NCBI RefSeq assembly: GCF_000284315.1
Contig: NC_017094.1
Span: 2,201,486 to 2,265,485, forward strand
Source of the DNA: Leptospirillum ferrooxidans C2-3
GTDB taxonomy: Bacteria; Nitrospirota; Leptospirillia; Leptospirillales; Leptospirillaceae
Reading direction: 5' to 3'
Length of the DNA: 64,000 bases
In this document: positions 1 through 64,000 of the stretch, piece after piece
Layout of the letters: each line of letters begins with the position of its first letter
How positions within the stretch are numbered: position 1 is the stretch's first letter
Program-made: the position numbers and the translations under genes
Notes under the pieces: model-generated
What the model was told of the DNA's origin: nothing
Seen by the model: only the letters and a program-made list of their open reading frames with translations
The model's database searches: none

Positions 1-504
1 AAACCCGGCATGAAGAAACGGAAGGAATCCGAGAAGGGCTCCCGTTGGAAAACATCCCGGACTGCCGATATAACGGGCCTTTGAAATCGTTTCCCTATTC
101 CATTCCACAAGACCATAAGTCGAAGATGGAAGGGTTTCCGGGGCTCCATGCTCCATATGGTAGACATTGCTGAAATCGTCTGCTTTCGCAAAACGATAAT
201 CCGGACCAAGATCAATCACGACAGGATGAGGCTTTGGGAGGGTGGCCACAATCCGGGACGACATTCCTGCCGGAAGCGCCGTAAAAAGGATATCCAGATC
301 ATTCCATAAGGATACGGAGGAGGTTTTTTCCAAGATTCCGATATCCGGCAAATTGGGAAACAATGAAGACAAGCGTTCACCTGCATTTGACTCGGCACTT
401 AGCCTTTCAATCTCAACTTTCGGATGATTCAGAAGAAGGTGGATCAACTCCCCTCCACCATAACCCGATGCTCCAGCGATACCCACTTTGACCTTATTGG
501 ACAT
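1..504 (-). CDS. argC: N-acetyl-gamma-glutamyl-phosphate reductase, N-terminal part (cut by window edge)
   Basis: ArgC makes N-acetylglutamate semialdehyde by NADPH-dependent reduction of the acyl phosphate in arginine biosynthesis. The first 168 codons are present; the C-terminal part lies beyond position 1. The Rossmann start VGIAGASGYGGGEL is at about residues 6-19 and the catalytic-cysteine motif SPGCFPTG is near residue 150. The ATG at 502-504 has a purine-rich GAGGGGGAG directly before it. It lies downstream of rplM-rpsI on the same strand but beyond a terminator-like hairpin, so it may have its own promoter. Confidence 0.93.
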   Translation of the reverse strand, partial: MSNKVKVGIAGASGYGGGELIHLLLNHPKVEIERLSAESNAGERLSSLFPNLPDIGILEKTSSVSLWNDLDILFTALPAGMSSRIVATLPKPHPVVIDLGPDYRFAKADDFSNVYHMEHGAPETLPSSTYGLVEWNRETISKARYIGSPGCFPTGALLGFLPFLHAGF

Positions 505-520
505 CTCCCCCTCATTCAGC

Positions 521-553
521 AAAAAAAAAGGGAGGCTTTCACCTCCCCTTTTG
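521..553 (-). terminator. Rho-independent terminator after rpsI
   Basis: Read on the minus strand, a GGGAGG/CCTCCC stem (arms 530-535 and 542-547) with a 6-nt loop is followed by a run of nine T. It sits between the end of rpsI and the start of argC, so it should end the ribosomal-protein transcript. Confidence 0.8.
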
Positions 554-589
554 TACAACCACAAGAGAATACGTTCTTTGGAACAGTGA

Positions 590-1021
590 CTATCTCTTGG
601 AAAACTGGAAGCGTTTCCTGGCACCCTTTTGTCCGTATTTCTTTCGCTCCTTGATACGGGCATCACGGGTCAGGAAGCCTTCCTTTTTAAGTGCTTCCCT
701 GAGTTCCGGATTGATTTCAAGAAGGGCTCTGGAAATACCATGCCGAAGGGCTTCGGCCTGACCGGTCAAGCCACCACCGCTGACACGGGCAAAAATATCA
801 AGCTTCCCACCCATCTGGGTAATCTCAAGGGGAGCCTTGACCTGGCTCGACCAAAGAAGACGCGGAAAATATTCTTCCAGCGGTCTGTCATTGATCAAGA
901 TATTGCCTGAACCCGCCTGGATCCTAACCCTTGCAATAGCACACTTTCTTTTGCCAGTGGCATTTCCCCGACCTTCATCCATCTGGTCCTTGCTCTCTCG
1001 TTCCTTGTGTTCCCTCTCCAT
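590..1021 (-). CDS. rpsI: 30S ribosomal protein S9
   Basis: Small-subunit protein whose C-terminal tail reaches the P-site tRNA. The S9 core starts near residue 21 with [14 protein letters not shown] and ends with the basic [17 protein letters not shown] tail with the usual terminal SKR. The 143 residues include an unusually charged N-terminal extension of about 18 residues. AGGAG precedes the ATG at 1021. It lies 1 base after the rplM stop, the conserved rplM-rpsI pair. Confidence 0.97.
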
Positions 1022-1022
1022 A

Positions 1023-1469
1023 CTAAACTCCTGTCTGGACTGTTACAGGTGACTGGGCCGCATGTTGATGCTCAGGTCCTGGGAAAATCCGAAGTCTGGT
1101 CATATAGATCTTGGCCAGCTTGTTTTTGGGAAGCATGCCTTTTACAGCATGGCTGAGGATATACTCGGGCTTTCTTTCCCTCATCTCACCGGCAGTGGTC
1201 TCCCTGAAACCTCCAGGGTAACCGCTGTGACGGTAATACATTTTATCTGCCCATTTTTGTCCCGTCAGAGCAATCTTGGAGGCATTCACAACTACCACAT
1301 AATCACCAAGATCCTGATGGGGCGTATAGCAGACCTTCCCCTTGCCCCGAAGTATGCGAGCGGCTTCAACACTCAACTTTCCAACAGTCTTTCCTGTTGC
1401 ATCAAGAAGATACCATTTCTTCTGGCCGACCTCTTCAGGATCGGCGATCCGCGTTGTCTTCTGAATCAC
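1023..1469 (-). CDS. rplM: 50S ribosomal protein L13
   Basis: Large-subunit assembly protein. The L13 motifs [25 protein letters not shown] (about residues 19-43), [16 protein letters not shown] and [12 protein letters not shown] are all present; 148 residues is normal. The start is GTG at 1467-1469, with AGGAGG about 11 bases upstream. It is the first gene of the rplM-rpsI unit. Confidence 0.97.
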
Positions 1470-1497
1470 GGCTTTAAAAACCTCCTGTTCCGGCCCC

Positions 1498-3402
1498 CTA
1501 GGACCGGATAATTACCGGTTTGGCCTCCATTGTCTGAAGCGATATCGCTTCAGCAGACAACATTGGCAACATGCCACGCATGGCTTTATGGACCCGATCA
1601 AGATCCTTGCTGGCAAGAACCCCGATCTGGGCGATGGACGAGTAAAACGATCCGTCCTGACGATCCAGGAATAACTGGATCAGGGTTGGCAGATTCAAAC
1701 CCTGATCTGTCAAGGACTTCCTGAGTCCCTGAATGCGTTCAAAAAAAACCTCTTCCCCCTGACGGGCTTTTTCCATGACGGGCATGATCACACAGTCCAC
1801 CTTCCCTTTCAACCATTCGAAGCGGGAAGGGCCCGAGTCAGAGAGATCTCCGAACGGAATGATCTTCATTCCCAATTCGGAAAGAACGTTGTAGATCTGC
1901 CGGCCATAATCCGTCTCCAGAAGGAATCTTGGAACGGCGACAGAGTATTTAAGGCTCCCTCCAGAAGCTTTCTGAATCTCCCGGGACTTCTGATAGAGAT
2001 CATTTCTCAGCCCATTAAGCCAGTATCGGTTCTCTGCCTTCCAGCGGCTGAGAAGGCGATTGGCCCCATACTGAATAATCACGGAAGAAATATCCATCCG
2101 CATCAACGAACGAAAAATGGTCTTCCATGAGTAAAAGCTAACCATTCCGTCAATTGCGGATTTATTCAATTCGTACGCGGTCATGTTTCTCGGACGATAA
2201 ACAACATGGTGACCGTCATACAAGCTCCAGTCTTTTGTCAGAAGCTCTCGGGCACCGGTTGCATAAAGCCGGTCATAATCCGGCGAACCCGGCAAAGGGG
2301 TCAGAATCATCAACTGAATCGATTCCATCCCCCACTTTTCGGCAAAACGGGCTGTTTCCATAATCGTTTCACGATCATCGAAATCCGAACCGACGACAAA
2401 CATCCCGTGGATACGAATGCCTGCTTCCTTGAATTTCTGGATCGAGGACACAATCTTTTCATATGTCTGTCGCTTATTGAAAAGATCAAGCGTTTTGGGA
2501 TTGATCGACTCAAAACCGACAAACACATTGAAACAGTTGCTTTCCTTGAACAGCTCCAGAAGCTCAGGATCAAACGCCGTCTCAATACGAACCTGAGCAC
2601 CCCACTGCGGGGTCAACCCCTCGGCAATCATCCTTCGCAAAAGATCCTTTGTCCGCTTCCGATTGGCCGTAAAAAGATCATCCGCGAAGAAGATGTATTT
2701 CGGATTATTCACACGGATCTCTTCAATCACCCGATCAATCGAGTGCATTCGCATCCCATGGCCGTACATCCCCGGGACCGAGCAAAAAGAACAGGTAAAA
2801 GGACATCCCCGGGATGTCGCAATGGAGATCAGTCCTCCATTTTTCCACCCGTGCACCAACCCATAATCCGGAATGGGGTTGGAATCAAGATCCTCTTTCA
2901 GAGGCCGGTCAGGATTATGCTCCTTCAGCCCCTTTTTCCAGTAAGACAATCCTGAAATATCTGAAAGGGCAATGACACCTTTGTCCCCATCAGAAGCCGA
3001 ATTCGACCTCCATGGTCCCCAGTTCATTGCCCGAATCAGCTCAAACAACGATTCTTCGCCTTCTCCCCTGATAACGAAATCCGCATGATCCAGCGCCTCG
3101 TCAGGTAGGAAGGTTACATGTGTTCCACCCAATACAACCGGAATCCCGGAACTTCTGACAGCATCCGCCAGTCTGTAGGACTGGGGAGCCGTGGATGTCA
3201 GGAGAGAGATGCCGACGACATCGGCGGAGAAAACCTCCGCCATGTCGATTGGGGCAATGTCTTCGATAAAAACTTTTACATCCCACCCTATATCCCTGAG
3301 CATGGTTCCCAACAAAATAACCCCAAGCCTCGGAATGGAAAACTGACTATAGACGTGGAGATGCGATGACTTTGGCTCAACAAGAACGAACTTTTTTTTC
3401 AC
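1498..3402 (-). CDS. B12-binding-domain radical SAM protein
   Basis: An N-terminal cobalamin-binding-like Rossmann domain (about residues 1-125, with the GGTHVTFLPDEAL and RGEGEESL features typical of the BchE/HpnP-type superfamily) is followed by a radical SAM domain with the cluster motif CPFTCSFC (C200, C204, C207). The C-terminal 220 residues resemble no domain I know. The start is GTG at 3402 with GAGGAG upstream. Members of this superfamily methylate or rearrange lipids, pigments and cofactors; the substrate cannot be read from the sequence. A ferredoxin gene 66 bp upstream on the same strand is a plausible electron donor (inference). Confidence 0.85.
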   Translation of the reverse strand: MKKKFVLVEPKSSHLHVYSQFSIPRLGVILLGTMLRDIGWDVKVFIEDIAPIDMAEVFSADVVGISLLTSTAPQSYRLADAVRSSGIPVVLGGTHVTFLPDEALDHADFVIRGEGEESLFELIRAMNWGPWRSNSASDGDKGVIALSDISGLSYWKKGLKEHNPDRPLKEDLDSNPIPDYGLVHGWKNGGLISIATSRGCPFTCSFCSVPGMYGHGMRMHSIDRVIEEIRVNNPKYIFFADDLFTANRKRTKDLLRRMIAEGLTPQWGAQVRIETAFDPELLELFKESNCFNVFVGFESINPKTLDLFNKRQTYEKIVSSIQKFKEAGIRIHGMFVVGSDFDDRETIMETARFAEKWGMESIQLMILTPLPGSPDYDRLYATGARELLTKDWSLYDGHHVVYRPRNMTAYELNKSAIDGMVSFYSWKTIFRSLMRMDISSVIIQYGANRLLSRWKAENRYWLNGLRNDLYQKSREIQKASGGSLKYSVAVPRFLLETDYGRQIYNVLSELGMKIIPFGDLSDSGPSRFEWLKGKVDCVIMPVMEKARQGEEVFFERIQGLRKSLTDQGLNLPTLIQLFLDRQDGSFYSSIAQIGVLASKDLDRVHKAMRGMLPMLSAEAISLQTMEAKPVIIRS

Positions 3403-3468
3403 GTTACGAACTCCTCTCCCTTTAGTTAGGATCGGACTGCAACGACTCCCCCTATAGGGAGAAAAGAA

Positions 3469-3723
3469 TCAGCCGTTCGGATGAATCCGATCTTTCTTTG
3501 CAAGAAGCTCTTCCTGTGTCTCTGTGTATTCAGGATCCAGGATACAGCACTCATCAATGGGACAAACGGCCGCGCACTGGGGGTCCTCATGGAAACCCAC
3601 ACACTCAGTGCAAAGCTCAGGGTCGATGATGTATACCGGATCCCCTTCACTGATAGCATCATTTGGACACTCGGGAATACATGCACCACAAGAAATACAG
3701 TTGTCTTCAATTTTTAAAGACAT
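3469..3723 (-). CDS. Alvin-type 2[4Fe-4S] ferredoxin
   Basis: An 84-residue low-potential electron carrier. Cluster I ligands are in CISCGACIPEC (C9, C12, C15, C19). Cluster II ligands are C38, C41, C50 and C54, with the CX2CX8CX3C spacing that marks the Allochromatium/YfhL ferredoxin type, and a C-terminal helical extension follows. The ATG at 3723 is chosen because AAGGAGGA lies 8 bases upstream; the reading frame could extend 10 codons further but without a ribosome-binding site. It could supply electrons to the radical SAM protein next to it or to reductive-TCA oxidoreductases. Confidence 0.92.
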   Translation of the reverse strand: MSLKIEDNCISCGACIPECPNDAISEGDPVYIIDPELCTECVGFHEDPQCAAVCPIDECCILDPEYTETQEELLAKKDRIHPNG

Positions 3724-4214
3724 AACCAGAATCCTCCTTGACGATATGAACAATGTTCAGGGTTACAGACCATGCAATAGCGAATTTTCACTGCCATAAA
3801 GGTGGACAGGACCGCATGCACCACATCATGCACTCTGGCTTGGCCAGCGTGCGAATGATATCCAAAAAAACGCTTACACAATTACATTTTAGACACTTCT
3901 CACGCAAATCGATACCACTTTCCCCGTTTGAGCTTTCACCCAAAGGTCTCCAATCGTACATCCTAGAGCTTTCCTTTTGCAACCTTTCCCATCTTTTCGC
4001 ACCAGTCTCCACAAAAACCGCTTGCTCGGCTTCAATGGCATTTTTCTCAACATCCTCTGACAGGATTGTTTGGCGTTACCGATCTTCCTGTAATACAATG
4101 CCAGAATTGGCAGACAATTTTATGATGAGCACCCGCTCAATGGTCTCTATCCATGTTGTTTTGTCTGTTTTTTACCAGAACGAATACCCCATCTTCCATG
4201 AAGGGACCGGATCG
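3724..4214. other. Divergent intergenic region
   Basis: About 490 bases between the leftward ferredoxin and the rightward lipoprotein operon. A plus-strand frame is open across part of it, but the translation looks random and has no ribosome-binding site. Promoters for both directions must lie here; none was clear enough to call. Confidence 0.5.
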
Positions 4215-4703
4215 ATGATTTTGAAGACCATCCAGACCAAAGAATCAAAAACATTTACCGCTTATCCCTGGAATTTCTTTTTCCCGCTATTTGGATGGAT
4301 TCTGTTGATTTTATCCTTAACAGCTTCTTGCACTCCCCAGTCCAAGGACGTTCCCCAACTCAAGGGCACAGTCAATATCGCACCCAATGTTCCCTTGTGG
4401 ATGCTTCATGGAGATCTTTCGATCGTTGTGTTTATGAAAGGAAGCACATCTCCCGCCTACCTTCCAGTAGCCATATCCATTTATCCTCACCCCGTCTTTC
4501 CACTCACATTTTCCATCGATCAGGATAATGTTCGCCTGTCGGGTATCAAGCTCGCCGGCAATGTGAAGATCCAGGCCCGACTGAAACTCTCTGGGAATCA
4601 GCAAGATTCTCCTTCAACGCTCTATACATCCGGAACCCCATCGGATGGAGTTGTGGATGGACAGCCGGTTTCCCTCACCATCAGCCAGGAATCCCACCCT
4701 TGA
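4215..4703 (+). CDS. Lipoprotein with CcmI/CycH C-terminal-like domain
   Basis: 162 residues. An N-terminal hydrophobic segment ends in a lipobox-like LTASC (about residues 30-34), suggesting lipidation and export. The rest (GTVNIAP..., ...FPLTFSIDQDNVRL..., KIQARLKLSG) follows the pattern of the C-terminal beta domain of CcmI/CycH, which presents apocytochrome c to the maturation machinery. There is no TPR part, so a role in cytochrome c maturation is only inferred. The start is chosen at 4215, 9 bases after AAGGGA. Its stop overlaps the next ATG (TGATG). Confidence 0.6.
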   Translation: MILKTIQTKESKTFTAYPWNFFFPLFGWILLILSLTASCTPQSKDVPQLKGTVNIAPNVPLWMLHGDLSIVVFMKGSTSPAYLPVAISIYPHPVFPLTFSIDQDNVRLSGIKLAGNVKIQARLKLSGNQQDSPSTLYTSGTPSDGVVDGQPVSLTISQESHP

Positions 4704-5089
4704 TGGTGGATACAGAAATCCTTCTCTCAAATCTTATTCTTCCCATGCATATGGGCGTTACGGAAAATGAGCGTTCACAACTCCAGACCATCCTTTTTTC
4801 TGGTATTTTCACTCTCGACCCAAAAGGGAATCGATCCCATCTCACTGACCGGATCGAAGACACTGTCGACTATGCCCGCCTCGCGTCGGCCATCAAAGAG
4901 TTCTCATCGTCCCTAACACCCCATCTCCTTGAAAGTCTCGGCTATCTTTTGGGAAAACACATATTGGACACCCTTCCCGGGATATCCAAAATGTCCCTCA
5001 CACTGACAAAAACTCCATCTCCTCTCCTTCGGGAAACAGGAGCGGATGTTTCCATCAGAATCACCCTAAACAGAGAAGGAATCATCTGA
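4703..5089 (+). CDS. folB: Dihydroneopterin aldolase family protein
   Basis: FolB cleaves 7,8-dihydroneopterin in folate synthesis. The protein has the short single-domain T-fold length (128 residues) and the family landmarks: GVTENER near the start (usual GV..WER), EDTVDYARLASAI, LLESLGYLLG (usual L.E.LA..I) and a KTPSP segment. ATG at 4703 overlaps the upstream stop by one base; a TTG one codon earlier is possible. Similarity is moderate, so another T-fold pterin enzyme cannot be excluded. Confidence 0.72.
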   Translation: MVDTEILLSNLILPMHMGVTENERSQLQTILFSGIFTLDPKGNRSHLTDRIEDTVDYARLASAIKEFSSSLTPHLLESLGYLLGKHILDTLPGISKMSLTLTKTPSPLLRETGADVSIRITLNREGII

Positions 5090-5090
5090 C

Positions 5091-5930
5091 ATGTTTCACC
5101 CCGGTGTATTCGGCACTCTCCTCCTTGAAACATCTGCAGGAGGACTTTACCTCCTTTCGTTCATGAATCGATTCGACAGGGTCAGCAGAACCTTTTACCG
5201 GCTTCACGGAACAATTTTCCTGATCCTGTCCGGGATGGCACTTTTCTTTATGGGCCCAACAACCTATACGGGACTCCTCTCGGAAGACTATCGCCATGTG
5301 GGCAATCTCTCAGTCCTCTTTCTTACCGCCGGGATTCTTGTCCTGATCCTCTACAATGTCATCGTTTATTTCGGTAATTGGAAAAATCAGCAACCCCGAT
5401 CCCGTCAGATCGGCACGGTTGCGGCACTTCTGCACCTTATTTCCCTTTCATGCCTCATCCTTGCTCTGCTTCCCGATTGGTCTCCGTCACCCAAGAACCT
5501 TCTGGTCGTCTTCTCTTTCCTCAGTTCAGCCTTTTTGCTGGGAGTTGTCCTTCTTGCCATGAATATGGGTCATTTCTATCTGACCAACCCGACACTGCCC
5601 ATTGAACCGCTTCTGTTTCTCACCAGAATTATGGTCTGGGTCATGTTCTTTGTATCAGGAGTCACTATTCTTGAAACAGCTTACGATCTCAAGGTCAGTC
5701 CGGATTTTGCGCAGGCACTGAAGCTTGAATCGTTTCAGGGACTTTATGTATGGGGGAGACTTCTTCTTGGGATTATCGGAGGAATTGTCATTTCGGTCTT
5801 GTCCCTCAAGACGGTCAAGATGCACGCCACTCAAGCAGCAACCGGCCTTTTATATGTCGCACTTCTCTTTATTCTTTTCGGACAAGCTTTTTCAGGGTTC
5901 CTGTTTCTCGAAAACGGGATTCTTCTGTAA
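5091..5930 (+). CDS. Polytopic membrane protein of unknown function
   Basis: 279 residues with about eight hydrophobic segments (near residues 8-25, 40-58, 70-92, 108-125, 135-158, 178-196, 220-240 and 250-270). A polar conserved-looking motif NMGHFYLTNPTLPIEPL lies in the middle, and scattered histidines could bind haem or metal. I do not recognise the family. It starts one base after the folB-like stop, so it is co-transcribed with it and the lipoprotein; with a CcmI-like partner, a respiratory role is possible but unproven. Confidence 0.75.
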   Translation: MFHPGVFGTLLLETSAGGLYLLSFMNRFDRVSRTFYRLHGTIFLILSGMALFFMGPTTYTGLLSEDYRHVGNLSVLFLTAGILVLILYNVIVYFGNWKNQQPRSRQIGTVAALLHLISLSCLILALLPDWSPSPKNLLVVFSFLSSAFLLGVVLLAMNMGHFYLTNPTLPIEPLLFLTRIMVWVMFFVSGVTILETAYDLKVSPDFAQALKLESFQGLYVWGRLLLGIIGGIVISVLSLKTVKMHATQAATGLLYVALLFILFGQAFSGFLFLENGILL

Positions 5931-5947
5931 ACCGACCAACAGAAGGT

Positions 5948-5989
5948 GGAGAGTTCACCCCATGAACGGATCGATGGGGTGAACTCTCC
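5948..5989. terminator. Strong hairpin between convergent genes
   Basis: A perfect 16-bp inverted repeat (5948-5963 and 5974-5989; arm GGAGAGTTCACCCCAT) with a 10-nt loop lies between the membrane-protein gene and the rng stop. There is no T run on either side, so it is a likely bidirectional 3'-end stabiliser or weak terminator and not a classical intrinsic terminator. Confidence 0.6.
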
Positions 5990-6004
5990 ATAACGGGTTG
6001 TCGA

Positions 6005-7561
6005 TCAGGGCGCGATCACTGAAAACTCTTCTATGTGGGAGAGTGGATCACTCTTGACAATCACCTGACGGTTGATCTTTTTCTCAACAGCCACAAGGAA
6101 ATCCCTTTCTTCTTCCTGAAGCGCCACCTGAACATCAGGATGAACGTACAAAACCACCTTTCGATCTTTTCCTGGCTGTCTTGATCCGACGGGAACATGC
6201 CTGAGTTCTTCCAGGATCTCGTAAATGATCGTTCTCAGGGATTTCGTATACCCTTTCCCTTCACAGTAGGCACAAGTCTCTCCCAACAGGTGAACAAGGT
6301 CTTCCCTGACCCGTTTTCTCGACATTTCCACCAGTCCCAGATCCGAAATCTTAAGTGCATTCGTTCGGGCCTTGTCTCTGGACAGAGCCTCCTGCAATCC
6401 CTGAAAAACGCGCTCCCTGTTTTTTTCCTTTTCCATGTCAATAAAGTCGATAATAATAATCCCACCCACATTTCTGAGCCGGATCTGTCTTGCGATTTCT
6501 GTAACAGCCTCGACATTTGTCTGAAGAATCGTTTCTTCCGGGTCATTGCCGCCAACAAAACGGCCTGTATTGACGTCAATCACCGTCAGCGCCTCGGCCC
6601 TGTCAATCACCAGATAACCGCCTGACTTGAGCCATACCTTCTTCTCCATAGCCTTTGAAAGCTGCCGGTCGACATCATATTCGGTAAAGAGGGGCTTCTC
6701 CCCCTCCCAAAATTTGATCCTGTCGGCATAATCCGGAAGGTACAGGGATGCAAACTCCTTGATCCGTTCATACTGCTTCCGATCATCAATGATAAGGGAA
6801 TCCACCTCCGGAGTCAGATAATCCCTGATCGTCCTGAAAACGACATCCAGATCTTCCCTAACCAAGGAAGGAGCCTTGATCTGGGCACTTTTTGCCAGAA
6901 TGTCCTGCCAAAGAAGTTCGAGGAAGACCATGTCGGACTGGGCTTCCGCTTCGGTCATTCCTTCTGCAACAGTCCGAATGATGAATCCACCCTTTTCATT
7001 CCTGTAATTGTTGACCAATTCCTTTAGGCGATTGCGCTCATCCTCATCCGTAATCCTTCTCGAGACTCCCACATGATTGACCTGAGGCATATAGACAAGA
7101 TATCGACCAGGCAAACTGATATAGCTTGTTGATCGGGGGCCTTTTGTACTGATCGGCTCCTTTGTCAGCTGGAGAAGAATCTCCTGCCCTTCAACCAGGA
7201 TTTCCTCGATGGATTTCTTGACATGCTTTTTGGCCGGCTCATGATGATTCGCCTGCTCCTCGGCGGGAACTTCCGAAACTTCCGGAGCAACAGGCTTTTC
7301 AATCTCCATGGTTTCCGGAACCGCGTCACTTCCCTCGACAAAGATATCATCCACATACAAAAAAGCGGCCTTCTCAAGACCAATGTCGACAAAAGCGGCC
7401 TGCATTCCCGGAAGGACCTTGCCAACCCTTCCCTTGTATATATTTCCGACAATACCGGCTGAACGTTTCCTTTCAAAGAAAAACTCTGCCAGATGATTGT
7501 CCTCCATCAATGCAACCTTCGTTTCTTCATTCGTTACATGGATTAAAATTTTTTGCATCAT
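6005..7561 (-). CDS. rng: Ribonuclease G/E family endoribonuclease
   Basis: 518 residues, the short RNase G-like form without the RNase E scaffold tail. The N-terminal S1 domain (about 35-170) carries an acidic/proline-rich insertion near residues 75-115. The catalytic aspartates are visible in TVIDVNTGRFVGG and IIIIDFIDMEKEKNR, and the zinc-link motif CAYCEGKGY follows. It processes 16S rRNA 5' ends and decays mRNA in known members. As in Escherichia coli, it sits beside the mre cluster; it is last in this block after rodA. Two consecutive ATGs are present; the first is used. Confidence 0.93.
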   Translation of the reverse strand: MMQKILIHVTNEETKVALMEDNHLAEFFFERKRSAGIVGNIYKGRVGKVLPGMQAAFVDIGLEKAAFLYVDDIFVEGSDAVPETMEIEKPVAPEVSEVPAEEQANHHEPAKKHVKKSIEEILVEGQEILLQLTKEPISTKGPRSTSYISLPGRYLVYMPQVNHVGVSRRITDEDERNRLKELVNNYRNEKGGFIIRTVAEGMTEAEAQSDMVFLELLWQDILAKSAQIKAPSLVREDLDVVFRTIRDYLTPEVDSLIIDDRKQYERIKEFASLYLPDYADRIKFWEGEKPLFTEYDVDRQLSKAMEKKVWLKSGGYLVIDRAEALTVIDVNTGRFVGGNDPEETILQTNVEAVTEIARQIRLRNVGGIIIIDFIDMEKEKNRERVFQGLQEALSRDKARTNALKISDLGLVEMSRKRVREDLVHLLGETCAYCEGKGYTKSLRTIIYEILEELRHVPVGSRQPGKDRKVVLYVHPDVQVALQEEERDFLVAVEKKINRQVIVKSDPLSHIEEFSVIAP

Positions 7562-7678
7562 GAAGCCACCAGAACCTTTCTTTGGATTTGATCAATAAAA
7601 ACCAATTTCCTCATTACCACAGATTATCTTGCGACAGAAGAAAGAAATCTTGTCCCTATCCTCTGGCCGCAAAGCGAA

Positions 7679-8773
7679 TTATCCGCATTCCCTCAATCGA
7701 ACATTCAGGATCAATGCCAGTCCAACCATTGTCATCAAAAGAGCGGAACCGCCATAACTCATAAATGGCATGGGAATTCCCACCACCGGCAAGACCCCCA
7801 CCACCATCCCGGCGTTGATCAAAAAACTGACGCCAAAAACACCTGTCAACCCGGCTGCCAGATAAAACCCTTTTGGATCACTTGCAGTCATGGCTGTTTC
7901 AAAGCCGAACCACAAAATCAGCATATTCAGGGCAATCAAAAAAAGAGCTCCTAAAAAACCCCATTCCTCTGAAAAAACGGCAAAGGCAAAGTCCGTCGAA
8001 GCGCCGGGAAGATACCGGAACTTGACCTGGGTTGCCCCATGGATTCCCTGCCCCCATAAACCTCCCGAGCCGACCGCCACCATCGATTGCAACGTATGAT
8101 AACCAAGCCCCATCGGATCGGCTTCCGGATTCAGAAATGTCCTGATTCTGTCCTTCTGGAATGAATGGAGGTGTGTCCAGATCAGTTGCCATGCAATGGG
8201 AAGTGCCGTCACAGATGCCAGCGCTGTCAGGAAAAACGTATGTGCCCTGATCCCTCGCAAAACGAGAAAGATCGCGAGTGTGAAGATCAATCCCAGGGCT
8301 GTTCCCAGATCTGGCTGTTTTGAAATGAGATAGGCAGGAAGCAATGTCAGGAGAAAAGCCAGAAGGATCCTGTCTACCCGCAATCCCTCAAAGGAAGGCT
8401 CCCGTGCAAAGAGGTAGATCAGCATAAACAGCAAGGCCAGCTTCATAAACTCGGATGGCTGGATCATGATCGGCCCCATCCCAAGCCATCGCCTCGCCCC
8501 ATGGCTTTCATGGCCCACCAGACGAACAAGGATCAGCAAGATAAAGAGAACCGAATAAATATAAGGACTTTTCTGTAAAAATGTCTTATAGGGAACCATC
8601 AGGCAAATCCAGAACAGGGCAATTCCCACAATCGCCCAGACGCCCTGTTTCAAGGCCAGATGCCAGTCGATCGAGTATTGGGTCAAGAGTCCAAGGGAAA
8701 TCATGACAAGGATCACGCCCAAAAAAGTACTGTTGGAACGGAGGATATAAGAAACGGGCAACCCTGTTCTCAC
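7679..8773 (-). CDS. rodA: Rod-shape SEDS glycosyltransferase RodA
   Basis: A SEDS-family peptidoglycan polymerase of the elongasome, 364 residues with about ten membrane segments. SEDS signatures are present: HGARRWLGMGPIMIQPSEFMKLALL (about 70-95), KQPDLGTALGL and AVGSGGLWGQG, with a C-terminal GIPMPFMSYGGSALL. Its start overlaps the mrdA stop by 4 bases, consistent with coupled synthesis of the RodA-PBP2 complex. Confidence 0.96.
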   Translation of the reverse strand: MRTGLPVSYILRSNSTFLGVILVMISLGLLTQYSIDWHLALKQGVWAIVGIALFWICLMVPYKTFLQKSPYIYSVLFILLILVRLVGHESHGARRWLGMGPIMIQPSEFMKLALLFMLIYLFAREPSFEGLRVDRILLAFLLTLLPAYLISKQPDLGTALGLIFTLAIFLVLRGIRAHTFFLTALASVTALPIAWQLIWTHLHSFQKDRIRTFLNPEADPMGLGYHTLQSMVAVGSGGLWGQGIHGATQVKFRYLPGASTDFAFAVFSEEWGFLGALFLIALNMLILWFGFETAMTASDPKGFYLAAGLTGVFGVSFLINAGMVVGVLPVVGIPMPFMSYGGSALLMTMVGLALILNVRLRECG

Positions 8774-10677
8774 TTTTGGGCTCCTGTAACAGGAGCCGGG
8801 GCAGCTCCCTTGATGTAGTCTTCATAAAATAGCTTGAAGACCTGCCTCGCGACCGGACCGGCGGTATCCCCTCCATCCCCTCCGTTTTCAATCAAAACGG
8901 CAACAACGATTTTGGGAGCGGCGAAGGGGGCAAATCCCACGAACCAGGAGTGTGCCCGAATCTTGTGATGGCCAGGACCACTTGGCCCCCGATTGGAAAT
9001 CACCTGAGCGGTTCCTGTTTTTCCCGCTATTTCCATTTCCTTCATCTTAACGGGTCGTCCGGTCCCGGACGGATTGTTGACCACCTCCCATAACCCTTCC
9101 CGAACCGGCTCGAAATGGTCAAGCGGAAGACCAGTAGGTACCGTCCGGACGGAGGAGCCGCTGGCATCAAGTAAAAGATGGGGTGTCACAAGAGTCCCCT
9201 GGTTTGCCACAACCGCCATCAGGCGAGCCATTTGAAGAGGGGTTACCGTCAGGTAACCTTGCCCGATCGCAAACGGCAGACTCTCCCCAGGATACCAGGG
9301 CTGGTTGAATCGCTTCTTCTTCCACTTCCGGTCCGGAACAAAGCCAGAAGCCTCGGATGGCAAGTCAATTCCTGTCTTCTCTCCCAAACCAAACGTTCTC
9401 GCATAAGCTGCCATCCGGTCCGGTCCAATCGTCATTCCCGCACGATAAAAAAAGATATCGCAAGACTGCATGATCGCCTGCTTCAGATAAATATGACCAT
9501 GCCCTCCCTTTTTCCAGTCATGAAAATCCCATCCATGGAGGTGCAGAATCCCATTGCAGTAAAACTCTCGGGATGGATCAATCGCGCCGGAATCCAGCCC
9601 TGCCATCGTCGTCACGATTTTAAAGACAGAGCCGGGAGGGTAAGTTCCCTGAACGCCGCGGTTCGAAAGGGGTGTTCTGGGATCCGAAAGGAGCGTTGCC
9701 CACAAATGGCGAGACATGGTTCCTGAAACCAGATTGGGATCATAGGACGGGTGGCTGGCCATCACAAGCACCTGTCCATTCCTGGGGTCAAGCGCCACAA
9801 CAGCACCTTTCCTGTCACCCAGTGCATCTTCAGCAACCTTCTGGAGGCGCCAGTCAATTGTCAGGCGAAGAGCATGTCCTTCCGTCGGCAAAGTCGGAGA
9901 CAGCTTTTTGATGACATCCCCCTGGGAATCCACCAGATTTCGGTCTTCCCCGGGAGTTCCCTGCAGAAGAGAGTCATACTCCTTTTCCAAACCTGTTTTC
10001 CCTATTCCGGTCCCCGGTGGAAAATGGCGGGCATAAGAACTTTTCATGTCTGCGACGGATAGCGAGCCGACATATCCCAGCATGTGGGCAGCCAGATCCC
10101 CCTTTGTATAACGGCGATCGGGAATGGCCTGGATCACAACGCCATGAAGCCGCCAGAGATCCATCTGGACTCTCGCGAGCTGGGCAATCGTCAAATGGGT
10201 CAGAAGGGGAATGGGGAGGTACGGAGGAAGGATATCCCTGACCTTGTCGAAGGTGTCCTCAATCTCGGACACCGGCACACCCAGATCCCGGGAAAGTCGG
10301 TCCATGATCTGGTCTTCATTACCCTTAAGTCCATATTGAATAAGGGAGACAGCGAAATTCATATTATTGCTGACAAGAATCTCCCCATTTCGGTCGAGGA
10401 TAGGACCACGAAGGGGAGGAAGGGGGACAATTCTCAGGATGTTTCCATTGGCCAATCGGAGGTATTTTTCATGCTCGGTGATCTGGACGGTAAAAAGTCG
10501 AAGGAGGAGAACGGCAACACCCACTCCGATAAGGACAAGGAGGATCCTGAACCTGCCCTGAGGAGTTTTGGGAAGCTTAAAAAGAAGGCTGTCCCCTGAA
10601 AGTCCCAGAGCGGGAGCATCTTCTCTAAGAACCATGGGCCTTCGCCCGGTAAAGGGTAATCCCTGAAACGACTTCAC
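8770..10677 (-). CDS. mrdA: Penicillin-binding protein 2
   Basis: Elongation-specific peptidoglycan transpeptidase, 635 residues. After one membrane anchor (about 43-62) come the dimerisation domain and the transpeptidase domain with the active serine in PPGSVFKIVT (SxxK), the second motif as SCD (QSCDIFF) and KTGTAQ. The start is GTG at 10677 with GAGGGT upstream; an ATG 14 codons later lacks a good site. It lies between mreD and rodA, the standard elongasome order. Confidence 0.95.
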   Translation of the reverse strand: MKSFQGLPFTGRRPMVLREDAPALGLSGDSLLFKLPKTPQGRFRILLVLIGVGVAVLLLRLFTVQITEHEKYLRLANGNILRIVPLPPLRGPILDRNGEILVSNNMNFAVSLIQYGLKGNEDQIMDRLSRDLGVPVSEIEDTFDKVRDILPPYLPIPLLTHLTIAQLARVQMDLWRLHGVVIQAIPDRRYTKGDLAAHMLGYVGSLSVADMKSSYARHFPPGTGIGKTGLEKEYDSLLQGTPGEDRNLVDSQGDVIKKLSPTLPTEGHALRLTIDWRLQKVAEDALGDRKGAVVALDPRNGQVLVMASHPSYDPNLVSGTMSRHLWATLLSDPRTPLSNRGVQGTYPPGSVFKIVTTMAGLDSGAIDPSREFYCNGILHLHGWDFHDWKKGGHGHIYLKQAIMQSCDIFFYRAGMTIGPDRMAAYARTFGLGEKTGIDLPSEASGFVPDRKWKKKRFNQPWYPGESLPFAIGQGYLTVTPLQMARLMAVVANQGTLVTPHLLLDASGSSVRTVPTGLPLDHFEPVREGLWEVVNNPSGTGRPVKMKEMEIAGKTGTAQVISNRGPSGPGHHKIRAHSWFVGFAPFAAPKIVVAVLIENGGDGGDTAGPVARQVFKLFYEDYIKGAAPAPVTGAQK

Positions 10678-10778
10678 ACACCACCCTCACAGGAATGTCA
10701 GAAAGGATTCTTCTTCCCAAAACATCCAGGGATGGGTCTTTTTCCTAATGAAATTCTCTGATCGGGAACGAACAGGGA

Positions 10779-11288
10779 TTATCTGACCAATTTCTTGGAC
10801 ACGGATTCAAGCCTGGCAAAACCAAGCTGCCCTGATCCATACAATATTCCCACAAAAAGAGATCCTAGGATTCCGGTTGCCAACAGGCGCATCCAATCGG
10901 GGGCCTGCCCGACTTCGGGAGCTCCATGCCCCAGAAGGTGCGGCAGCATCACGGAAGCAAACCCATCCATCATCAATACCCCCCACCAGGCAACCAGCGC
11001 ATTTTTGGGATGGTTCCACTGGATCAGGGGGAACAGCCATACAATTAAAATCGAAACCAGAACTGACTTTGCGACAAGCTCAAACATCGGATCAATCGAA
11101 AACAGTGTCAACACCGTCCCCATCAGAACCGCGCAGGCAATTGCCGCCAGCAGGGGGGTATTTCGAAGTCCAAAAAACAAGATCGGGACCAGCCAGTCAA
11201 TCCACAAAAGAGGAGGCCATTTCAGTGCAACAACAGAAGACAACAGCAACAGAATCAAAAGGAGCAGAACCCGGTAAAACCATCTCAT
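10779..11288 (-). CDS. mreD: Rod shape-determining protein MreD
   Basis: 169 residues, almost entirely hydrophobic with five or six membrane segments, as expected for MreD, which links MreC/MreB to the PBP2-RodA complex. Sequence conservation in the family is weak; the assignment rests on topology, size and position between mreC (4-base overlap) and mrdA. Confidence 0.85.
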   Translation of the reverse strand: MRWFYRVLLLLILLLLSSVVALKWPPLLWIDWLVPILFFGLRNTPLLAAIACAVLMGTVLTLFSIDPMFELVAKSVLVSILIVWLFPLIQWNHPKNALVAWWGVLMMDGFASVMLPHLLGHGAPEVGQAPDWMRLLATGILGSLFVGILYGSGQLGFARLESVSKKLVR

Positions 11289-12148
11289 TTAGGCTGGGCA
11301 CCAACAAGCTGATGATCCGACCAATGATGCTCCGGCGAAAAAACATATACATAATGAAGATCATTCAAATGCTCTGAAGGTACAACCTGAACCTGATGGA
11401 ACAGCATCTTTTCCCTTTTTCCAACCGCTCGAACACTTCCAATGGGAACGCCCTGAGGGAATATGCCATCCTCACCAGTTGTTTCAACAGGGTCACCAAC
11501 CTTAACAGCTGCCAGGATCGGGAGATATTTCAAACGCAGGCTCTTGCCCTGCCCCTGCCCGTGAATAATACCAGAATCAGGGATTCCCGGAATCCTGGCT
11601 TCCAAAGCAAAATAGGTGTCCTCAATCCACAGGACCTGACTGAAATGCGGAAAAACCCGGACGACATAACCCAATACACCAAAAGAGCCAACGACGCCGG
11701 ATTTCTCTTTGATACCATCAGCCGACCCGCAATCCAGAAGAAATGTCCTGTGGCCAGAAGTGGGATTGATCGCCATGACACTGCAGGATGTGCCCGGCGT
11801 CACAACCCGATTTCTAAGAGAGAGAAGAGCCCTCATCTGGGCATTTTGAAAAAACAGGTCCCTCGATTGATAAAGCCTGCGGGACAGGAGGGCAATCTCT
11901 TTCTTCAGCCCTTCGTTTTCTTTCTTCACCGCTACAAGGTCAAGATAATTGCTCCAAAGAGAGCCTGCTTGCCGGGATCCGGATGAGACTCCCGATAAAA
12001 AACCGCCGAACAGGCTTTCAGGAGCTGTCACAAACATCGCCCGAAAGAGTCTTGGGTAAAAACCGAGGATCACCAAAACAACAAGCAGGACAATCAAAAA
12101 AGGAACCAGTATTCTTGGCGGTTTCCCCTGGAGTCGAGGCTTTTCCAA
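11285..12148 (-). CDS. mreC: Rod shape-determining protein MreC
   Basis: 287 residues: N-terminal membrane anchor (about 11-30), coiled coil (about 70-115, LVAVKKENEGLKKEIALLSRRL) and the double beta-barrel periplasmic domain with FLLDCGSADGIKEKSGVV and VETTGEDGIFPQGVPIGSV, both characteristic of MreC. It scaffolds PBP2 activation. Three bases separate it from mreB and it overlaps mreD. Confidence 0.95.
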   Translation of the reverse strand: MEKPRLQGKPPRILVPFLIVLLVVLVILGFYPRLFRAMFVTAPESLFGGFLSGVSSGSRQAGSLWSNYLDLVAVKKENEGLKKEIALLSRRLYQSRDLFFQNAQMRALLSLRNRVVTPGTSCSVMAINPTSGHRTFLLDCGSADGIKEKSGVVGSFGVLGYVVRVFPHFSQVLWIEDTYFALEARIPGIPDSGIIHGQGQGKSLRLKYLPILAAVKVGDPVETTGEDGIFPQGVPIGSVRAVGKREKMLFHQVQVVPSEHLNDLHYVYVFSPEHHWSDHQLVGAQPK

Positions 12149-12151
12149 AGA

Positions 12152-13165
12152 TCAGCCCCCTATGGAAACCTTCCTCAACACTTCAAGCTCCTCAAGAGTT
12201 TTTCCGGTTCCCATGACCACCGTCTGAAGCGGATTGTCCACAGTGATGATCGGAAGACATATCTCTTCACGAAGTCTTTTATCAAGACCGCGGAGCATCG
12301 AGCCTCCTCCTGTGAGAACAATCCCCCTGTCAATAATATCGGCGGAAAGTTCCGGAGGAGTATTCTCAAGGGTTTTCTGAACCGTCTGGACAATGCGGCT
12401 GATCGTATCGGAGAGGGCTTCCCGAATTTCTCCATCGGTGATCTTGACTGTCTTCGGAAGTCCCTTGATGATATCCCTGCCCTTGATCACCATGGTGCGC
12501 TCTTCCGTTTCGGCAATTGCAGACCCGACCTCGATCTTGATCCGCTCGCCCATGGCATCGCCAATCAGGAGGTTATGTTTTTTCTTGATGTACTGGATGA
12601 TATCTTCATCCATCCTGTCACCTGCAACCTTGATCGATTCGCTGTAAACAATCCCGCCGAGAGAAATGATCGCCACATCGGTTGTTCCACCACCGATATC
12701 GATCACCATGTTCCCTGAGGGCTCCATAATGGGTAGACCCGCTCCAATCGCCGCAGCCAGAGGCTCCTCGATCAGATAAACCTCACGGGCTCCGGCCAGG
12801 CGGGCCGCATCCTTCACCGCCCGCTGCTCCACCTGGGAGATACGGGAGGGGATACAGATCACCATCCTTGGGCGAACAAAGGTCGATCTCTGGTGTACCT
12901 GATTGATAAAGTGGGCAATCATCTGCTGGGCAACATCGGGATTATCAATGACACCATTTCTCATGGGACGAATCGCGATGATGTTTCCCGGTGTACGGCC
13001 CAGCATTTTCTTCGCTTCCTGGCCAATCGCCAGAATCATATTGGTTTTCTGGTCTATGGCAACAATCGAAGGCTCATTGATGACGATACCCTTACCCCGA
13101 ACATAAACCAGTGTATTGGCGGTTCCGAGATCAATCGCCAGATCCTGGGAAAGAAAACCGAACAT
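12152..13165 (-). CDS. mreB: Actin-like cell-shape protein MreB
   Basis: Cytoskeletal ATPase that directs lateral wall synthesis, 337 residues. Phosphate-1 (DLGTANTLVYVRGKG) and phosphate-2 (DIGGGTTDVAIISLGG) loops are present, as is the adenosine motif GGGSMLRGLDK. The ATG at 13165 is used. A TTG six codons upstream (13183) sits closer to a GGGGG run and would give the six-residue amphipathic N-terminus seen in E. coli MreB, so it may be the real start. Confidence 0.96.
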   Translation of the reverse strand: MFGFLSQDLAIDLGTANTLVYVRGKGIVINEPSIVAIDQKTNMILAIGQEAKKMLGRTPGNIIAIRPMRNGVIDNPDVAQQMIAHFINQVHQRSTFVRPRMVICIPSRISQVEQRAVKDAARLAGAREVYLIEEPLAAAIGAGLPIMEPSGNMVIDIGGGTTDVAIISLGGIVYSESIKVAGDRMDEDIIQYIKKKHNLLIGDAMGERIKIEVGSAIAETEERTMVIKGRDIIKGLPKTVKITDGEIREALSDTISRIVQTVQKTLENTPPELSADIIDRGIVLTGGGSMLRGLDKRLREEICLPIITVDNPLQTVVMGTGKTLEELEVLRKVSIGG

Positions 13166-13211
13166 TCTGGCAAAAAATGACAACCTTTCCCCCTTGCTTG
13201 AAACGTGCCTA

Positions 13212-13712
13212 CTAAAGAGGCCTGTTCTTTCCCGGCACCGGATCCTCCGGTGCACCGAAATCCGGGATATCTCTCCCCACTGGAGGATATCCCTTCCCCT
13301 CAACATTTGTTCCCGCCCAATCATCACCCAGGCGATGATCAGTTCTGGTTCCCACCAGCATGACAAACTCTATTCCAAGGACAGAAAGCATGAGGAACCA
13401 TCCCACCCATGGAATCAACCCGATCAAGAATGCAAAAGCGACTGGAATATTCCTGATGGTGGATTCAAAATAACGGCAGTTTCCTCCGGACGACCTTCGC
13501 ACGCTCAGTCGGGTCATGCGCTTTCCCAGACTGCCTCCCGGCAAACCATCTGCGACAAGAAGATAGGCCGTGCCGGAAACCGCGCCCAGAAAGTCCCCAC
13601 CCATGAGGTCTCCCAACCTCAAAAAGGCTGCCGCCACGAGAAGATCAATAAATTTGCCGAGAACCCTGTCAAAAAAATAGGAAACCCTCTCGGAGGAGTC
13701 GGGAACCCCCAT
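13212..13712 (-). CDS. RDD family membrane protein
   Basis: 166 residues with three or four hydrophobic segments. It shows RDD-domain hallmarks: FFDRVLGKFIDLLVAAAF (arginine-aspartate in the first helix), GGSLGKRMTRLSV, and a final DHRLGDDWAGT. Some RDD proteins act in ion transport or antiport, but most are uncharacterised. It lies between rpe and mreB on the same strand. Confidence 0.82.
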   Translation of the reverse strand: MGVPDSSERVSYFFDRVLGKFIDLLVAAAFLRLGDLMGGDFLGAVSGTAYLLVADGLPGGSLGKRMTRLSVRRSSGGNCRYFESTIRNIPVAFAFLIGLIPWVGWFLMLSVLGIEFVMLVGTRTDHRLGDDWAGTNVEGKGYPPVGRDIPDFGAPEDPVPGKNRPL

Positions 13713-13808
13713 CTTAACGCTCCATTTCCGGGATTCTGGACAGATAAACCAATCTCAAAAATTCTTAATGGACAAAACTACACACAACCTGAATAAATTG
13801 CAAACGAA

Positions 13809-14501
13809 TCAGACAAGCATCACCCCTGCAGCGGATCTGAGAGCCGAAATAGCCTCCCTTCTCGAAGCTCCGGAGAAAATGGCCGTCCCCGCAACAATCG
13901 TATCAGCACCGACCGAAACAACCTGGCCAACGTTCTTGGTCGAGATTCCACCGTCGACCTCTATCCGGACGTTTGCACATCCAAGTCTCTCCTTCATCGA
14001 CATCAGTCTCCTGATCTTCGAGATCGATCCCTCGATAAAGCTTTGCCCTCCAAATCCGGGGTTGACCGTCATGATCAAAACGAGATCAATCAAACCAAGG
14101 ACCTCCTCAAGAACCATCAGGGGAGTGGACGGATTCAACGCAATTCCCACAGACATGCCTTTTCCCCTGATGGATTCAATCAGCCGGTGAAGGTGAGGAT
14201 CTGTTTCGGCATGGACGATCAGTCGATTGACACCCGCCTTCGCCATTGGCTCCACAAGAGATGATGGATTGGAAACCATCAGATGGGCTTCCATGGGAAG
14301 ATTGCTCCACTTCCGGAGGGGAGCGATCACCGGAGGGCCAAAGGTCAGGTTCGGAACAAAGTGTCCATCCATGACATCAAGGTGTAAAAGGTCCGCACCA
14401 CCTTCGGTGACATCCCTGACCTCCTCCCCCAACCGGGAAAAGTCCGCGGACAAGACAGAGGGTGCAATCGACAGAAAATGAGGGTTGTGATTAGAACTCA
14501 T
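13809..14501 (-). CDS. rpe: Ribulose-phosphate 3-epimerase
   Basis: TIM-barrel epimerase of the pentose phosphate pathway, 230 residues (normal). Metal and catalytic motifs: SVLSADFSRLGEEV, LHLDVMDGHFVPNLTFGP, HAETDPH, MTVNPGFGGQSF and EVDGGI. Its start lies inside the last codons of htpX (11-base overlap), so the two are translationally linked. Confidence 0.96.
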   Translation of the reverse strand: MSSNHNPHFLSIAPSVLSADFSRLGEEVRDVTEGGADLLHLDVMDGHFVPNLTFGPPVIAPLRKWSNLPMEAHLMVSNPSSLVEPMAKAGVNRLIVHAETDPHLHRLIESIRGKGMSVGIALNPSTPLMVLEEVLGLIDLVLIMTVNPGFGGQSFIEGSISKIRRLMSMKERLGCANVRIEVDGGISTKNVGQVVSVGADTIVAGTAIFSGASRREAISALRSAAGVMLV

Positions 14502-15387
14502 GTCGGACCACCCCTTTCATTCCGCCGGCCATCAGTTCAAGGCGACGGACCCGTTCTTCCGTATCCGGATGTGTCGAAAACAGAGACATGATCCCCAACC
14601 TTTTGAAGGGCTCCAGAATAAACATATGGGCCGTGGCGGGACTCGCCGCCATTGGCACCTGGTTAACGCCGCCCTCCAGTTTCATCAGCCCCTGTGCCAA
14701 AAAATGAGGATTACCGCAAAGGGCTGCCCCACCGGCATCCGCCATAAACTCCCGGGACCGTGAAATGGCCATCTGGATGAGGAAACTTGCGACAGGAGCC
14801 AGAATCATCATGGCAATTCCACTCAAACCGGAACCTTCACGATCCTCACGCTCCCGACCGCCAAAAATTGCCGCCATCTGGGCCATGTTCGCAATCATCG
14901 TAATCGCTCCCGCAATTGATGCCGCCAGAGTCGAAATCAGGGTATCCCGGTTGATGATGTGCGTCAGTTCATGGCCCAGAACACCCGAGAGTTCTTCCGG
15001 GGTCAGGAGGTCCATGATACCGGTTGTCACGGCTACTGCCGAATGTTCCGGGTTTCGCCCGGTTGCAAATGCATTGGGAGAAGGATCATCGATCACATAC
15101 AGTCGCGGAACCGGGATTTTACCCCTCCTGGCAAGGACCTCAAGCGTTCTGGACAATTCGTTCAGACGAGGATTGGACAACATATCCGGAGTAATTTCAT
15201 GGGCGTTATACATCCTGAGAACAATCTTGTCACTGAACCACCATGATCCGACATTCATGACAAGAGACAGCCCAAACGCCAGGATCATCCCTGTCTCACC
15301 GCCAAGACTGCGACCGATCACCAGAAGAATTCCGGTCAGAAGACCCAGGAAAACCGCCGACTTAACCATATTCCACATTTTCAGCAT
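14491..15387 (-). CDS. htpX: Membrane zinc metalloprotease HtpX
   Basis: Membrane-protein quality-control protease, 298 residues. Two N-terminal membrane segments (about 8-25 and 32-50), zinc motif HELTH in GVLGHELTHIINRDTL (about 140), two further hydrophobic segments, and the third-ligand motif SREFMADAGGAALCGNP. It belongs to a leftward run with rpe and the fmt/def pair. Confidence 0.95.
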   Translation of the reverse strand: MLKMWNMVKSAVFLGLLTGILLVIGRSLGGETGMILAFGLSLVMNVGSWWFSDKIVLRMYNAHEITPDMLSNPRLNELSRTLEVLARRGKIPVPRLYVIDDPSPNAFATGRNPEHSAVAVTTGIMDLLTPEELSGVLGHELTHIINRDTLISTLAASIAGAITMIANMAQMAAIFGGREREDREGSGLSGIAMMILAPVASFLIQMAISRSREFMADAGGAALCGNPHFLAQGLMKLEGGVNQVPMAASPATAHMFILEPFKRLGIMSLFSTHPDTEERVRRLELMAGGMKGVVRHEF

Positions 15388-15422
15388 TCCTCACGCATAA
15401 TCAATAAAATAAAAAGGATCAA

Positions 15423-16373
15423 TCACCCCAAGAAGAAACCCGGAGAAACAGGCGTTCCAGAAAGGAATTCCGAGACCTTGAGCCTTCGTCCACCCGGCTT
15501 CTGGATCTCAAGGATCCGGTATAAACCTGTTTCGCAACAGACATCAATCCCCGCGGATGAAACTCCAATGACCTCCCCTGGTTTGTTTGGGGAGTTAGGT
15601 CCGGATAAAACCAACCCACGATGGATGCGAAGATTTCCCAGAGAAGACTCCAGATAGGAGCCTGGCCACGGGTTCATTGCCCTGACATGACGGTCGATTT
15701 CAATCGCCGACATACTGGCAAAGGAAATACGTCCATCTTCTTTCCGGATCATGGGGGCGAGAGAAAATTCCCCCGCCTGTGCGACCGGAATGAGTTTCCC
15801 TTCAAGGTACTCGATGAGCCCCCTGACCAAAAACCCGGGCCCGAGATCCATCATCTTTCCGGCAAGACCTTCTGAAGTCTCATCATCCTGAAGGGGGATT
15901 GGCAACATTTTGAGAACCGGCCCGGTATCCATTCCCTTGTCCATCAGCATCAAGGTCACCCCGGATTCCGGAACACCGGAGCGAACGGCCCACACGATAG
16001 GCGATGCCCCACGAAAAGAGGGCAGGAGGGACGCATGGACATTGACACAACCATGACGCGGCAACGACAGGATCTCCCCTGGAAGAATCTTACCATAGGC
16101 TACAACAACGACCACATCGGGATTCCAGTCTTGCAGGCAGGACAGTGCATGCCCGTCACGGAGCGTCGCCGGACAAAAAACAGGAATATTGTGACCTTGT
16201 GCACAGGCCTTGACCGGACTGGGAGAAAGCTCCTGCCCCCGCCCCCTGGGGCGGTCCGGCTGGCTCAAAACACCAACCAGCTGAAACCTTGCCGAAATCA
16301 GCGCCTCCAGGAATGGAACCGCAAACTCGGGGGTTCCCATGAAAACCAACCGGATAGATGACGGATCAGCCAC
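15423..16373 (-). CDS. fmt: Methionyl-tRNA formyltransferase
   Basis: Formylates initiator Met-tRNA, 316 residues. Motifs: VFMGTPEFAVPFLEAL at the start, VAYGKILPGEIL, and NVHASLLPSFRGASPIVWAV, which carries the catalytic Asn-His and folate-binding loop. The C-terminal OB-like domain follows. It overlaps def by 8 bases, the common def-fmt pair. Confidence 0.96.
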   Translation of the reverse strand: MADPSSIRLVFMGTPEFAVPFLEALISARFQLVGVLSQPDRPRGRGQELSPSPVKACAQGHNIPVFCPATLRDGHALSCLQDWNPDVVVVVAYGKILPGEILSLPRHGCVNVHASLLPSFRGASPIVWAVRSGVPESGVTLMLMDKGMDTGPVLKMLPIPLQDDETSEGLAGKMMDLGPGFLVRGLIEYLEGKLIPVAQAGEFSLAPMIRKEDGRISFASMSAIEIDRHVRAMNPWPGSYLESSLGNLRIHRGLVLSGPNSPNKPGEVIGVSSAGIDVCCETGLYRILEIQKPGGRRLKVSEFLSGTPVSPGFFLG

Positions 16374-16905
16374 GACGGGATCTCCTGGACTGATTGCCCT
16401 TTCTCCGGATTTTCTCCATCTCGACCGACAGTCTGGCCCGGTCCCACAACGTCATCCGGTCCCTTAAAAGAAGTCCGTCGAGATGATCCATCTCATGCTG
16501 GATCAAACGGGAAAAAAGACCACTGCCTGAAAGTTCGATTATGCGCCCGTCCGGATCATGTCCCCTGACACCGATGCGCTCATGACGCGGAAGAGGAACA
16601 AAAATGCCCGGGAAGGACAGACAGCCCTCGTCTTCCGTCACGGAACCCTCACTCTCGATAATTTCCGGGTTCAGAAGAACCACGGGAGAGCGACCGGTTT
16701 TTTCTGCCCTCCGGTTCATGTCATAAACAAAGAATCTGAGATTCAGACCGACCTGAGGGGCAGCGATCCCGATTCCGGGAACGGTGTAAAGGGTTTCAAG
16801 CATCGACTGGATCGTCTCCATAAGCTTTCCGTCGACATTTGAGACCGCGAGGCAACTTTTTTGAAGGACAGGATCCCCATAGGGCCGAATCGGAAGAATC
16901 GCCAT
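16366..16905 (-). CDS. def: Peptide deformylase
   Basis: Removes N-formyl groups from nascent proteins, 179 residues. All three family motifs are present: GIGIAAPQVG (about 46-55), EGCLSFP and QHEMDHLDG with the metal-binding histidines. The MAILPI start at 16905 is chosen because it overlaps the upstream stop (ATGA); the frame could extend 20 codons further into the neighbour. Confidence 0.96.
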   Translation of the reverse strand: MAILPIRPYGDPVLQKSCLAVSNVDGKLMETIQSMLETLYTVPGIGIAAPQVGLNLRFFVYDMNRRAEKTGRSPVVLLNPEIIESEGSVTEDEGCLSFPGIFVPLPRHERIGVRGHDPDGRIIELSGSGLFSRLIQHEMDHLDGLLLRDRMTLWDRARLSVEMEKIRRKGNQSRRSRRG

Positions 16906-17303
16906 CAGTGCTTCTCCCCGGAAGAGGACACCGCCGGCAGGGTCACCAAAAGCTCGGAGCCCCACTCTGTCTGGTCTTTTCTTGAAAAGCGAAGAGAGAC
17001 GCGATGCGCTTGTCCGGAAAGATTGGGAATGACGATTGAAAACAGCCCATCCCTTGGAGATACGGCTTCAAGAGGAGAATTGTCGAGAAGAACATGAAGG
17101 AGATCACCATCCCTGAATCTGCTGGTCTTTTCCCGGACAGACAGATTCAGCGTTCTCCCTGACAGGGAGCTTCCTGAAATCGTTTGTGAAACCAATACCG
17201 GACCGGCCTCCGACGAGTCAGCCGATGGAGGGGCCAACAGAACCATCGAAAGAAAACACAGTCCCCCAAAAGACACACGACTCCAAAGATCCCGATTGAT
17301 CAT
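16905..17303 (-). CDS. Small secreted protein of unknown function
   Basis: 132 residues with a signal peptide (hydrophobic core FGGLCFLSMVLLA, cleavage probably after ADS near residue 30). The mature part looks like a single beta-sandwich; I recognise no family. It overlaps the esterase gene (4 bases) upstream and def downstream, so it is embedded in a tight operon. Confidence 0.7.
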   Translation of the reverse strand: MINRDLWSRVSFGGLCFLSMVLLAPPSADSSEAGPVLVSQTISGSSLSGRTLNLSVREKTSRFRDGDLLHVLLDNSPLEAVSPRDGLFSIVIPNLSGQAHRVSLRFSRKDQTEWGSELLVTLPAVSSSGEKH

Positions 17304-17989
17304 CTCCCAACGACCCCATAGATCCAGCGACCAATTTCGGAAAGCTCCTCCACACAGACCGAATGGGCCATTTCATACTCGTGGAATTCCCCCTTCCATC
17401 CCGCCGACCGAAGCCACTCACAGGATGTTCTCCCAAGAGTTAACGGAACCACCTGGTCGAGCGTCCCGTGAGCCATCAGGAAACGGTCGGGAATCTGTCC
17501 TTCCCCAATGGGAAACGGAGCCGGGATATAGGAGGAGAGGATCATGACCCCTCCCAGAGGCTTTGGAGCAAGATGTCCCGCAAAAGCAGCGACCAGACCT
17601 CCCTGGGAAAATCCTCCGACAATGATTCTGGAAGGAGGGACCCCTCTGGCGACCTCCCCCTCGACCAGTGAAAGAACCGCATGGGCAGAACGTTTCATGC
17701 CGGAGATATCCGCTCGAGACTCGATCCTCTGATCCAGTACGTCATACCAGGCCCGCATCGACATGCCTCCGTTCACAGACACCGGCATACGGGGGGCATT
17801 CGGGAAGAGGAAGCGGATTCCTCTCGCACCGTTACCGGAAGGCAGACCCAGATAGGGAATGATCCCCTCGAAGTCACTACTGTCGGCACCGAGCCCATGC
17901 AACCAGATCACTGAGGCAACAATCTCACCAGGAGAAGATCTTTCCACCACTCCATCTATCCCTTTTTGGTCATTTTCCCGGAAAGCCAT
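17300..17989 (-). CDS. Alpha/beta-hydrolase (carboxylesterase/phospholipase 2 family)
   Basis: 229 residues. Oxyanion-hole region VIWLHGLGADSSDF, nucleophile elbow GGFSQGG (about 129-135), acid in HGTLDQVVP and a catalytic His in YEMAHSVC fit the YpfH/acyl-protein-thioesterase esterase family. ATG at 17989 overlaps the upstream stop (TAATG). The substrate is unknown. Confidence 0.88.
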   Translation of the reverse strand: MAFRENDQKGIDGVVERSSPGEIVASVIWLHGLGADSSDFEGIIPYLGLPSGNGARGIRFLFPNAPRMPVSVNGGMSMRAWYDVLDQRIESRADISGMKRSAHAVLSLVEGEVARGVPPSRIIVGGFSQGGLVAAFAGHLAPKPLGGVMILSSYIPAPFPIGEGQIPDRFLMAHGTLDQVVPLTLGRTSCEWLRSAGWKGEFHEYEMAHSVCVEELSEIGRWIYGVVGR

Positions 17990-20073
17990 TATTCGTTCTC
18001 TTTTTTTGGACGACCGGTCACTGTCCTGATTTGAGAAAGAAGATCTTTCAGATCCGTTACCGGGGAAAGGCAGACACCACCGCCACAAACATCCGCCTGC
18101 GTTTCAAAAGAAACACCGGTGGCCGGAGGCTTTTGAAGAAAGTCCGGGAGGGAAAGGGAATCCCGTTCCCCCAGATCGATGATCAAGGTATCCAGAGGTG
18201 ACTTGGCACGAGCGGACAATGACCATTCCAGGGAGCTTTTCCCCCGGACCAGAACGATGACGGGAGGTGACAGATACTCCCCCAACGCCATGATCATCGA
18301 TGCATATCCCATAGGTTGCTCAAGCATCGGTTTTGAATAAAGGGCAAGCGTCCTGCCAACCTTCTCAAGCCAGTCCATCCGTCCGGAAAGGTGGGCAAGA
18401 CGGTTGAGGGCCCGACAGGTAACAGCCGATCCTGAGGGTATTGCCGCATCATGGCCGGATTTTGGACGATGAATCAGCTGTTCATGGTCATGGCTCGTAA
18501 AATGGAACCCTCCGGCCGCATCATCCCAGAACTTCGAGACGAGAACATCCGCGAGGGAAAGGGCCCAGGCCAGATCTGACGGCCTGTAAACCGTCGCCAG
18601 AGACTCGACGAGAGCATCCAGAACATAAGCATAGTCATCAAGATATGCGTTCAGCCTGCTTTCACCCTTCGTCCGGACCGCCAGAAGATGATCTCCTGTC
18701 CAGAGTGTTTCCCGGAGAATATCCAGAATTTTCTGTCCCTCCATGATCCACTCCGGACGGTCAAGGATCCGTCCGGCACGGATCAGTCCGCGGGCAAGGA
18801 GACCATTCCAGCCGGTGAGGACCTTGTCATCCTTTCCGGGTGGAATCCTCTGTGAGCGGACGGACAGAAGTTTTTCTTTTGCCGATGACAAAAGTGAATG
18901 AAACGGCCCTTCCGTCAGAGAGAGACGTGAAGCCACCTCCGAAAACGGAAGATTCTTCCTGAAATGCCAGAACTCGTGTTCAAAGTTCGGTGTTTCCGAA
19001 AGGCCATAGGTGAGCGATACCACCTGATATTCCTCGGGGGTCAGAATCCTTGAGACCTCTTCACGCGTCCAGACATAATACTTCCCTTCCTCACCTTCAG
19101 AGTCGGCATCGAGGGCTGCATGAAACGCCCCGGAACTATCCCTCATTTCCCGAAAAAGCCAAGTCACAATGCCGTCACAAACCGAAGCGAGGCCGGCGTC
19201 TTCAGAAAGATGCGCACCTTCGGCGTAGACGCAAAGGAGAAGAGCATTGTCGTAAAGCATCTTTTCAAAATGGGGGATTGTCCATGTGCCATCCACGCTG
19301 TAACGGGAAAAACCGCCACCGATCTGATCGTAAATACCTCCGGAGGCCATCCTCTCCAGTGTGTGTCTTGCCATCCAGAGATCAAAAACCTCTCCTTCGC
19401 GCTCATACTCCCGGAGACATGCGGCAATATCCATTGGATGCGGAAACTTCGGTGCCGGGGTAAATCCACCGTCTTCCGAGTCGAACCGGGCTCGAAGACT
19501 GTCCCTGAGACGGGCTTCGGGCTCGATCGTCAGCGAGGACGGATCGGGGTTTGCACCTTCGCCAAGAGCATCCGATCGGGAGAGAAGCTCCGTCACAGGA
19601 TGCTTTGTACCGGACAGAGCCTCTTTGTTTTCATCATAAAATTGCCGGATCTGGTGCAGAACCGAAATAAAACCGGGAAGACCGAATCGGGGACTTTTGG
19701 GGAAGTAGGTTCCTCCCGCAAACGGAACCTGGTCAGGGGTCAGAAACATCGTGAGGGGCCAGCCGCCGTTTCTTTTTGTAATCACGGTATGAGCCATCTG
19801 GTAGATATGATCGAGATCCGGACGTTCTTCCCTGTCGACCTTGATGTTGATGAAAGACTCATTCATGACCGAGGCCGTCTCCGGATCCTCAAAGGATTCA
19901 TGGGCCATGACATGACACCAATGGCAGGCGGAGTACCCGATTGAAAGAAGAATCGGGCGATTCGTTTCATGGGCCAGAGAGAGTGCTTCCGGTCCCCATG
20001 GGTACCAGTTCACAGGATTTTCCGCATGCTGAAGAAGATAGGGACTCGTTTCCCGACTCAAGAGATTGGACAT
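17989..20073 (-). CDS. DUF255 thioredoxin-domain / glycosidase-like protein (YyaL/SSP411 type)
   Basis: 694 residues. The N-terminal thioredoxin-like domain begins [22 protein letters not shown] and has the active-site-like CHWC in [16 protein letters not shown] (about 52-60). A long (alpha/alpha)-barrel region follows with [17 protein letters not shown] and [15 protein letters not shown]. The family is widespread but of unclear function. The start is fixed by MSNLLSRE matching family N-termini; a longer frame upstream has no support. It heads the operon ending at fmt. Confidence 0.9.
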
Positions 20074-20389
20074 CAAGATCCTTTCAAGGGAACAAACTCC
20101 CCTATTATTATAATACAAACCATAAAAAACCAATATGCCATATAGGGATATGCCCAGATTGTCTTTCAGATTGTTGGAACTGATCCAAACAAGTTTCGAG
20201 CAAAAGTGGAACCCTCTTATTCTAACGGGGATGTGAACGATCATCAAATTCCATATTCGTCCACGTTTATACTAGATCTTTTCTGACAATCAGAGGATCC
20301 AAATCATTGGAGATGGGTAAAGTGTTCCGTCTTTAAGACGCTGACCATCGTGGGGGATCTTCAGGAAGAGATGGGAAAGGAAAGGCAGA
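20074..20389. other. Intergenic region upstream of the DUF255 gene
   Basis: About 315 bases between the start of the DUF255 gene and the mgtA terminator. An AT-rich stretch near 20100-20150 is a reasonable place for the leftward operon promoter, but no clear -35/-10 pair was called. No gene is supported. Confidence 0.5.
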
Positions 20390-20420
20390 GTGTCCGGGGC
20401 GTGATATCCCCCCCGGACAC
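20390..20420 (-). terminator. Hairpin terminator after mgtA
   Basis: A perfect 10-bp stem (GTGTCCGGGG, arms 20390-20399 and 20411-20420) with an 11-nt loop lies 10 bases past the mgtA stop. The T-tract on the minus strand is weak and interrupted. Confidence 0.65.
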
Positions 20421-20430
20421 AAGCGCCACG

Positions 20431-23127
20431 CTAATTGAAGCCATATCTTCGGATAAAGAGGTTCTTGACCATCTGGGCCAAAAGGCAGTAGGGAACAAGA
20501 AGGGCCAATAGCCATGGGAAATAACTCCAGGGCAAGGGGACAAGACCAACCTTCGCTCCCAGGGAAGAAAAGGGAATGGCCACTCCGAGGATCATGATCA
20601 GCGAAGTCATCACAAGAAGCGGAGCGGATGCCCTGCTTTGCAAAAACGGGATCTTCCGGGTACGGATGATATGGACGATCAGTGTCTGGGAGAGGAGTCC
20701 TTCAATGAACCATCCGGACTGGAACAATCCGGCGCTTGCCGGACTGTTCGCCTTGAACACGAACCACATGACAGCAAATGTCGCATAGTCAAAGATCGAG
20801 CTGATGGGTCCCATCACAACCATGAATCGCCCGATATCCCCGATTTCCCATTTGCGAGGCTTTTCGAGATACTCCTCATCGACGTGATCGAAGGGGATCG
20901 CCGTCTGGGAGAGGTCATAAAGAAGGTTCTGGGTTAAAAGCTGGACCGGCTGCATGGGAAGAAACGGAAGAAAAACGCTCGACCCGAGAATACTGAAAAC
21001 ATTTCCGAAGTTCGAGCTCGAACCCATCTTGATATATTTGATGATGTTTCCGAACACCTTCCTGCCCTCGATAATCCCCTCTTCCAGCACAAGAAGACTT
21101 TTTTCAAGGAGGATGATATCGGCGGACTCTTTCGCGATATCGACGGCATTGTCGACGGATATCCCGATATCCGAGGCCAAAAGGGCCGGAGCGTCGTTGA
21201 TCCCGTCTCCCATAAATCCGACAACATGGCCCTTTCGCTGAAGGGATCGGATGATCCGCTCTTTTTGCGAAGGAGAAAGCTTCGCGAAAACCGTTGTTTT
21301 CTCCACCCGTGAGTCGAGATCTTCATCGGAGATCTCGGACAGCTCTCCCCCCAGCATCAGGGAGTCCACCTCAAGCCCCACCTCACGACAGATTTTTCTT
21401 GTCACAAGATCGTTGTCACCTGTCAGAACCTTGACCGAAACTCCTTTTTTCCCCAAAAGGCGAATAGCTTCCATCGCCGTTTCTTTCGGAGGATCCAGAA
21501 ACGCCACATAGCCAAGGAGGGTGAGATCCGACTCGTCGGCCACAGAATAGGAGGGGCCACGCTGTGAGACTTCTTTTGCCGCAACGGCGATGACACGCAT
21601 TCCGTCATTGTTGAGATCATTGGCAAGTGCCATGCAGCGATCCCTTGAGACCGACTCGATCGGGATGATCTCACCGTCAATTTCGGCAAATTGGCAGATA
21701 TTGAAGATCTCCTCGAGAGCGCCCTTGCAGATCAGAACATGGCTCCTGTCCTTCCTCTCGAGGATGACGGACATTCGTTTTCTCGCGAAATCAAATGGGA
21801 TCTCGTCGATCTTCTGATAATCCCGCTCGACGGCCAGGTCTCCCCAGATTTCATGATGTTTCAAGATCGCGACATCCAGAAGATTTTTCAGACCCGTCTG
21901 ATAGAAGCTGTTTAGAAAGGCATATTTCAGAACATGGTTCTTTGGATTGCCGAGGGGGTCCACATACTTTTCAAGAACAACCTTGTCCTGTGTCAATGTT
22001 CCTGTCTTGTCGGTGCATAAAACATCGATGGCACCAAAGTTCTGAATGGCCGGAAGCCTCTTGACGATGACCTTTCTCTTGGCCATCGACAAGGCTCCTC
22101 TTGCAAGATTCACCGTGACAATCATCGGAAGCATCTCGGGCGTCAGCCCGACGGCAACCGCCACGGCAAACATGAACGCCTCAAGCCAGGCCCCCTTGGA
22201 AAACCCATTGATCAGAAAGACCATCGGTGTCATGACCACCATGAATTTCAGCATGAGCCATGTAAAACGGTGTATTCCGCGATCGAATGAAGACAGGGAG
22301 CGCCCTTCGGAGATGGTTTTTGCAACGGATCCGAGAAACGTCTCCCTTCCGGTTTTCAGAACAATCGCCTGGGCTGTTCCACTGATCACATTGGTTCCCA
22401 TAAAACAGATGTTTTGAAGGTCCGGAAGGTTGACCGTTCTTGAAGCGTCAGGAGGCGGGGGGAACGGGAATTTCTCCACCGGAAGGGACTCTCCTGTCAG
22501 TGAGGACTGACTGACAAACAGATCCTTGGAATAGGTCAGCCGCACATCGGCGGGTACCATGTCTCCTGCCGAAAGGTGGATCAGGTCGCCGGGAACCACC
22601 TCCCGGATGGGAACCTCCTGACGGATGGAAATCATTTTATCTTCCGAAGACTCTTCCTCTTTTGCCGGCCCTGACCTGACGACCCTGATCACCGTGGCCT
22701 TGGTGCTCACCATCGCTTTCAGACGCATCGCTGCCTGACTTGAGCGGTATTCCTGAAAAAAAGTAAGGAAAACGCTGACCGTGACCATGATTCCCATAAC
22801 AACGGAACCGCTTTTGTCATCCGTCAGATAGGAGATGATCGCCAGAGCTGTCAGCAGAAGGATGAAAGGGTTCAAGAATGCCTTCAGAAGCTGTTTTGGC
22901 CAATGAAGACCCTCCTGATCAATTTCATTGGTTCCGATCGCAGCAAGCCTGGCTCTGGCAATCTCCTCGGTCAGCCCCTGTGGACTTCCCTCAAGCACAT
23001 TCAAAAGCTCTTCAAGATTCCATCGGCTGGCTTTTTGAAAAAAACCGTTGTGTCGGTAGGGCTCAGAAGAGTCCGGCCTTTGTGGCGGATTTTTAAAACC
23101 ACCCTCTTTTTTTGGTTGAACAAGCAT
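20431..23127 (-). CDS. mgtA: Magnesium-translocating P-type ATPase (MgtA/MgtB type)
   Basis: 898 residues, type IIIB P-type ATPase. Order: N-terminal actuator region, TGES in SSLTGESLPVEKFPF, phosphorylation motif DKTGTLTQD, hinge GDGINDAPALLASDIGISVD, and a six-helix C-terminal membrane half typical of MgtA/B. It imports Mg2+ across the inner membrane. ATG at 23127 follows GAGGGGATTTT; an upstream extension of the frame is not supported. The leader holds a small ORF and hairpins, reminiscent of leader control in enteric mgtA (inference). Confidence 0.94.
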   Translation of the reverse strand: MLVQPKKEGGFKNPPQRPDSSEPYRHNGFFQKASRWNLEELLNVLEGSPQGLTEEIARARLAAIGTNEIDQEGLHWPKQLLKAFLNPFILLLTALAIISYLTDDKSGSVVMGIMVTVSVFLTFFQEYRSSQAAMRLKAMVSTKATVIRVVRSGPAKEEESSEDKMISIRQEVPIREVVPGDLIHLSAGDMVPADVRLTYSKDLFVSQSSLTGESLPVEKFPFPPPPDASRTVNLPDLQNICFMGTNVISGTAQAIVLKTGRETFLGSVAKTISEGRSLSSFDRGIHRFTWLMLKFMVVMTPMVFLINGFSKGAWLEAFMFAVAVAVGLTPEMLPMIVTVNLARGALSMAKRKVIVKRLPAIQNFGAIDVLCTDKTGTLTQDKVVLEKYVDPLGNPKNHVLKYAFLNSFYQTGLKNLLDVAILKHHEIWGDLAVERDYQKIDEIPFDFARKRMSVILERKDRSHVLICKGALEEIFNICQFAEIDGEIIPIESVSRDRCMALANDLNNDGMRVIAVAAKEVSQRGPSYSVADESDLTLLGYVAFLDPPKETAMEAIRLLGKKGVSVKVLTGDNDLVTRKICREVGLEVDSLMLGGELSEISDEDLDSRVEKTTVFAKLSPSQKERIIRSLQRKGHVVGFMGDGINDAPALLASDIGISVDNAVDIAKESADIILLEKSLLVLEEGIIEGRKVFGNIIKYIKMGSSSNFGNVFSILGSSVFLPFLPMQPVQLLTQNLLYDLSQTAIPFDHVDEEYLEKPRKWEIGDIGRFMVVMGPISSIFDYATFAVMWFVFKANSPASAGLFQSGWFIEGLLSQTLIVHIIRTRKIPFLQSRASAPLLVMTSLIMILGVAIPFSSLGAKVGLVPLPWSYFPWLLALLVPYCLLAQMVKNLFIRRYGFN

Positions 23128-23182
23128 AAAATCCCCTCGAAAACTTTTGCGGAACGAGTGATCCGCGCAGATTGAATACAGG

Positions 23183-23253
23183 CGATTGTCCCACCCAGAG
23201 TGATAAAGGGGCCCAAGTTTTCCCTTAAGATATGGAAGCCGGGGGGACAATCG
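23183..23253 (-). promoter_or_regulatory. Long-range hairpin in the mgtA leader
   Basis: CGATTGTCCC (23183-23192) is perfectly complementary to GGGACAATCG (23244-23253), and the pairing extends with small bulges on both sides; the loop is about 51 nt. It lies between the small leader ORF and mgtA on the mgtA strand. A regulatory RNA element is inferred; no riboswitch class is recognised. Confidence 0.45.
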
Positions 23254-23304
23254 GCCTATCGGTCATCAGATCGGCGATTCCGACCTGTTCATGGCTCGAA
23301 ATCC

Positions 23305-23421
23305 CTATGGAGAGATTCTCCCGAGGATTCCCGGCTCATTTAACAGGGTCAGAACGAAACGGATCCTGAAAAAAAAGATCTGAAAAACGTGACGCACGGT
23401 GCGAAACAGGAAGCGAAACAT
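23305..23421 (-). CDS. Possible leader peptide of mgtA (38 residues)
   Basis: ATG at 23421 is preceded by an excellent site, GGGGGAGG, four bases away. The peptide is hydrophobic and arginine-rich (MFRFLFRTVRHVFQIFFF..., one helix-length stretch) and ends 177 bases before mgtA. Enteric mgtA is controlled by translation of a short leader ORF and MgtC is targeted by a small hydrophobic peptide, so either role is conceivable. No homology is claimed. Confidence 0.4.
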   Translation of the reverse strand: MFRFLFRTVRHVFQIFFFRIRFVLTLLNEPGILGRISP

Positions 23422-23560
23422 GGGGACCTCCCCCTTTTTTGAAAAAGATTCACGATAGAGCAAAAGGAGCGGACCGAAAAAAGCTCTTGAGCCGTTCAAA
23501 ATGGACAGGCGCATGGCGTTTTTGGTCTGGCTTAACGATCACTCATTGGGTTTCAAAAAA

Positions 23561-23631
23561 GCGGAAGGGAACAGGAGGAGAAAAACATGGAGGAAAAATC
23601 GATTTAAAGCATTTCCTCCTTTCCCTTCCGC
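23561..23631. repeat. Imperfect long inverted repeat with two competing arms
   Basis: The left arm GCGGAAGGGAACAGGAGGA (from 23561) pairs with TCCTCCTTTCCCTTCCGC (to 23631) with only small bulges. An internal GGAGGAAA (23589-23596) can pair instead with the same TTTCCTCC (23612-23619). The two structures exclude each other. It lies between the divergent mgtA and PEP-CTERM genes. Confidence 0.6.
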
Positions 23632-23970
23632 CTAGGACTCGAGTCTTGACCCATCAGGGCCCTTTCTTTTGTTAGGGAAGATGGCTTTTCCGAAAAAAAC
23701 CCTCTTAAGGGAGTCTTTCCGGCCCATTCCTTCACCTTGGTGGCGGCATCCCGAACAGGAATCCGAAAAATCAGGACCCAATCCGATGACACCTTCGGTA
23801 AGCTGTCCAATCATTCATTTCAGTCGAGATGATCAGGAGCATCTTCGCTCATGATTAAACGAAGATTTTCAAAGGTAACCGGCCCGAGTCTTGGTTGTCA
23901 AGGATTTTTTCCATTTCCAGAATATTTTTGAAAATCCGCTCCATCTTCGGAGCAAAGGAAGAGCTACAGG

Positions 23971-24014
23971 AACCGTCAGTTTTTTTTACAGAACCATCAG
24001 ATCTTTTTACAGAA
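23971..24014. repeat. Tandem direct repeats upstream of the sigma-54 promoter
   Basis: Two 23-base copies (23971-23993 and 23992-24014), AACCGTCAG.../AACCATCAG... followed by a T-run and TTTTTACAGAA, repeat with a 21-base period, i.e. two helical turns on the same DNA face. They sit about 95-140 bases upstream of the -12 element, the normal position for activator-binding sites of sigma-54 promoters. Confidence 0.6.
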
Positions 24015-24096
24015 AGATTGGTCCGATGCACAAAAAAAAACATCTCCCAAACCAAAAAAATCCTTTAATCCTTTAAAAACAATAAAAACATATACC

Positions 24097-24112
24097 TGGC
24101 ACAACACTTGCT
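24097..24112 (+). promoter_or_regulatory. Sigma-54 (RpoN) -24/-12 promoter of the PEP-CTERM gene
   Basis: TGGCAC-AACAC-TTGCT matches the sigma-54 consensus TGGCAC-N5-TTGCW at every fixed position with exact spacing. Transcription would start near 24122, leaving a leader of about 88 nt before the ATG. Confidence 0.8.
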
Positions 24113-24209
24113 TATGAAATCGCAACAAGAATTTTAACCCGATGGGAATATCCCAAAGGGTCGATCTGGACCTCAGTGGAATCCATGCTTCCCTAACCAA
24201 GGACGGAAC

Positions 24210-24992
24210 ATGAAACATTCAATCCTTTTGAAAAGCCTTCTTGCGGTGGCTATCCTCACAACCTCATACCTTCCAGATGCTTACGCTGCCTTCTCTTTTG
24301 GTGAAGTAAACGGATATCAGGATGTCACCATGAACGCTTCCGATGTGGGACAATCTTTTACGGCCAACTGGCTCTGTAGCGCCAACACGACTTGCAACAA
24401 TCCGAAAATAGTAAATCCTTCCCCGGTCAATCTCAGTGCAACCGGAACATTTACACTGGACCAATACGGAAGCAACTATGTCAAGATCTCTGCAACCATC
24501 AAAAACACGACAATCTCGAGCTTTCAAGCCGCGTTGATGTCCATCGGTCTTTCCACACAGCTCTCCAACTCGAACATCTCTCCTTCATGGAACATACCCG
24601 GAGATTCGGGATCTCAAGGAACAATCTTCAAAAGTTATAGCTCTCCAGGTAATTTCCCAGGAGGGTTTAGCGGAATCAACGCCTGTTTCTGGGCAGGAAT
24701 AAACTGTAGCGGGGGACCCATTACTAGCGGGCTTGGAAATGGTTACACTAAACTGGGCCCATCGACCGACTCATTCACCTTCTTCCTGACATCAAATACC
24801 GGAACCATCGGTTCCTCATTGACGCTTTCCGATTTTGCGGTCAAGTTTCAGACACAAGCTGGTTCCTATGAATTCGGCGATGGACTGGGTCCTTCTCCGA
24901 CACCGGAACCCGGATCTTTCTGGCTTCTCGGTTCCGCACTTCTGGCCATGATCGGCTTCTCTCTCCGAAAGACAATGCCCAAAAAAGCCTGA
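24210..24992 (+). CDS. PEP-CTERM sorting-domain surface protein
   Basis: 260 residues. Signal peptide (about 1-26, core SLLAVAILTTSYLPDAYA), a beta-rich Ser/Thr/Asn/Gly-rich body, and a C-terminal TPEPGSFWLLGSALLAMIGFS followed by basic residues: the PEP motif, membrane helix and RK tail recognised by exosortase. Such proteins are exported and processed, often with exopolysaccharide. AAGGACGG precedes the ATG. A sigma-54 promoter lies upstream and a terminator downstream, so it is monocistronic. No exosortase gene is in the window. Confidence 0.92.
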   Translation: MKHSILLKSLLAVAILTTSYLPDAYAAFSFGEVNGYQDVTMNASDVGQSFTANWLCSANTTCNNPKIVNPSPVNLSATGTFTLDQYGSNYVKISATIKNTTISSFQAALMSIGLSTQLSNSNISPSWNIPGDSGSQGTIFKSYSSPGNFPGGFSGINACFWAGINCSGGPITSGLGNGYTKLGPSTDSFTFFLTSNTGTIGSSLTLSDFAVKFQTQAGSYEFGDGLGPSPTPEPGSFWLLGSALLAMIGFSLRKTMPKKA

Positions 24993-25014
24993 GACTAGTT
25001 TCAGAGCCATATCC

Positions 25015-25047
25015 GGAATGCCAGGAAAACCTGGCATTCCCCTCTTT
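25015..25047 (+). terminator. Terminator after the PEP-CTERM gene
   Basis: A perfect 11-bp stem GGAATGCCAGG/CCTGGCATTCC with an AAAA loop (25015-25040) is followed by a T-rich stretch. It starts 23 bases after the stop. Confidence 0.8.
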
Positions 25048-25217
25048 ACTATTTCCCCACCTTCCCCCCCAAAAATCTCCCTTCAGCACATCCATCGACA
25101 AAAGAGCCTCTGGCATGTTTTATTGATGCAAAGGGTTTTAAAACGCACCGGCATTTCAGATTGAGATTTGTGCTTATGTCATGCGGAGAATCAAGATTGA
25201 TCGAGTGCCATTCAAAC

Positions 25218-26360
25218 ATGACTCATAAAAGAGATTCTGCTCCTTTCAGAAACTTCCTCACATCCATTTTTCTGATCGTTTTCCTATTTTCTCCGTCTGA
25301 AAAGCCCCCTGTATTTGGCCAGAGCATTACTCAACAGGACCAGACCATTCTTCCTTCATCAGATTTCAATCCCTGCCTCCGGATTCTGTCGATCGATGGA
25401 GGAGGCGTCCGGGGCATCATTCCCGCAGCGGTTCTTGAAAGGATCGAAGAAGAAACCGGGGAACCGGTCAGCAGACTGTTTGACTTCATTTCGGGAACAT
25501 CCACAGGGGCTGTCATTTCCCTGGCACTGACAAAACCATCAGAAAAGGATTCCCAAAAAGCTCAGTTTTCCGCCAAAGATATTGTCGGATTCTATGAACG
25601 CGACAGCAGGATCCTCTTTCCTCCCCCATCAACCGAAACGGAAGAAAAGCGTTTCCTCACCTCAACAAAATACTCACCGGAACCGCCACTGAACATTTTC
25701 AGGCAAACCTTTGGCAAAACCGGACTAAAAAAGTCCCTCGTTCCCATTCTTGTTCCAACCTACAACATCAAGGAGAAGAAACCGTTTTTCTTTAAAAGCT
25801 GGGTCAAAAGCACCAACGACTACCCGATGAGTGAAGTCGCCCGGGCGGCTGTTGCCGCCCCGGGCTACTTCCCCCCTGTCGAACTTCCCGCCCACAGGCA
25901 AACATCCTCCCCAAAACAGACAATTGTACTGGTCGACGGCGGAGTCTTTGCCAATAATCCCATGAGATATGCCTTGGAAAACTCCTATCAATTGGGCAAT
26001 ATCCGAAAAGGCATTTTTCTCCTGTCTCTTGGAACAGGAAAAACCTCTCCCGAACACCCAAGAGAAAGCCCTTATCACTGGGAAGAGGCACAATGGCCAT
26101 CACCACTAAAAAATCTTCTCTTTGCTGATCCACCCATTAGCAACCAAGAGTCATCCTCCCAGATCACACTGCGGATGGAGCCCGTCATTCCAGCGGAAAA
26201 CGCCGCAATGGACAATGCCCGAGAACAAAACCTGCTGACGCTCAGAAATATCTCCAAGCAGATGATGAATCAAAACCGACCAGCCTTCAAAAGGATTTTG
26301 AGGATTCTCAAAACACCTCGGCCGGCCGGTTGTTTCAGAGAGGGCAACCTCCCGGATTGA
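25218..26360 (+). CDS. Patatin-like phospholipase, exported
   Basis: 380 residues. The N-terminal hydrophobic stretch NFLTSIFLIVFLFSPS (about 12-27) suggests export. The patatin domain has the oxyanion loop DGGGVRG, nucleophile elbow GTSTG, and catalytic Asp in the DGG of VDGGVFANNP: the full Ser-Asp dyad. It would hydrolyse lipid acyl esters. ATG at 25218 is used; ATG at 25176 is also possible and neither has a strong ribosome-binding site. Confidence 0.88.
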   Translation: MTHKRDSAPFRNFLTSIFLIVFLFSPSEKPPVFGQSITQQDQTILPSSDFNPCLRILSIDGGGVRGIIPAAVLERIEEETGEPVSRLFDFISGTSTGAVISLALTKPSEKDSQKAQFSAKDIVGFYERDSRILFPPPSTETEEKRFLTSTKYSPEPPLNIFRQTFGKTGLKKSLVPILVPTYNIKEKKPFFFKSWVKSTNDYPMSEVARAAVAAPGYFPPVELPAHRQTSSPKQTIVLVDGGVFANNPMRYALENSYQLGNIRKGIFLLSLGTGKTSPEHPRESPYHWEEAQWPSPLKNLLFADPPISNQESSSQITLRMEPVIPAENAAMDNAREQNLLTLRNISKQMMNQNRPAFKRILRILKTPRPAGCFREGNLPD

Positions 26361-26418
26361 CCGGAAAACAGACCATTCGGCCAATCATTATCCTCCATTT
26401 CATCTGACCGATTTTTGT

Positions 26419-27336
26419 CTAACTGCCTTTATTGTATAGAGCCAAAGCCTCCTCTACGGATTGGTCCAGTACGGCAATGGCGTGAATCGCGCGACAAAAA
26501 CGGATAGCTTCCTCAAAAGAACGTTGATGAACATTTCTTCCGGTGGCACAACCGGATGTGCCACCAAGATGAATCTGATCATAGAGACGCTTTAAAAAGC
26601 TGGGAACGGTGGTCTCGGCGCCACCGGCGCAAACCACCTGGGATCTGCCGGCCGCCGCCACCGCTTCCCTGAGCAACATCCCGTCCATCTGGCCGGACGG
26701 ATCAACAGGAGGATTAATCTTTATAAAATCTGCACCCAGACAGGCCCCGACACCAGCTCCTCCGGCAATCAAATGGGCATCGTTCTCATTCCCAACAGAT
26801 CGTCCTCTCGGATAAACCCACAAGACAAATACCAGACCCATCTGATGTGCCTCAAAAATGAGTCTTGAAGCCTCGGACAACATTGCTGGCTCATACTCGC
26901 TTCCCGGATAAAGGGTATAACCGAGAGCCACAACGCGCACTCCGGCATGGCGAACAAACTGTTCAACCTGGGATGTTTCCTGCCACTGGAGACTGACAGG
27001 ATCCTTCTGGTCCTTCTTCACAAGATGGGTTTTTGAATTCAGCTTGATCAGATAAGGAATATCGCGATAATCCATCCCATACCGCGCAATCAGACCCATC
27101 TGGCCTGCAAAGCAACCGACAGGAGCGCTCTGGGCTATTTTAAAAAGATGCTCCGGAGAAGAATCATCAGCCGCCACGGCAGCCCCGACAAAATCATCAT
27201 TCAGATGCTCAACCTTTTGATCCCCGGCCATGAGGAAAAGCCGTCCGGTCTCTTTTGTCATCAAACGATAATTCTCTTCGTAGCGTCTTCTCGCCGCGCC
27301 TCTCGGCACATCCAGGGGAATTGACAATTTCATCAT
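26419..27336 (-). CDS. Class I (DeoC/archaeal-type) fructose-bisphosphate aldolase family protein
   Basis: 305 residues. LFLMAGDQKVEHLND near the start, VALGYTLYPGSEYE, VFVLWVYPRGRSV, GADFIKINPPVD (Schiff-base lysine region) and VCAGGAETT match the FbaB/LacD/DeoC aldolase fold. It probably cleaves or forms fructose 1,6-bisphosphate; related proteins act on other keto-sugar phosphates. The start is chosen at 27336, five bases after GGGAGGG. An unrelated class II family aldolase is encoded at 57190. Confidence 0.82.
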   Translation of the reverse strand: MMKLSIPLDVPRGAARRRYEENYRLMTKETGRLFLMAGDQKVEHLNDDFVGAAVAADDSSPEHLFKIAQSAPVGCFAGQMGLIARYGMDYRDIPYLIKLNSKTHLVKKDQKDPVSLQWQETSQVEQFVRHAGVRVVALGYTLYPGSEYEPAMLSEASRLIFEAHQMGLVFVLWVYPRGRSVGNENDAHLIAGGAGVGACLGADFIKINPPVDPSGQMDGMLLREAVAAAGRSQVVCAGGAETTVPSFLKRLYDQIHLGGTSGCATGRNVHQRSFEEAIRFCRAIHAIAVLDQSVEEALALYNKGS

Positions 27337-27801
27337 AACGCCCTCCCTACCAGTTAAAGGAATCATCAACTTCATGGAAAGCTTCGGCAAACATGCCCCT
27401 CAGCTCAAATCATAACATTCACTTCATGATCCCCCCAAACGTTCAAACTCCTCCCTTACAAAACCGACATCCGCGAACCTGCCATGATTGACCAGATCGG
27501 AAAAAGCATGTCATAGTGGTGGACCGGTACTGATCCGCATTCATTTCCCCCGACCCGAACATGAAAAATCGTCCAGTTGGGAAATCAAAATGAATCGACG
27601 AGCCTTCCCGGGGCATGCGGAGGAGAACAACAGCTTTGGCTGCCGCTCCCCGTCCATCCAGTTTGACAAAATAAAGCTTGATCAAATACAATTACAGGAC
27701 GTAAAGATCTGAAAAAACGTCACCATTTTCCGTTGTCTCCGATGGAATGATTGCCGCCGGAATCAATCGTACGGGGAACTATTATCTGTTAAGGAGATCC
27801 T
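27337..27801. other. Divergent intergenic region before the PorE-like pair
   Basis: About 465 bases. Short open frames exist on both strands but have no ribosome-binding site or recognisable product. It should hold promoters for the aldolase (leftward) and the PorE-like genes (rightward); none is called. Confidence 0.5.
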
Positions 27802-28383
27802 GTGTCCCAATATCGCGTAGCAGTTGGTCCTGAAGCATTTCTTCCCCCCTCCGCAGCCATGATGGGGATTTCTCTCCCCGACCCGGGTGAAGGGCATATT
27901 GAAGGTGTCCTTGTCCCAGAGATTCAGGCTATCGAAGAAGCTGCAAGAAGGCTTTCCAAAGCCAAGGTTCCGACCTTTTTCCCTGGTCCGCTCGTTCTTT
28001 GGAAGTGGAACGAAAAATCTGCAAAAATGGCCAAGGTCATCAAAAGGGCTTCTGTCGAAGGGGGCATCAACATCATCCCCATGACAGACTACCGCCCCAA
28101 ATATCCAAAGATTGATCCTGAAACAGAAATCAATCCCAACCATCCCAACCTCACCATATGGCACAACAAGATCGATGCGTGCCTGTTTGTTGGCGTCCAT
28201 TGCCACCAAGCCAACCTGGCTCTCAAGATCATTCGTGGCGGAACAGACTGTTTCACAATGGCCTTCTGTTCTTTTTCCGGACATGAGGATGCCAATCTGT
28301 CGGTAAGGGATACTTCCCCGGAAACGTTCGAGCTATTGACAGACTTTCTCATCAAAATGCGTTCCAACTCAAAAGGGTTTTAA
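27802..28383 (+). CDS. PorE/ForE-like (CO dehydrogenase beta/ACS epsilon family) protein, copy 1
   Basis: 193 residues. It resembles the small extra subunit of five-subunit pyruvate/2-oxoglutarate:ferredoxin oxidoreductases of Hydrogenobacter-type autotrophs, and the CO dehydrogenase epsilon-like fold to which these are assigned. Conserved-looking blocks: GPEAFLPPSAAMMG, FFPGPLVLWKWNEK, NPNHPNLTIWHNKIDACLFVGVHCHQANLALKIIRGG and GHEDANLSVRD. The start is GTG at 27802 after AAGGAGATCCT. No catalytic alpha/beta/gamma subunit genes lie nearby. The assignment is from memory of the family. Confidence 0.55.
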   Translation: MSQYRVAVGPEAFLPPSAAMMGISLPDPGEGHIEGVLVPEIQAIEEAARRLSKAKVPTFFPGPLVLWKWNEKSAKMAKVIKRASVEGGINIIPMTDYRPKYPKIDPETEINPNHPNLTIWHNKIDACLFVGVHCHQANLALKIIRGGTDCFTMAFCSFSGHEDANLSVRDTSPETFELLTDFLIKMRSNSKGF

Positions 28384-28417
28384 GAATACCCTTTTGGCAG
28401 GAAAACCATATTGTCCA

Positions 28418-28453
28418 TAAGGAGGAGTTCCCTAGAGGGATTTCTCCTTTTAT
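28418..28453 (+). terminator. Imperfect hairpin with T-run between the PorE-like paralogues
   Basis: AAGGAG...TTCCCT pairs imperfectly with AGGGA...CTCCTT and is followed by TTTT. It lies 35 bases after copy 1 and may terminate or attenuate transcription into copy 2. Confidence 0.5.
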
Positions 28454-28571
28454 GGCGATAAGGCAGGGGATGCCGGGAGAAAAATCAGTTTTCCGGATCC
28501 ATTTGTATATGTAGCGGTTTATGGCCGCCAATATTCTTCTATCCAATCAACGTTTCACAAAAGGAGTGGAA

Positions 28572-29153
28572 GTGAATCCTTACAAAGTCATGAGGGGTCC
28601 GGAAGGATTCCTGCCCCCGGCAGCGGCATTGGCCGGAAACATACTCCCCGAGCCAGGATTTGGCCACATCGAAGGAAGAATCGTCAACGAGGACCAGGCT
28701 GTCGAAGAAGCTGCAAGAATGTTTGTCGGCGCAAAGGTTCCAACGATTTTCCCGGGTCCCCTTGTTCTCTGGGGATGGAACGAAAAAGCCATCAAGACTG
28801 CTGAGGCGGTCGAGCGTCTTTCCATCGCAGGTGGAATCAACATTATCCCGATGCCGGACTATCGCCCGAAATACCCGAAGATTGATCCAGAAGCAGAAAT
28901 CAACCCGAATCACCCCAACCTCACCATATGGCACAACAAAATCGATGTTTGCATGTTTATCGGTGTGCACTGCCATTATGCCAATCTTTCGCTCAAGATC
29001 ATTCGCGGCGGAACAGCCTGCTACACAATGGCATTCTGCGCAGAGGCAGGCCATGAAGATGCCAACCTCAGCGTCAGGGACATGTCTCCAACAAAGCTTG
29101 ACAAAGTGACCGAAATCGTCAAGAAGCTGAAAACGAATTCAAAAGGGTTTTGA
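28572..29153 (+). CDS. PorE/ForE-like protein, copy 2
   Basis: 193 residues, the same length as copy 1 and strongly similar throughout, notably NPNHPNLTIWHNKIDVC, IRGGTACYTMAFC and GHEDANLSVRDMSP. GTG at 28572 is chosen because AAAGGAG lies five bases upstream and it gives the same N-terminus (NPYKVMRGPEGFLPP) as copy 1; the frame is open for 17 codons before it. The two copies could serve two oxoacid:ferredoxin oxidoreductases (pyruvate and 2-oxoglutarate) encoded elsewhere. Confidence 0.55.
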   Translation: MNPYKVMRGPEGFLPPAAALAGNILPEPGFGHIEGRIVNEDQAVEEAARMFVGAKVPTIFPGPLVLWGWNEKAIKTAEAVERLSIAGGINIIPMPDYRPKYPKIDPEAEINPNHPNLTIWHNKIDVCMFIGVHCHYANLSLKIIRGGTACYTMAFCAEAGHEDANLSVRDMSPTKLDKVTEIVKKLKTNSKGF

Positions 29154-29160
29154 TCAACAC

Positions 29161-29198
29161 TCCGAAAGGCCAGACGTTAGAAGATCTGGCCTTTCGGA
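29161..29198 (+). terminator. Strong hairpin after the second PorE-like gene
   Basis: A perfect 14-bp stem TCCGAAAGGCCAGA/TCTGGCCTTTCGGA (29161-29174, 29185-29198) with a 10-nt loop lies seven bases past the stop. The T tract is short. Confidence 0.75.
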
Positions 29199-29710
29199 CA
29201 TTGGTTAAACCAATCGGGATCATCTCATCCATTCCTTCCGATTTGCACTCCGACGATTTCCCCCAATCTCTCTATGACCTGTTCGCACCGTAGTATAGCG
29301 GTATAACCCAGTCAATCTCCTGAAACAAAAACTGCAGCCGATACCACCCATAAGATTTTGAATTCCAACACATCAAGGTAAAGATCCCTCAATGGATCTC
29401 CTATCGGTGAGTGATGACAAAAAAACTCCCGTCTTACGCCTTCTGATAAACCGTTTAAGCCATTCTGAGCCGGAGCGAAAATATCCCTTGATCCACGGAT
29501 CAAAAAATCCGATTTCATGACTGTCACTGGCCTCCTTCAGACAAATGGAACATTGGAGACGCTTCCGCTTTGACAGACCCACCGGTCACTGGGATAATGG
29601 ACCATCGCTCCATCCCAGAAAATCAGATTCACTACCGGTTCCTGAACGAGCCCTCTTGAAGAAACGGATATTTCCATGACCTTGACCATCAATTTCGCTT
29701 CTTCTGCATC
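29199..29710. other. Intergenic region upstream of the Dab-type operon
   Basis: About 510 bases with no supported gene. The promoter of the four-gene carbon-uptake operon should be here. I saw no clear operator or riboswitch. Confidence 0.5.
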
Positions 29711-31432
29711 ATGACCAATCCGTTTGGAGTCCTTCCGATCATTCTTCTCCTGATCCCTCTTGTCCCTTTCCTGGGGGGAGCGGTCGTTTTTTTCCTCAAA
29801 AAAGACGAGAACATATCCTTCAGGCTTCTTTTTCCATTAGGTGCCCTGTCACTTCTAGGCTCCGTCATCATGGACGCGGCTTCCCCGTGGAATGGCCATC
29901 CCGTGAATTTCGTCCTCTTTCCGGATCCATTTTCAGAGATACCCGGCCCAGGAATCTCCATTTCCTGGGATCCTCTCTCCGGAATCCTGTCCATTTTCAT
30001 ACTCCTCGTGTTTCTCAACATTCTGACCTTCTCGCGTCGAACCATGTCGACCGAACCCTATGCCGGAGCGTTTTTATCCGCCCTCTCCCTGGCCACCGGA
30101 TCCCTCCTTCTTCTCGTGACAGCAAGGCACCTCTTGTTGATCTACCTTGCCTGGGAACTGGTCCTTCTCGCCTTGATTCTCCTCTTGATCCACCATCGCC
30201 ACAGATCACTCTCCGCAATGGGAGTGATCTCCACCTGGACCATGAACCAGCTTGGCGGGGGACTTCTGCTCTCGGGATTTCTTCTTGTCGGAAAGATGGC
30301 AGGAACCTTCGATCTCGACACCCTTTTCCGAAGACTCGATCCCCAACTGGGCCTCTTACAGGGAAGCCCCGGAGAGCTCATCCTCGCCTGCACGCTCATC
30401 TCCTGTGGACTCTGCATCAGATCCGTCCAGTTTCCATTTCACGGCTGGCTTTTAACAACACTCGACGCACCCACTCCCGTATCGGCCTTCATGCATGCCG
30501 GCATCGTCAATGCGGGAGGTTTTTTGCTGACCAGGCTCGCTCCGCTTTTCAATACAACGCCGATTGTTCTTGATGGACTGTTTCTTGTCGGAGCCACCAC
30601 AGCGGTCGCCGGATCGGCCATGATGCTCATTCAGGTCCGGGTCAAAAATACCCTGGTCTACTCCACCATCGGGCAAATGGGATACATGATCGCCGAATGC
30701 GGACTTGGTGTTTTTCCTGCCGCCATTTTCCACATGATCGCCCACGGGATTTTTAAAGGGACCCTTTTTCTAGGATCGGGAAGCATCATCCACGAGATCC
30801 GGGTCAACGAACACGAACCAAAGGGCGTCGTCCGAAAACTCTTCGGACGACATCACAAAGTCGGTATCCTTCTTCTTGGGATGATTGTCATTGTTCCCCT
30901 TGGCTGGCTCTGGTACCACATGATACGGGGCGGAGGGTTCCTACCTCAAAACGGGGCCTTCATCCTGATCATGTTTGGGGTTGCAACCGCCATCCAGACA
31001 GTTCTTTCCCTGACCAGATCCCGCCACCTGCTCACACCAAAATCCTTGGGAATCATGGCCGGAGCCCTCATCACCCTCGTGGGACTATATTGGGGATCCA
31101 TCCATCTTTTTGACCAGATGCTGGAAGTCGTGGTTGGAAAACCCTCTCCCGAGGAGGTGGACAACCGGTTGAGGTTCCTCGTTCCGGCGACCTTTACAAC
31201 CATGGCCTATATTCTTTTCCTTGGCGGAGGTCTTCTGATGAGGGAGGGAAAATCTTCCCCTGCTGTCTCACCGGCTCTTTTAAACAAAATTCACGGTCTT
31301 CTGGGAAGGGATCTCGGCGTCTCAACCTTTGCCCGTAGACTCATCACCGAGCCCCTGATGGCCATTGCCCGTACCATCAGGTCGCTTACGATCAAACCCG
31401 GAGACCTTTCCGTCAGGGATCGGGAACTTTGA
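29711..31432 (+). CDS. dabB: NuoL/Mrp-antiporter-like membrane subunit, DabB type
   Basis: 573 residues, 13-14 membrane helices, proton-pumping quinone oxidoreductase family. The core motif FPFHGWLLTTLDAPTPVSAFMHAGIVNAGG (about residues 240-269) with buried His/Lys/Glu positions is intact, as is STIGQMGYM. In DAB systems, DabB partners DabA and couples a cation gradient to CO2-to-bicarbonate trapping. It is followed by an overlapping second subunit and DabA, which separates it from a respiratory complex I operon. Confidence 0.85.
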   Translation: MTNPFGVLPIILLLIPLVPFLGGAVVFFLKKDENISFRLLFPLGALSLLGSVIMDAASPWNGHPVNFVLFPDPFSEIPGPGISISWDPLSGILSIFILLVFLNILTFSRRTMSTEPYAGAFLSALSLATGSLLLLVTARHLLLIYLAWELVLLALILLLIHHRHRSLSAMGVISTWTMNQLGGGLLLSGFLLVGKMAGTFDLDTLFRRLDPQLGLLQGSPGELILACTLISCGLCIRSVQFPFHGWLLTTLDAPTPVSAFMHAGIVNAGGFLLTRLAPLFNTTPIVLDGLFLVGATTAVAGSAMMLIQVRVKNTLVYSTIGQMGYMIAECGLGVFPAAIFHMIAHGIFKGTLFLGSGSIIHEIRVNEHEPKGVVRKLFGRHHKVGILLLGMIVIVPLGWLWYHMIRGGGFLPQNGAFILIMFGVATAIQTVLSLTRSRHLLTPKSLGIMAGALITLVGLYWGSIHLFDQMLEVVVGKPSPEEVDNRLRFLVPATFTTMAYILFLGGGLLMREGKSSPAVSPALLNKIHGLLGRDLGVSTFARRLITEPLMAIARTIRSLTIKPGDLSVRDREL

Positions 31433-32841
31433 TGAAAGACCCTTTACTCCTGACCATCCTGTTGCTCCTACCTATTTTTTCGATGGTGCTGAACTTCCTT
31501 TCCGGAAAAAAAGAGGATCCATTCAACCGGGAAAGCCATTCCCTGGCCCGTTTGTCAAAGCTCTGGCCAATGATTCTCTTTTCTCTTGTCGCCGCCGTTC
31601 TGGGAAAACAGCTTGAAGCGCCGCTGACATTTACAATTCTTGCATCGCTTCCTCTTCTTTTGTTTCTTCCGCTCGATGACACAATAGACCCTCTCCGAAA
31701 CACCCGAACGATCTCGTCACTTCTGACGATTTTCTTTGCGTCGGGCTTTCTGATCTCTCCCGACTCGCTCTGGGCAACCCTGTTTTGGGAAGGATTACTC
31801 ATATCCCTTCTCTTCTCCGGAACATTCGGGAGAATCACGAAGGTCGATGATAATTTTCGTACAAGCGGGGTTCCCTTCCCCCTTTTGATTTCCGCCCTTT
31901 TATTTCCGGCTTCCCAGTGGTTGTCGGGAACCCTTCCCGGACAACACATCCATGTTTCGCTTCTCTCTTTCACGACTGGAATCGTTGCACTCGGACTCTT
32001 TCTGCCTTCGGCCCCATTCATGAAATGGCTCCTTCTTTTCCCGGATGACAAACTGACGGCCAGAAGCTATTTCCAGCGGGTAGCGCTCACGCTGGTCGCG
32101 ACAGATGGCCTCATGAGATTCATCCTTCCCCAGCAGTCTCTTGCCGGCAGATCGTTTTTATTGTCCCATGGACACCTGACACTCTTGTCGATGCTTCTCG
32201 TGATATCGGCGCTTCTCGCCCAGATCCAGGGACTGGCTCTTGCCTTTAGTGAGCCGGTTCTCTTTCGCCGAGTGGCCTACCTGACATTCTCCCAGTCGAC
32301 ACTTCTTGCCACCGCCATCCTTCTTGGAGGCAGCCATCGGGAAACCATCCTGACCCTTCTGTCCGTATCGCTCATCTCATGCACTGTCACCATCGGCATG
32401 CCCCTGTTCCATATCGAGCTCCAAACCCGGCACAGGACCCTTTCAAGCCTTGGTGGCCTCCTGGTCAACATGCCCAGGACTGCGATCCTCATGGCTCTGG
32501 GAAGCATCGCCTTTTCAGGTTTTCCAGGATTTTCCCTCGCGGCGGCCTTTTCCTTTTTTGCTTTTGACAGGTGGGCGATTCCTTACCTTCTCCTCTCACT
32601 CTTTCTTGTAACGATCACCGGGATCCTTCTCGGCAGAACGCTCGGCAATCTTTTCCTTGGAGAGGAACCTAAAGCCTCTTACCGGCCAAGAGACTTGTCC
32701 CTGTGGTCTTTCTCCCTGGGGATCCTTCTACTGCTTCCGATCACCCTGCTGGCGTTCTACCCCCCAAGCTCCGGACACGGACTCTTTCACCGCCCAGGCT
32801 TCAATCAGTCCCTTTCCATAAAGACAGGATCTTCAAAATGA
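31432..32841 (+). CDS. Second, degenerate antiporter-like membrane subunit of the Dab locus
   Basis: 469 residues, about 12-13 membrane helices. The general layout resembles a NuoL/M/N subunit, but the motif equivalent to PFHGWLL...APTPVSAFMHAG is APFMKWLLLFPDDKLTARSYF: the aligned His and the PVSA...H block are missing, so proton-path residues are probably lost. It starts in a TGATG overlap with dabB and overlaps dabA by ATGA, so all three are coupled. It may be a structural partner in the membrane complex. Confidence 0.75.
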   Translation: MKDPLLLTILLLLPIFSMVLNFLSGKKEDPFNRESHSLARLSKLWPMILFSLVAAVLGKQLEAPLTFTILASLPLLLFLPLDDTIDPLRNTRTISSLLTIFFASGFLISPDSLWATLFWEGLLISLLFSGTFGRITKVDDNFRTSGVPFPLLISALLFPASQWLSGTLPGQHIHVSLLSFTTGIVALGLFLPSAPFMKWLLLFPDDKLTARSYFQRVALTLVATDGLMRFILPQQSLAGRSFLLSHGHLTLLSMLLVISALLAQIQGLALAFSEPVLFRRVAYLTFSQSTLLATAILLGGSHRETILTLLSVSLISCTVTIGMPLFHIELQTRHRTLSSLGGLLVNMPRTAILMALGSIAFSGFPGFSLAAAFSFFAFDRWAIPYLLLSLFLVTITGILLGRTLGNLFLGEEPKASYRPRDLSLWSFSLGILLLLPITLLAFYPPSSGHGLFHRPGFNQSLSIKTGSSK

Positions 32842-35800
32842 ACAATGCCCTGACACCTGCCAGCATCGAACTGAGGTCACGGATCCGTCTGGCACTCTCC
32901 ATGATCCCCACAGCCTGGCCGCTGGACGGTTTCATCCACCATAACCCCCTCCACGGACTGACCGACCTCCACTTCACGAAAGCCCTTTCACAGGGGGCCA
33001 CCCTGTTTGGGGGAGGCGTGTGGCCGACCCGCTCCTATCTGAGGGATCAGTTCAAAAAAGGATCCCTGACCCGCTCCGCCCTTCGAAAAACCCTTCTGGA
33101 GGCGAATGTCCTTCTGAAAAGCGAAAGCACTGATCCCGGAGTCGAACTCGATTCTCCAAACGACGCCGGGCTGCCTTCACTGACACTTTCCCGGATATTC
33201 ATGTCGGAGCTCCTTGTTGATCCGCCAACACCTGTGTTTTGGGAGAGGGACTGGGACCAATCCCTTCCCGGTGAAGAGACGGAAGACCCAGCATGGGATT
33301 CGATCATCGACGAGCTTTGTCAATCTGGAGAAGAACTCGGATTGCTCCAGGACAGAAAAGTGGTCAGGAAAAACGTTGCGGCGATTGCCCGAAAGGTCAG
33401 GGATCTCCATAAACTCCTCACCCCTCAAAGGAAGCTTTCCGGCAGCGCCTTTTTCCCTTTCACCTTCAAGGAGAGATCCCATGGAGGCCATCTCTTTTTC
33501 GAGGACGGACTGCAATCCGATCCCCTCCATCATCTGAACACCTTAATCGATGGCATCTCTCCCGATGAGTTCTCTATCGACCGGCTGAAACCCACTCCCC
33601 TTGAATGGCTTGACCGTCTTGCCGGCACATCCCTTGTCTCCCGTCTCGACAATGCGATGAGCGAGGCGGCAGCCCTGTTCATGGATAATGGACAGGCGTT
33701 CTGGACACTTCCCGACCGGGAGAAGGGATTCTTCTCCCTCTTTAAAACCCGATGGAGCGATCCTCTCCTCGCACCGGATCCAATCTCCTCATGCTCTTCG
33801 GGGCTCGCGTCCCTTCCCGACTCCCCCGAAGAGGCAATGCTCTGGGTTCTGAAAGAGATGGGCATTCCTTCCTCGGAATGGGTGGCCCTTTTCTATCGGG
33901 AGTTTTCCTTCCTTCCGGGTTGGTCCGGAACCATCCGCTGGATGTCCGAGTCCCACGAACACCGATCCTTCCCCCCCATCGACCCGACCGAATGGATCTC
34001 CCTCCGGCTCTGCACCGAATATTTTCTGGGGGAACCTGTAACACGGTCTCTCTGGAAAATTCCCTTTTCAAGGCCAGCGATTTCAGGGATTTGCAAAGAA
34101 CATCCGGAAGAGGCCGCCATTCGCCTCCTGGGACTCCATCCCGACCTTCCGCGAGGGGTTGTCCGAAAAATCGAGGAAGTGACCCTGGAGAGGCCTTTCC
34201 AAAGCGTATCGTTTGGTTACGAGGAGCTCTGGGAAGAGATCGTCTCCTCCCACCTGAGAAACCAGCCCTTTTTAGACCTGATCCTCTCCCTCTCCCGACT
34301 CTGGCTCTGGGAAGAAGGACGTCTTCCTGATCCTTCCGCACTCACCATCGAGCAACTGGCCTCCCTGATGAACGCGTTTTCCCGGATCCGAAGGGAGAAC
34401 CTTCCCCTCTGGGGGCTTATGGCCCTTGAGCATCATTACCGGCAAGAACTTCTGGGCCAGATCGGCAGCAAGCCCGAAAGCCGCTCCTCCACAGAAGGCT
34501 CTCCCCCCAAAAACCAGGTTCTCTTCTGTATCGACGTCCGGTCCGAATCTGTCAGAAGACATCTTGAAACACTGGGACCTTACGAAACACGTGGTGTTGC
34601 GGGATTTTTTGGTCTTCCCATCGCATTTCGGTCATTTGGTGCGATGATCTTCCACCGTCAGTCGCCCCCGACGATTTCTCCCAGGATTTTTCTGTGGGAG
34701 CTTCACCGTCCCTTTGCCGTGCGATCGATGCGCAGCTTTTTTCAGGGACGAAGGATCTGGCGATGGCTGAACCATCTTCTCCACGAACTGAAAAACAATG
34801 TGGTGACGCCTTATGTTCTGGTCGAGGCAATCGGCTGGATATCGGGAGTTCCTTTCTTTGGAAGAACCCTTTTCCCGAGGCGGTACGGAGAACTCTCCGA
34901 GACCGTTGCCGCATCCGTCCTGCCAGAGGTGCCCACGATGGTTCCGCTGGACAAGATTTCGGAAAAGGAAGCCCGGGAAATCGTCGAACAGGAGCAACGC
35001 CAAACCATCCGGCAGGTCGTCGCCGAGAAATACAGCCAACGGAATCTTCCCAGAATCCCCGGACGGGCGGTCGAGGAATTCCGGTTTCTGATCCTCTCCA
35101 CCGATCATGAAAAAGAAAATCCCCAAACCAGCCTCGCGAAACTGATCGGACTCTCCCCCAAAGAGGAAGAAGCCCTGATCCGCGATTTGCGGGAAATTCA
35201 CCATCTGACACCCCGGATGGCGGCCAACAGGATCGAGGAGCTCGCGCGCGTGGGACTCACCCCGAACGAACAGGCCAATCTTGCCGAAACGGTTCTCACC
35301 GTCTCGGGACTTCGTCACAACCTGGGACGGCTCGTGCTTTTTCTTGGCCACCGAAGCCGGTCAGAAAACAATCCTTTTGAATCGGCCCTCGACTGCGGCG
35401 CCTGCGGAGGTCGAGACGGAAGCCCCAACGCACGGGTCTCGGCGGGACTTCTGAACCGTCCCGCCGTTCGGGAAATCCTCCAGAAAAGATCGATACACAT
35501 TCCATCGGACACCTTTTTCATGGCCGGTGTCCATGAAACCACGACAGACCGCTTCTTCTTCTATGATCAGGAGGACTGGCCAGAAAGCCATCTCCCGGAA
35601 ATCGGCGTCCTGATCAAGGACCTCCGTACGGCAGGAACACTGTCGGCGATGGAGCGGCAAACCACATTTCCCGACTCTTCTCCACAATCACCGAACATGT
35701 CACAGTCCTCTCTTGTCAAACGGGCCCACGACTGGGCAGAGGTCCGGCCGGAATGGGGACTTTCCGGAAACGCGGCCCTCGTGATCGGGAATCGCTCCCT

Positions 35801-36299
35801 CACATCAGGACGGAATCTCTCAAACCGTGTGTTTCTCCAGGAGTACAACCATTCCGACGACCCCCGGGGGAAATGGCTCGAGACACTCCTTTCCGGACCC
35901 ATGGTGGTCGCATGGTGGATCAATCTCGAACATTACTTTTCTTCCGTCGACCCCAGAGTCTGGGGCTCCGGAAGCAAGGTTTCCCATAATGTGACCGGCA
36001 GGCTGGGTGTCGTGGTTGGACATGAAGGGGACCTGAGGTTTGGACTTCCACGACAGACTGTGATGGACAAGAACAGAAAACTCAGACATGAGCCGCTCAG
36101 GCTCCTCGTCATTGTTGAAACCACAAGGGAGAGGATGGAATCCGCCCTTCTGGCCTCCCTGTCCATCCGGAAGATTTTCGATCTGGAGTGGGCAACCCTT
36201 GTTGTCAAGGAGCCGGAACAGCCAGGTTTCTGGCGATATGAAGCGGGAGGAGCCTGGATTCCAGAAGAGGCTCAAACACCAATCGCCTTTCGAATATAA
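32838..36299 (+). CDS. dabA: DabA / DUF2309 carbonic-anhydrase-like subunit of a bicarbonate-accumulating complex
   Basis: 1153 residues. DabA is a zinc protein resembling beta-carbonic anhydrase that hydrates CO2 vectorially with DabB. All four residues known from Halothiobacillus DabA (C351, D353, H524, C539) have counterparts here: C564 and D566 in LFCIDVRSE, H838 in LGHRSRSENNPF, and C853 in ALDCGACGGRDG; the H-to-C spacing of 15 is the same. The N-terminus and the middle are longer, so this is a large variant. The start ATG at 32838 overlaps the upstream stop; an open frame extends further up but lies inside that gene. Confidence 0.9.
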   Translation: MNNALTPASIELRSRIRLALSMIPTAWPLDGFIHHNPLHGLTDLHFTKALSQGATLFGGGVWPTRSYLRDQFKKGSLTRSALRKTLLEANVLLKSESTDPGVELDSPNDAGLPSLTLSRIFMSELLVDPPTPVFWERDWDQSLPGEETEDPAWDSIIDELCQSGEELGLLQDRKVVRKNVAAIARKVRDLHKLLTPQRKLSGSAFFPFTFKERSHGGHLFFEDGLQSDPLHHLNTLIDGISPDEFSIDRLKPTPLEWLDRLAGTSLVSRLDNAMSEAAALFMDNGQAFWTLPDREKGFFSLFKTRWSDPLLAPDPISSCSSGLASLPDSPEEAMLWVLKEMGIPSSEWVALFYREFSFLPGWSGTIRWMSESHEHRSFPPIDPTEWISLRLCTEYFLGEPVTRSLWKIPFSRPAISGICKEHPEEAAIRLLGLHPDLPRGVVRKIEEVTLERPFQSVSFGYEELWEEIVSSHLRNQPFLDLILSLSRLWLWEEGRLPDPSALTIEQLASLMNAFSRIRRENLPLWGLMALEHHYRQELLGQIGSKPESRSSTEGSPPKNQVLFCIDVRSESVRRHLETLGPYETRGVAGFFGLPIAFRSFGAMIFHRQSPPTISPRIFLWELHRPFAVRSMRSFFQGRRIWRWLNHLLHELKNNVVTPYVLVEAIGWISGVPFFGRTLFPRRYGELSETVAASVLPEVPTMVPLDKISEKEAREIVEQEQRQTIRQVVAEKYSQRNLPRIPGRAVEEFRFLILSTDHEKENPQTSLAKLIGLSPKEEEALIRDLREIHHLTPRMAANRIEELARVGLTPNEQANLAETVLTVSGLRHNLGRLVLFLGHRSRSENNPFESALDCGACGGRDGSPNARVSAGLLNRPAVREILQKRSIHIPSDTFFMAGVHETTTDRFFFYDQEDWPESHLPEIGVLIKDLRTAGTLSAMERQTTFPDSSPQSPNMSQSSLVKRAHDWAEVRPEWGLSGNAALVIGNRSLTSGRNLSNRVFLQEYNHSDDPRGKWLETLLSGPMVVAWWINLEHYFSSVDPRVWGSGSKVSHNVTGRLGVVVGHEGDLRFGLPRQTVMDKNRKLRHEPLRLLVIVETTRERMESALLASLSIRKIFDLEWATLVVKEPEQPGFWRYEAGGAWIPEEAQTPIAFRI

Positions 36300-36320
36300 A
36301 CCTACAAAAAAGAGGATCCA

Positions 36321-36662
36321 ATGGCAGGACTGAAGCTTTATTCCGTCAAAAAAGTGGAAATCATCACCGCAGGGGAACACCTTCCCTTTCTCAGGGAACT
36401 CCTCGACGATGTCAAGGTGTCCGGCTACACCATCATTCCCGATGTCTCGGGAAAGGGCCACAGCGGCTTCCATGAAGCGCAGCTCATGTTCAACGACATG
36501 AACATTCTGGTCATGGTCATTACCGTTGTCCCCGAATCCTGGGTCGAGACGATCCTCTCGGGGCTCTCGCCTCTTTTTGAGCGTTACTCCGGGGTGGTCT
36601 TTGTATCGGATGTCCAGGTCAGCAGGAGGGAGTATTTCGGGGGGACAGGCCAGACGACCTGA
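36321..36662 (+). CDS. PII-like signalling protein of the Dab locus
   Basis: 113 residues with the PII/GlnB ferredoxin-like fold: KLYSVKKVEIITAGEHLPFLRELLDDVKVSGYTI, a short T-loop region (PDVSGKGHSGFHEAQ), and VVFVSDVQVSRREYF at the end. The canonical uridylylated Tyr is not evident. PII-like proteins are found near carbon-uptake genes (CPII, SbtB) and sense carbon or nucleotide status; regulation of this Dab complex is inferred from position, 21 bases after dabA with AGAGGAT. Confidence 0.8.
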   Translation: MAGLKLYSVKKVEIITAGEHLPFLRELLDDVKVSGYTIIPDVSGKGHSGFHEAQLMFNDMNILVMVITVVPESWVETILSGLSPLFERYSGVVFVSDVQVSRREYFGGTGQTT

Positions 36663-36672
36663 TTCCCCGAAA
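36635..36672. terminator. Hairpin at the end of the Dab operon
   Basis: TTTCGGGG...CAGG pairs with CCTG...CCCCGAAA (36635-36642, 36665-36672) across the PII-like stop codon, between convergent genes. No downstream T run on either strand, so termination strength is doubtful. Confidence 0.45.
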
Positions 36673-36679
36673 AAAGAAT

Positions 36680-37216
36680 TTACCGGGACGGGCTTTCTTC
36701 GTGGAAGGCCACGAGAGGATGAAGGGCGATCTCGTTATCCAGTGCATGATAGAAACGAAGAATACTGTTTCGGGTTGCCCCCAGATCAGGAAGTGACCCG
36801 TCAGCCTTTCCCGACATGGACAGCCTGACGCCTTCGGAGATGGGGGTTTTGGTCAGCGTCATGGTCTCTTTCTTTCTCCAGAATGTCGAAGGAACCTTGA
36901 TCCGGTAGGTCCCGCCTGTTCCTGACACCGTCAGCGTCTCGATCGTCCAGCCCCGAAAATGCTTGATCGCCCGCATGATGTTCTGATCCAGAACAATAAC
37001 ATCCCCTTCATAGTTTCGGTCCATCAGCTCGGGGAGGGGATATCCCTGGCCAGTCCAGGCCCGGTTCAGGGAGAAGTAGACGGATAATCGCTTCATGACT
37101 CCCGGAGGATTCCACAGATTCGTGTTGTTCGAGATCAGGTCCCCTCCGAGATAGACAAAACAGGCCAGACAGAAAACGGCCAAACCGATGAAAGTCCAGC
37201 GCACCGGTCCGCTCAT
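36680..37216 (-). CDS. Membrane-anchored protein of unknown function downstream of trxB
   Basis: 178 residues: one N-terminal membrane helix (about 9-26), then an extracytoplasmic domain of mixed alpha/beta character. I recognise no family. The start is chosen at 37216, overlapping the trxB stop by ATGA, so it is translationally coupled to trxB. Confidence 0.65.
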   Translation of the reverse strand: MSGPVRWTFIGLAVFCLACFVYLGGDLISNNTNLWNPPGVMKRLSVYFSLNRAWTGQGYPLPELMDRNYEGDVIVLDQNIMRAIKHFRGWTIETLTVSGTGGTYRIKVPSTFWRKKETMTLTKTPISEGVRLSMSGKADGSLPDLGATRNSILRFYHALDNEIALHPLVAFHEESPSR

Positions 37217-38139
37217 CCATGGCCCCCTGCTTCGAGAAATCTCTCGGCATCCATGGCCGCCATGCACCCGGAACCGGCTGCGGAAATTGCCTGGCGGTAG
37301 GTCGGATCCTGAACATCTCCCGCCGCAAAGATACCGGGGACGGAGGTTTTGGTTCCGTCATGGGTCCGGATATAGCCGACATCGTCCATGTCGCACAGCC
37401 CTTTCACAAAATGGCTGTTGGGGGTATGGCCGATCCCGAGGAAAAAGCCCTGACAGGGAATCTCGGAGATCTCCCCCGTTACGGAGTCCTTGACCCTGAC
37501 ACCGGTCACCTGTCCTTTGGACACGTCAAGGACTTCGAGAACTTCCTTGTTCCAGGCAAACCGGATCTTTTCATTGGCGTGAGCGCGATCCTGCATCGCT
37601 TTTGAGGCGCGAAGACGATCCCGGCGATGGACGATGGTCACCGACTTTCCAAAACGCGTCAGAAAGATCGCCTCTTCAAGGGCTGTATCCCCACCTCCGA
37701 TCACAACGATCTCCCGTTCCTTGAAAAAGAATCCGTCGCATGTCGCACAGGCCGACACACCGGCTCCCATAAGGGCTTTTTCAGACGGGAGTCCCAGATA
37801 TTTGGCCGAAGCCCCGGAAGCGATAATCAGGGTTTTCGTATGGAGAACCTCATCTTCCCCGGACAGAATGAATCCGCCTTTTTCCGGAACGACCGACTCG
37901 ATTGAACGGGTCATGAACCGGGTTCCGAAGCGGAGGACCTGGGCCTTCATCCTTTCAATCAGCTCGGGCCCGGTGATCCCATCCGGAAATCCGGGAAAAT
38001 TGTCCACTTCAGTCGTTGTCGTCAACTGTCCCCCATGCTGGGGACCTTCCAGAACAACAGGAGAAAGTCCGGCTCTGGCGGTATAAAGTGCTGCGGTCAG
38101 TCCCGCCGGACCGGACCCCAAAATCACGACGTCTTCCAC
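37213..38139 (-). CDS. trxB: Thioredoxin reductase
   Basis: NADPH:thioredoxin oxidoreductase, 308 residues. FAD motif VVILGSGPAGLTAALYTARAG, redox-active CATCDG (about 134-139), NADPH motif VIGGGDTALEEA, and the C-terminal FAD motif GIFAAGDVQDP. All residues of the low-molecular-weight bacterial type are present. Confidence 0.96.
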   Translation of the reverse strand: MEDVVILGSGPAGLTAALYTARAGLSPVVLEGPQHGGQLTTTTEVDNFPGFPDGITGPELIERMKAQVLRFGTRFMTRSIESVVPEKGGFILSGEDEVLHTKTLIIASGASAKYLGLPSEKALMGAGVSACATCDGFFFKEREIVVIGGGDTALEEAIFLTRFGKSVTIVHRRDRLRASKAMQDRAHANEKIRFAWNKEVLEVLDVSKGQVTGVRVKDSVTGEISEIPCQGFFLGIGHTPNSHFVKGLCDMDDVGYIRTHDGTKTSVPGIFAAGDVQDPTYRQAISAAGSGCMAAMDAERFLEAGGHG

Positions 38140-38434
38140 AAAACCTCCATTCAGAAAACAGCCCTCAACCAGTCAAGAGGATCCCGGGGAAAGAGTCTTT
38201 CCGGAGAGATCCACCGGAGAATCCCCATTCAAAACAACATGCATTCTCTCACAGCTTGCCGGCTTCCCGCCAGATCCCCCAAACGCTCCAGAAGAGAGAT
38301 CCTTACCTCAAAAACGTAAAGAGCCAATCTCCATCGAGAATGACCGGAAATAAAAGCTTTTACGATACAGAACGACACTGGAAGGTCAATAACCGGATTT
38401 GCGGATTATCGGATATTCCGTTATTCTGATCTCT

Positions 38435-38680
38435 ATGGACACGATCGCTCAAATCGGAACTCGCGGGCAAGTCACTTTGCCAGCATCCGCCAGAAAACAG
38501 TTGGGGCTCAAATCGGGAGACACCCTCCTTGTGCATGTCGAGGATGGCCGGATCGTTCTTGATCCGGCCGTTGTCCTGCCGGTGGAGATTTATACGGAAA
38601 AACGCATCGCTGAATTTGCAGAACAGTCGACAATGACAACGGAAGAATTGGAAAAAGCGCGGCGTTATTGGGAACAGTAA
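38435..38680 (+). CDS. AbrB/MazE-type antitoxin (VapB-like)
   Basis: 81 residues. The swapped-hairpin DNA-binding domain is clear (IGTRGQVTLPASARKQLGLKSGDTLLV); a C-terminal helical tail should bind the toxin. The next gene, a PIN protein, starts before this stop codon, the usual toxin-antitoxin arrangement. No clear ribosome-binding site; ATG at 38435 fits the family N-terminus. Confidence 0.85.
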   Translation: MDTIAQIGTRGQVTLPASARKQLGLKSGDTLLVHVEDGRIVLDPAVVLPVEIYTEKRIAEFAEQSTMTTEELEKARRYWEQ

Positions 38681-39084
38681 GAAAGGTTGTTATTGTTTTT
38701 CTGGATGCAAACATACTGTTTTCAGCCGCCCTTGGCGGTGAATCATTTTCCCTGCTGTGGGATTTGGCACAGCAGGGGAAAATCATCCTGCTCAGCAGTC
38801 CCTACTGCATGATAGAAGCCCGTCGCAATATCGAAAGAAAGAGACCGCAAGCGCTGAGCAATTTCGAAGAAAAGCTCTCTGGTGTCCATTCCGTTGTTTC
38901 CAGAATCACCATGAACTTTCAGTCTGACTTGAACGATAAGGACAGACCGGTGTTCGATGATGCGATAGCAGCAGGTGTGGACGTGCTGCTGACCGGTGAT
39001 GTCCGTCACTTTGGATTACTGAGGAAGCGCTCGGACCTCCCTTTACGCGTGATGAGCTTAAGGACATTTCTTCTCCACGAGTGA
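38668..39084 (+). CDS. PIN-domain ribonuclease toxin (VapC-like)
   Basis: 138 residues. PIN acidic residues appear in VFLDANILFSAA, near the middle (E in YCMIEARRNIE), and in DRPVFDDAIAAGVDVLLTGDVRHF, consistent with a Mg2+-dependent RNase of the COG2405/COG1569-like PIN group. The only available start is TTG at 38668, overlapping the antitoxin by 13 bases. The gene appears intact. Confidence 0.8.
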   Translation: MGTVRKVVIVFLDANILFSAALGGESFSLLWDLAQQGKIILLSSPYCMIEARRNIERKRPQALSNFEEKLSGVHSVVSRITMNFQSDLNDKDRPVFDDAIAAGVDVLLTGDVRHFGLLRKRSDLPLRVMSLRTFLLHE

Positions 39085-39311
39085 ACGTTTCCCACAAAGT
39101 GCAAAGAATCTATTGGCGGAAACAATGCTGTCCGCACCTTTCCTCTTACCGGGACGCAAAGCCAATCGTTCTCAAATCCTACCCTCTGCCCGCGGAATAT
39201 TCTCCCGATCCACGTTGTAAACGCCAATACCGCAATCATCGTTCCTTCTGACAGATTGCCATGATCCTTTTGGACGGGTCATTCAATCTGCGGACTTTAT
39301 TACAGGAATCA

Positions 39312-40754
39312 TTATAACTTCGGATTCGCCCTGGGCGTTCCGTCCGCCCGGACCCAGCGGGGATAGTCCCGACCCGTGGCAAAGTCCAGCGCGGCACGAT
39401 CAACGGTCAACCGGTACTGAGCTTTTGCAAGGGAGGCCCTGGTATCGAGAAGATAGACTTCCGCAAGAGTCAGCTTGACGATGGAGATCAGGTTCGCCTC
39501 ATATTTGGCCTGAGCCAGCCGGAGACCAAGCTTTGCTTCCTCTACCGCCTGCGTATAAGCTTTCACGTCGTAAAGATCGGTCCTGACCCTTTCATGGGCT
39601 GAAACAACCTCGTAGCGGATCCTGTGATCGAGATCCTTAAGCTTGTCTGCCTCAAAAAGCGCCTTCTGATGGCTTGCCTCGACCTGTGACCGGATCATCC
39701 CTCCCGTGTAGATCGGAACATTCACCATCGCACCCCCCAACCACCATCCCGGTGTGTAGGAAGCGCCGGTATTGAGCTGATTCAGGGTGCCAAAGGATCC
39801 GAATGCGGAAAGGTACGGATAATGGGAAGCCTTCACAGAGGTTGTGTACTCGTTGATGGCACCGACCGTCGACTTAACCGCATGCATCTCCGGACGGGCG
39901 TCGAGCGCCGTCTTCACAAGATCCTGCAAGGGAGAAAGAGGAGACATATCCTCCGAAACCTTCGTGGGGAAATAGTTCTTTGCCCCACCCTGTCCCAGTC
40001 CAAGCGCTTCGTTGAGTCTTGCCACACGGGTCTTCACATCGTCCTTCATTCCGACAAGAAGTGCCTGGGCCTTCAACAGATCGACCTGTGCGAACTCATC
40101 GTCAAGCTTCGACTTGTACTGCGCCTTGTAAAGGGATCTGGTCAATTCCCGAACAAGAGCCCGCTGCTCCTCGTTCTTCTGGTAGACAATCACGAGCTGC
40201 TTGTCCAGCTGAAGATGGGCGTAGGCCTCTCGCACCTGAAGGATGACCCAGGCATCCCGGGTCACGAGATCGGCGACCGCCGCATGTTCCTTTTTCTCCG
40301 CCGATCGGGTCAGGTGAAGGTATCGCCCGAAATCAAACAGCATCTGGGTCGCTCCAATGGACGCATCGAACACATTCGATGTCTGTGTCCCGTCCCTTCC
40401 GAGCGGCCCGATCCCGCCGTAGGTGATCGGCATGAATGGAGAGTATGCATAGCCGTTATTGTAGGGCCTGTTGCTCACACCGGGATTGCCGGTTCCAAAC
40501 ATCGCTCCCGCCCCCACATTTGGCAGAAAATGCGCATTCGCCTCACCAATCTTCGCTTTCTTGGCCGCCACCCGGTGGCGATAGGCAAAAAGCCTGGGAT
40601 GGTGGTGAATCGCAAAGGAGATGGCCTGATCCACCGTGAGATGAGGGTCCGGCGCATCCGTCACGATCGCCCCGGAAGCCATTGCCCGGGAGGAGATCCC
40701 GGTCAGGACAATCGCAGTCAATAGCCACATCGTCCAAGTCTTTTTTTGAATCAT
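39312..40754 (-). CDS. TolC-family outer-membrane efflux protein
   Basis: 480 residues. Signal peptide (core MWLLTAIVLTGISSRAMA), then two OEP repeats of long amphipathic helices and beta strands (LTVDQAISFAIHHHPRL at the first). It would form the outer-membrane exit duct of an RND or ABC pump. The start MIQKKTW at 40754 has GGAGGATG upstream. It is the last gene of the regulator-adaptor-TolC unit. Confidence 0.9.
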   Translation of the reverse strand: MIQKKTWTMWLLTAIVLTGISSRAMASGAIVTDAPDPHLTVDQAISFAIHHHPRLFAYRHRVAAKKAKIGEANAHFLPNVGAGAMFGTGNPGVSNRPYNNGYAYSPFMPITYGGIGPLGRDGTQTSNVFDASIGATQMLFDFGRYLHLTRSAEKKEHAAVADLVTRDAWVILQVREAYAHLQLDKQLVIVYQKNEEQRALVRELTRSLYKAQYKSKLDDEFAQVDLLKAQALLVGMKDDVKTRVARLNEALGLGQGGAKNYFPTKVSEDMSPLSPLQDLVKTALDARPEMHAVKSTVGAINEYTTSVKASHYPYLSAFGSFGTLNQLNTGASYTPGWWLGGAMVNVPIYTGGMIRSQVEASHQKALFEADKLKDLDHRIRYEVVSAHERVRTDLYDVKAYTQAVEEAKLGLRLAQAKYEANLISIVKLTLAEVYLLDTRASLAKAQYRLTVDRAALDFATGRDYPRWVRADGTPRANPKL

Positions 40755-40806
40755 CAGGAACCATCCTCCATATCGCTTTTCCCAAAACGGAATCCGAACC
40801 ATTTCA

Positions 40807-42012
40807 TCAACCAAGCTGTCTCGCCGGCCGGTAAGGAATGACCCTTCTCGGAATGGCATGAACATGCTGTCCTTCCCGAACATGCCAGCGCCCCATGACC
40901 ACTACCCGGTCTCCGGGATTCAATCCTTTGGACACCTTGACCCAGTTTCCGTTGTCGACCTCGATCTCGATCGGACGGATATGGGCCACACCATGATCCA
41001 CAACCACAACCGTAAGCGGCTTATCCACTCGCGCGCGAATGGCAAAACCCGGAATGAGGATCGCTTTTTTCGAATGTTCCAGAGAGAAGGTAAACTCACC
41101 GTACATTCCAGGGTGAATGGCGAGGTCATGGTTATCAAAATCGATCTCGGTCCGCATTGTCCGGGTCCTCAGATTTTCCTCAAAATCGAAACGGGTCACG
41201 GTCCCCCTGAACATGCGACCTGGCAAGGCCGAAAAGGCAACCTCAACCGGCTGCCCCCTCTTCACCAGCGGAGCGACCTGGGCCGGCACCCATACATAGG
41301 CGCGAAGCTTGTTGACACGTTCAACGGTCACAATCGGCTGAACACTGTCCGTATGGGATGTCCCGATGGAAATCATCTTTCCCGGATCCACAAACCTCTG
41401 CGTCACCATGCCATCAAAAGGAGCCCGGATCGTCCTGTAGTCCATCAGGGCCTCATCATGGAGAACCTGGGCCTTAGCCATCTTGTAGGCGGCCTCTTTC
41501 TCCTGGACACGCTCTTTCGAAATCAGTTTCGGATGGTCCGCCCAAACCTGCTGGATACGCAAAAACGTCAGCCGGGCGATCTTCTCCTTCGCCTGATCTT
41601 TCTTGAGAGTCTGGCGAAGCTCCGGATCGGCGATGATCGCCAGAACCTGCCCTTTTCGCACCATATCTCCCTTGTCGACATTCAGGACGCGAAGATAACC
41701 TGGCACATGGGCCATGATCACGGCTTTCCGGAAAGAATGGATGGATGCGGGGATCGTCACTTTCCGGACGAAGTCCTGTGAGCGGACACGGACATACTGG
41801 ACCGTCTGGAGAGGACGCTCAACCTTTTTTTCAGGATTCAGCATGTGATAGACAAGAAGGATCACCGGCGTGATGATCAGGCTCAAAAGGACCACAAGGA
41901 TCCTCATCCGGTCCTTTCTTGTCACCTCGACCTTGGAAAGGTCGATCTCCTGCTTCCACTCGGGATTGAACTCTTCTGGATGATGCGATGCCGTGTCCTG
42001 GCTTTCCGTCAT
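40807..42012 (-). CDS. RND efflux periplasmic adaptor (HlyD/MFP family), copy A
   Basis: 401 residues with one membrane anchor (about 34-54), the barrel-sandwich lipoyl half-motifs (HVPGYLRVLNVDKGDMVRKGQVL and MDYRTIRAPFDGMVTQRFVDPGKM) and beta-barrel and membrane-proximal domains. It bridges an inner-membrane pump and TolC. The start overlaps the regulator stop by ATGA. No pump gene is in this unit; the nearest RND pump is the one at 44721. Confidence 0.92.
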   Translation of the reverse strand: MTESQDTASHHPEEFNPEWKQEIDLSKVEVTRKDRMRILVVLLSLIITPVILLVYHMLNPEKKVERPLQTVQYVRVRSQDFVRKVTIPASIHSFRKAVIMAHVPGYLRVLNVDKGDMVRKGQVLAIIADPELRQTLKKDQAKEKIARLTFLRIQQVWADHPKLISKERVQEKEAAYKMAKAQVLHDEALMDYRTIRAPFDGMVTQRFVDPGKMISIGTSHTDSVQPIVTVERVNKLRAYVWVPAQVAPLVKRGQPVEVAFSALPGRMFRGTVTRFDFEENLRTRTMRTEIDFDNHDLAIHPGMYGEFTFSLEHSKKAILIPGFAIRARVDKPLTVVVVDHGVAHIRPIEIEVDNGNWVKVSKGLNPGDRVVVMGRWHVREGQHVHAIPRRVIPYRPARQLG

Positions 42013-43424
42013 TTTCTCCTGCCTTCCTTCTGCCCATCCGCTCCATCACTTCCCTTTGGAGCCACAAATTCAAGACCAAGTTTTCTCAATCTGTAGTTCA
42101 GGGACGAACGGTTCATCCCCAATATTTTTGCAGCCTGAGTCCTGTTGCCCCGAACGCGCTCCAGGATCTGGGCAATCTTGCGTCTCTCCTCATCGAGAAG
42201 TTCCTGGCGAAGACTCCCCTCCTTGCCCGCCCTGCGGGGGGAAGCATTCTCAATGGGAGGATTGCCCATCGACTGAAATTCCTTTGGAAGGTCTTCCACC
42301 CCCATCAAACCGTTCCTGGAGTGGACCGCCATCCCTTCAAGAACATTTTTGAGCTCCCGGAGATTGCCGGGCCAGCTGTGCTTTTCAAAAAGGGGCAATA
42401 TGCCGGGCTCCAGAGTAAAGCGCCTGTGCATCTCCTGTCCGAGACGGGCGAGAATGGTCTCGGACAGGATACCCAGATCCGAGATCCTCTGGCGGAGAGG
42501 CGGAAAGCTCAAAAGAAGCGGATTCAGCCGGAAGAAAAGATCCTTCAGAAAATGGCCTTCCCCGACCATAGCGCCCAGATCCTTTCTTGTGGCCGCGAGA
42601 ATCCGCACATTGAGCCGCACAGGATGATTTCCACCCGTTCTTGTCAATTCCCCTTTTTCGATCAGAAGCAGAACCCGCTCCTGAATCGAAGGAGAAAGGG
42701 CATCGACCTCGTCCAAAAAAACCGTTCCGCCATCACTGGTCTCAAAAAGCCCCCGCTGGACCGATCCCCCCCCTGAAATCCCACGTTTTTCTTCTCCGAA
42801 AAGTCTCTCCAGAAGTTCTCTCTCGGAAAATCCTGAACAATCGATCATTGCGAAGGGGGTCTCCCTGCGCTTTGAATAGGCGGTCAGGCTTCTCGCCGCC
42901 GTCTTCCTCCCCGTACCCGATTCTCCGACAAAGAGAACCGGAGAGTCCATCCGGGAAAATCGGATGAGATTTTCCCGAAGCGAGAGCATCCTGGAATCCC
43001 GACCCACAAGCTCCTCCGAGGAGATATCAAGCTGTCCCCTCAAAAGTCCGTTGGCCCTTCGGAGAGAGACCTCCCTTAACGCGCGTTCGAGTCTCAGCTC
43101 GAGAATCGTGAGCGAGAAGGGTTTTTCCAAAAAATCATGGGCTCCGGAACGCATTGCCTCCATCGCCGCTTCCGCTCCGCCAAAAGCCGTCATGATGATC
43201 ACAAGCGTATCCGGGCAGCTTTCCCGGATACGCGACAGGATATCAAGTCCATCGGGCCCGGAAAGTTTCAGGTCGAGAAGAACGACATCGTACCGGCAGG
43301 CAGGGAAACTCCGGGGCAGATCCTGGTCCCCTCTGGCATCATCCACGTCATGCCCCCGTTTTCTGAGCGCCTCGACCAGAACAGAACGAAGGGCCTCATC
43401 ATCATCCACGACCAGAATCGTCAT
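42009..43424 (-). CDS. NtrC-family response regulator with degenerate AAA+ motifs
   Basis: 471 residues: receiver domain with phospho-acceptor D51 and switch Thr/Lys (IIMTAF, EKPF), AAA+ domain (about 137-370) and a Fis-type helix-turn-helix at the C-terminus (GNRTQAAKILGMNRSSLNYRLRKLG). The AAA+ part is unusual: Walker A reads GESGTGRK (167-174; Arg where Lys is expected), and the sigma-54 contact motif GAFTGA is replaced by an RGISGGGSVQ stretch (214-223). Walker B (GGTVFLDEVD) is kept. It probably regulates the efflux genes it precedes, but not as a normal sigma-54 activator. Confidence 0.88.
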   Translation of the reverse strand: MTILVVDDDEALRSVLVEALRKRGHDVDDARGDQDLPRSFPACRYDVVLLDLKLSGPDGLDILSRIRESCPDTLVIIMTAFGGAEAAMEAMRSGAHDFLEKPFSLTILELRLERALREVSLRRANGLLRGQLDISSEELVGRDSRMLSLRENLIRFSRMDSPVLFVGESGTGRKTAARSLTAYSKRRETPFAMIDCSGFSERELLERLFGEEKRGISGGGSVQRGLFETSDGGTVFLDEVDALSPSIQERVLLLIEKGELTRTGGNHPVRLNVRILAATRKDLGAMVGEGHFLKDLFFRLNPLLLSFPPLRQRISDLGILSETILARLGQEMHRRFTLEPGILPLFEKHSWPGNLRELKNVLEGMAVHSRNGLMGVEDLPKEFQSMGNPPIENASPRRAGKEGSLRQELLDEERRKIAQILERVRGNRTQAAKILGMNRSSLNYRLRKLGLEFVAPKGSDGADGQKEGRRK

Positions 43425-43728
43425 CCGGGAATTCCCTTCACTCTAAAGATTGGCACAATTGAATCTTTCCCTGTTTGACTCCGGGAAAGAGTGTTCCTTA
43501 AGATCAAGGTTGGTGAGCGATGCATTTTCGGCATTCACTCTCGATCCGAAAAGCAACCGGCAGACAGAATTCTTTCCATGCCCTATTTTGGGGACATAAC
43601 GTCTTATCTGACATTATCCGTCGATTCCTATCCTCGATCCTGTCCGGGCCGGCCCTCATCCGATCATTATTCACAAACATAAAGTCCGTCTTCCTTGAAC
43701 CGGACATCACAACACCTTGGAGAATGCG
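43425..43728. other. Divergent intergenic region between regulator and ygfZ
   Basis: About 300 bases with no supported gene. It should carry promoters for the leftward regulator operon and the rightward ygfZ. A TGGCAC at 43451 lacks a matching TTGC, so it is not called as a sigma-54 site. Confidence 0.5.
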
Positions 43729-44715
43729 ATGACCCCAACCAACGACACCACCAAAGCCCATCGTCATGCCGGAATTTTCATTCCGGAATCCACACCGGAA
43801 ATCATCAGCGTCACAGGTGAAGACCGGGCGACCTTCCTTCAGGGCATTGTCAGCCAGGATATGGTCAATGCCAAAACCAACGACGTTCTCTATACGCTGT
43901 TTCTCGACCCCAAAGCCCATATCCTGTTCGAAGCCTGGGTCGCCATCCTTCCGGAGGAGATCCTCCTGCTACCCCCAACGGGAACTGGGGAAGGACTTCT
44001 CGCCCATCTCAAGAAATATCTCTTTTTCCGGACCAAGGCCAAGGTCGGGATTTCATCCGACCGTTTCGAGATTGCCCATGTCGCGGGTCCAAAGCTGCTG
44101 GCCATCCTCTCCGTCCTCCTCGAATCCGGCGATAGCCCCATCAGGGGGATCAACGGAGGCGGATACGCGCTGTTTCACCCCTCGACCTTTCAGAAGGAAA
44201 CACCCATCGGACCGATGGCCGATCTTCTCATCCCGAAAGAATCTTTCCCGACCCTCAAAAAAACACTCGCCGAAACCTTCCTTTCTGCCGGCGGCACTGT
44301 TCTTTCCGAAGAAGGGTTCAAGTCCTACAAACTGGAAATGGGCATTCCATCTTACCCATATGAACTCAACGACCAGCATTTTCCAGCGGAAGCAGGTCTT
44401 GAGTCGATCGGAGTTTCCTTCACAAAGGGATGCTTTGTCGGCCAGGAGCCTGTCACCCGGATCAAGTTCCAGGGGAAGCTGAACCGGGGGCTGGCCGGCT
44501 TTGTCCTGTCGGGCAAGGAACCCATTGCATCCCTACCGGAAACCATCTTCGACACAACCACACAAACCCATGTCGGAACATTGACCAGCATCGCCTTTTC
44601 CGTCTTCAGGGGTGAAACCATCGGACTCGGCTACCTCAAGAACTCCCACGCCGAACCCGGAACGGAGCTTGCCCTTTCCTCCGGCCGAACACTCCATGTG
44701 GAGTCTCTACCCTAG
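43729..44715 (+). CDS. ygfZ: Folate-binding iron-sulfur protein maturation factor YgfZ/IBA57 family
   Basis: 328 residues, related to GcvT. The family signature KGCFVGQEPVTRIKFQGKLNR is present (about residues 237-257). YgfZ-type proteins use folate to help assemble or repair [4Fe-4S] enzymes. ATG at 43729 follows GGAG; a TTG four codons earlier is possible. It runs against the flanking efflux genes and its stop is 5 bases from the pump gene's end. Confidence 0.9.
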   Translation: MTPTNDTTKAHRHAGIFIPESTPEIISVTGEDRATFLQGIVSQDMVNAKTNDVLYTLFLDPKAHILFEAWVAILPEEILLLPPTGTGEGLLAHLKKYLFFRTKAKVGISSDRFEIAHVAGPKLLAILSVLLESGDSPIRGINGGGYALFHPSTFQKETPIGPMADLLIPKESFPTLKKTLAETFLSAGGTVLSEEGFKSYKLEMGIPSYPYELNDQHFPAEAGLESIGVSFTKGCFVGQEPVTRIKFQGKLNRGLAGFVLSGKEPIASLPETIFDTTTQTHVGTLTSIAFSVFRGETIGLGYLKNSHAEPGTELALSSGRTLHVESLP

Positions 44716-44720
44716 CAGAA

Positions 44721-47700
44721 TCAGGCTTTTTGAGCCTTCCTGCGCTTTGACCTCTCCTCCCACCGGTCTTCGAGCTGGTGGATCAGGACATAAAGGACAG
44801 GCACCTGAAAAAGTGTGAGGATGGTCATCACCAGAAGGCCTCCGATAACAGCACGTGCCAGAGGCTCTTCCGGACCGGAACCGACACCCATTCCGACTGC
44901 AGTGGGAATCATTGCCAGAACCGTTCCCACTGCGGTCATCAGGATGGGACGCAAACGAACGCTTCCCGCCTCGACCACAGCACGAACAAGCGGAGCTCCC
45001 TGCTCTCTCAGCCTGATGGCAAACTCCACCAGCAAAACGGAGTTTGACACGCCGATTCCGATATCCATGATGATTCCTATAAGGGATTCGATATTGATTC
45101 CCGAATGGGTCGCATACAGCATGAACAGGACGCCCATCAGACCAAACGGGACGGAAACCATGATGATAAAGGGATCCAGAAAGGACTGGAACTGGGCGAC
45201 AAGCGCCAGGTAGACCAGAGCCATGGCCAGAAGAACCGCAACGCCCATCGATCCGAACGACCTGTGCATGCTGGCGAGCATACCCGTTTCCCGCCAGGTA
45301 TAGCCTTCCGGGAGCTTCACGGTTTTCATGTAGTCCTCGACCTTCCCTCCAACCTCTCCCAGGGAATAGACATCTCCATGCTTGAAGTTCACAAGGACAT
45401 CAACAACCCTCTCCACATCGTAATGGAAGACCGCGGTGGGGTTGACCGACCGCTTGAACTCCGCGACATCCTGAAGGTAGATCGGAGGCCGACCGCCGTC
45501 CTGTTTATCCCCTGCCCATCCCTGCGGTCGATGGAACGCAAGCTGGCTCCTCCCCCCCGCATCAAAGGGAATCGGCTCAAGACGCCGGATAAAGATATCC
45601 TTGATGTCGTCAAGGTTGTTGATCTTGTCTTCCGGGTACTGTCCCGTCAGAAAGTAGGGATTTCCCGTGCGTGTATCGACCCAGAAATCCTCGGCGATGG
45701 CGTTGTTGGTCGCAAGGGAGGTAATGACATTCTTGTCGACATCCAGTTCGCTCACCCCCAGAAAAGCCGCCTTGTTCCGGTCGACATTCACCTGGAAAAC
45801 AGGATAGTGGAAGTTTTGCTTGACCCGGATATTGAACGTTCCCGGGATTTTCCGGATATGGTCGCGAATCATCTTCGACAGATGGCCAAGCTCCCGGTAT
45901 GAGGGGCCCAGGACCTGGATGTCGATCGGAGCCTCGCCGGATCCCGCCAGAATCTGGGTAATGATCGAAGAGGACTCGAAATAGAAACCGACATTCGGAA
46001 ACTGTTCGGCAAGATAGGGCCGGATCTTCGACTCCCAGTACCACATCGAATGCTTTCGCTTGTCGGAAGGGTTCAGCTGGACCAGGATCGTGGCCATGTA
46101 GCTCCAGAGATTGTTCGTATACATGGACGCCCAGCCCGGCCTGACCCCCTCGTTGACCACAATATGGACGACATCCTTTTTCGGGATGATCCGTCGGATA
46201 GCGGCATCGACCCGGGTCGAATAGGCATCGACCATTTCGATTCTCGACCCCACCGGAAGTCTCATCTGGATCACAAAGGCCCCGGTATCATCGGACGGAA
46301 AATAACCGGACTTGATCTGGCTGACCAGAAAAAGCGAACTGATAAAAGCCAGAGCCACCAAAAGGGAAAACAACCCTTTCTTGGACAATGCCTCCATCAG
46401 AAAATGGCGGTAGCCGTTCTTGAAGCGGTCGAAGACCTGGTTGAACCTGGCAAATGCCCGGTCAAAGGCGGTATCCTTCGGACCGGAGTCCGCTTCCGAC
46501 TTCAAGAACCATGCCGAAAGAACCGGAACGAGCGTCATCGACACAAGGTAGGATGCGATCATCGAGAAGACCACCGCCGCTGCCAGCGGGGTGAACAGAA
46601 AACGACCCTTCCCCTGAAGAAAGAGTACCGGTGAGAACACGATCATCGTCGCGATCGTCGAGGCCAGAACCGGCATCGCCACCTCGCTGGCTCCCGCCAG
46701 GGCGGCATCATAAGGCGCCTTGCCCATTTCAAGGTGGCGGTTCGTGTTTTCAAGAACGACGATGGAGTCGTCGACCAGACGTCCGATCGCCAGCGCCAGA
46801 CCGCCAAGGGTCATGATATTGATCGTCTGCCCGGTGGCGTTCAGCATGATCAGTCCTGCAAGAAGCGAGAGAGGAATCGATGTGGCAATGATCAGGGTCG
46901 CCCTGAAGTTCCCCAGAAAGATCAGGATCATGAAGGCCGTCAGGATGATGCCGACCGCTCCTTCGCGCTCAAGACTGGCAAGAGACTCCCGGATATAGAC
47001 CGACTGATCGAAGATCAATGAAAGCTGGAGACTTTTCGGAAGGCCATAAAAGGTCTTCAACGCCGCCCGGGTGGCGTTGACCACCTTGACGGTATTGGCC
47101 CCCTCCTGCTTCAGAAGGGGAATATAGACCGATTTTCGTCCATCGATCCTGACGGGGTTGGTCTGAATGCGGTAAGAGTCTTTCGCGACACCGATATCCT
47201 TGATGAAGACCGGCTTTCCGTCCTTGACCGTCACAGGAAGGTTGTTGATATCCTTCATCGGCCCCAGAAGAGCATTGACCACCACGTCGTAACTCGAGTC
47301 GCCGATCTTCGCGAATCCCGCCGGCCAGATCACATTTTGGGAGTTCAGGGTCTTCACCACATCCCAGATGGAAAGACCCCGGGCCAGAAGAGCCTCTTTC
47401 TCGGGGTACACCTGGATCTGACGGGAAAGTCCACCGAAAACGGGAGGGGCGGCGGCGCCCTTCACGACGCCCATCTGCGAACGGATATTGTAATAACCGA
47501 TATCGTAGATCTGGGACTGGTTGAGCTTTTCGCTTTTCAAAACGATATCGCCGATCGGAATCGCCGATACCCCAAACGGGATGATCACTGGAGGGAACGT
47601 CCCTGGGGGAAGGTACTTCAGGGCCGAATAGACCATGGAGACGACCATGGAAACGGCGGCGTTGGTGGAATAGCTTGAGTTGAAGCGAACATTGATCAGA

Positions 47701-47966
47701 CTGATTCCGATCATGCTCTCGCTTTTGATGCTCCGGATATAGGGGGCCTGGAGAATGAACCTCTCAAGCTGCTCGGTCAGATCCATCTCCACATTGTGGA
47801 CCTCAAGCCCCGGAAGAAGGGTCAGAACCTCAACCTGAGGAGTCGGGATCCTTGGAAAAATCGACACGTTCATGCTCGAGATACTTTCAAATCCCAGAAG
47901 CACAAACGCCAATGCCACAGCCACGATCGTATACGGGCTCTTCAGAGACCCCTTAACCAGAAACAC
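44721..47966 (-). CDS. RND efflux pump inner-membrane permease
   Basis: 1081 residues, 12 membrane helices with two large periplasmic loops, AcrB/HAE-type superfamily. The relay region in helix 4 reads GGLALAIGRLVDDSIVVLENTNRHLEMG, with two adjacent Asp. The second half repeats GLMGVLFML...IGIIMDIGIGVSNSVLLVEF. Drug/hydrophobe export is likelier than heavy-metal export, since CusA-type methionine channels were not seen. Adaptor B lies 72 bases upstream on the same strand. Confidence 0.93.
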   Translation of the reverse strand: MFLVKGSLKSPYTIVAVALAFVLLGFESISSMNVSIFPRIPTPQVEVLTLLPGLEVHNVEMDLTEQLERFILQAPYIRSIKSESMIGISLINVRFNSSYSTNAAVSMVVSMVYSALKYLPPGTFPPVIIPFGVSAIPIGDIVLKSEKLNQSQIYDIGYYNIRSQMGVVKGAAAPPVFGGLSRQIQVYPEKEALLARGLSIWDVVKTLNSQNVIWPAGFAKIGDSSYDVVVNALLGPMKDINNLPVTVKDGKPVFIKDIGVAKDSYRIQTNPVRIDGRKSVYIPLLKQEGANTVKVVNATRAALKTFYGLPKSLQLSLIFDQSVYIRESLASLEREGAVGIILTAFMILIFLGNFRATLIIATSIPLSLLAGLIMLNATGQTINIMTLGGLALAIGRLVDDSIVVLENTNRHLEMGKAPYDAALAGASEVAMPVLASTIATMIVFSPVLFLQGKGRFLFTPLAAAVVFSMIASYLVSMTLVPVLSAWFLKSEADSGPKDTAFDRAFARFNQVFDRFKNGYRHFLMEALSKKGLFSLLVALAFISSLFLVSQIKSGYFPSDDTGAFVIQMRLPVGSRIEMVDAYSTRVDAAIRRIIPKKDVVHIVVNEGVRPGWASMYTNNLWSYMATILVQLNPSDKRKHSMWYWESKIRPYLAEQFPNVGFYFESSSIITQILAGSGEAPIDIQVLGPSYRELGHLSKMIRDHIRKIPGTFNIRVKQNFHYPVFQVNVDRNKAAFLGVSELDVDKNVITSLATNNAIAEDFWVDTRTGNPYFLTGQYPEDKINNLDDIKDIFIRRLEPIPFDAGGRSQLAFHRPQGWAGDKQDGGRPPIYLQDVAEFKRSVNPTAVFHYDVERVVDVLVNFKHGDVYSLGEVGGKVEDYMKTVKLPEGYTWRETGMLASMHRSFGSMGVAVLLAMALVYLALVAQFQSFLDPFIIMVSVPFGLMGVLFMLYATHSGINIESLIGIIMDIGIGVSNSVLLVEFAIRLREQGAPLVRAVVEAGSVRLRPILMTAVGTVLAMIPTAVGMGVGSGPEEPLARAVIGGLLVMTILTLFQVPVLYVLIHQLEDRWEERSKRRKAQKA

Positions 47967-48038
47967 TCGAACCCCCTCCCAAGACCATTTCTGCCGGAAC
48001 CAGAGCTTCGATCCCTATCAAAAAAATCCTGACAAACC

Positions 48039-49139
48039 TCATGTTATGGGCGCGGCCAAAAGATCGACCAGAACCGTATCGTCTTTCTTCAATCCCTGAA
48101 GGATCTCGGTGAAACCTCCGTTGGTGATGCCGGTGATGACCGGTACCTTTTCCCTGTGATTGCCCACCATGCGATAGACAAAATTCCCGTGGCGCTCCTC
48201 GATGACCGCCTTTCGGGCGACAGAAAGGACATGGTGATAGACGCCAAGCCGGATTTTCGCATCGACAAACATCCCCGGGTGAATGGCGAGGTCCGGATTG
48301 TCAAGGTCGATCTCTGTTTTCATTGTCCGGGTGGAACGATTGAGATAAAAGGCATATCGGTTGATCCGGCCCTTGAAAACCCGTCCGGGAAGACCCTGCA
48401 CGGTGATTTCGACCGGTTCGCCCCTTTTGACAAAGCGGACCTGCCTTGCCGGAATCCCGACATAGATACGAATCGTCCTCACTTCGGCAAGACGGATGAT
48501 CGGCAAGGAACCTCCGGTGGACATCTTCGCCTCGGGGATCAGATTTCCCGGATCCACAAATCGGCGGGTGACCATACCGTCGAAAGGAGCACGGATCACC
48601 TCGTAGTCGGTCATCGTCTTTTCATAAAGGGCCCTGGCCCTGGCGGCTTTCCATTTGGCTTCGGACTTCTGGAGTGTTTCAAGGGAGATCACGCGGGGAT
48701 CTTTTTTCCAGACCGCATATTCACGGTCATAGGTGAGCTTGGCAATCCTGGCCAAAGCCTCTTCCCTTTTAAGGGAGGCATCGCGTTCGGGATCAAAGAT
48801 CTTGGCAATCAGATCCCCCTTTTTCATGATATCCCCCTTGTCCACCGGGAGTTTCTGAAGGTATCCGGGAACATGCGCGTAGACCACCGTTTCCCGAAAG
48901 GCATGGGCCACCCCGGGAATTCTGGTCCAGAGCTCAAAATCCCGGGGAGACACATGACCTGTCCGGTATTTGTCGGGATCATATCCAAGGGAGGGGGCTT
49001 CGGGAGGCTTGGTTGCCGGATGGAAAAACCAGTGGCCCCGGATTCCCAGAACCAGAAGAATCAGGGCTATCCCAGAAAGAACAATGACGATACGGGAGCG
49101 CCGATCAGACCATTGCCGCCCCGGATTTCCAGACAACAT
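48039..49139 (-). CDS. RND efflux periplasmic adaptor (HlyD/MFP family), copy B
   Basis: 366 residues: membrane anchor (about 18-38), lipoyl half-motifs HVPGYLQKLPVDKGDIMKKGDLI and TDYEVIRAPFDGMVTRRFVDPGNLI, beta-barrel and membrane-proximal domains. It is clearly paralogous to copy A. ATG at 49139 is preceded by GAGGAG. It forms an adaptor-pump unit with the RND permease. Confidence 0.92.
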   Translation of the reverse strand: MLSGNPGRQWSDRRSRIVIVLSGIALILLVLGIRGHWFFHPATKPPEAPSLGYDPDKYRTGHVSPRDFELWTRIPGVAHAFRETVVYAHVPGYLQKLPVDKGDIMKKGDLIAKIFDPERDASLKREEALARIAKLTYDREYAVWKKDPRVISLETLQKSEAKWKAARARALYEKTMTDYEVIRAPFDGMVTRRFVDPGNLIPEAKMSTGGSLPIIRLAEVRTIRIYVGIPARQVRFVKRGEPVEITVQGLPGRVFKGRINRYAFYLNRSTRTMKTEIDLDNPDLAIHPGMFVDAKIRLGVYHHVLSVARKAVIEERHGNFVYRMVGNHREKVPVITGITNGGFTEILQGLKKDDTVLVDLLAAPIT

Positions 49140-49775
49140 AAAAAATCTCCTCAATCCATATCAAACAGAATGATCCAGGCCGCGTCCCAAACACGACGGG
49201 AAAGCCACAAATGGAAGATCGCCCATGAACAAAAAGGGAAAATGAAAGCGACAAAAACCTTGCACAAAACGACAACAATCTGCCTACCGCCATTTTTTTA
49301 TCGGCACTATATACGACTTCAGCATGAGAAATCAATTTATTTTCATGGTGTCAAAAATTTGCCGCAATCATTTCCTCTCCCCTCCCGCTCTTCAACCCCC
49401 TATGCAGGGAAAATTCAGGAGAGCCCAGCCCTGAAAGGGAGGTCTCATCCAAAGCGTTACGATTTCGATCGGAGTCCATGAGAAAACTCCCAAAAAACTT
49501 CGGATCGATTGAAGAGTTCCTGCATAACAGGGTCAGCATGCACACGTTCTCATATCATCCGAATCACCTCATGCCGGCACGATCCCCCATCCTCCTTGTT
49601 GGAGGGGACCCTTGTGATTTATGATGGAGAGAGCGAACAGGGGCCGGGGGATCATCCTGACCACCGGCCATTTTCTCTCACCTGTCTAATCGGCACAAAA
49701 AGGTCTGTTCGGAAGTTCTCCTCTCAGATCACCTCTATAGATGTCCAATGGGACCTTAAACATAAGGAGTTTTTC
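49140..49775. other. Divergent intergenic region before the Rieske gene
   Basis: About 635 bases; the plus frame that runs into the Rieske gene is open over part of it but its translation is not protein-like. An AT-rich stretch at 49290-49350 is a likely promoter area for the leftward adaptor gene. No gene is supported. Confidence 0.5.
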
Positions 49776-50087
49776 TTGGCCAAACATTTGATCGACAAAC
49801 CGGACAATCTTGAAGATGGCGGCCCCGGCGTTCCCGTTTCAGTGGAAGGCCGTCAGATCGCCCTCTACGAATTCGAGGGATCCATCTACGCAGTGGACAA
49901 CCGTTGTCCTCACCGCGGAGGCCCGATGGCCGACGGACCCGTTTCCGGACCGACCATCACCTGTCCTCTCCACTCCTGGAGCTTCGACATGCGTTCAGGA
50001 GAAGCGGTTGGTCGCCCCGGAGCCACCATCGCCTGTTTCGCAGTCTCCAAAGATCCTTCCGGGAAAATTGCGGTCGAAATCGCCTGA
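49776..50087 (+). CDS. Small Rieske [2Fe-2S] ferredoxin
   Basis: 103 residues. Cluster ligands are in CPHRGG and CPLHSW (about 46-51 and 66-71). Size and sequence fit the NirD/dioxygenase-ferredoxin type that passes electrons to an oxygenase or reductase. The start is TTG at 49776, six bases after AAGGAG; the longer upstream frame lacks a site. The partner is not nearby. Confidence 0.88.
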   Translation: MAKHLIDKPDNLEDGGPGVPVSVEGRQIALYEFEGSIYAVDNRCPHRGGPMADGPVSGPTITCPLHSWSFDMRSGEAVGRPGATIACFAVSKDPSGKIAVEIA

Positions 50088-50132
50088 TCCCGTTTTTTGT
50101 CAGTTTTTACATGCCATTGAACTATCAAGCAT

Positions 50133-50163
50133 AAGCCGGATCAATGATCCGGCTTTGTTTTTC
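50133..50163 (+). terminator. Terminator after the Rieske gene
   Basis: Stem AAGCCGGAT/ATCCGGCTT with a 5-nt loop (50133-50155) is followed by TGTTTTT. Confidence 0.85.
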
Positions 50164-50200
50164 ATGCCAGTATCGCTATGATGGTCTCTGGAGGGCGAAC

Positions 50201-50404
50201 GTGTTCTACGGCTTTTTATTTGTCATGGTTGGCACTTTCGGGACGCTCTATTCAGTTGTTCTTCTCCTGCGGCGGGAACGACGGGAAAAGTGGCTTGCCT
50301 ACATTCTCTCCTCCGCCATGCTGCTTCTCTGGGGGGCAGTCTCCCTTTCTCCGCTCAGGCCCAAACTGATCGAGTGGCTTCATTCAATGATTATCGGCTC
50401 GTGA
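50201..50404 (+). CDS. Small two-helix membrane protein
   Basis: 67 residues with two membrane helices (about 3-21 and 31-48) separated by RRERREK. GTG at 50201 is preceded by GGAGGGCGAAC. The family is not recognised. It lies 27 bases before glgC and may be co-transcribed. Confidence 0.6.
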   Translation: MFYGFLFVMVGTFGTLYSVVLLLRRERREKWLAYILSSAMLLLWGAVSLSPLRPKLIEWLHSMIIGS

Positions 50405-50431
50405 TCTTGCCTCACACATGAAGGGAGGACC

Positions 50432-51685
50432 ATGCAAAACAATTATCGTGCGCTGGCCATCATTCTTGCCGGAGGCGAAGGAAAAAGGCTTTTCCCGCTC
50501 ACTCGCGACCGGGTCAAGTCAGCCGTCCCATTTGGCGGAGCCTACCGGATCATCGATTTTGTCCTGTCGAACTTCGTCAATTCCGGCCTTTACAAAATCA
50601 AGGTTCTGACCCAATACAAATCCCACTCCCTAAACACCCATCTCTCGAGGGGCTGGCGACTCTCCCCGCTTCTGGACCAGTATGTTGACCCCGTTCCGGC
50701 CCAGATGCGCAGGGGGCCACACTGGTTTCAGGGAACCGGAGACGCCGTCTACCAGAACCTGAACCTGATCCTCGACGACAACCCCGATTTTGTCTGCGTA
50801 TTCAGCGGAGATCATATCTTCAAGATGAACATCTCGCAGATGATCGAGGCCCACATCCAGAGAAACGCGCAGGTCACAGTCTCTGCCATCCCGGTCCCCA
50901 TCGAGGAGGCTTCCGCCTTCGGAATCGTTGGGATGGACTCTTCGGGCATGGCGACCTCTTTCATCGAAAAACCAAAACACCCGGCCCATATGCCCGGGAA
51001 CCCCCAAATGTCCCTTGTGAGCATGGGGAACTATGTCTTCAACACCAGACTCCTGATCGACGTCCTGACCAAAGATGCCCAAGACAAGGACAGCAATCAT
51101 GATTTTGGAAAGGACATTCTCCCGAAACTGACCCGTGAGGGAATGGTCCATGTCTACGACTTCAGCCAGAATACCATCCCCGGGATGACCGATCTCGAAC
51201 AGGGTTACTGGAAGGACATCGGCCAGCTGGATGCCTACTGGCAGACCCACATGGACCTCGTGTCGGTTTCCCCGGCCTTCAATCTCTACAATCCGAACTG
51301 GGTCATCAGAACCTATCGCCCGCAGGTTCCCCCGGCAAAGTTCGTTTTTGCCGATGAGGAAAACAGGAGAATCGGAGTGGCAACGGATTCGATCGTCTCC
51401 GGTGGCTGCATCATCTCCGGAGGTCAGATCGACAGAACCATCCTGTCTCCAAGCGTCAGGATCAACAGCTATTCCCGGGTCTCCGAATCGATCCTTTTCG
51501 ACAATGTCGATATCGGACGTTACTCCCGGATCAACAGGGCGATCATTGAAAAGGGAGTCCGGATCCCCCCCCATACCGTAATCGGGGAAGATCCGGTCGA
51601 AGACAGGAAACGCTTTCACCTTTCGGATTCCGGGGTTGTCGTCGTCACCCGTGAAGACTTCAACAACAACGGAGACTCCTCGTGA
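50432..51685 (+). CDS. glgC: Glucose-1-phosphate adenylyltransferase (ADP-glucose pyrophosphorylase)
   Basis: Makes ADP-glucose for glycogen synthesis, 417 residues. Nucleotide loop ILAGGEGKRLFPLTRDRVKSAVPFGG (about 11-36), CVFSGDHIFKM, FIEKP and a C-terminal left-handed beta helix. It heads the glycogen operon; the next gene overlaps its stop. No glycogen synthase gene is in the window. Confidence 0.95.
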   Translation: MQNNYRALAIILAGGEGKRLFPLTRDRVKSAVPFGGAYRIIDFVLSNFVNSGLYKIKVLTQYKSHSLNTHLSRGWRLSPLLDQYVDPVPAQMRRGPHWFQGTGDAVYQNLNLILDDNPDFVCVFSGDHIFKMNISQMIEAHIQRNAQVTVSAIPVPIEEASAFGIVGMDSSGMATSFIEKPKHPAHMPGNPQMSLVSMGNYVFNTRLLIDVLTKDAQDKDSNHDFGKDILPKLTREGMVHVYDFSQNTIPGMTDLEQGYWKDIGQLDAYWQTHMDLVSVSPAFNLYNPNWVIRTYRPQVPPAKFVFADEENRRIGVATDSIVSGGCIISGGQIDRTILSPSVRINSYSRVSESILFDNVDIGRYSRINRAIIEKGVRIPPHTVIGEDPVEDRKRFHLSDSGVVVVTREDFNNNGDSS

Positions 51686-53817
51686 AGGGGCGCATTCTTC
51701 TTCTCTGGCACATGCATCAGCCGGCATACTGGGACCCGGTCATGAAAAACATCGGGCTTCCATGGGTCAGGCTGCATGGTGTCAGGGGGTATAACGACCT
51801 GCCTTTCATGGCCCGTCTTTTCCCCCATGTCCGGCAAACAATCAATCTCGTGCCATCGCTTCTGGACCAGATTGACCAGATTTCAGGCGGCGAACTTCAG
51901 GACGCCTACCAGATCCTGACGATGAAACCCCCGGAGGATCTGACCCCTGCCGACCGGGACTACATTCTCCGGAATTTTTTCTCCTGCCCGTTTGACTCCA
52001 TGATCCGCCCGAACCATCAGTACGTGAATATCTGGCAGAAGGTCCAGACGGCGCTTTCCGGAAAACCTCCGGAGTCTCAACTGCCACCGGATGTCTTGTC
52101 GAACAGGGAGCTTTTGGACCTTCAGGTTCTCTTCAATCTGGTCTGGTTTGGATACGGAGCGAAACATGACCATCCTGAAATCGAGGAATGGCTTCGAAAG
52201 GGGTCCGGGTTCAGCGAAGAGGACAAGGCCGGAGTCATGGCGCTTCAGCTCAGTGTTTTAAAGGAGCTGATCCCGAATTATCGGACTCTCGCCGAAAATG
52301 GACAGATCGAGATTTCATCTTCACCTTACTACCACCCGATCCTTCCCCTTCTCATCTCCTCATCCATTGGAAGTCGACCCCGTCCGGGAATCGCCCTTCC
52401 GGAAGAGTTCTCCTGGCCCAACGATGCGAAGGAACAGGTTCTCATGGCTCTCGACCGCCATGAAAAACTGTTGGGAATCCGGCCACGGGGAATGTGGCCA
52501 TCAGAGGGATCCGTCTGCCCTGAGCTGATGGACATACTTGCCGCGGCCGGGCTGGACTGGACCGCCACAGACCAGGGGATTCTGGATGAAAGCATCGGGG
52601 GAGCGGGAAATATGACCCACCCATGGCAGGTCACAACCGGCCACGGAGATCTCCGGATCATTTTTCGCCAAAGAGCCCTTTCCGACCGGATCGGATTTTT
52701 GTATTCGCGATACAACGGAACAGAGGCGGCAAAAGATCTTCTCTCGGGAATCGAGGCGACTGCGGGAGTCGGATCCGGAAGCCACCCGCCCATCATCCCC
52801 ATCATTCTCGATGGCGAAAATCCCTGGGAGAGCTACCCTGACGGAGGGTATCTTTTCCTAAGGTCCTTTTTTGAACGGCTCGACAACCACCCCCATCTCG
52901 AGACCCAGTCGATCTGGGAGGGAATCCGGGACCTTCCCGCATCTCCGATCCACTCCCTGGCGTCGGGATCCTGGATCAACCATGATTTCAATATCTGGAT
53001 CGGTCACCCCGAAGACAATGCCGGATGGAACTATCTCTCCAGAACCCGAAAGTTTCTGTCCGACGCGGAAGCTTCGGGAAAACACTCCCATGAAACGCTT
53101 CTGCAGGCAAAGATGGAGATGTTCGCATCGGAAGGTTCCGACTGGTTCTGGTGGTATGGAGACGATTTCCAGAGTCTTCAGGCCTATGAGTTCGATCGTC
53201 TCTTCCGGACCCATCAACAGAACGTCTACAAGATTCTTGGAGAGGACATCCCCGTCTATCTCACGGAACCGATCCGCTCCAGGGAACACGACTTCGCGAT
53301 CAATCTTCCCACCGATTTCATCTCTCCGACGATCGATGGAAGAGTCACCCATTTCTACGAGTGGACCGGTGCCGGAAGTTTTGACCCCCAAAAAACCCAG
53401 GGGTCAATGTTCTTGTCCGGAGCGCCAATCCGGAAAATTTTCTATGGCTTCGACCAGATCAATTTTTATCTCCGGGTCGAGTTCGACCCGGAGATCCTCT
53501 CCGGAAACATCGACCAGATGGCTCTCGTCGTCAGGATCCACAACAATGTCGAGTTCGAATGGAAACTCCCCCTTCTGGCCTCTCCCCTTGATGTACCAGC
53601 AAGGGTCGGACAGTCCGCTCCCATGCTCTGGGCCTGCCAGAAAATGGGAGAAGGTGCCTTGAGCCTTGCCGCGGCCAAATTCAGCCCCGGAGAGAGACTG
53701 CACCTCATTTGCGAATTATGGGACGGGGAGCGGCTCCTGGACCAGTGCCCCCGTGGCCGCTCCGTCCCCATTCATGTTCCCGATGACCAGTTCGATCAAT
53801 CCATATGGAGAGTCTGA
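51682..53817 (+). CDS. GH57 glycoside hydrolase (amylopullulanase/alpha-amylase-like)
   Basis: 711 residues. GH57 motifs: LLLWHMHQPAYWD near the N-terminus, GMWPSEGSVCPEL with the likely nucleophile Glu (about 275), and IILDGENPWESYPDGG with the likely acid Asp. The C-terminal third is beta-rich. It would act on alpha-glucans. The start is GTG at 51682, overlapping glgC by 4 bases. Confidence 0.88.
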   Translation: MKGRILLLWHMHQPAYWDPVMKNIGLPWVRLHGVRGYNDLPFMARLFPHVRQTINLVPSLLDQIDQISGGELQDAYQILTMKPPEDLTPADRDYILRNFFSCPFDSMIRPNHQYVNIWQKVQTALSGKPPESQLPPDVLSNRELLDLQVLFNLVWFGYGAKHDHPEIEEWLRKGSGFSEEDKAGVMALQLSVLKELIPNYRTLAENGQIEISSSPYYHPILPLLISSSIGSRPRPGIALPEEFSWPNDAKEQVLMALDRHEKLLGIRPRGMWPSEGSVCPELMDILAAAGLDWTATDQGILDESIGGAGNMTHPWQVTTGHGDLRIIFRQRALSDRIGFLYSRYNGTEAAKDLLSGIEATAGVGSGSHPPIIPIILDGENPWESYPDGGYLFLRSFFERLDNHPHLETQSIWEGIRDLPASPIHSLASGSWINHDFNIWIGHPEDNAGWNYLSRTRKFLSDAEASGKHSHETLLQAKMEMFASEGSDWFWWYGDDFQSLQAYEFDRLFRTHQQNVYKILGEDIPVYLTEPIRSREHDFAINLPTDFISPTIDGRVTHFYEWTGAGSFDPQKTQGSMFLSGAPIRKIFYGFDQINFYLRVEFDPEILSGNIDQMALVVRIHNNVEFEWKLPLLASPLDVPARVGQSAPMLWACQKMGEGALSLAAAKFSPGERLHLICELWDGERLLDQCPRGRSVPIHVPDDQFDQSIWRV

Positions 53818-55976
53818 TGACGGAGTCAAACGATTCCCGAACCACACAATCAATCCTTTCCAAAGATACCCGGACAACCGTGGTGATGGTCCTCCATCAC
53901 CATCAGCCCGCGGGAAACTTCGATCATGTCTTTGGAGAGTCCCAGCAAAATTGCTACAGGCCGCTTCTGGAGCTTCTGGAGCACTTTCCCGACATCCATG
54001 TCTCCTACCACCTGACTGGCCCCCTGATCGAGTGGATCGAGAAGCATGATCCCGACTACATCTCCCTTTTGGGACGTCTTGTCGCCAGGGGACAGATCGA
54101 AATCGTTGGCGGGGGATTTTACGAACCGATCCTGGCTCTGCTCCCCACCCAATCGGTCAGGGACCAGAGCCGTCTCATGGAAGACTGGATCGTCCGTCTT
54201 TTTAACCGATTTGATGGTGGATTCTGGCTGGCCGAAAGAGTCTGGGAGACAGACCTTCCCCTGAGACTTTCGGGTTGCCACATGACACACACCACCGTTG
54301 ACGACCATCACTTTCATCTGGCCGGATTCAGGGACGAGGAGCTTCACGGGTATTACCGCACTTCCTGCGCAGGGGAGGGTCTGGACATTTTCCCCATCTC
54401 CGCACATCTTCGCTACCTCATTCCTTTTCAAAGCGTCGAACAGTCGCTCACCTTCCTCGACAGGACGGCAAAAGGAAAGGTCCTGACCTATGCCGATGAC
54501 GCTGAAAAATTCGGCGTCTGGCCGGAAACGTATCACTGGGTCTGGACAGAAGGATATCTTCGGCGTCTTTTTGAAGCCTTTTCCAGGGAGTCTTCCTGGT
54601 TGAGGATTGCCAGCATGAAGGAAATAAGGGCGGAACGGGGGGCGACAGGTGTTGCCATCCTTCCCAATGCGTCCTATCCCGAAATGATGGAATGGGCAAT
54701 GTCACCCCAACATGCCGCCGCTCTTCATAAACTTCTGGACACCCTCGCCGGGTATGGACTGAAAGAGGCCGCAATGCCCTTCGTGCGGGGAGGGATCTTC
54801 GAACAGTTCCTGACAAAATACCCCGACTCAAGAAGGCTCTACCACAGGATGCTCCTGGCCGAACAGCTTTTTTCAAGCCGGGTGGCAAAAGACGATCCCG
54901 ACAGGGACAGGGTGGGACACCCCCTCTGGGTTTCCCAGGGGAATGACGTATACTGGCATGGACTGTTCGGAGGGCTTTACCTTTCAAACCTTCGCCACAC
55001 GGCCTTCAACGGGATCATCTCCATGGAAAACCTTCTCGAAGAAAAAGGTCTCCTTCGCTCGGGAGAGTCTTTGGTCGGAGACTTTGACCAGGACGGCTCC
55101 CCCGACCGCGTCTACTACCAGAAGGGCTACGTCGCCTGGCTCTCCCCGGCCGGGGGAGGATGTCTTCAGGAAATAGACGATCGCCGGCACGGATTCCACC
55201 TGACCAACACCCTGACAAGGCAGGTGGAGATCTATCATCTCAATTCCTCCTCCGGACTCGGCAACCATCCGGAAGACGGCGGCTCTCCGGCCGTCCTCTC
55301 CATCCACGACCGGATGCCCACCCCCCCGGCTGAAGGGGAAATCTCTTTCGATCCCCGACCAAGACGGCCTTTTTCCGAGTTTTTGTGCCATAAGGATGCC
55401 GCTCCCGATGTCCTTTCAGGACAGTCTGGAACGAATCCCATGATCCTGGACCTTGGAAAAACGAACTGGACCGTCAAGGAATGGGACCAATGGAAAGCCT
55501 GCCTTGAGGCACAAGTCCAAACGGGTGACAGATCCATGACCCTGAGCAAGGAATACCGGTTTTCCCCATTGGAGTTCACGGTCGATTACCGCCTGACGGA
55601 CGGAGCCCTTTCGGAAGATCATCTTCTGGCGGTCGAATTTCCGGTGACGCTTCTTGTCGGTTCCGGTGAGGGAAGAGACCTCTGGGTCCGGACCGAAACC
55701 GGAGAAGAACCTGTTGCCCCGGCCGCATTCGGGGAATGGGGAGACCAGATGTCTCAGGGATTTCGGGGAAGGGACGGCTGGTCAAAAGCCGCATTCTCTG
55801 TCACATTTTCCACACCTCTCCGGCTTGTCCGATTTCCTATCGAAACGGTTTCACTGTCGGAGAAGGGACTTGAGCGGGTCTATCAGGGGACGCTTTTTCT
55901 CATGATGATCTCTCCGGCTGATATCCAGCGCCCCGAAGGATTTCGTATTTCCGTCTCTTTCGAGGACATCGAGTAG
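53817..55976 (+). CDS. GH57 4-alpha-glucanotransferase-like enzyme
   Basis: 719 residues. VVMVLHHHQPAGNFDHVFG, GFWLAERVWETDLP (nucleophile Glu) and VLTYADDAEKFGVWPETY (acid Asp) match the archaeal/Thermotogales 4-alpha-glucanotransferase branch of GH57, with its extra middle and C-terminal domains (DUF1925/1926 type). It remodels maltodextrins or glycogen. ATG at 53817 overlaps the preceding stop; an ATG 12 bases upstream is possible. Confidence 0.87.
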   Translation: MTESNDSRTTQSILSKDTRTTVVMVLHHHQPAGNFDHVFGESQQNCYRPLLELLEHFPDIHVSYHLTGPLIEWIEKHDPDYISLLGRLVARGQIEIVGGGFYEPILALLPTQSVRDQSRLMEDWIVRLFNRFDGGFWLAERVWETDLPLRLSGCHMTHTTVDDHHFHLAGFRDEELHGYYRTSCAGEGLDIFPISAHLRYLIPFQSVEQSLTFLDRTAKGKVLTYADDAEKFGVWPETYHWVWTEGYLRRLFEAFSRESSWLRIASMKEIRAERGATGVAILPNASYPEMMEWAMSPQHAAALHKLLDTLAGYGLKEAAMPFVRGGIFEQFLTKYPDSRRLYHRMLLAEQLFSSRVAKDDPDRDRVGHPLWVSQGNDVYWHGLFGGLYLSNLRHTAFNGIISMENLLEEKGLLRSGESLVGDFDQDGSPDRVYYQKGYVAWLSPAGGGCLQEIDDRRHGFHLTNTLTRQVEIYHLNSSSGLGNHPEDGGSPAVLSIHDRMPTPPAEGEISFDPRPRRPFSEFLCHKDAAPDVLSGQSGTNPMILDLGKTNWTVKEWDQWKACLEAQVQTGDRSMTLSKEYRFSPLEFTVDYRLTDGALSEDHLLAVEFPVTLLVGSGEGRDLWVRTETGEEPVAPAAFGEWGDQMSQGFRGRDGWSKAAFSVTFSTPLRLVRFPIETVSLSEKGLERVYQGTLFLMMISPADIQRPEGFRISVSFEDIE

Positions 55977-56059
55977 ATCCAAAAAAGCCATTTCGGCCGG
56001 ACGTCCTGCCGTTTACGGGACAGACAAAGAAAACGCTTGATCAGGGGGGAACCGATACA

Positions 56060-57082
56060 ATGCCCGAGCTCAGAAAAGATCCGATTATCGGACGATGGGT
56101 CATCATCGCGACATCAAGAGGTCTGAGGCCAAAGGACTATCAGGCAGAGAAGGTCCGTTATCTCTACCAGTCCTGCCCGCTTTGTCCGGGACAGGAGGAA
56201 AAGACACCACCGGAAGTCCTTGCCTACCGGCAGTCCGGTTCTCTTCCCAATACACCGGGATGGACGCTTCGCGTCGTTCCCAACAAGTTTCCCGCACTTG
56301 AGGTGGAGGGAACCCTCGACCGCGAAGGGGTGGGTCTCTACGACCGTATGAATGGAATCGGCGCCCACGAAGTGGTTATCGAAACCCCTGAGCACAAGAA
56401 AGCCCTCTCGAAATTTACCGAAAAAGAATTCGAAAATCTTTTATGGGCCTACCGTGACCGCATTCTTGATCTCAGGAAGGACACCCGATTTCGATACATC
56501 ATGATCTTTAAAAACTATGGAGAGGCGGCGGGAGCGTCCCTTGAGCACAGCCACAGCCAGCTGATCGCCCTTCCCATTATCCCCACCGCCGTCGTGGAGG
56601 AGCTTGTCGGAGCCAAGTCCCACTACGAGGAAAAAGAACGATGCATTTTCTGCGATATCATCCGGCAGGAGCTTTCCGACGGCAGCCGGATTGTCCAGGA
56701 AAATCAGGAGTTTCTGGCCATCACTCCCTTTGCCCCGAAGTTCCCGTTCGAAGTCTGGATATTGCCCAAAAAGCATGCGTCCTCCTTCGATCAGGGACAG
56801 AAAAGCCAGTATGAAGCCCTGTCCAGGATTTTTCTCGATGTTCTCAGAAGACTCAACGTCGCACTGAAGGATCCGCCCTATAATTTTATTCTCCATAGCT
56901 CACCCTTGCAGGAACGGGCCGAGGACTATTACCACTGGCACTTTGAGATCATGCCCACGTTGACCAGGGTGGCAGGGTTCGAGTGGGGAACGGGTTTCTA
57001 TATCAACCCGACCCCTCCCGAGGATGCCGCCCGATTTTTAAGAGAAATCGATCTCACAATCGAATCGGAAGAGATTCCCTGA
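56060..57082 (+). CDS. galT: Galactose-1-phosphate uridylyltransferase family (HIT superfamily)
   Basis: 340 residues. LRKDPIIGRWVIIATSRGLRP at the start, zinc-type CPLCPG, NKFPAL, and the active site EHSHSQLIALPIIP with the nucleophilic His. Because it sits in a glycogen operon without other gal genes, the true activity may be an ADP/UDP-glucose phosphorylase-type exchange on glucose 1-phosphate (inference). Confidence 0.9.
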   Translation: MPELRKDPIIGRWVIIATSRGLRPKDYQAEKVRYLYQSCPLCPGQEEKTPPEVLAYRQSGSLPNTPGWTLRVVPNKFPALEVEGTLDREGVGLYDRMNGIGAHEVVIETPEHKKALSKFTEKEFENLLWAYRDRILDLRKDTRFRYIMIFKNYGEAAGASLEHSHSQLIALPIIPTAVVEELVGAKSHYEEKERCIFCDIIRQELSDGSRIVQENQEFLAITPFAPKFPFEVWILPKKHASSFDQGQKSQYEALSRIFLDVLRRLNVALKDPPYNFILHSSPLQERAEDYYHWHFEIMPTLTRVAGFEWGTGFYINPTPPEDAARFLREIDLTIESEEIP

Positions 57083-57189
57083 TCATCCGGAAGAGACCGA
57101 TCCGGTCAAACGGGAATTGTTTGGATATAGGACTGTTGGCCAACCAACACAACAAACAGATAAAAACTTATTTTTAAGGAGGTTCGTTC

Positions 57190-58578
57190 ATGTCCACCGG
57201 GGAATCCCTTGCCGCCTGGCAAAAATCCCTTTCATCCGTCTGTCTGTTTAACGGGAGTCTTCCCCAAATCACCGATCTTGCGACCTTTCGGAAGCAATTT
57301 CTTCCCGGTGTGGTTTCGGATCTTCTGTTCCACGAGAGCCAGGAGGCAAGGAAATCCGCTTTCGACGTGATCAGGGCGGCGCTTTTGAAACAGCGGGGCT
57401 ACTCCGCTTCGATCGAACCCCTCTACCGGGCCTTCGCCAGGGGGGAAGAGTCAGGGTTCACCGTTCCCGCCATCAATATTCGCGGACTGACCTTTGAGAC
57501 CGCGCGAACGGTCTTTCGGGCAATGAAAAGGATCAATGGGGGACCGGTGATCTTCGAGCTTGCCAAGAGCGAAATTGGATATTCCTACCAGAGACCACGG
57601 GAATATGCCGGGCTGATCATGGCCGCCGCCGTTTCAGAGGAGATCTCCGGACCCGTTTTTATCCAGGGGGACCACTACCAGGCCAATGCCAAAAAGTTCA
57701 AGTCCGACCCTCAATCCGAGATCGCCGAGCTCAAGGGACTGATCCTGGAATCGCTGGAAGCGGGATACGGCAATATCGACCTCGACGCATCGACGCTTGT
57801 GACTCTTGAACCCGACTCCTTAATCGAGCAGCAACGGGAAAACGGACGGGTGACGGCTCTGTTGGCAGACGTCATCCGCCGGACCCCGCATTCCAAAATG
57901 GGGGGAATGGAAATCCCTGTGTCGATCGGCGGGGAAATTGGCGAAGTCGGAAAGGAAAATTCAAGCCCTGAAGAGCTTGCCGCCTTCATGACGGTCTTTG
58001 AGGAGGAGCGCAAAAGACTTTGCACCCCGGGGCCGGGAATTTCAAAAATCAGCGTGCAGACCGGCACCTCCCACGGTGGCGTACCCAATGCCGACGGATC
58101 GATTGCCGAAGTGGCGCTGGATTTTGGAACTCTGGAAAAACTCTCGGCGCTTGCCCGGAAAAACTACCAGATGGGCGGAGCCGTCCAGCACGGAGCCTCC
58201 ACCCTGCCGGAATCCCTTTTCGACCGTTTTCCCAAGGTCGGAACACTTGAGATCCATCTTGCCACGGGTTTCCAGAATCTGATTCTGGATCATCCCCTGT
58301 TTCCCAAAGATCTCACACAGAAAATGCACGAGCACCTGAAAGAACATTTCAAGTCGGAATGGAAGTCCGGAGAAACCGAAGCCCAGTTCCTTTACAAAAA
58401 CCGAAAGAGAGTCTTTGGTCCCTTCAAGAAGGAACTGTCCTCACTGCCACCGTCGATTCTCTCCGGAATCATGAAAGACCTTGAGGAACGGTTTGTCGTG
58501 ATCTTTGAAAAACTCGGACTTCAGGGAACCGCCCCGCTTCTCACCCGCCACTTTCCGTCCGAAGGGAATTCGCCATGA
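57190..58578 (+). CDS. Class II fructose-bisphosphate aldolase family protein, long form
   Basis: 462 residues. Metal and substrate motifs of class II aldolases: GPVFIQGDHYQ (about 155-165), GYGNIDLDAST, GTSHGGVPNADGS and GGAVQHGAST. It is longer than the usual 305-360-residue enzyme, with N-terminal (about 85 residues) and C-terminal extensions. Likely role: aldol cleavage or condensation of a sugar bisphosphate. AAGGAGG precedes the ATG. It overlaps the branching-enzyme start by 4 bases. Confidence 0.8.
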   Translation: MSTGESLAAWQKSLSSVCLFNGSLPQITDLATFRKQFLPGVVSDLLFHESQEARKSAFDVIRAALLKQRGYSASIEPLYRAFARGEESGFTVPAINIRGLTFETARTVFRAMKRINGGPVIFELAKSEIGYSYQRPREYAGLIMAAAVSEEISGPVFIQGDHYQANAKKFKSDPQSEIAELKGLILESLEAGYGNIDLDASTLVTLEPDSLIEQQRENGRVTALLADVIRRTPHSKMGGMEIPVSIGGEIGEVGKENSSPEELAAFMTVFEEERKRLCTPGPGISKISVQTGTSHGGVPNADGSIAEVALDFGTLEKLSALARKNYQMGGAVQHGASTLPESLFDRFPKVGTLEIHLATGFQNLILDHPLFPKDLTQKMHEHLKEHFKSEWKSGETEAQFLYKNRKRVFGPFKKELSSLPPSILSGIMKDLEERFVVIFEKLGLQGTAPLLTRHFPSEGNSP

Positions 58579-60134
58579 CAAAACTCCTGCTCGTCCTTCA
58601 TGCCCACCTGCCCTATGTCCGTCATCCGGAACATCCTGTTTTTCTGGAGGAGAACTGGTTTTTTGAGGGGATGATCGAAACCTATCTGCCCCTTCTCATG
58701 ATGATGGACCGACTGACAGGGGATCATATCCCGTGGGGCATGACCATGACGCTCTCCCCGCCTCTTCTGTCGATGATGGAGGACCCTCTCCTGACCGAGC
58801 GGTTTGGAGCGAGACTCCATCTTCTGACAGAACTTTCGGACAGGGAGGCGGACAGGACCCGCGGGGGAGAATACGCAGGAGTCGCCGCTTTTTATCAACA
58901 TCGTTTCCATACGTTGAACCGCTTCTGGAAAGAGGATCTTGGCGGGCAGATCCTGTCGGGATTCAGACGGCATATTCAAACCGGACAACTCGAAGCCATC
59001 ACATGCTGCGCAACCCATGGATTTCTCCCGCTTCTCTCAACGACTCCAGAGTCTGTGAAAGCCCAGATCCGGGTCGGCGTCTCGACCCACGAGCGCATTC
59101 TCGGGGTCAAACCCCGGGGGATCTGGCTTGCCGAGTGCGGATACTTTACCGGAGTGGACAAGATCCTCTCCGAAGAAGGTCTCCAGTTTTTTCTCATGGA
59201 TACCCATGGCCTTCTTTATGCCAACCCCTTCCCGCAAGGTGAGGTGTATGCCCCTATAAAGACACCCGCCGGTGTCTATGCCTTCGGCCGGGACCCTGAA
59301 TCCTCCCATCTGGTCTGGAGTGCCGAGAATGGCTATCCGGGAGATCCGTTGTACCGTGATTTTTACCGGGATATCGGATACGACCTTCCTTATGATCTGG
59401 TTGCCCCCTACCTGCATACCGACGGTCCCCGCGGCATGACCGGACTCAAATACCACCGCATCACGGGAAAAACCGATCAGAAAGAGGTTTACGATCCGCG
59501 ATTGGCCAAAGAGAAGGCCGGTGATCATGCCCGGGATTTCATGCGGAGAAAGGAAGAGCAATCCCGAAGGCTCTCAAGTCTCGCAAACTGGTCGCCCACA
59601 GTGGTCTGTCCCTTTGACGCGGAGCTTTTTGGACATTGGTGGTTCGAAGGGGTCGACTTTATCGAGGGGCTCTTCCGGGAGGCCACCGGTTCTGTGGTCA
59701 TGACGACACCGACCAAACTTCTTTCCGGAGACTTCTGGGTCTCCGATGCACAGCCGGAGCCTTCTTCCTGGGGTGTCAACGGATATAATGAAGTCTGGAT
59801 CAATCAAACCAATGACTGGATCTGGCCCTATCTCTCGGAAGCCTCAAGGGAGATGACTCAGGCTGTTCGGCTCTGGGGAAAAGATCCCGCCTTCGCGGAT
59901 GTCCTCGCTCAAATGGGCCGCGAACTCCTGCTGGCACAAAGCTCCGACTGGCCTTTTCTTCTGACGACAGGCACAGCGGTGGAATATGCCCAATACCGGA
60001 TTTCTGAACATCTTTTCCGTTTTAAAACCCTTCGCTCCATGCTGGAAAATGCGAACGTGGACCGGTCTATTGTGGAGGAATATCGGGGAAAAAGTCCCCT
60101 GTTCCCCGATCTCAATCCCTGGGTGTTCGCTTAG
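58575..60134 (+). CDS. GH57 1,4-alpha-glucan branching enzyme
   Basis: 519 residues. LLLVLHAHLPYVRHPEHPVFLEENWFFE at the start, GIWLAECGYFTGVDKIL (nucleophile Glu) and VVCPFDAELFGHWWFEGVDFI (acid Asp), then the DUF1957-type helical C-terminal domain. This combination marks GH57 branching enzymes, unrelated to GlgB of GH13. It closes the glycogen operon. Confidence 0.92.
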   Translation: MTKLLLVLHAHLPYVRHPEHPVFLEENWFFEGMIETYLPLLMMMDRLTGDHIPWGMTMTLSPPLLSMMEDPLLTERFGARLHLLTELSDREADRTRGGEYAGVAAFYQHRFHTLNRFWKEDLGGQILSGFRRHIQTGQLEAITCCATHGFLPLLSTTPESVKAQIRVGVSTHERILGVKPRGIWLAECGYFTGVDKILSEEGLQFFLMDTHGLLYANPFPQGEVYAPIKTPAGVYAFGRDPESSHLVWSAENGYPGDPLYRDFYRDIGYDLPYDLVAPYLHTDGPRGMTGLKYHRITGKTDQKEVYDPRLAKEKAGDHARDFMRRKEEQSRRLSSLANWSPTVVCPFDAELFGHWWFEGVDFIEGLFREATGSVVMTTPTKLLSGDFWVSDAQPEPSSWGVNGYNEVWINQTNDWIWPYLSEASREMTQAVRLWGKDPAFADVLAQMGRELLLAQSSDWPFLLTTGTAVEYAQYRISEHLFRFKTLRSMLENANVDRSIVEEYRGKSPLFPDLNPWVFA

Positions 60135-60186
60135 GCGGAGAATTCCGGCAGAGGGACGCCTGCCTTGGTATTCATGGAAGGAACGG

Positions 60187-60208
60187 GTGCAATCCAATCG
60201 GATTGCAC
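60187..60208. terminator. Hairpin after the glycogen operon
   Basis: A perfect 9-bp stem GTGCAATCC/GGATTGCAC with an AATC loop, 52 bases past the branching-enzyme stop. There is no T run, so termination is uncertain. Confidence 0.45.
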
Positions 60209-60336
60209 AACTCAATCTGCGAAGGGGATATCAACATCCAGCAATTCAAAATTTGAAATCTGATTGAATAATAATCACTAGCGTTTACGCGTAGAAATCA
60301 CTGGACACAACGCCTATCTCCCGGTATTCTTGGGGC

Positions 60337-60690
60337 ATGGAAACCTTTTCGATTCCCCACCCCGAATGCCATTCCCGGCAAGGCTCTCAAGCTCTTGTCG
60401 ACCGGATTTCCACCGCTTTCCGGGCTCTTCCTGATGCCCGGAAACCCGGAAACAATCGCAAGCACTCCCTGTTTGATGCCGCCTGCTCGGCCTTTTCCGT
60501 CTTCTTCACACAATCGCCTTCTTTTCTGGCCTTTCAGAGAAATATGACGCGGATGACCGGACGGAACAATGTCCAGTCCCTCTTCGGCGTGCAGGATGTC
60601 CCAACGGACGTCCAGATCCGGAACTTCCTCAATCCGGCCGGGGCGAAGGAGGTGGCTCCGCTGATCCAGGGAGTCGGAGACGCTCTGTAG
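60337..60690 (+). pseudogene. Truncated transposase, N-terminal fragment
   Basis: 117 residues matching the start of ISNCY/IS4-like transposases as I remember them (ALPDARKPGNNRKHSLFDAACSAFSVFF, SPSFLAFQRNM, NVQSLFGVQDVPTDVQIRNFL). A TAG ends the frame at 60688-60690, well before any catalytic DDE residue, and the rest is absent. The element is a relic. Confidence 0.75.
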
Positions 60691-60763
60691 TCCGTTTGAT
60701 CCCTTTGCAAAAACAATATATAGGATCGTAATGGTTATGTGGGTTGAAAAAGAAGGAGTCGTC

Positions 60764-61036
60764 ATGGTTACGGAAATCAGTGCAGTCAACTTTCGGCAAC
60801 ATCTGGAAGAAATGCTAAACCAGGTGCAGTACCGTCACGACAATGTCGTGATCAATAAGGACGGTAAGCCCGTGGCTGTTCTTGTCGATGCTCGCCTCTT
60901 CGAACGCATGCGCAGGATGCAGTCCCGCTTCAACACCATTTGTCAACGTATTGAAGAGGGATTTTCCGAGATTCCAGAATCTGGCGGGCTGGCTGAAATC
61001 GACGCAACGGTGGCTTCAGAACGGTCCAGCACGTAG
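60764..61036 (+). CDS. Phd/YefM-family antitoxin
   Basis: 90 residues: EISAVNFRQHLEEMLNQVQYRHDNVVINKDGKPVAVLVD is the Phd/YefM DNA-binding fold; the C-terminal half should neutralise a toxin. AAGGAG precedes the ATG at 60764. It is followed 27 bases later by a broken PIN toxin. Confidence 0.88.
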   Translation: MVTEISAVNFRQHLEEMLNQVQYRHDNVVINKDGKPVAVLVDARLFERMRRMQSRFNTICQRIEEGFSEIPESGGLAEIDATVASERSST

Positions 61037-61063
61037 GCATCCGAAAGGAAGGGTTGACCTTTT

Positions 61064-61306
61064 TTGGCCATCCTTCGTGTTGTCCTCGACACCAATGTTA
61101 TTCTATCGAGGATAGAATAACAGGCCAGTGTGTCTGGAAAGATCATAGCGGCTTGGAGCCATGGATCATTTGAGGTTGTTCTGTCGACTTACATCCTTAA
61201 AGAACTGCGCCGTGTATTGCCGAGGCTTGTTCATCGCCACGGACTCAGTGACGCTGAGATGGACGATCTGGTCGATATACTCACCAATGAACTCTCCCGC
61301 CGCTAA
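61064..61306 (+). pseudogene. PIN-domain toxin with an in-frame stop
   Basis: The frame reads LAILRVVLDTNVILSRIE, a PIN N-terminus with its first acidic residue, then TAA at 61118-61120, and continues in the same frame as QASVSGKIIAAWSHGSFEVVLSTYILKELRRVL to a stop at 61304. The product is therefore cut at 18 residues unless read through. The late PIN acidic motifs are also missing; an IS follows directly. Confidence 0.8.
61096..61122. repeat. Perfect 12-bp inverted repeat carrying the nonsense codon
   Basis: TGTTATTCTATC-GAG-GATAGAATAACA: 12-bp arms with a 3-nt loop inside the PIN coding frame; the TAA stop is part of the right arm. Confidence 0.85.
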
Positions 61307-62599
61307 GGGATTGTAAAAAAATAATTGTAACTAAAATGGATTTTGCTATACTCTCCAGCATGGAGAAGAATCTTATCGCAGATCGATTCAACTTGCTGGC
61401 GTGGACGCTGGATGAACGGTTGCGCCGGATTGTCTGCGCAGCCGAAGCCAAGGTTCTGGGCCATGGGGGAGTCACGACTGTCTCCCAGGCCACCGGAGTC
61501 TCGCGACGGGCTATTCATTCCGGACTAAAAGAGTTGGAGGAACGTCCTGAAGAACAGGAGGCTTCCTCGCTGAGGATCAGGCGTCCGGGGGGCGGACGAA
61601 AGAAAGTGGCCGACCGGGACCCCGCGCTTCTGGCCAATCTTGAGTCGCTGGTTGAGCCGGTGACGCGAGGAGACCCCGAAACGCCTCTCAGGTGGACGAC
61701 CAAAAGCCTGCGGCGGCTGTCTGATGAGTTGAAGGCAATGGGGCATACCGTGAGTCATGCCTCCGTCGGGACGCTTCTTGGGGAGCTGGGATACAGCCTT
61801 CAGGCCAATGTGAAAACGCTCGAAGGCGGTGATCATCCGGACCGGAACGCCCAGTTCGAATACATCAACGCCCAGGCCGAGGATCGCCTGAAGCGGGGAG
61901 AGCCGGTCATTTCGGTGGATACCAAGAAGAAAGAGCTCATCGGACCCTTCAAGAACAACGGACGGACGTGGAGGCCGCAGGGTGACCCCGAAGAGGTCAA
62001 TGTTTACGACTTCATCAACAAGGAGCTGGGTCGGGCCAACCCTTACGGAGTCTACGATCTGGCCCAGGATGAGGGATGGGTGAGTGTGGGAACCGATCAC
62101 GACACGTCGGCATTTGCCGTCCAGACGATCCGACGATGGTGGCAAAGCGTGGGGGCGGAATCCTACCCTCAGGCCACCGAGCTTCTGATTACAGCGGATG
62201 GGGGAGGAAGCAACGGATCCCGCGTGCGCCTCTGGAAGGTCGAAATCCAGAAACTGGCGGACGAGATTGGGATTCCCGTCACGATTTGTCATTTTCCTCC
62301 CGGAACCAGCAAGTGGAACAAGATTGAACATCGCCTGTTTTCGTTTATCAGTATGAACTGGAGAGGACGACCGCTGGTCAGCCACGAAGTCCTTCTGAAC
62401 CTGATCGCCAACACCAGGACGAAAAGCGGACTCACGGTCAAAGCCGAGCTTGATCCAGGGGTCTACCCCAAAGGCATCAAGATCTCTGACGAGGAAATGG
62501 CCTCTCTCCATCTGGTTCGCCACGCTTTTCATGGGGAATGGAATTATTCCCTTCATCCCAGAGACGGATGAATTGTTATCTTTATATTTTAAAAAGCCC
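61307..62599 (+). mobile_element. ISAzo13-like insertion sequence
   Basis: One transposase flanked by imperfect terminal inverted repeats starting GGG (left GGGATTGTAAAAAAATAA..., right end complement GGGCTTTTTAAAATATAA...; 18 of 25 positions agree by eye). TAA flanks both ends (61304-61306 and 62600-62602), a possible 3-bp target duplication. Length about 1.3 kb. Confidence 0.75.
61336..62571 (+). CDS. ISAzo13-family transposase
   Basis: 411 residues, apparently complete. A helix-turn-helix N-terminus (LGHGGVTTVSQATGVSRRAI) precedes a DDE core: VISVDTKKKELIG, LLITADGGGSN and SKWNKIEHRLFSFI supply Asp, Asp and Glu. GYSLQANVKTLEGGDHPDRNAQF is characteristic of the family. An internal ATG at 61360 could be the start instead. 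Confidence 0.9.
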   Translation: MDFAILSSMEKNLIADRFNLLAWTLDERLRRIVCAAEAKVLGHGGVTTVSQATGVSRRAIHSGLKELEERPEEQEASSLRIRRPGGGRKKVADRDPALLANLESLVEPVTRGDPETPLRWTTKSLRRLSDELKAMGHTVSHASVGTLLGELGYSLQANVKTLEGGDHPDRNAQFEYINAQAEDRLKRGEPVISVDTKKKELIGPFKNNGRTWRPQGDPEEVNVYDFINKELGRANPYGVYDLAQDEGWVSVGTDHDTSAFAVQTIRRWWQSVGAESYPQATELLITADGGGSNGSRVRLWKVEIQKLADEIGIPVTICHFPPGTSKWNKIEHRLFSFISMNWRGRPLVSHEVLLNLIANTRTKSGLTVKAELDPGVYPKGIKISDEEMASLHLVRHAFHGEWNYSLHPRDG

Positions 62600-62601
62600 T
62601 A

Positions 62602-62754
62602 ACTGGGGTCCACTCCACCATAGACATCCTGAGCATTGTCAAAAAATACTATCCGGCAAAACTTGTAACCCCGCGTACTCTGTTTGGTATTCAGGAAATC
62701 CTCGAATCCATAAAAAAAGAATCAACCGGACAGGAATCGGAGGGCAATCGATGA
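62602..62754 (+). pseudogene. C-terminal remnant of a gene next to the IS
   Basis: An open frame of about 50 codons without a start reads ...STIDILSIVKKYYPAKLVTPRTLFGIQEILESIKKE and ends in TGA overlapping the next gene's ATG (CGATGA). It looks like the tail of a protein whose 5' part was lost at the IS junction. Family not recognised. Confidence 0.45.
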
Positions 62755-63164
62755 TGATGGGCACGAAAACAGCGTTTTTCAGACCCGGAAGCCTCCATGA
62801 ATATTCCCAGGCTCTAGCTAACGGAAATCCCGACGGGTGGGTTCTCGGGGAATTTCTGGACGCATTTTACGAAGCCCCCCCGAATCACAGACAGAACATG
62901 ATTGAACAAGAACCTGAACTTTTGGGTGGGAAGATCAGAAACGGCGATGTCACAGACGCCTACATTGCCGCAACAGCGGAGTATCTGGCGTGGCATTTTT
63001 CTCTTTTAACTCCCGACTGGACTCAAGACTCCCGACGGATCATGAAAGAACCATGGTTCGCAACCGATATCGAGGGACTCAAAACCCTTCTGGCCATGGA
63101 AAGTCCTGCGGCCTTTCGCAGGCGGAATCTTTTCGTCTCACAAAATGCCCTGTCAAGGGCATAG
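62751..63164 (+). CDS. Unrecognised protein, probably the second gene of a disrupted pair
   Basis: 137 residues, soluble, helical, with a distinctive end SPAAFRRRNLFVSQNALSRA and a central LTPDWTQDSRRIMKEPWF. GGAGGG precedes a run of three ATG codons at 62751, 62754 and 62757. It overlaps the truncated frame upstream. The arrangement (overlapping small gene pair in a toxin-antitoxin-rich region) suggests a defence or addiction pair, but no function is claimed. Confidence 0.6.
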   Translation: MMMGTKTAFFRPGSLHEYSQALANGNPDGWVLGEFLDAFYEAPPNHRQNMIEQEPELLGGKIRNGDVTDAYIAATAEYLAWHFSLLTPDWTQDSRRIMKEPWFATDIEGLKTLLAMESPAAFRRRNLFVSQNALSRA

Positions 63165-63465
63165 AAGCCTACAAGATCCATAGGAATACCTAGCAACAGA
63201 GCCTCTTCCTTCCAGGAACCCTTCTTCTTTTCCCCTCCCGGTTTTCCCCTCCCGGAGTGGTGCCCCCAAAGATTTTCGAGCTTCGAAAGATACCCGGCCT
63301 TGAGGTCGGCCTTCCCGAGCATGGTCGGCAGGGTCGTATAATCCATCATGACTGGAATGGCTGACCTCCGCTTTGTCGGAGACAAACGAGGAGAAGAAGA
63401 TCTGTCAACCGACTCTTCGGAAGATCCTGGGTGGTGACTTCGGATTTGATTCCCTTAATTATTGA
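63165..63465. other. Intergenic accessory DNA
   Basis: About 300 bases; open frames on both strands have no ribosome-binding site or family I recognise. It probably contains degraded gene remnants. Confidence 0.4.
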
Positions 63466-63750
63466 ATGCACAATTAATCTGTCACATATGAATGGGATGA
63501 CCTCAAACGACGGGCCAATATCGCCAAGCACGGCGTCGATTTTTCCCTTTCAAAAGACTTCGATTGGGACCAGGCAACCTATACGGAAGATGAGCGAAGG
63601 GACTATGGGGAAACACGCCGGGTAGCCCTTGGGTTTATTGGTGCTCGCTTGCATGTTCTGACCTATACGAAACGGGAGGGCATATGCCGGGTCATCAGCC
63701 TTCGGAAAGCGAATGCCCGAGAGAGGAGTTCCTATGAAACGCAAGCCTGA
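63466..63750 (+). pseudogene. brnT: BrnT-like ribonuclease toxin lacking a usable start
   Basis: The frame from 63481 reads VTYEWDDLKRRANIAKHGVDFSLSKDFDWD...RRVALGFIGARLHVLTYTKREGICRVISLRKANARERSSYE, the complete BrnT fold including its conserved RANxxKHG start and RVISxRKAxxxER end. No ATG, GTG or TTG lies in frame before the domain; the nearest in-frame ATG (63466) is followed three codons on by TAA (63475-63477). It is either inactive or uses an unusual start. It overlaps brnA by 17 bases. Confidence 0.8.
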
Positions 63751-64000
63751 CCATATTTCCCAGGAAGATTGGGACGCAGTGGATTCGACTCCTTTGACGG
63801 ATAAAATGCTCAAACGGATGCGGCCCGCCTCGGAAGTCGTTCCGGAGATTGTCGCGGAATACCGAAGGTCCCGGGGGCGACCGCCGAAAGAGGTCACAAA
63901 GGGTGCCACGACGGTACGATTCGACGCGGATATCGTGGCGTCCTTTCGCTCGTTGGGCCGGGGATGGCAGACCCGGATGAATGACGTCTTGCAGGAATGG
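63734..64000 (+). CDS. brnA: BrnA-like antitoxin (3' end cut by window)
   Basis: 89 codons are visible. A flexible N-terminus that binds the toxin (MKRKPDHISQEDWDAV) precedes RSRGRPPKE and the ribbon-helix-helix region VRFDADIVASFRSLGRGWQTRMNDVL, typical of BrnA. AGAGGAG lies just upstream of the ATG. The frame is open to the window edge and probably ends within a few codons. Confidence 0.88.
   Translation, partial: MKRKPDHISQEDWDAVDSTPLTDKMLKRMRPASEVVPEIVAEYRRSRGRPPKEVTKGATTVRFDADIVASFRSLGRGWQTRMNDVLQEW

Follow-up and report, generated by a model that had tools for sequence, protein, structure and literature searches.

A degenerate NuoM-like protein encoded between dabB and dabA in a Leptospirillum operon resembling the DAB1 class

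The closest described systems are the two DAB complexes of Halothiobacillus neapolitanus. Structures have been determined only for the two-subunit DAB2 (PDB 9rd0, 9rd8, 9rd9; PMC13144422), in which DabA is compact (870 aa). DAB1 consists of three subunits, DabA1 (Hneap_0907), DabB1 (Hneap_0909) and the membrane protein Hneap_0908, which PMC13144422, the only open-access paper found to mention it, terms small and hypothetical; operons of the nuoL-ybcC-PII type were catalogued in 2017 (PMC5700660). The premise of the first-pass annotation, that a DAB complex comprises only DabA and one DabB, is thus outdated, and the three-component complex that it proposed corresponds to a known type, since the DAB1 of H. 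neapolitanus has already been described in these terms.

The operon described here lies in a 64,000-nucleotide stretch, the window, of a complete Nitrospirota genome of 2,559,538 bases that belongs to the iron oxidizer Leptospirillum. Three dabA genes are present in this genome: the window carries a long one, and compact ones occur in two dabB-dabA pairs elsewhere (L025, L026). The long dabA belongs to a series of four + strand genes (Table 1) that are as tightly packed as first annotated: dabB and the second gene, here called X, share a single base (TGATG), X and dabA overlap by four (ATGA), and a gap of 21 bp separates dabA from a gene for a PII-like protein. An in-frame TTG at 31429 offers an alternative start for X, yielding a protein of 470 aa. 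The promoter-like site preceding dabB has 11 of 12 consensus matches and an extended TG, yet is suggestive only, as the region contains two such sites where chance alone would yield 2.7. Just upstream of the operon are two paralogues in tandem that belong to the CO dehydrogenase beta/ACS epsilon family (PF02552; window 27802-28383 and 28521-29153), and a gene pair encoding a MazE-type antitoxin and a PIN-domain protein (38399-39084) is also found nearby.

Table 1. Features of the dab operon, in window coordinates
Feature	Position	Strand	Description
Promoter-like site, TTGACA-17-(TG)GATAAT	29570-29598	+	112 bp upstream of dabB; consensus scan
dabB	29711-31432	+	NuoL-like membrane subunit, 573 aa; PF00361, 156 bits
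X, third subunit	31432-32841	+	469 aa from ATG at 31432; nearly full-length degenerate NuoM/MrpD-like
dabA, long type	32838-36299	+	1153 aa; PF10070, 772 bits
PII-like gene, CPII type	36321-36662	+	113 aa; PF00543, 81 bits

The window layout, with a long DabA, three subunits and the gene order dabB, middle gene, dabA, PII, is that of H. neapolitanus DAB1, as seen in a metagenome-assembled genome labelled with that species (L079) and in other Proteobacteria. The window DabA also shares the catalytic features of DAB2 (PMC13144422). The four key residues recognized in the 1153-residue protein during annotation, C564, D566, H838 and C853, correspond to C351, D353, H524 and C539 of DAB2 and are unchanged in all eight aligned DabA sequences. 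C564, H838 and C853 make up the zinc site, and D566 forms the Asp-Arg dyad with R568 (R355 in DAB2), which is likewise invariant. E663 and L975, the counterparts of the finger Glu444 and Leu658, occupy invariant columns as well, and the profile match to DabA2 (9rd0_A) has an E-value of 1e-84. Unlike the compact DabA of DAB2, the window protein contains extra segments, including about 95 residues past the finger helix. However, the earlier description of it as oversized does not hold, as this is an ordinary size within the long (DAB1) clade, where most members have about 970-1135 residues and where a length of roughly 1000 residues or more characterizes the long type.

DabB was compared in an alignment with NuoL, NuoM, NuoN and 20 other DabB proteins. 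The seven proton-path residues mutated in DAB2 in the course of a cryo-EM and mutagenesis study (PMC13144422), S256, H260, K310, S316, H339, H343 and K347, all have counterparts in the window protein (S258, H262, K312, S318, H341, H345 and K349), which agrees with its annotation as an intact NuoL/DabB-like subunit. The match to DabB2 (9rd0_B) has a profile E-value of 4e-107. At the positions of the regulatory ion pairs the window DabB differs from DabB2 (PMC13144422): it has the Glu that is Ile151 in DabB2, but Arg in place of Lys235 and Gly in place of Asp185. Set against NuoL and DAB1, it keeps the counterpart of NuoL E144 (E149), replaces K229 with Arg (R237) and has Gly in place of D178. 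The DabA active-site and DabB proton-path residues mutated in DAB2 are all present, and the designation as a Dab-type operon stands.

X lacks nearly all of the residues with which a subunit of this kind conducts protons. In a residue alignment with the genome's own NuoM, the lysines of TM7, TM8 and TM9, the His of TM10 and the Glu of TM12 are all gone, and there is no PTPVSA..H block, as the first-pass annotation of a degenerate antiporter-type protein had indicated. The sole survivor among the conducting residues (TM5 Glu, TM7/TM8 Lys, TM10 His, TM12 Glu) is the TM5 Glu, which is also kept in two of five X relatives. On account of these losses we rejected the idea that X is a working antiporter. 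Its antiporter-like character is upheld by profiles and by relatives, but not by Pfam itself, which gives no PF00361 match for the window protein; two relatives, at 29.9 and 37.2 bits, exceed the cut-off of 21.5. A profile of X matches NuoM and NdhD chains in the PDB (E 4e-10 to 8e-10), mostly across the C-terminal 270 residues.

Five other Leptospirillaceae have a homologue of X that separates dabB from dabA, and the gene occupies this place in all Leptospirillaceae operons of this type. It is 65% identical to that of the congener, compared with 83-88% for its neighbours. The corresponding dN (0.24) and dS (1.18) give a ratio of about 0.2, while the ratios for DabB and DabA are 0.06 and 0.09. 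Judged by these substitution rates, X is under purifying selection and is the product of neither chance nor decay, which rules out a pseudogene. An oddity restricted to Leptospirillum is also ruled out, by the middle-gene counterparts found in other groups. In the sister genus the same position is taken by more diverged proteins of 440-470 aa with 10-12 TM, for which comparison with X and NuoM reached only E 0.03 in hhalign, too weak for a statistical link, and no PDB match was obtained.

For the type-strain protein Hneap_0908 we used as stand-ins the 250-aa middle protein of L079 and its relatives. The AlphaFold model of the L079 protein is of high confidence (pLDDT 94.2, pTM 0.91), and its best Foldseek matches in the PDB are ND4, NuoM, NdhD and MrpD chains, with TM-scores over the query mostly of 0.75-0.88 (about 0.85) and 13-22% identity. 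Against the C-terminal half of ND4, NuoM and MrpD, the query TM-score reaches 0.88 with an rmsd of about 2.4 A. NCBIfam places a relative on positions 275-466 of the 486 in its NuoM model (E 1e-4), and in a joint alignment the DAB1 middle protein begins at the start of NuoM TM7. The half-length proteins have no TM1-6, and they have lost the conduction residues as well. Trp, Pro and Arg positions are conserved among the middle proteins. Together, the predicted structure and the alignments show the proteobacterial DAB1 middle protein to be the C-terminal half of a subunit of the NuoM/ND4/MrpD type.

The profiles also connect X with these proteins. In hhalign, X matches the DAB1 middle proteins with an E-value of 7e-7 and the middle domains fused to DabB with 1e-9, and the DAB1 middle proteins match the C-terminal domains of the fused DabB proteins with 4e-16. 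At the level of profiles X is thereby shown to be a homologue of the Hneap_0908-type proteins. The AlphaFold model of X itself is poor (pLDDT 62, pTM 0.57; loose PDB matches, TM about 0.45), so the argument from fold is based on the DAB1 protein of 250 aa together with the sequence profiles. From the profile, structure and alignment matches it follows that X is a nearly complete subunit of the NuoM type and the DAB1 protein half of one; at 469 aa, X has the N-terminal antiporter half that the DAB1 protein of about 250 aa lacks. Both share fold and sequence with the NuoM, ND4 and MrpD subunits of complex I and Mrp antiporters, but they are without the conducting residues, and each is one of two membrane subunits beside a carbonic-anhydrase-like partner. 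Within the DAB1 class, a degenerate third subunit of nearly full length constitutes a variant. A search of the open-access literature, with the original DAB papers outside its range, found no paper that names the third DAB subunit an antiporter relic. The new part appears to be the identity of the third subunit, the three-subunit complex itself being already known.

We examined the distribution of the middle gene by using the long DabA to scan named genomes, which gave 80 loci; a gene-first survey covered Nitrospirota only. Proteobacteria and Nitrospirota share the arrangement in which dabB is followed by a middle gene, a long dabA and PII. In Proteobacteria, dabB encodes about 560 aa, the middle protein has 240-300 aa and is predicted to contain 4-9 TM segments, and a dabA of about 1040 aa and the PII gene follow. 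In a tree of 116 DabA sequences, built with a quick method and containing several long branches, the long type forms one clade of 93 rows (SH-aLRT 100) apart from 23 compact sequences. The congener (L027), whose DabA is 83% identical to that of the window, falls inside the long clade with a support of 100. A hand count found a middle protein or a DabB-middle fusion at 75 of the 93 long-DabA loci, including four Chromatiaceae with a split dabA. All 23 compact dabA genes directly follow dabB, and none has a middle gene. The expectation that X is co-conserved with DabA is thus borne out for the long type, and almost all of the long-DabA branches sampled have X or a counterpart, either as a gene separating dabB from dabA or as part of a fusion with dabB. 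Among the remaining long loci, dabA directly follows dabB in 14 (13 from Nitrospira and one from Thiothrix), is the second copy of a tandem in three and is truncated by the end of a contig in one. Because of the 13 Nitrospira loci, the third subunit is not obligatory for a long DabA. Fusions of DabB with the middle protein (783-913 aa) were found in Aquificaceae, on one Myxococcota contig and in several Nitrospirota, and represent at least two separate lineages (Aquificaceae; Myxococcota/Nitrospirota).

Several of these loci have unusual arrangements. Nitrospira does not simply lack the subunit: in Nitrospira moscoviensis (L033:2615-12270), dabB is followed by a middle gene of 380 aa and then by a tandem pair of dabA genes, and at two further Nitrospira loci a middle-type protein is encoded nearby on the opposite strand (see also L164 and L166). 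Four Chromatiaceae (L057, L063, L078, L099) carry dabA1 as frames of 170-270 and 900-920 aa after an intact middle gene, either a conserved split or a frameshift. In four Nitrospirota loci (L177:4075-15070, L178:3624-14840, L179:3257-14055, L181:4152-14857) the long dabA precedes what appears to be a whole Mrp-type set, with small membrane genes that resemble those of Mrp in size and order, together with MrpD-like, NuoL-like and intact NuoM-like genes (the last scoring over 500 bits to NuoM), and in two of them a large membrane transporter gene lies upstream. These four loci appear to correspond to 'clade C' of PMC5700660, although they contain more antiporter genes than that study reported.

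The locus most likely encodes a CO2-hydration complex of the DAB1 class that accumulates dissolved inorganic carbon, is driven by the proton motive force and has a non-conducting NuoM-like partner beside DabB, with tuning of the CPII type. CO2 uptake is ascribed to it by homology to DAB2. Protons moving inward through DabB would drive the one-way hydration of CO2 to bicarbonate by DabA, a predicted beta-carbonic-anhydrase-like zinc enzyme whose finger helix would insert into DabB. X, as a subunit of the NuoM/MrpD type that no longer conducts protons, would sit against DabB as NuoM sits against NuoL and would most likely stabilize or tune it. This docking and the scaffolding or tuning role are inferred; that DabB and the middle protein belong together is suggested by their fusion in Aquificaceae and in a Myxococcota/Nitrospirota lineage.

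The PII-like protein that had been annotated in the operon is confirmed by its Pfam match, and its best PDB match is 5d4n (E 1e-28, residues 2-103). It is 97% identical in the congener. By sequence it thus resembles CPII, the carboxysome-associated PII-like protein; however, CPII goes with carboxysomes, whereas the window gene belongs to an organism assigned to the reductive TCA cycle. CPII (5d4n) is presented as bicarbonate-regulated in the title of Wheatley et al. 2016, a study cited in PMC6458275. As its closest match is to this protein, the PII-like protein may throttle the complex, and it probably adjusts it to bicarbonate or adenylate levels.

A broader reading, which we hold tentatively and at somewhat less than even odds, is that every DAB1-class complex has a relic NuoM as its third subunit. 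A membrane pair resembling NuoL and NuoM would have stood at the origin of the long-DabA lineage, and its NuoM partner would have lost its ion path and shrunk stepwise while remaining necessary to brace or govern DabB. The steps would be represented by the full-length relic in Leptospirillum and the half in Proteobacteria, with fusion to DabB or loss elsewhere.

Alternatively, X might serve the substrate side, as part of a path for CO2 entry or bicarbonate exit, or might anchor the PII-like protein, rather than being a structural partner of DabB. X co-occurs with PII-containing operons, the conserved Trp, Pro and Arg of the middle proteins could be read in this way, and the cyanobacterial PII-like protein SbtB binds the transporter SbtA, according to the title of PMC8352866. 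We nevertheless regard such a role as unlikely: Nitrospira dabB-dabA operons that lack the middle gene are also followed by PII, DAB2 works without any third subunit (PMC13144422), and the fusions join the middle protein to DabB, not to DabA or PII.

It is less likely still that X acts as an ion channel or antiporter in its own right and provides a second path for protons or sodium, with more ions moved per CO2. An increase in membrane subunits for the sake of more ions was proposed from COGNAT (PMC5700660), X is nearly of NuoM length with its TM5 Glu in place, and the four Nitrospirota loci with an Mrp-type set include an intact NuoM. However, the other conducting positions of X are gone, the TM5 Glu is found in a minority of its relatives, and the half-length DAB1 proteins have dispensed with TM1-6 altogether. 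That X stands outside the complex, as a membrane protein that is either unrelated or in decay, as its faster evolution and the missing Pfam match might suggest, is very improbable and largely refuted by its conservation, given the low dN/dS, the overlapping genes, the constant position in related operons, the fusions to DabB in separate lineages and the homology to NuoM.

The compact pairs bear on a different published system. The 'och' chromate-resistance operon of Leptospirillum CF-1 contains a DUF2309 protein beside a NuoL gene (PMC9080137). L026:6809-11025 and L120 relate to this operon, and a beta-carbonic-anhydrase-like gene lies near the former (L026:14778-15356). The published 'och' RT-PCR primers match the DAB loci of the window genome poorly; one of them matches L120 with one mismatch. 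Because a DUF2309/NuoL pair is a compact DabA-DabB, the redox reading of 'och' deserves a second look.

Efforts to engineer CO2 uptake in crops and microbes have DAB complexes among their candidates. Recognition of the third subunit as half or the whole of a complex I-type subunit would provide it with a fold and a testable role, would point to the side of DabB as its likely docking site, and would tie the DAB family more closely to complex I and the Mrp antiporters.
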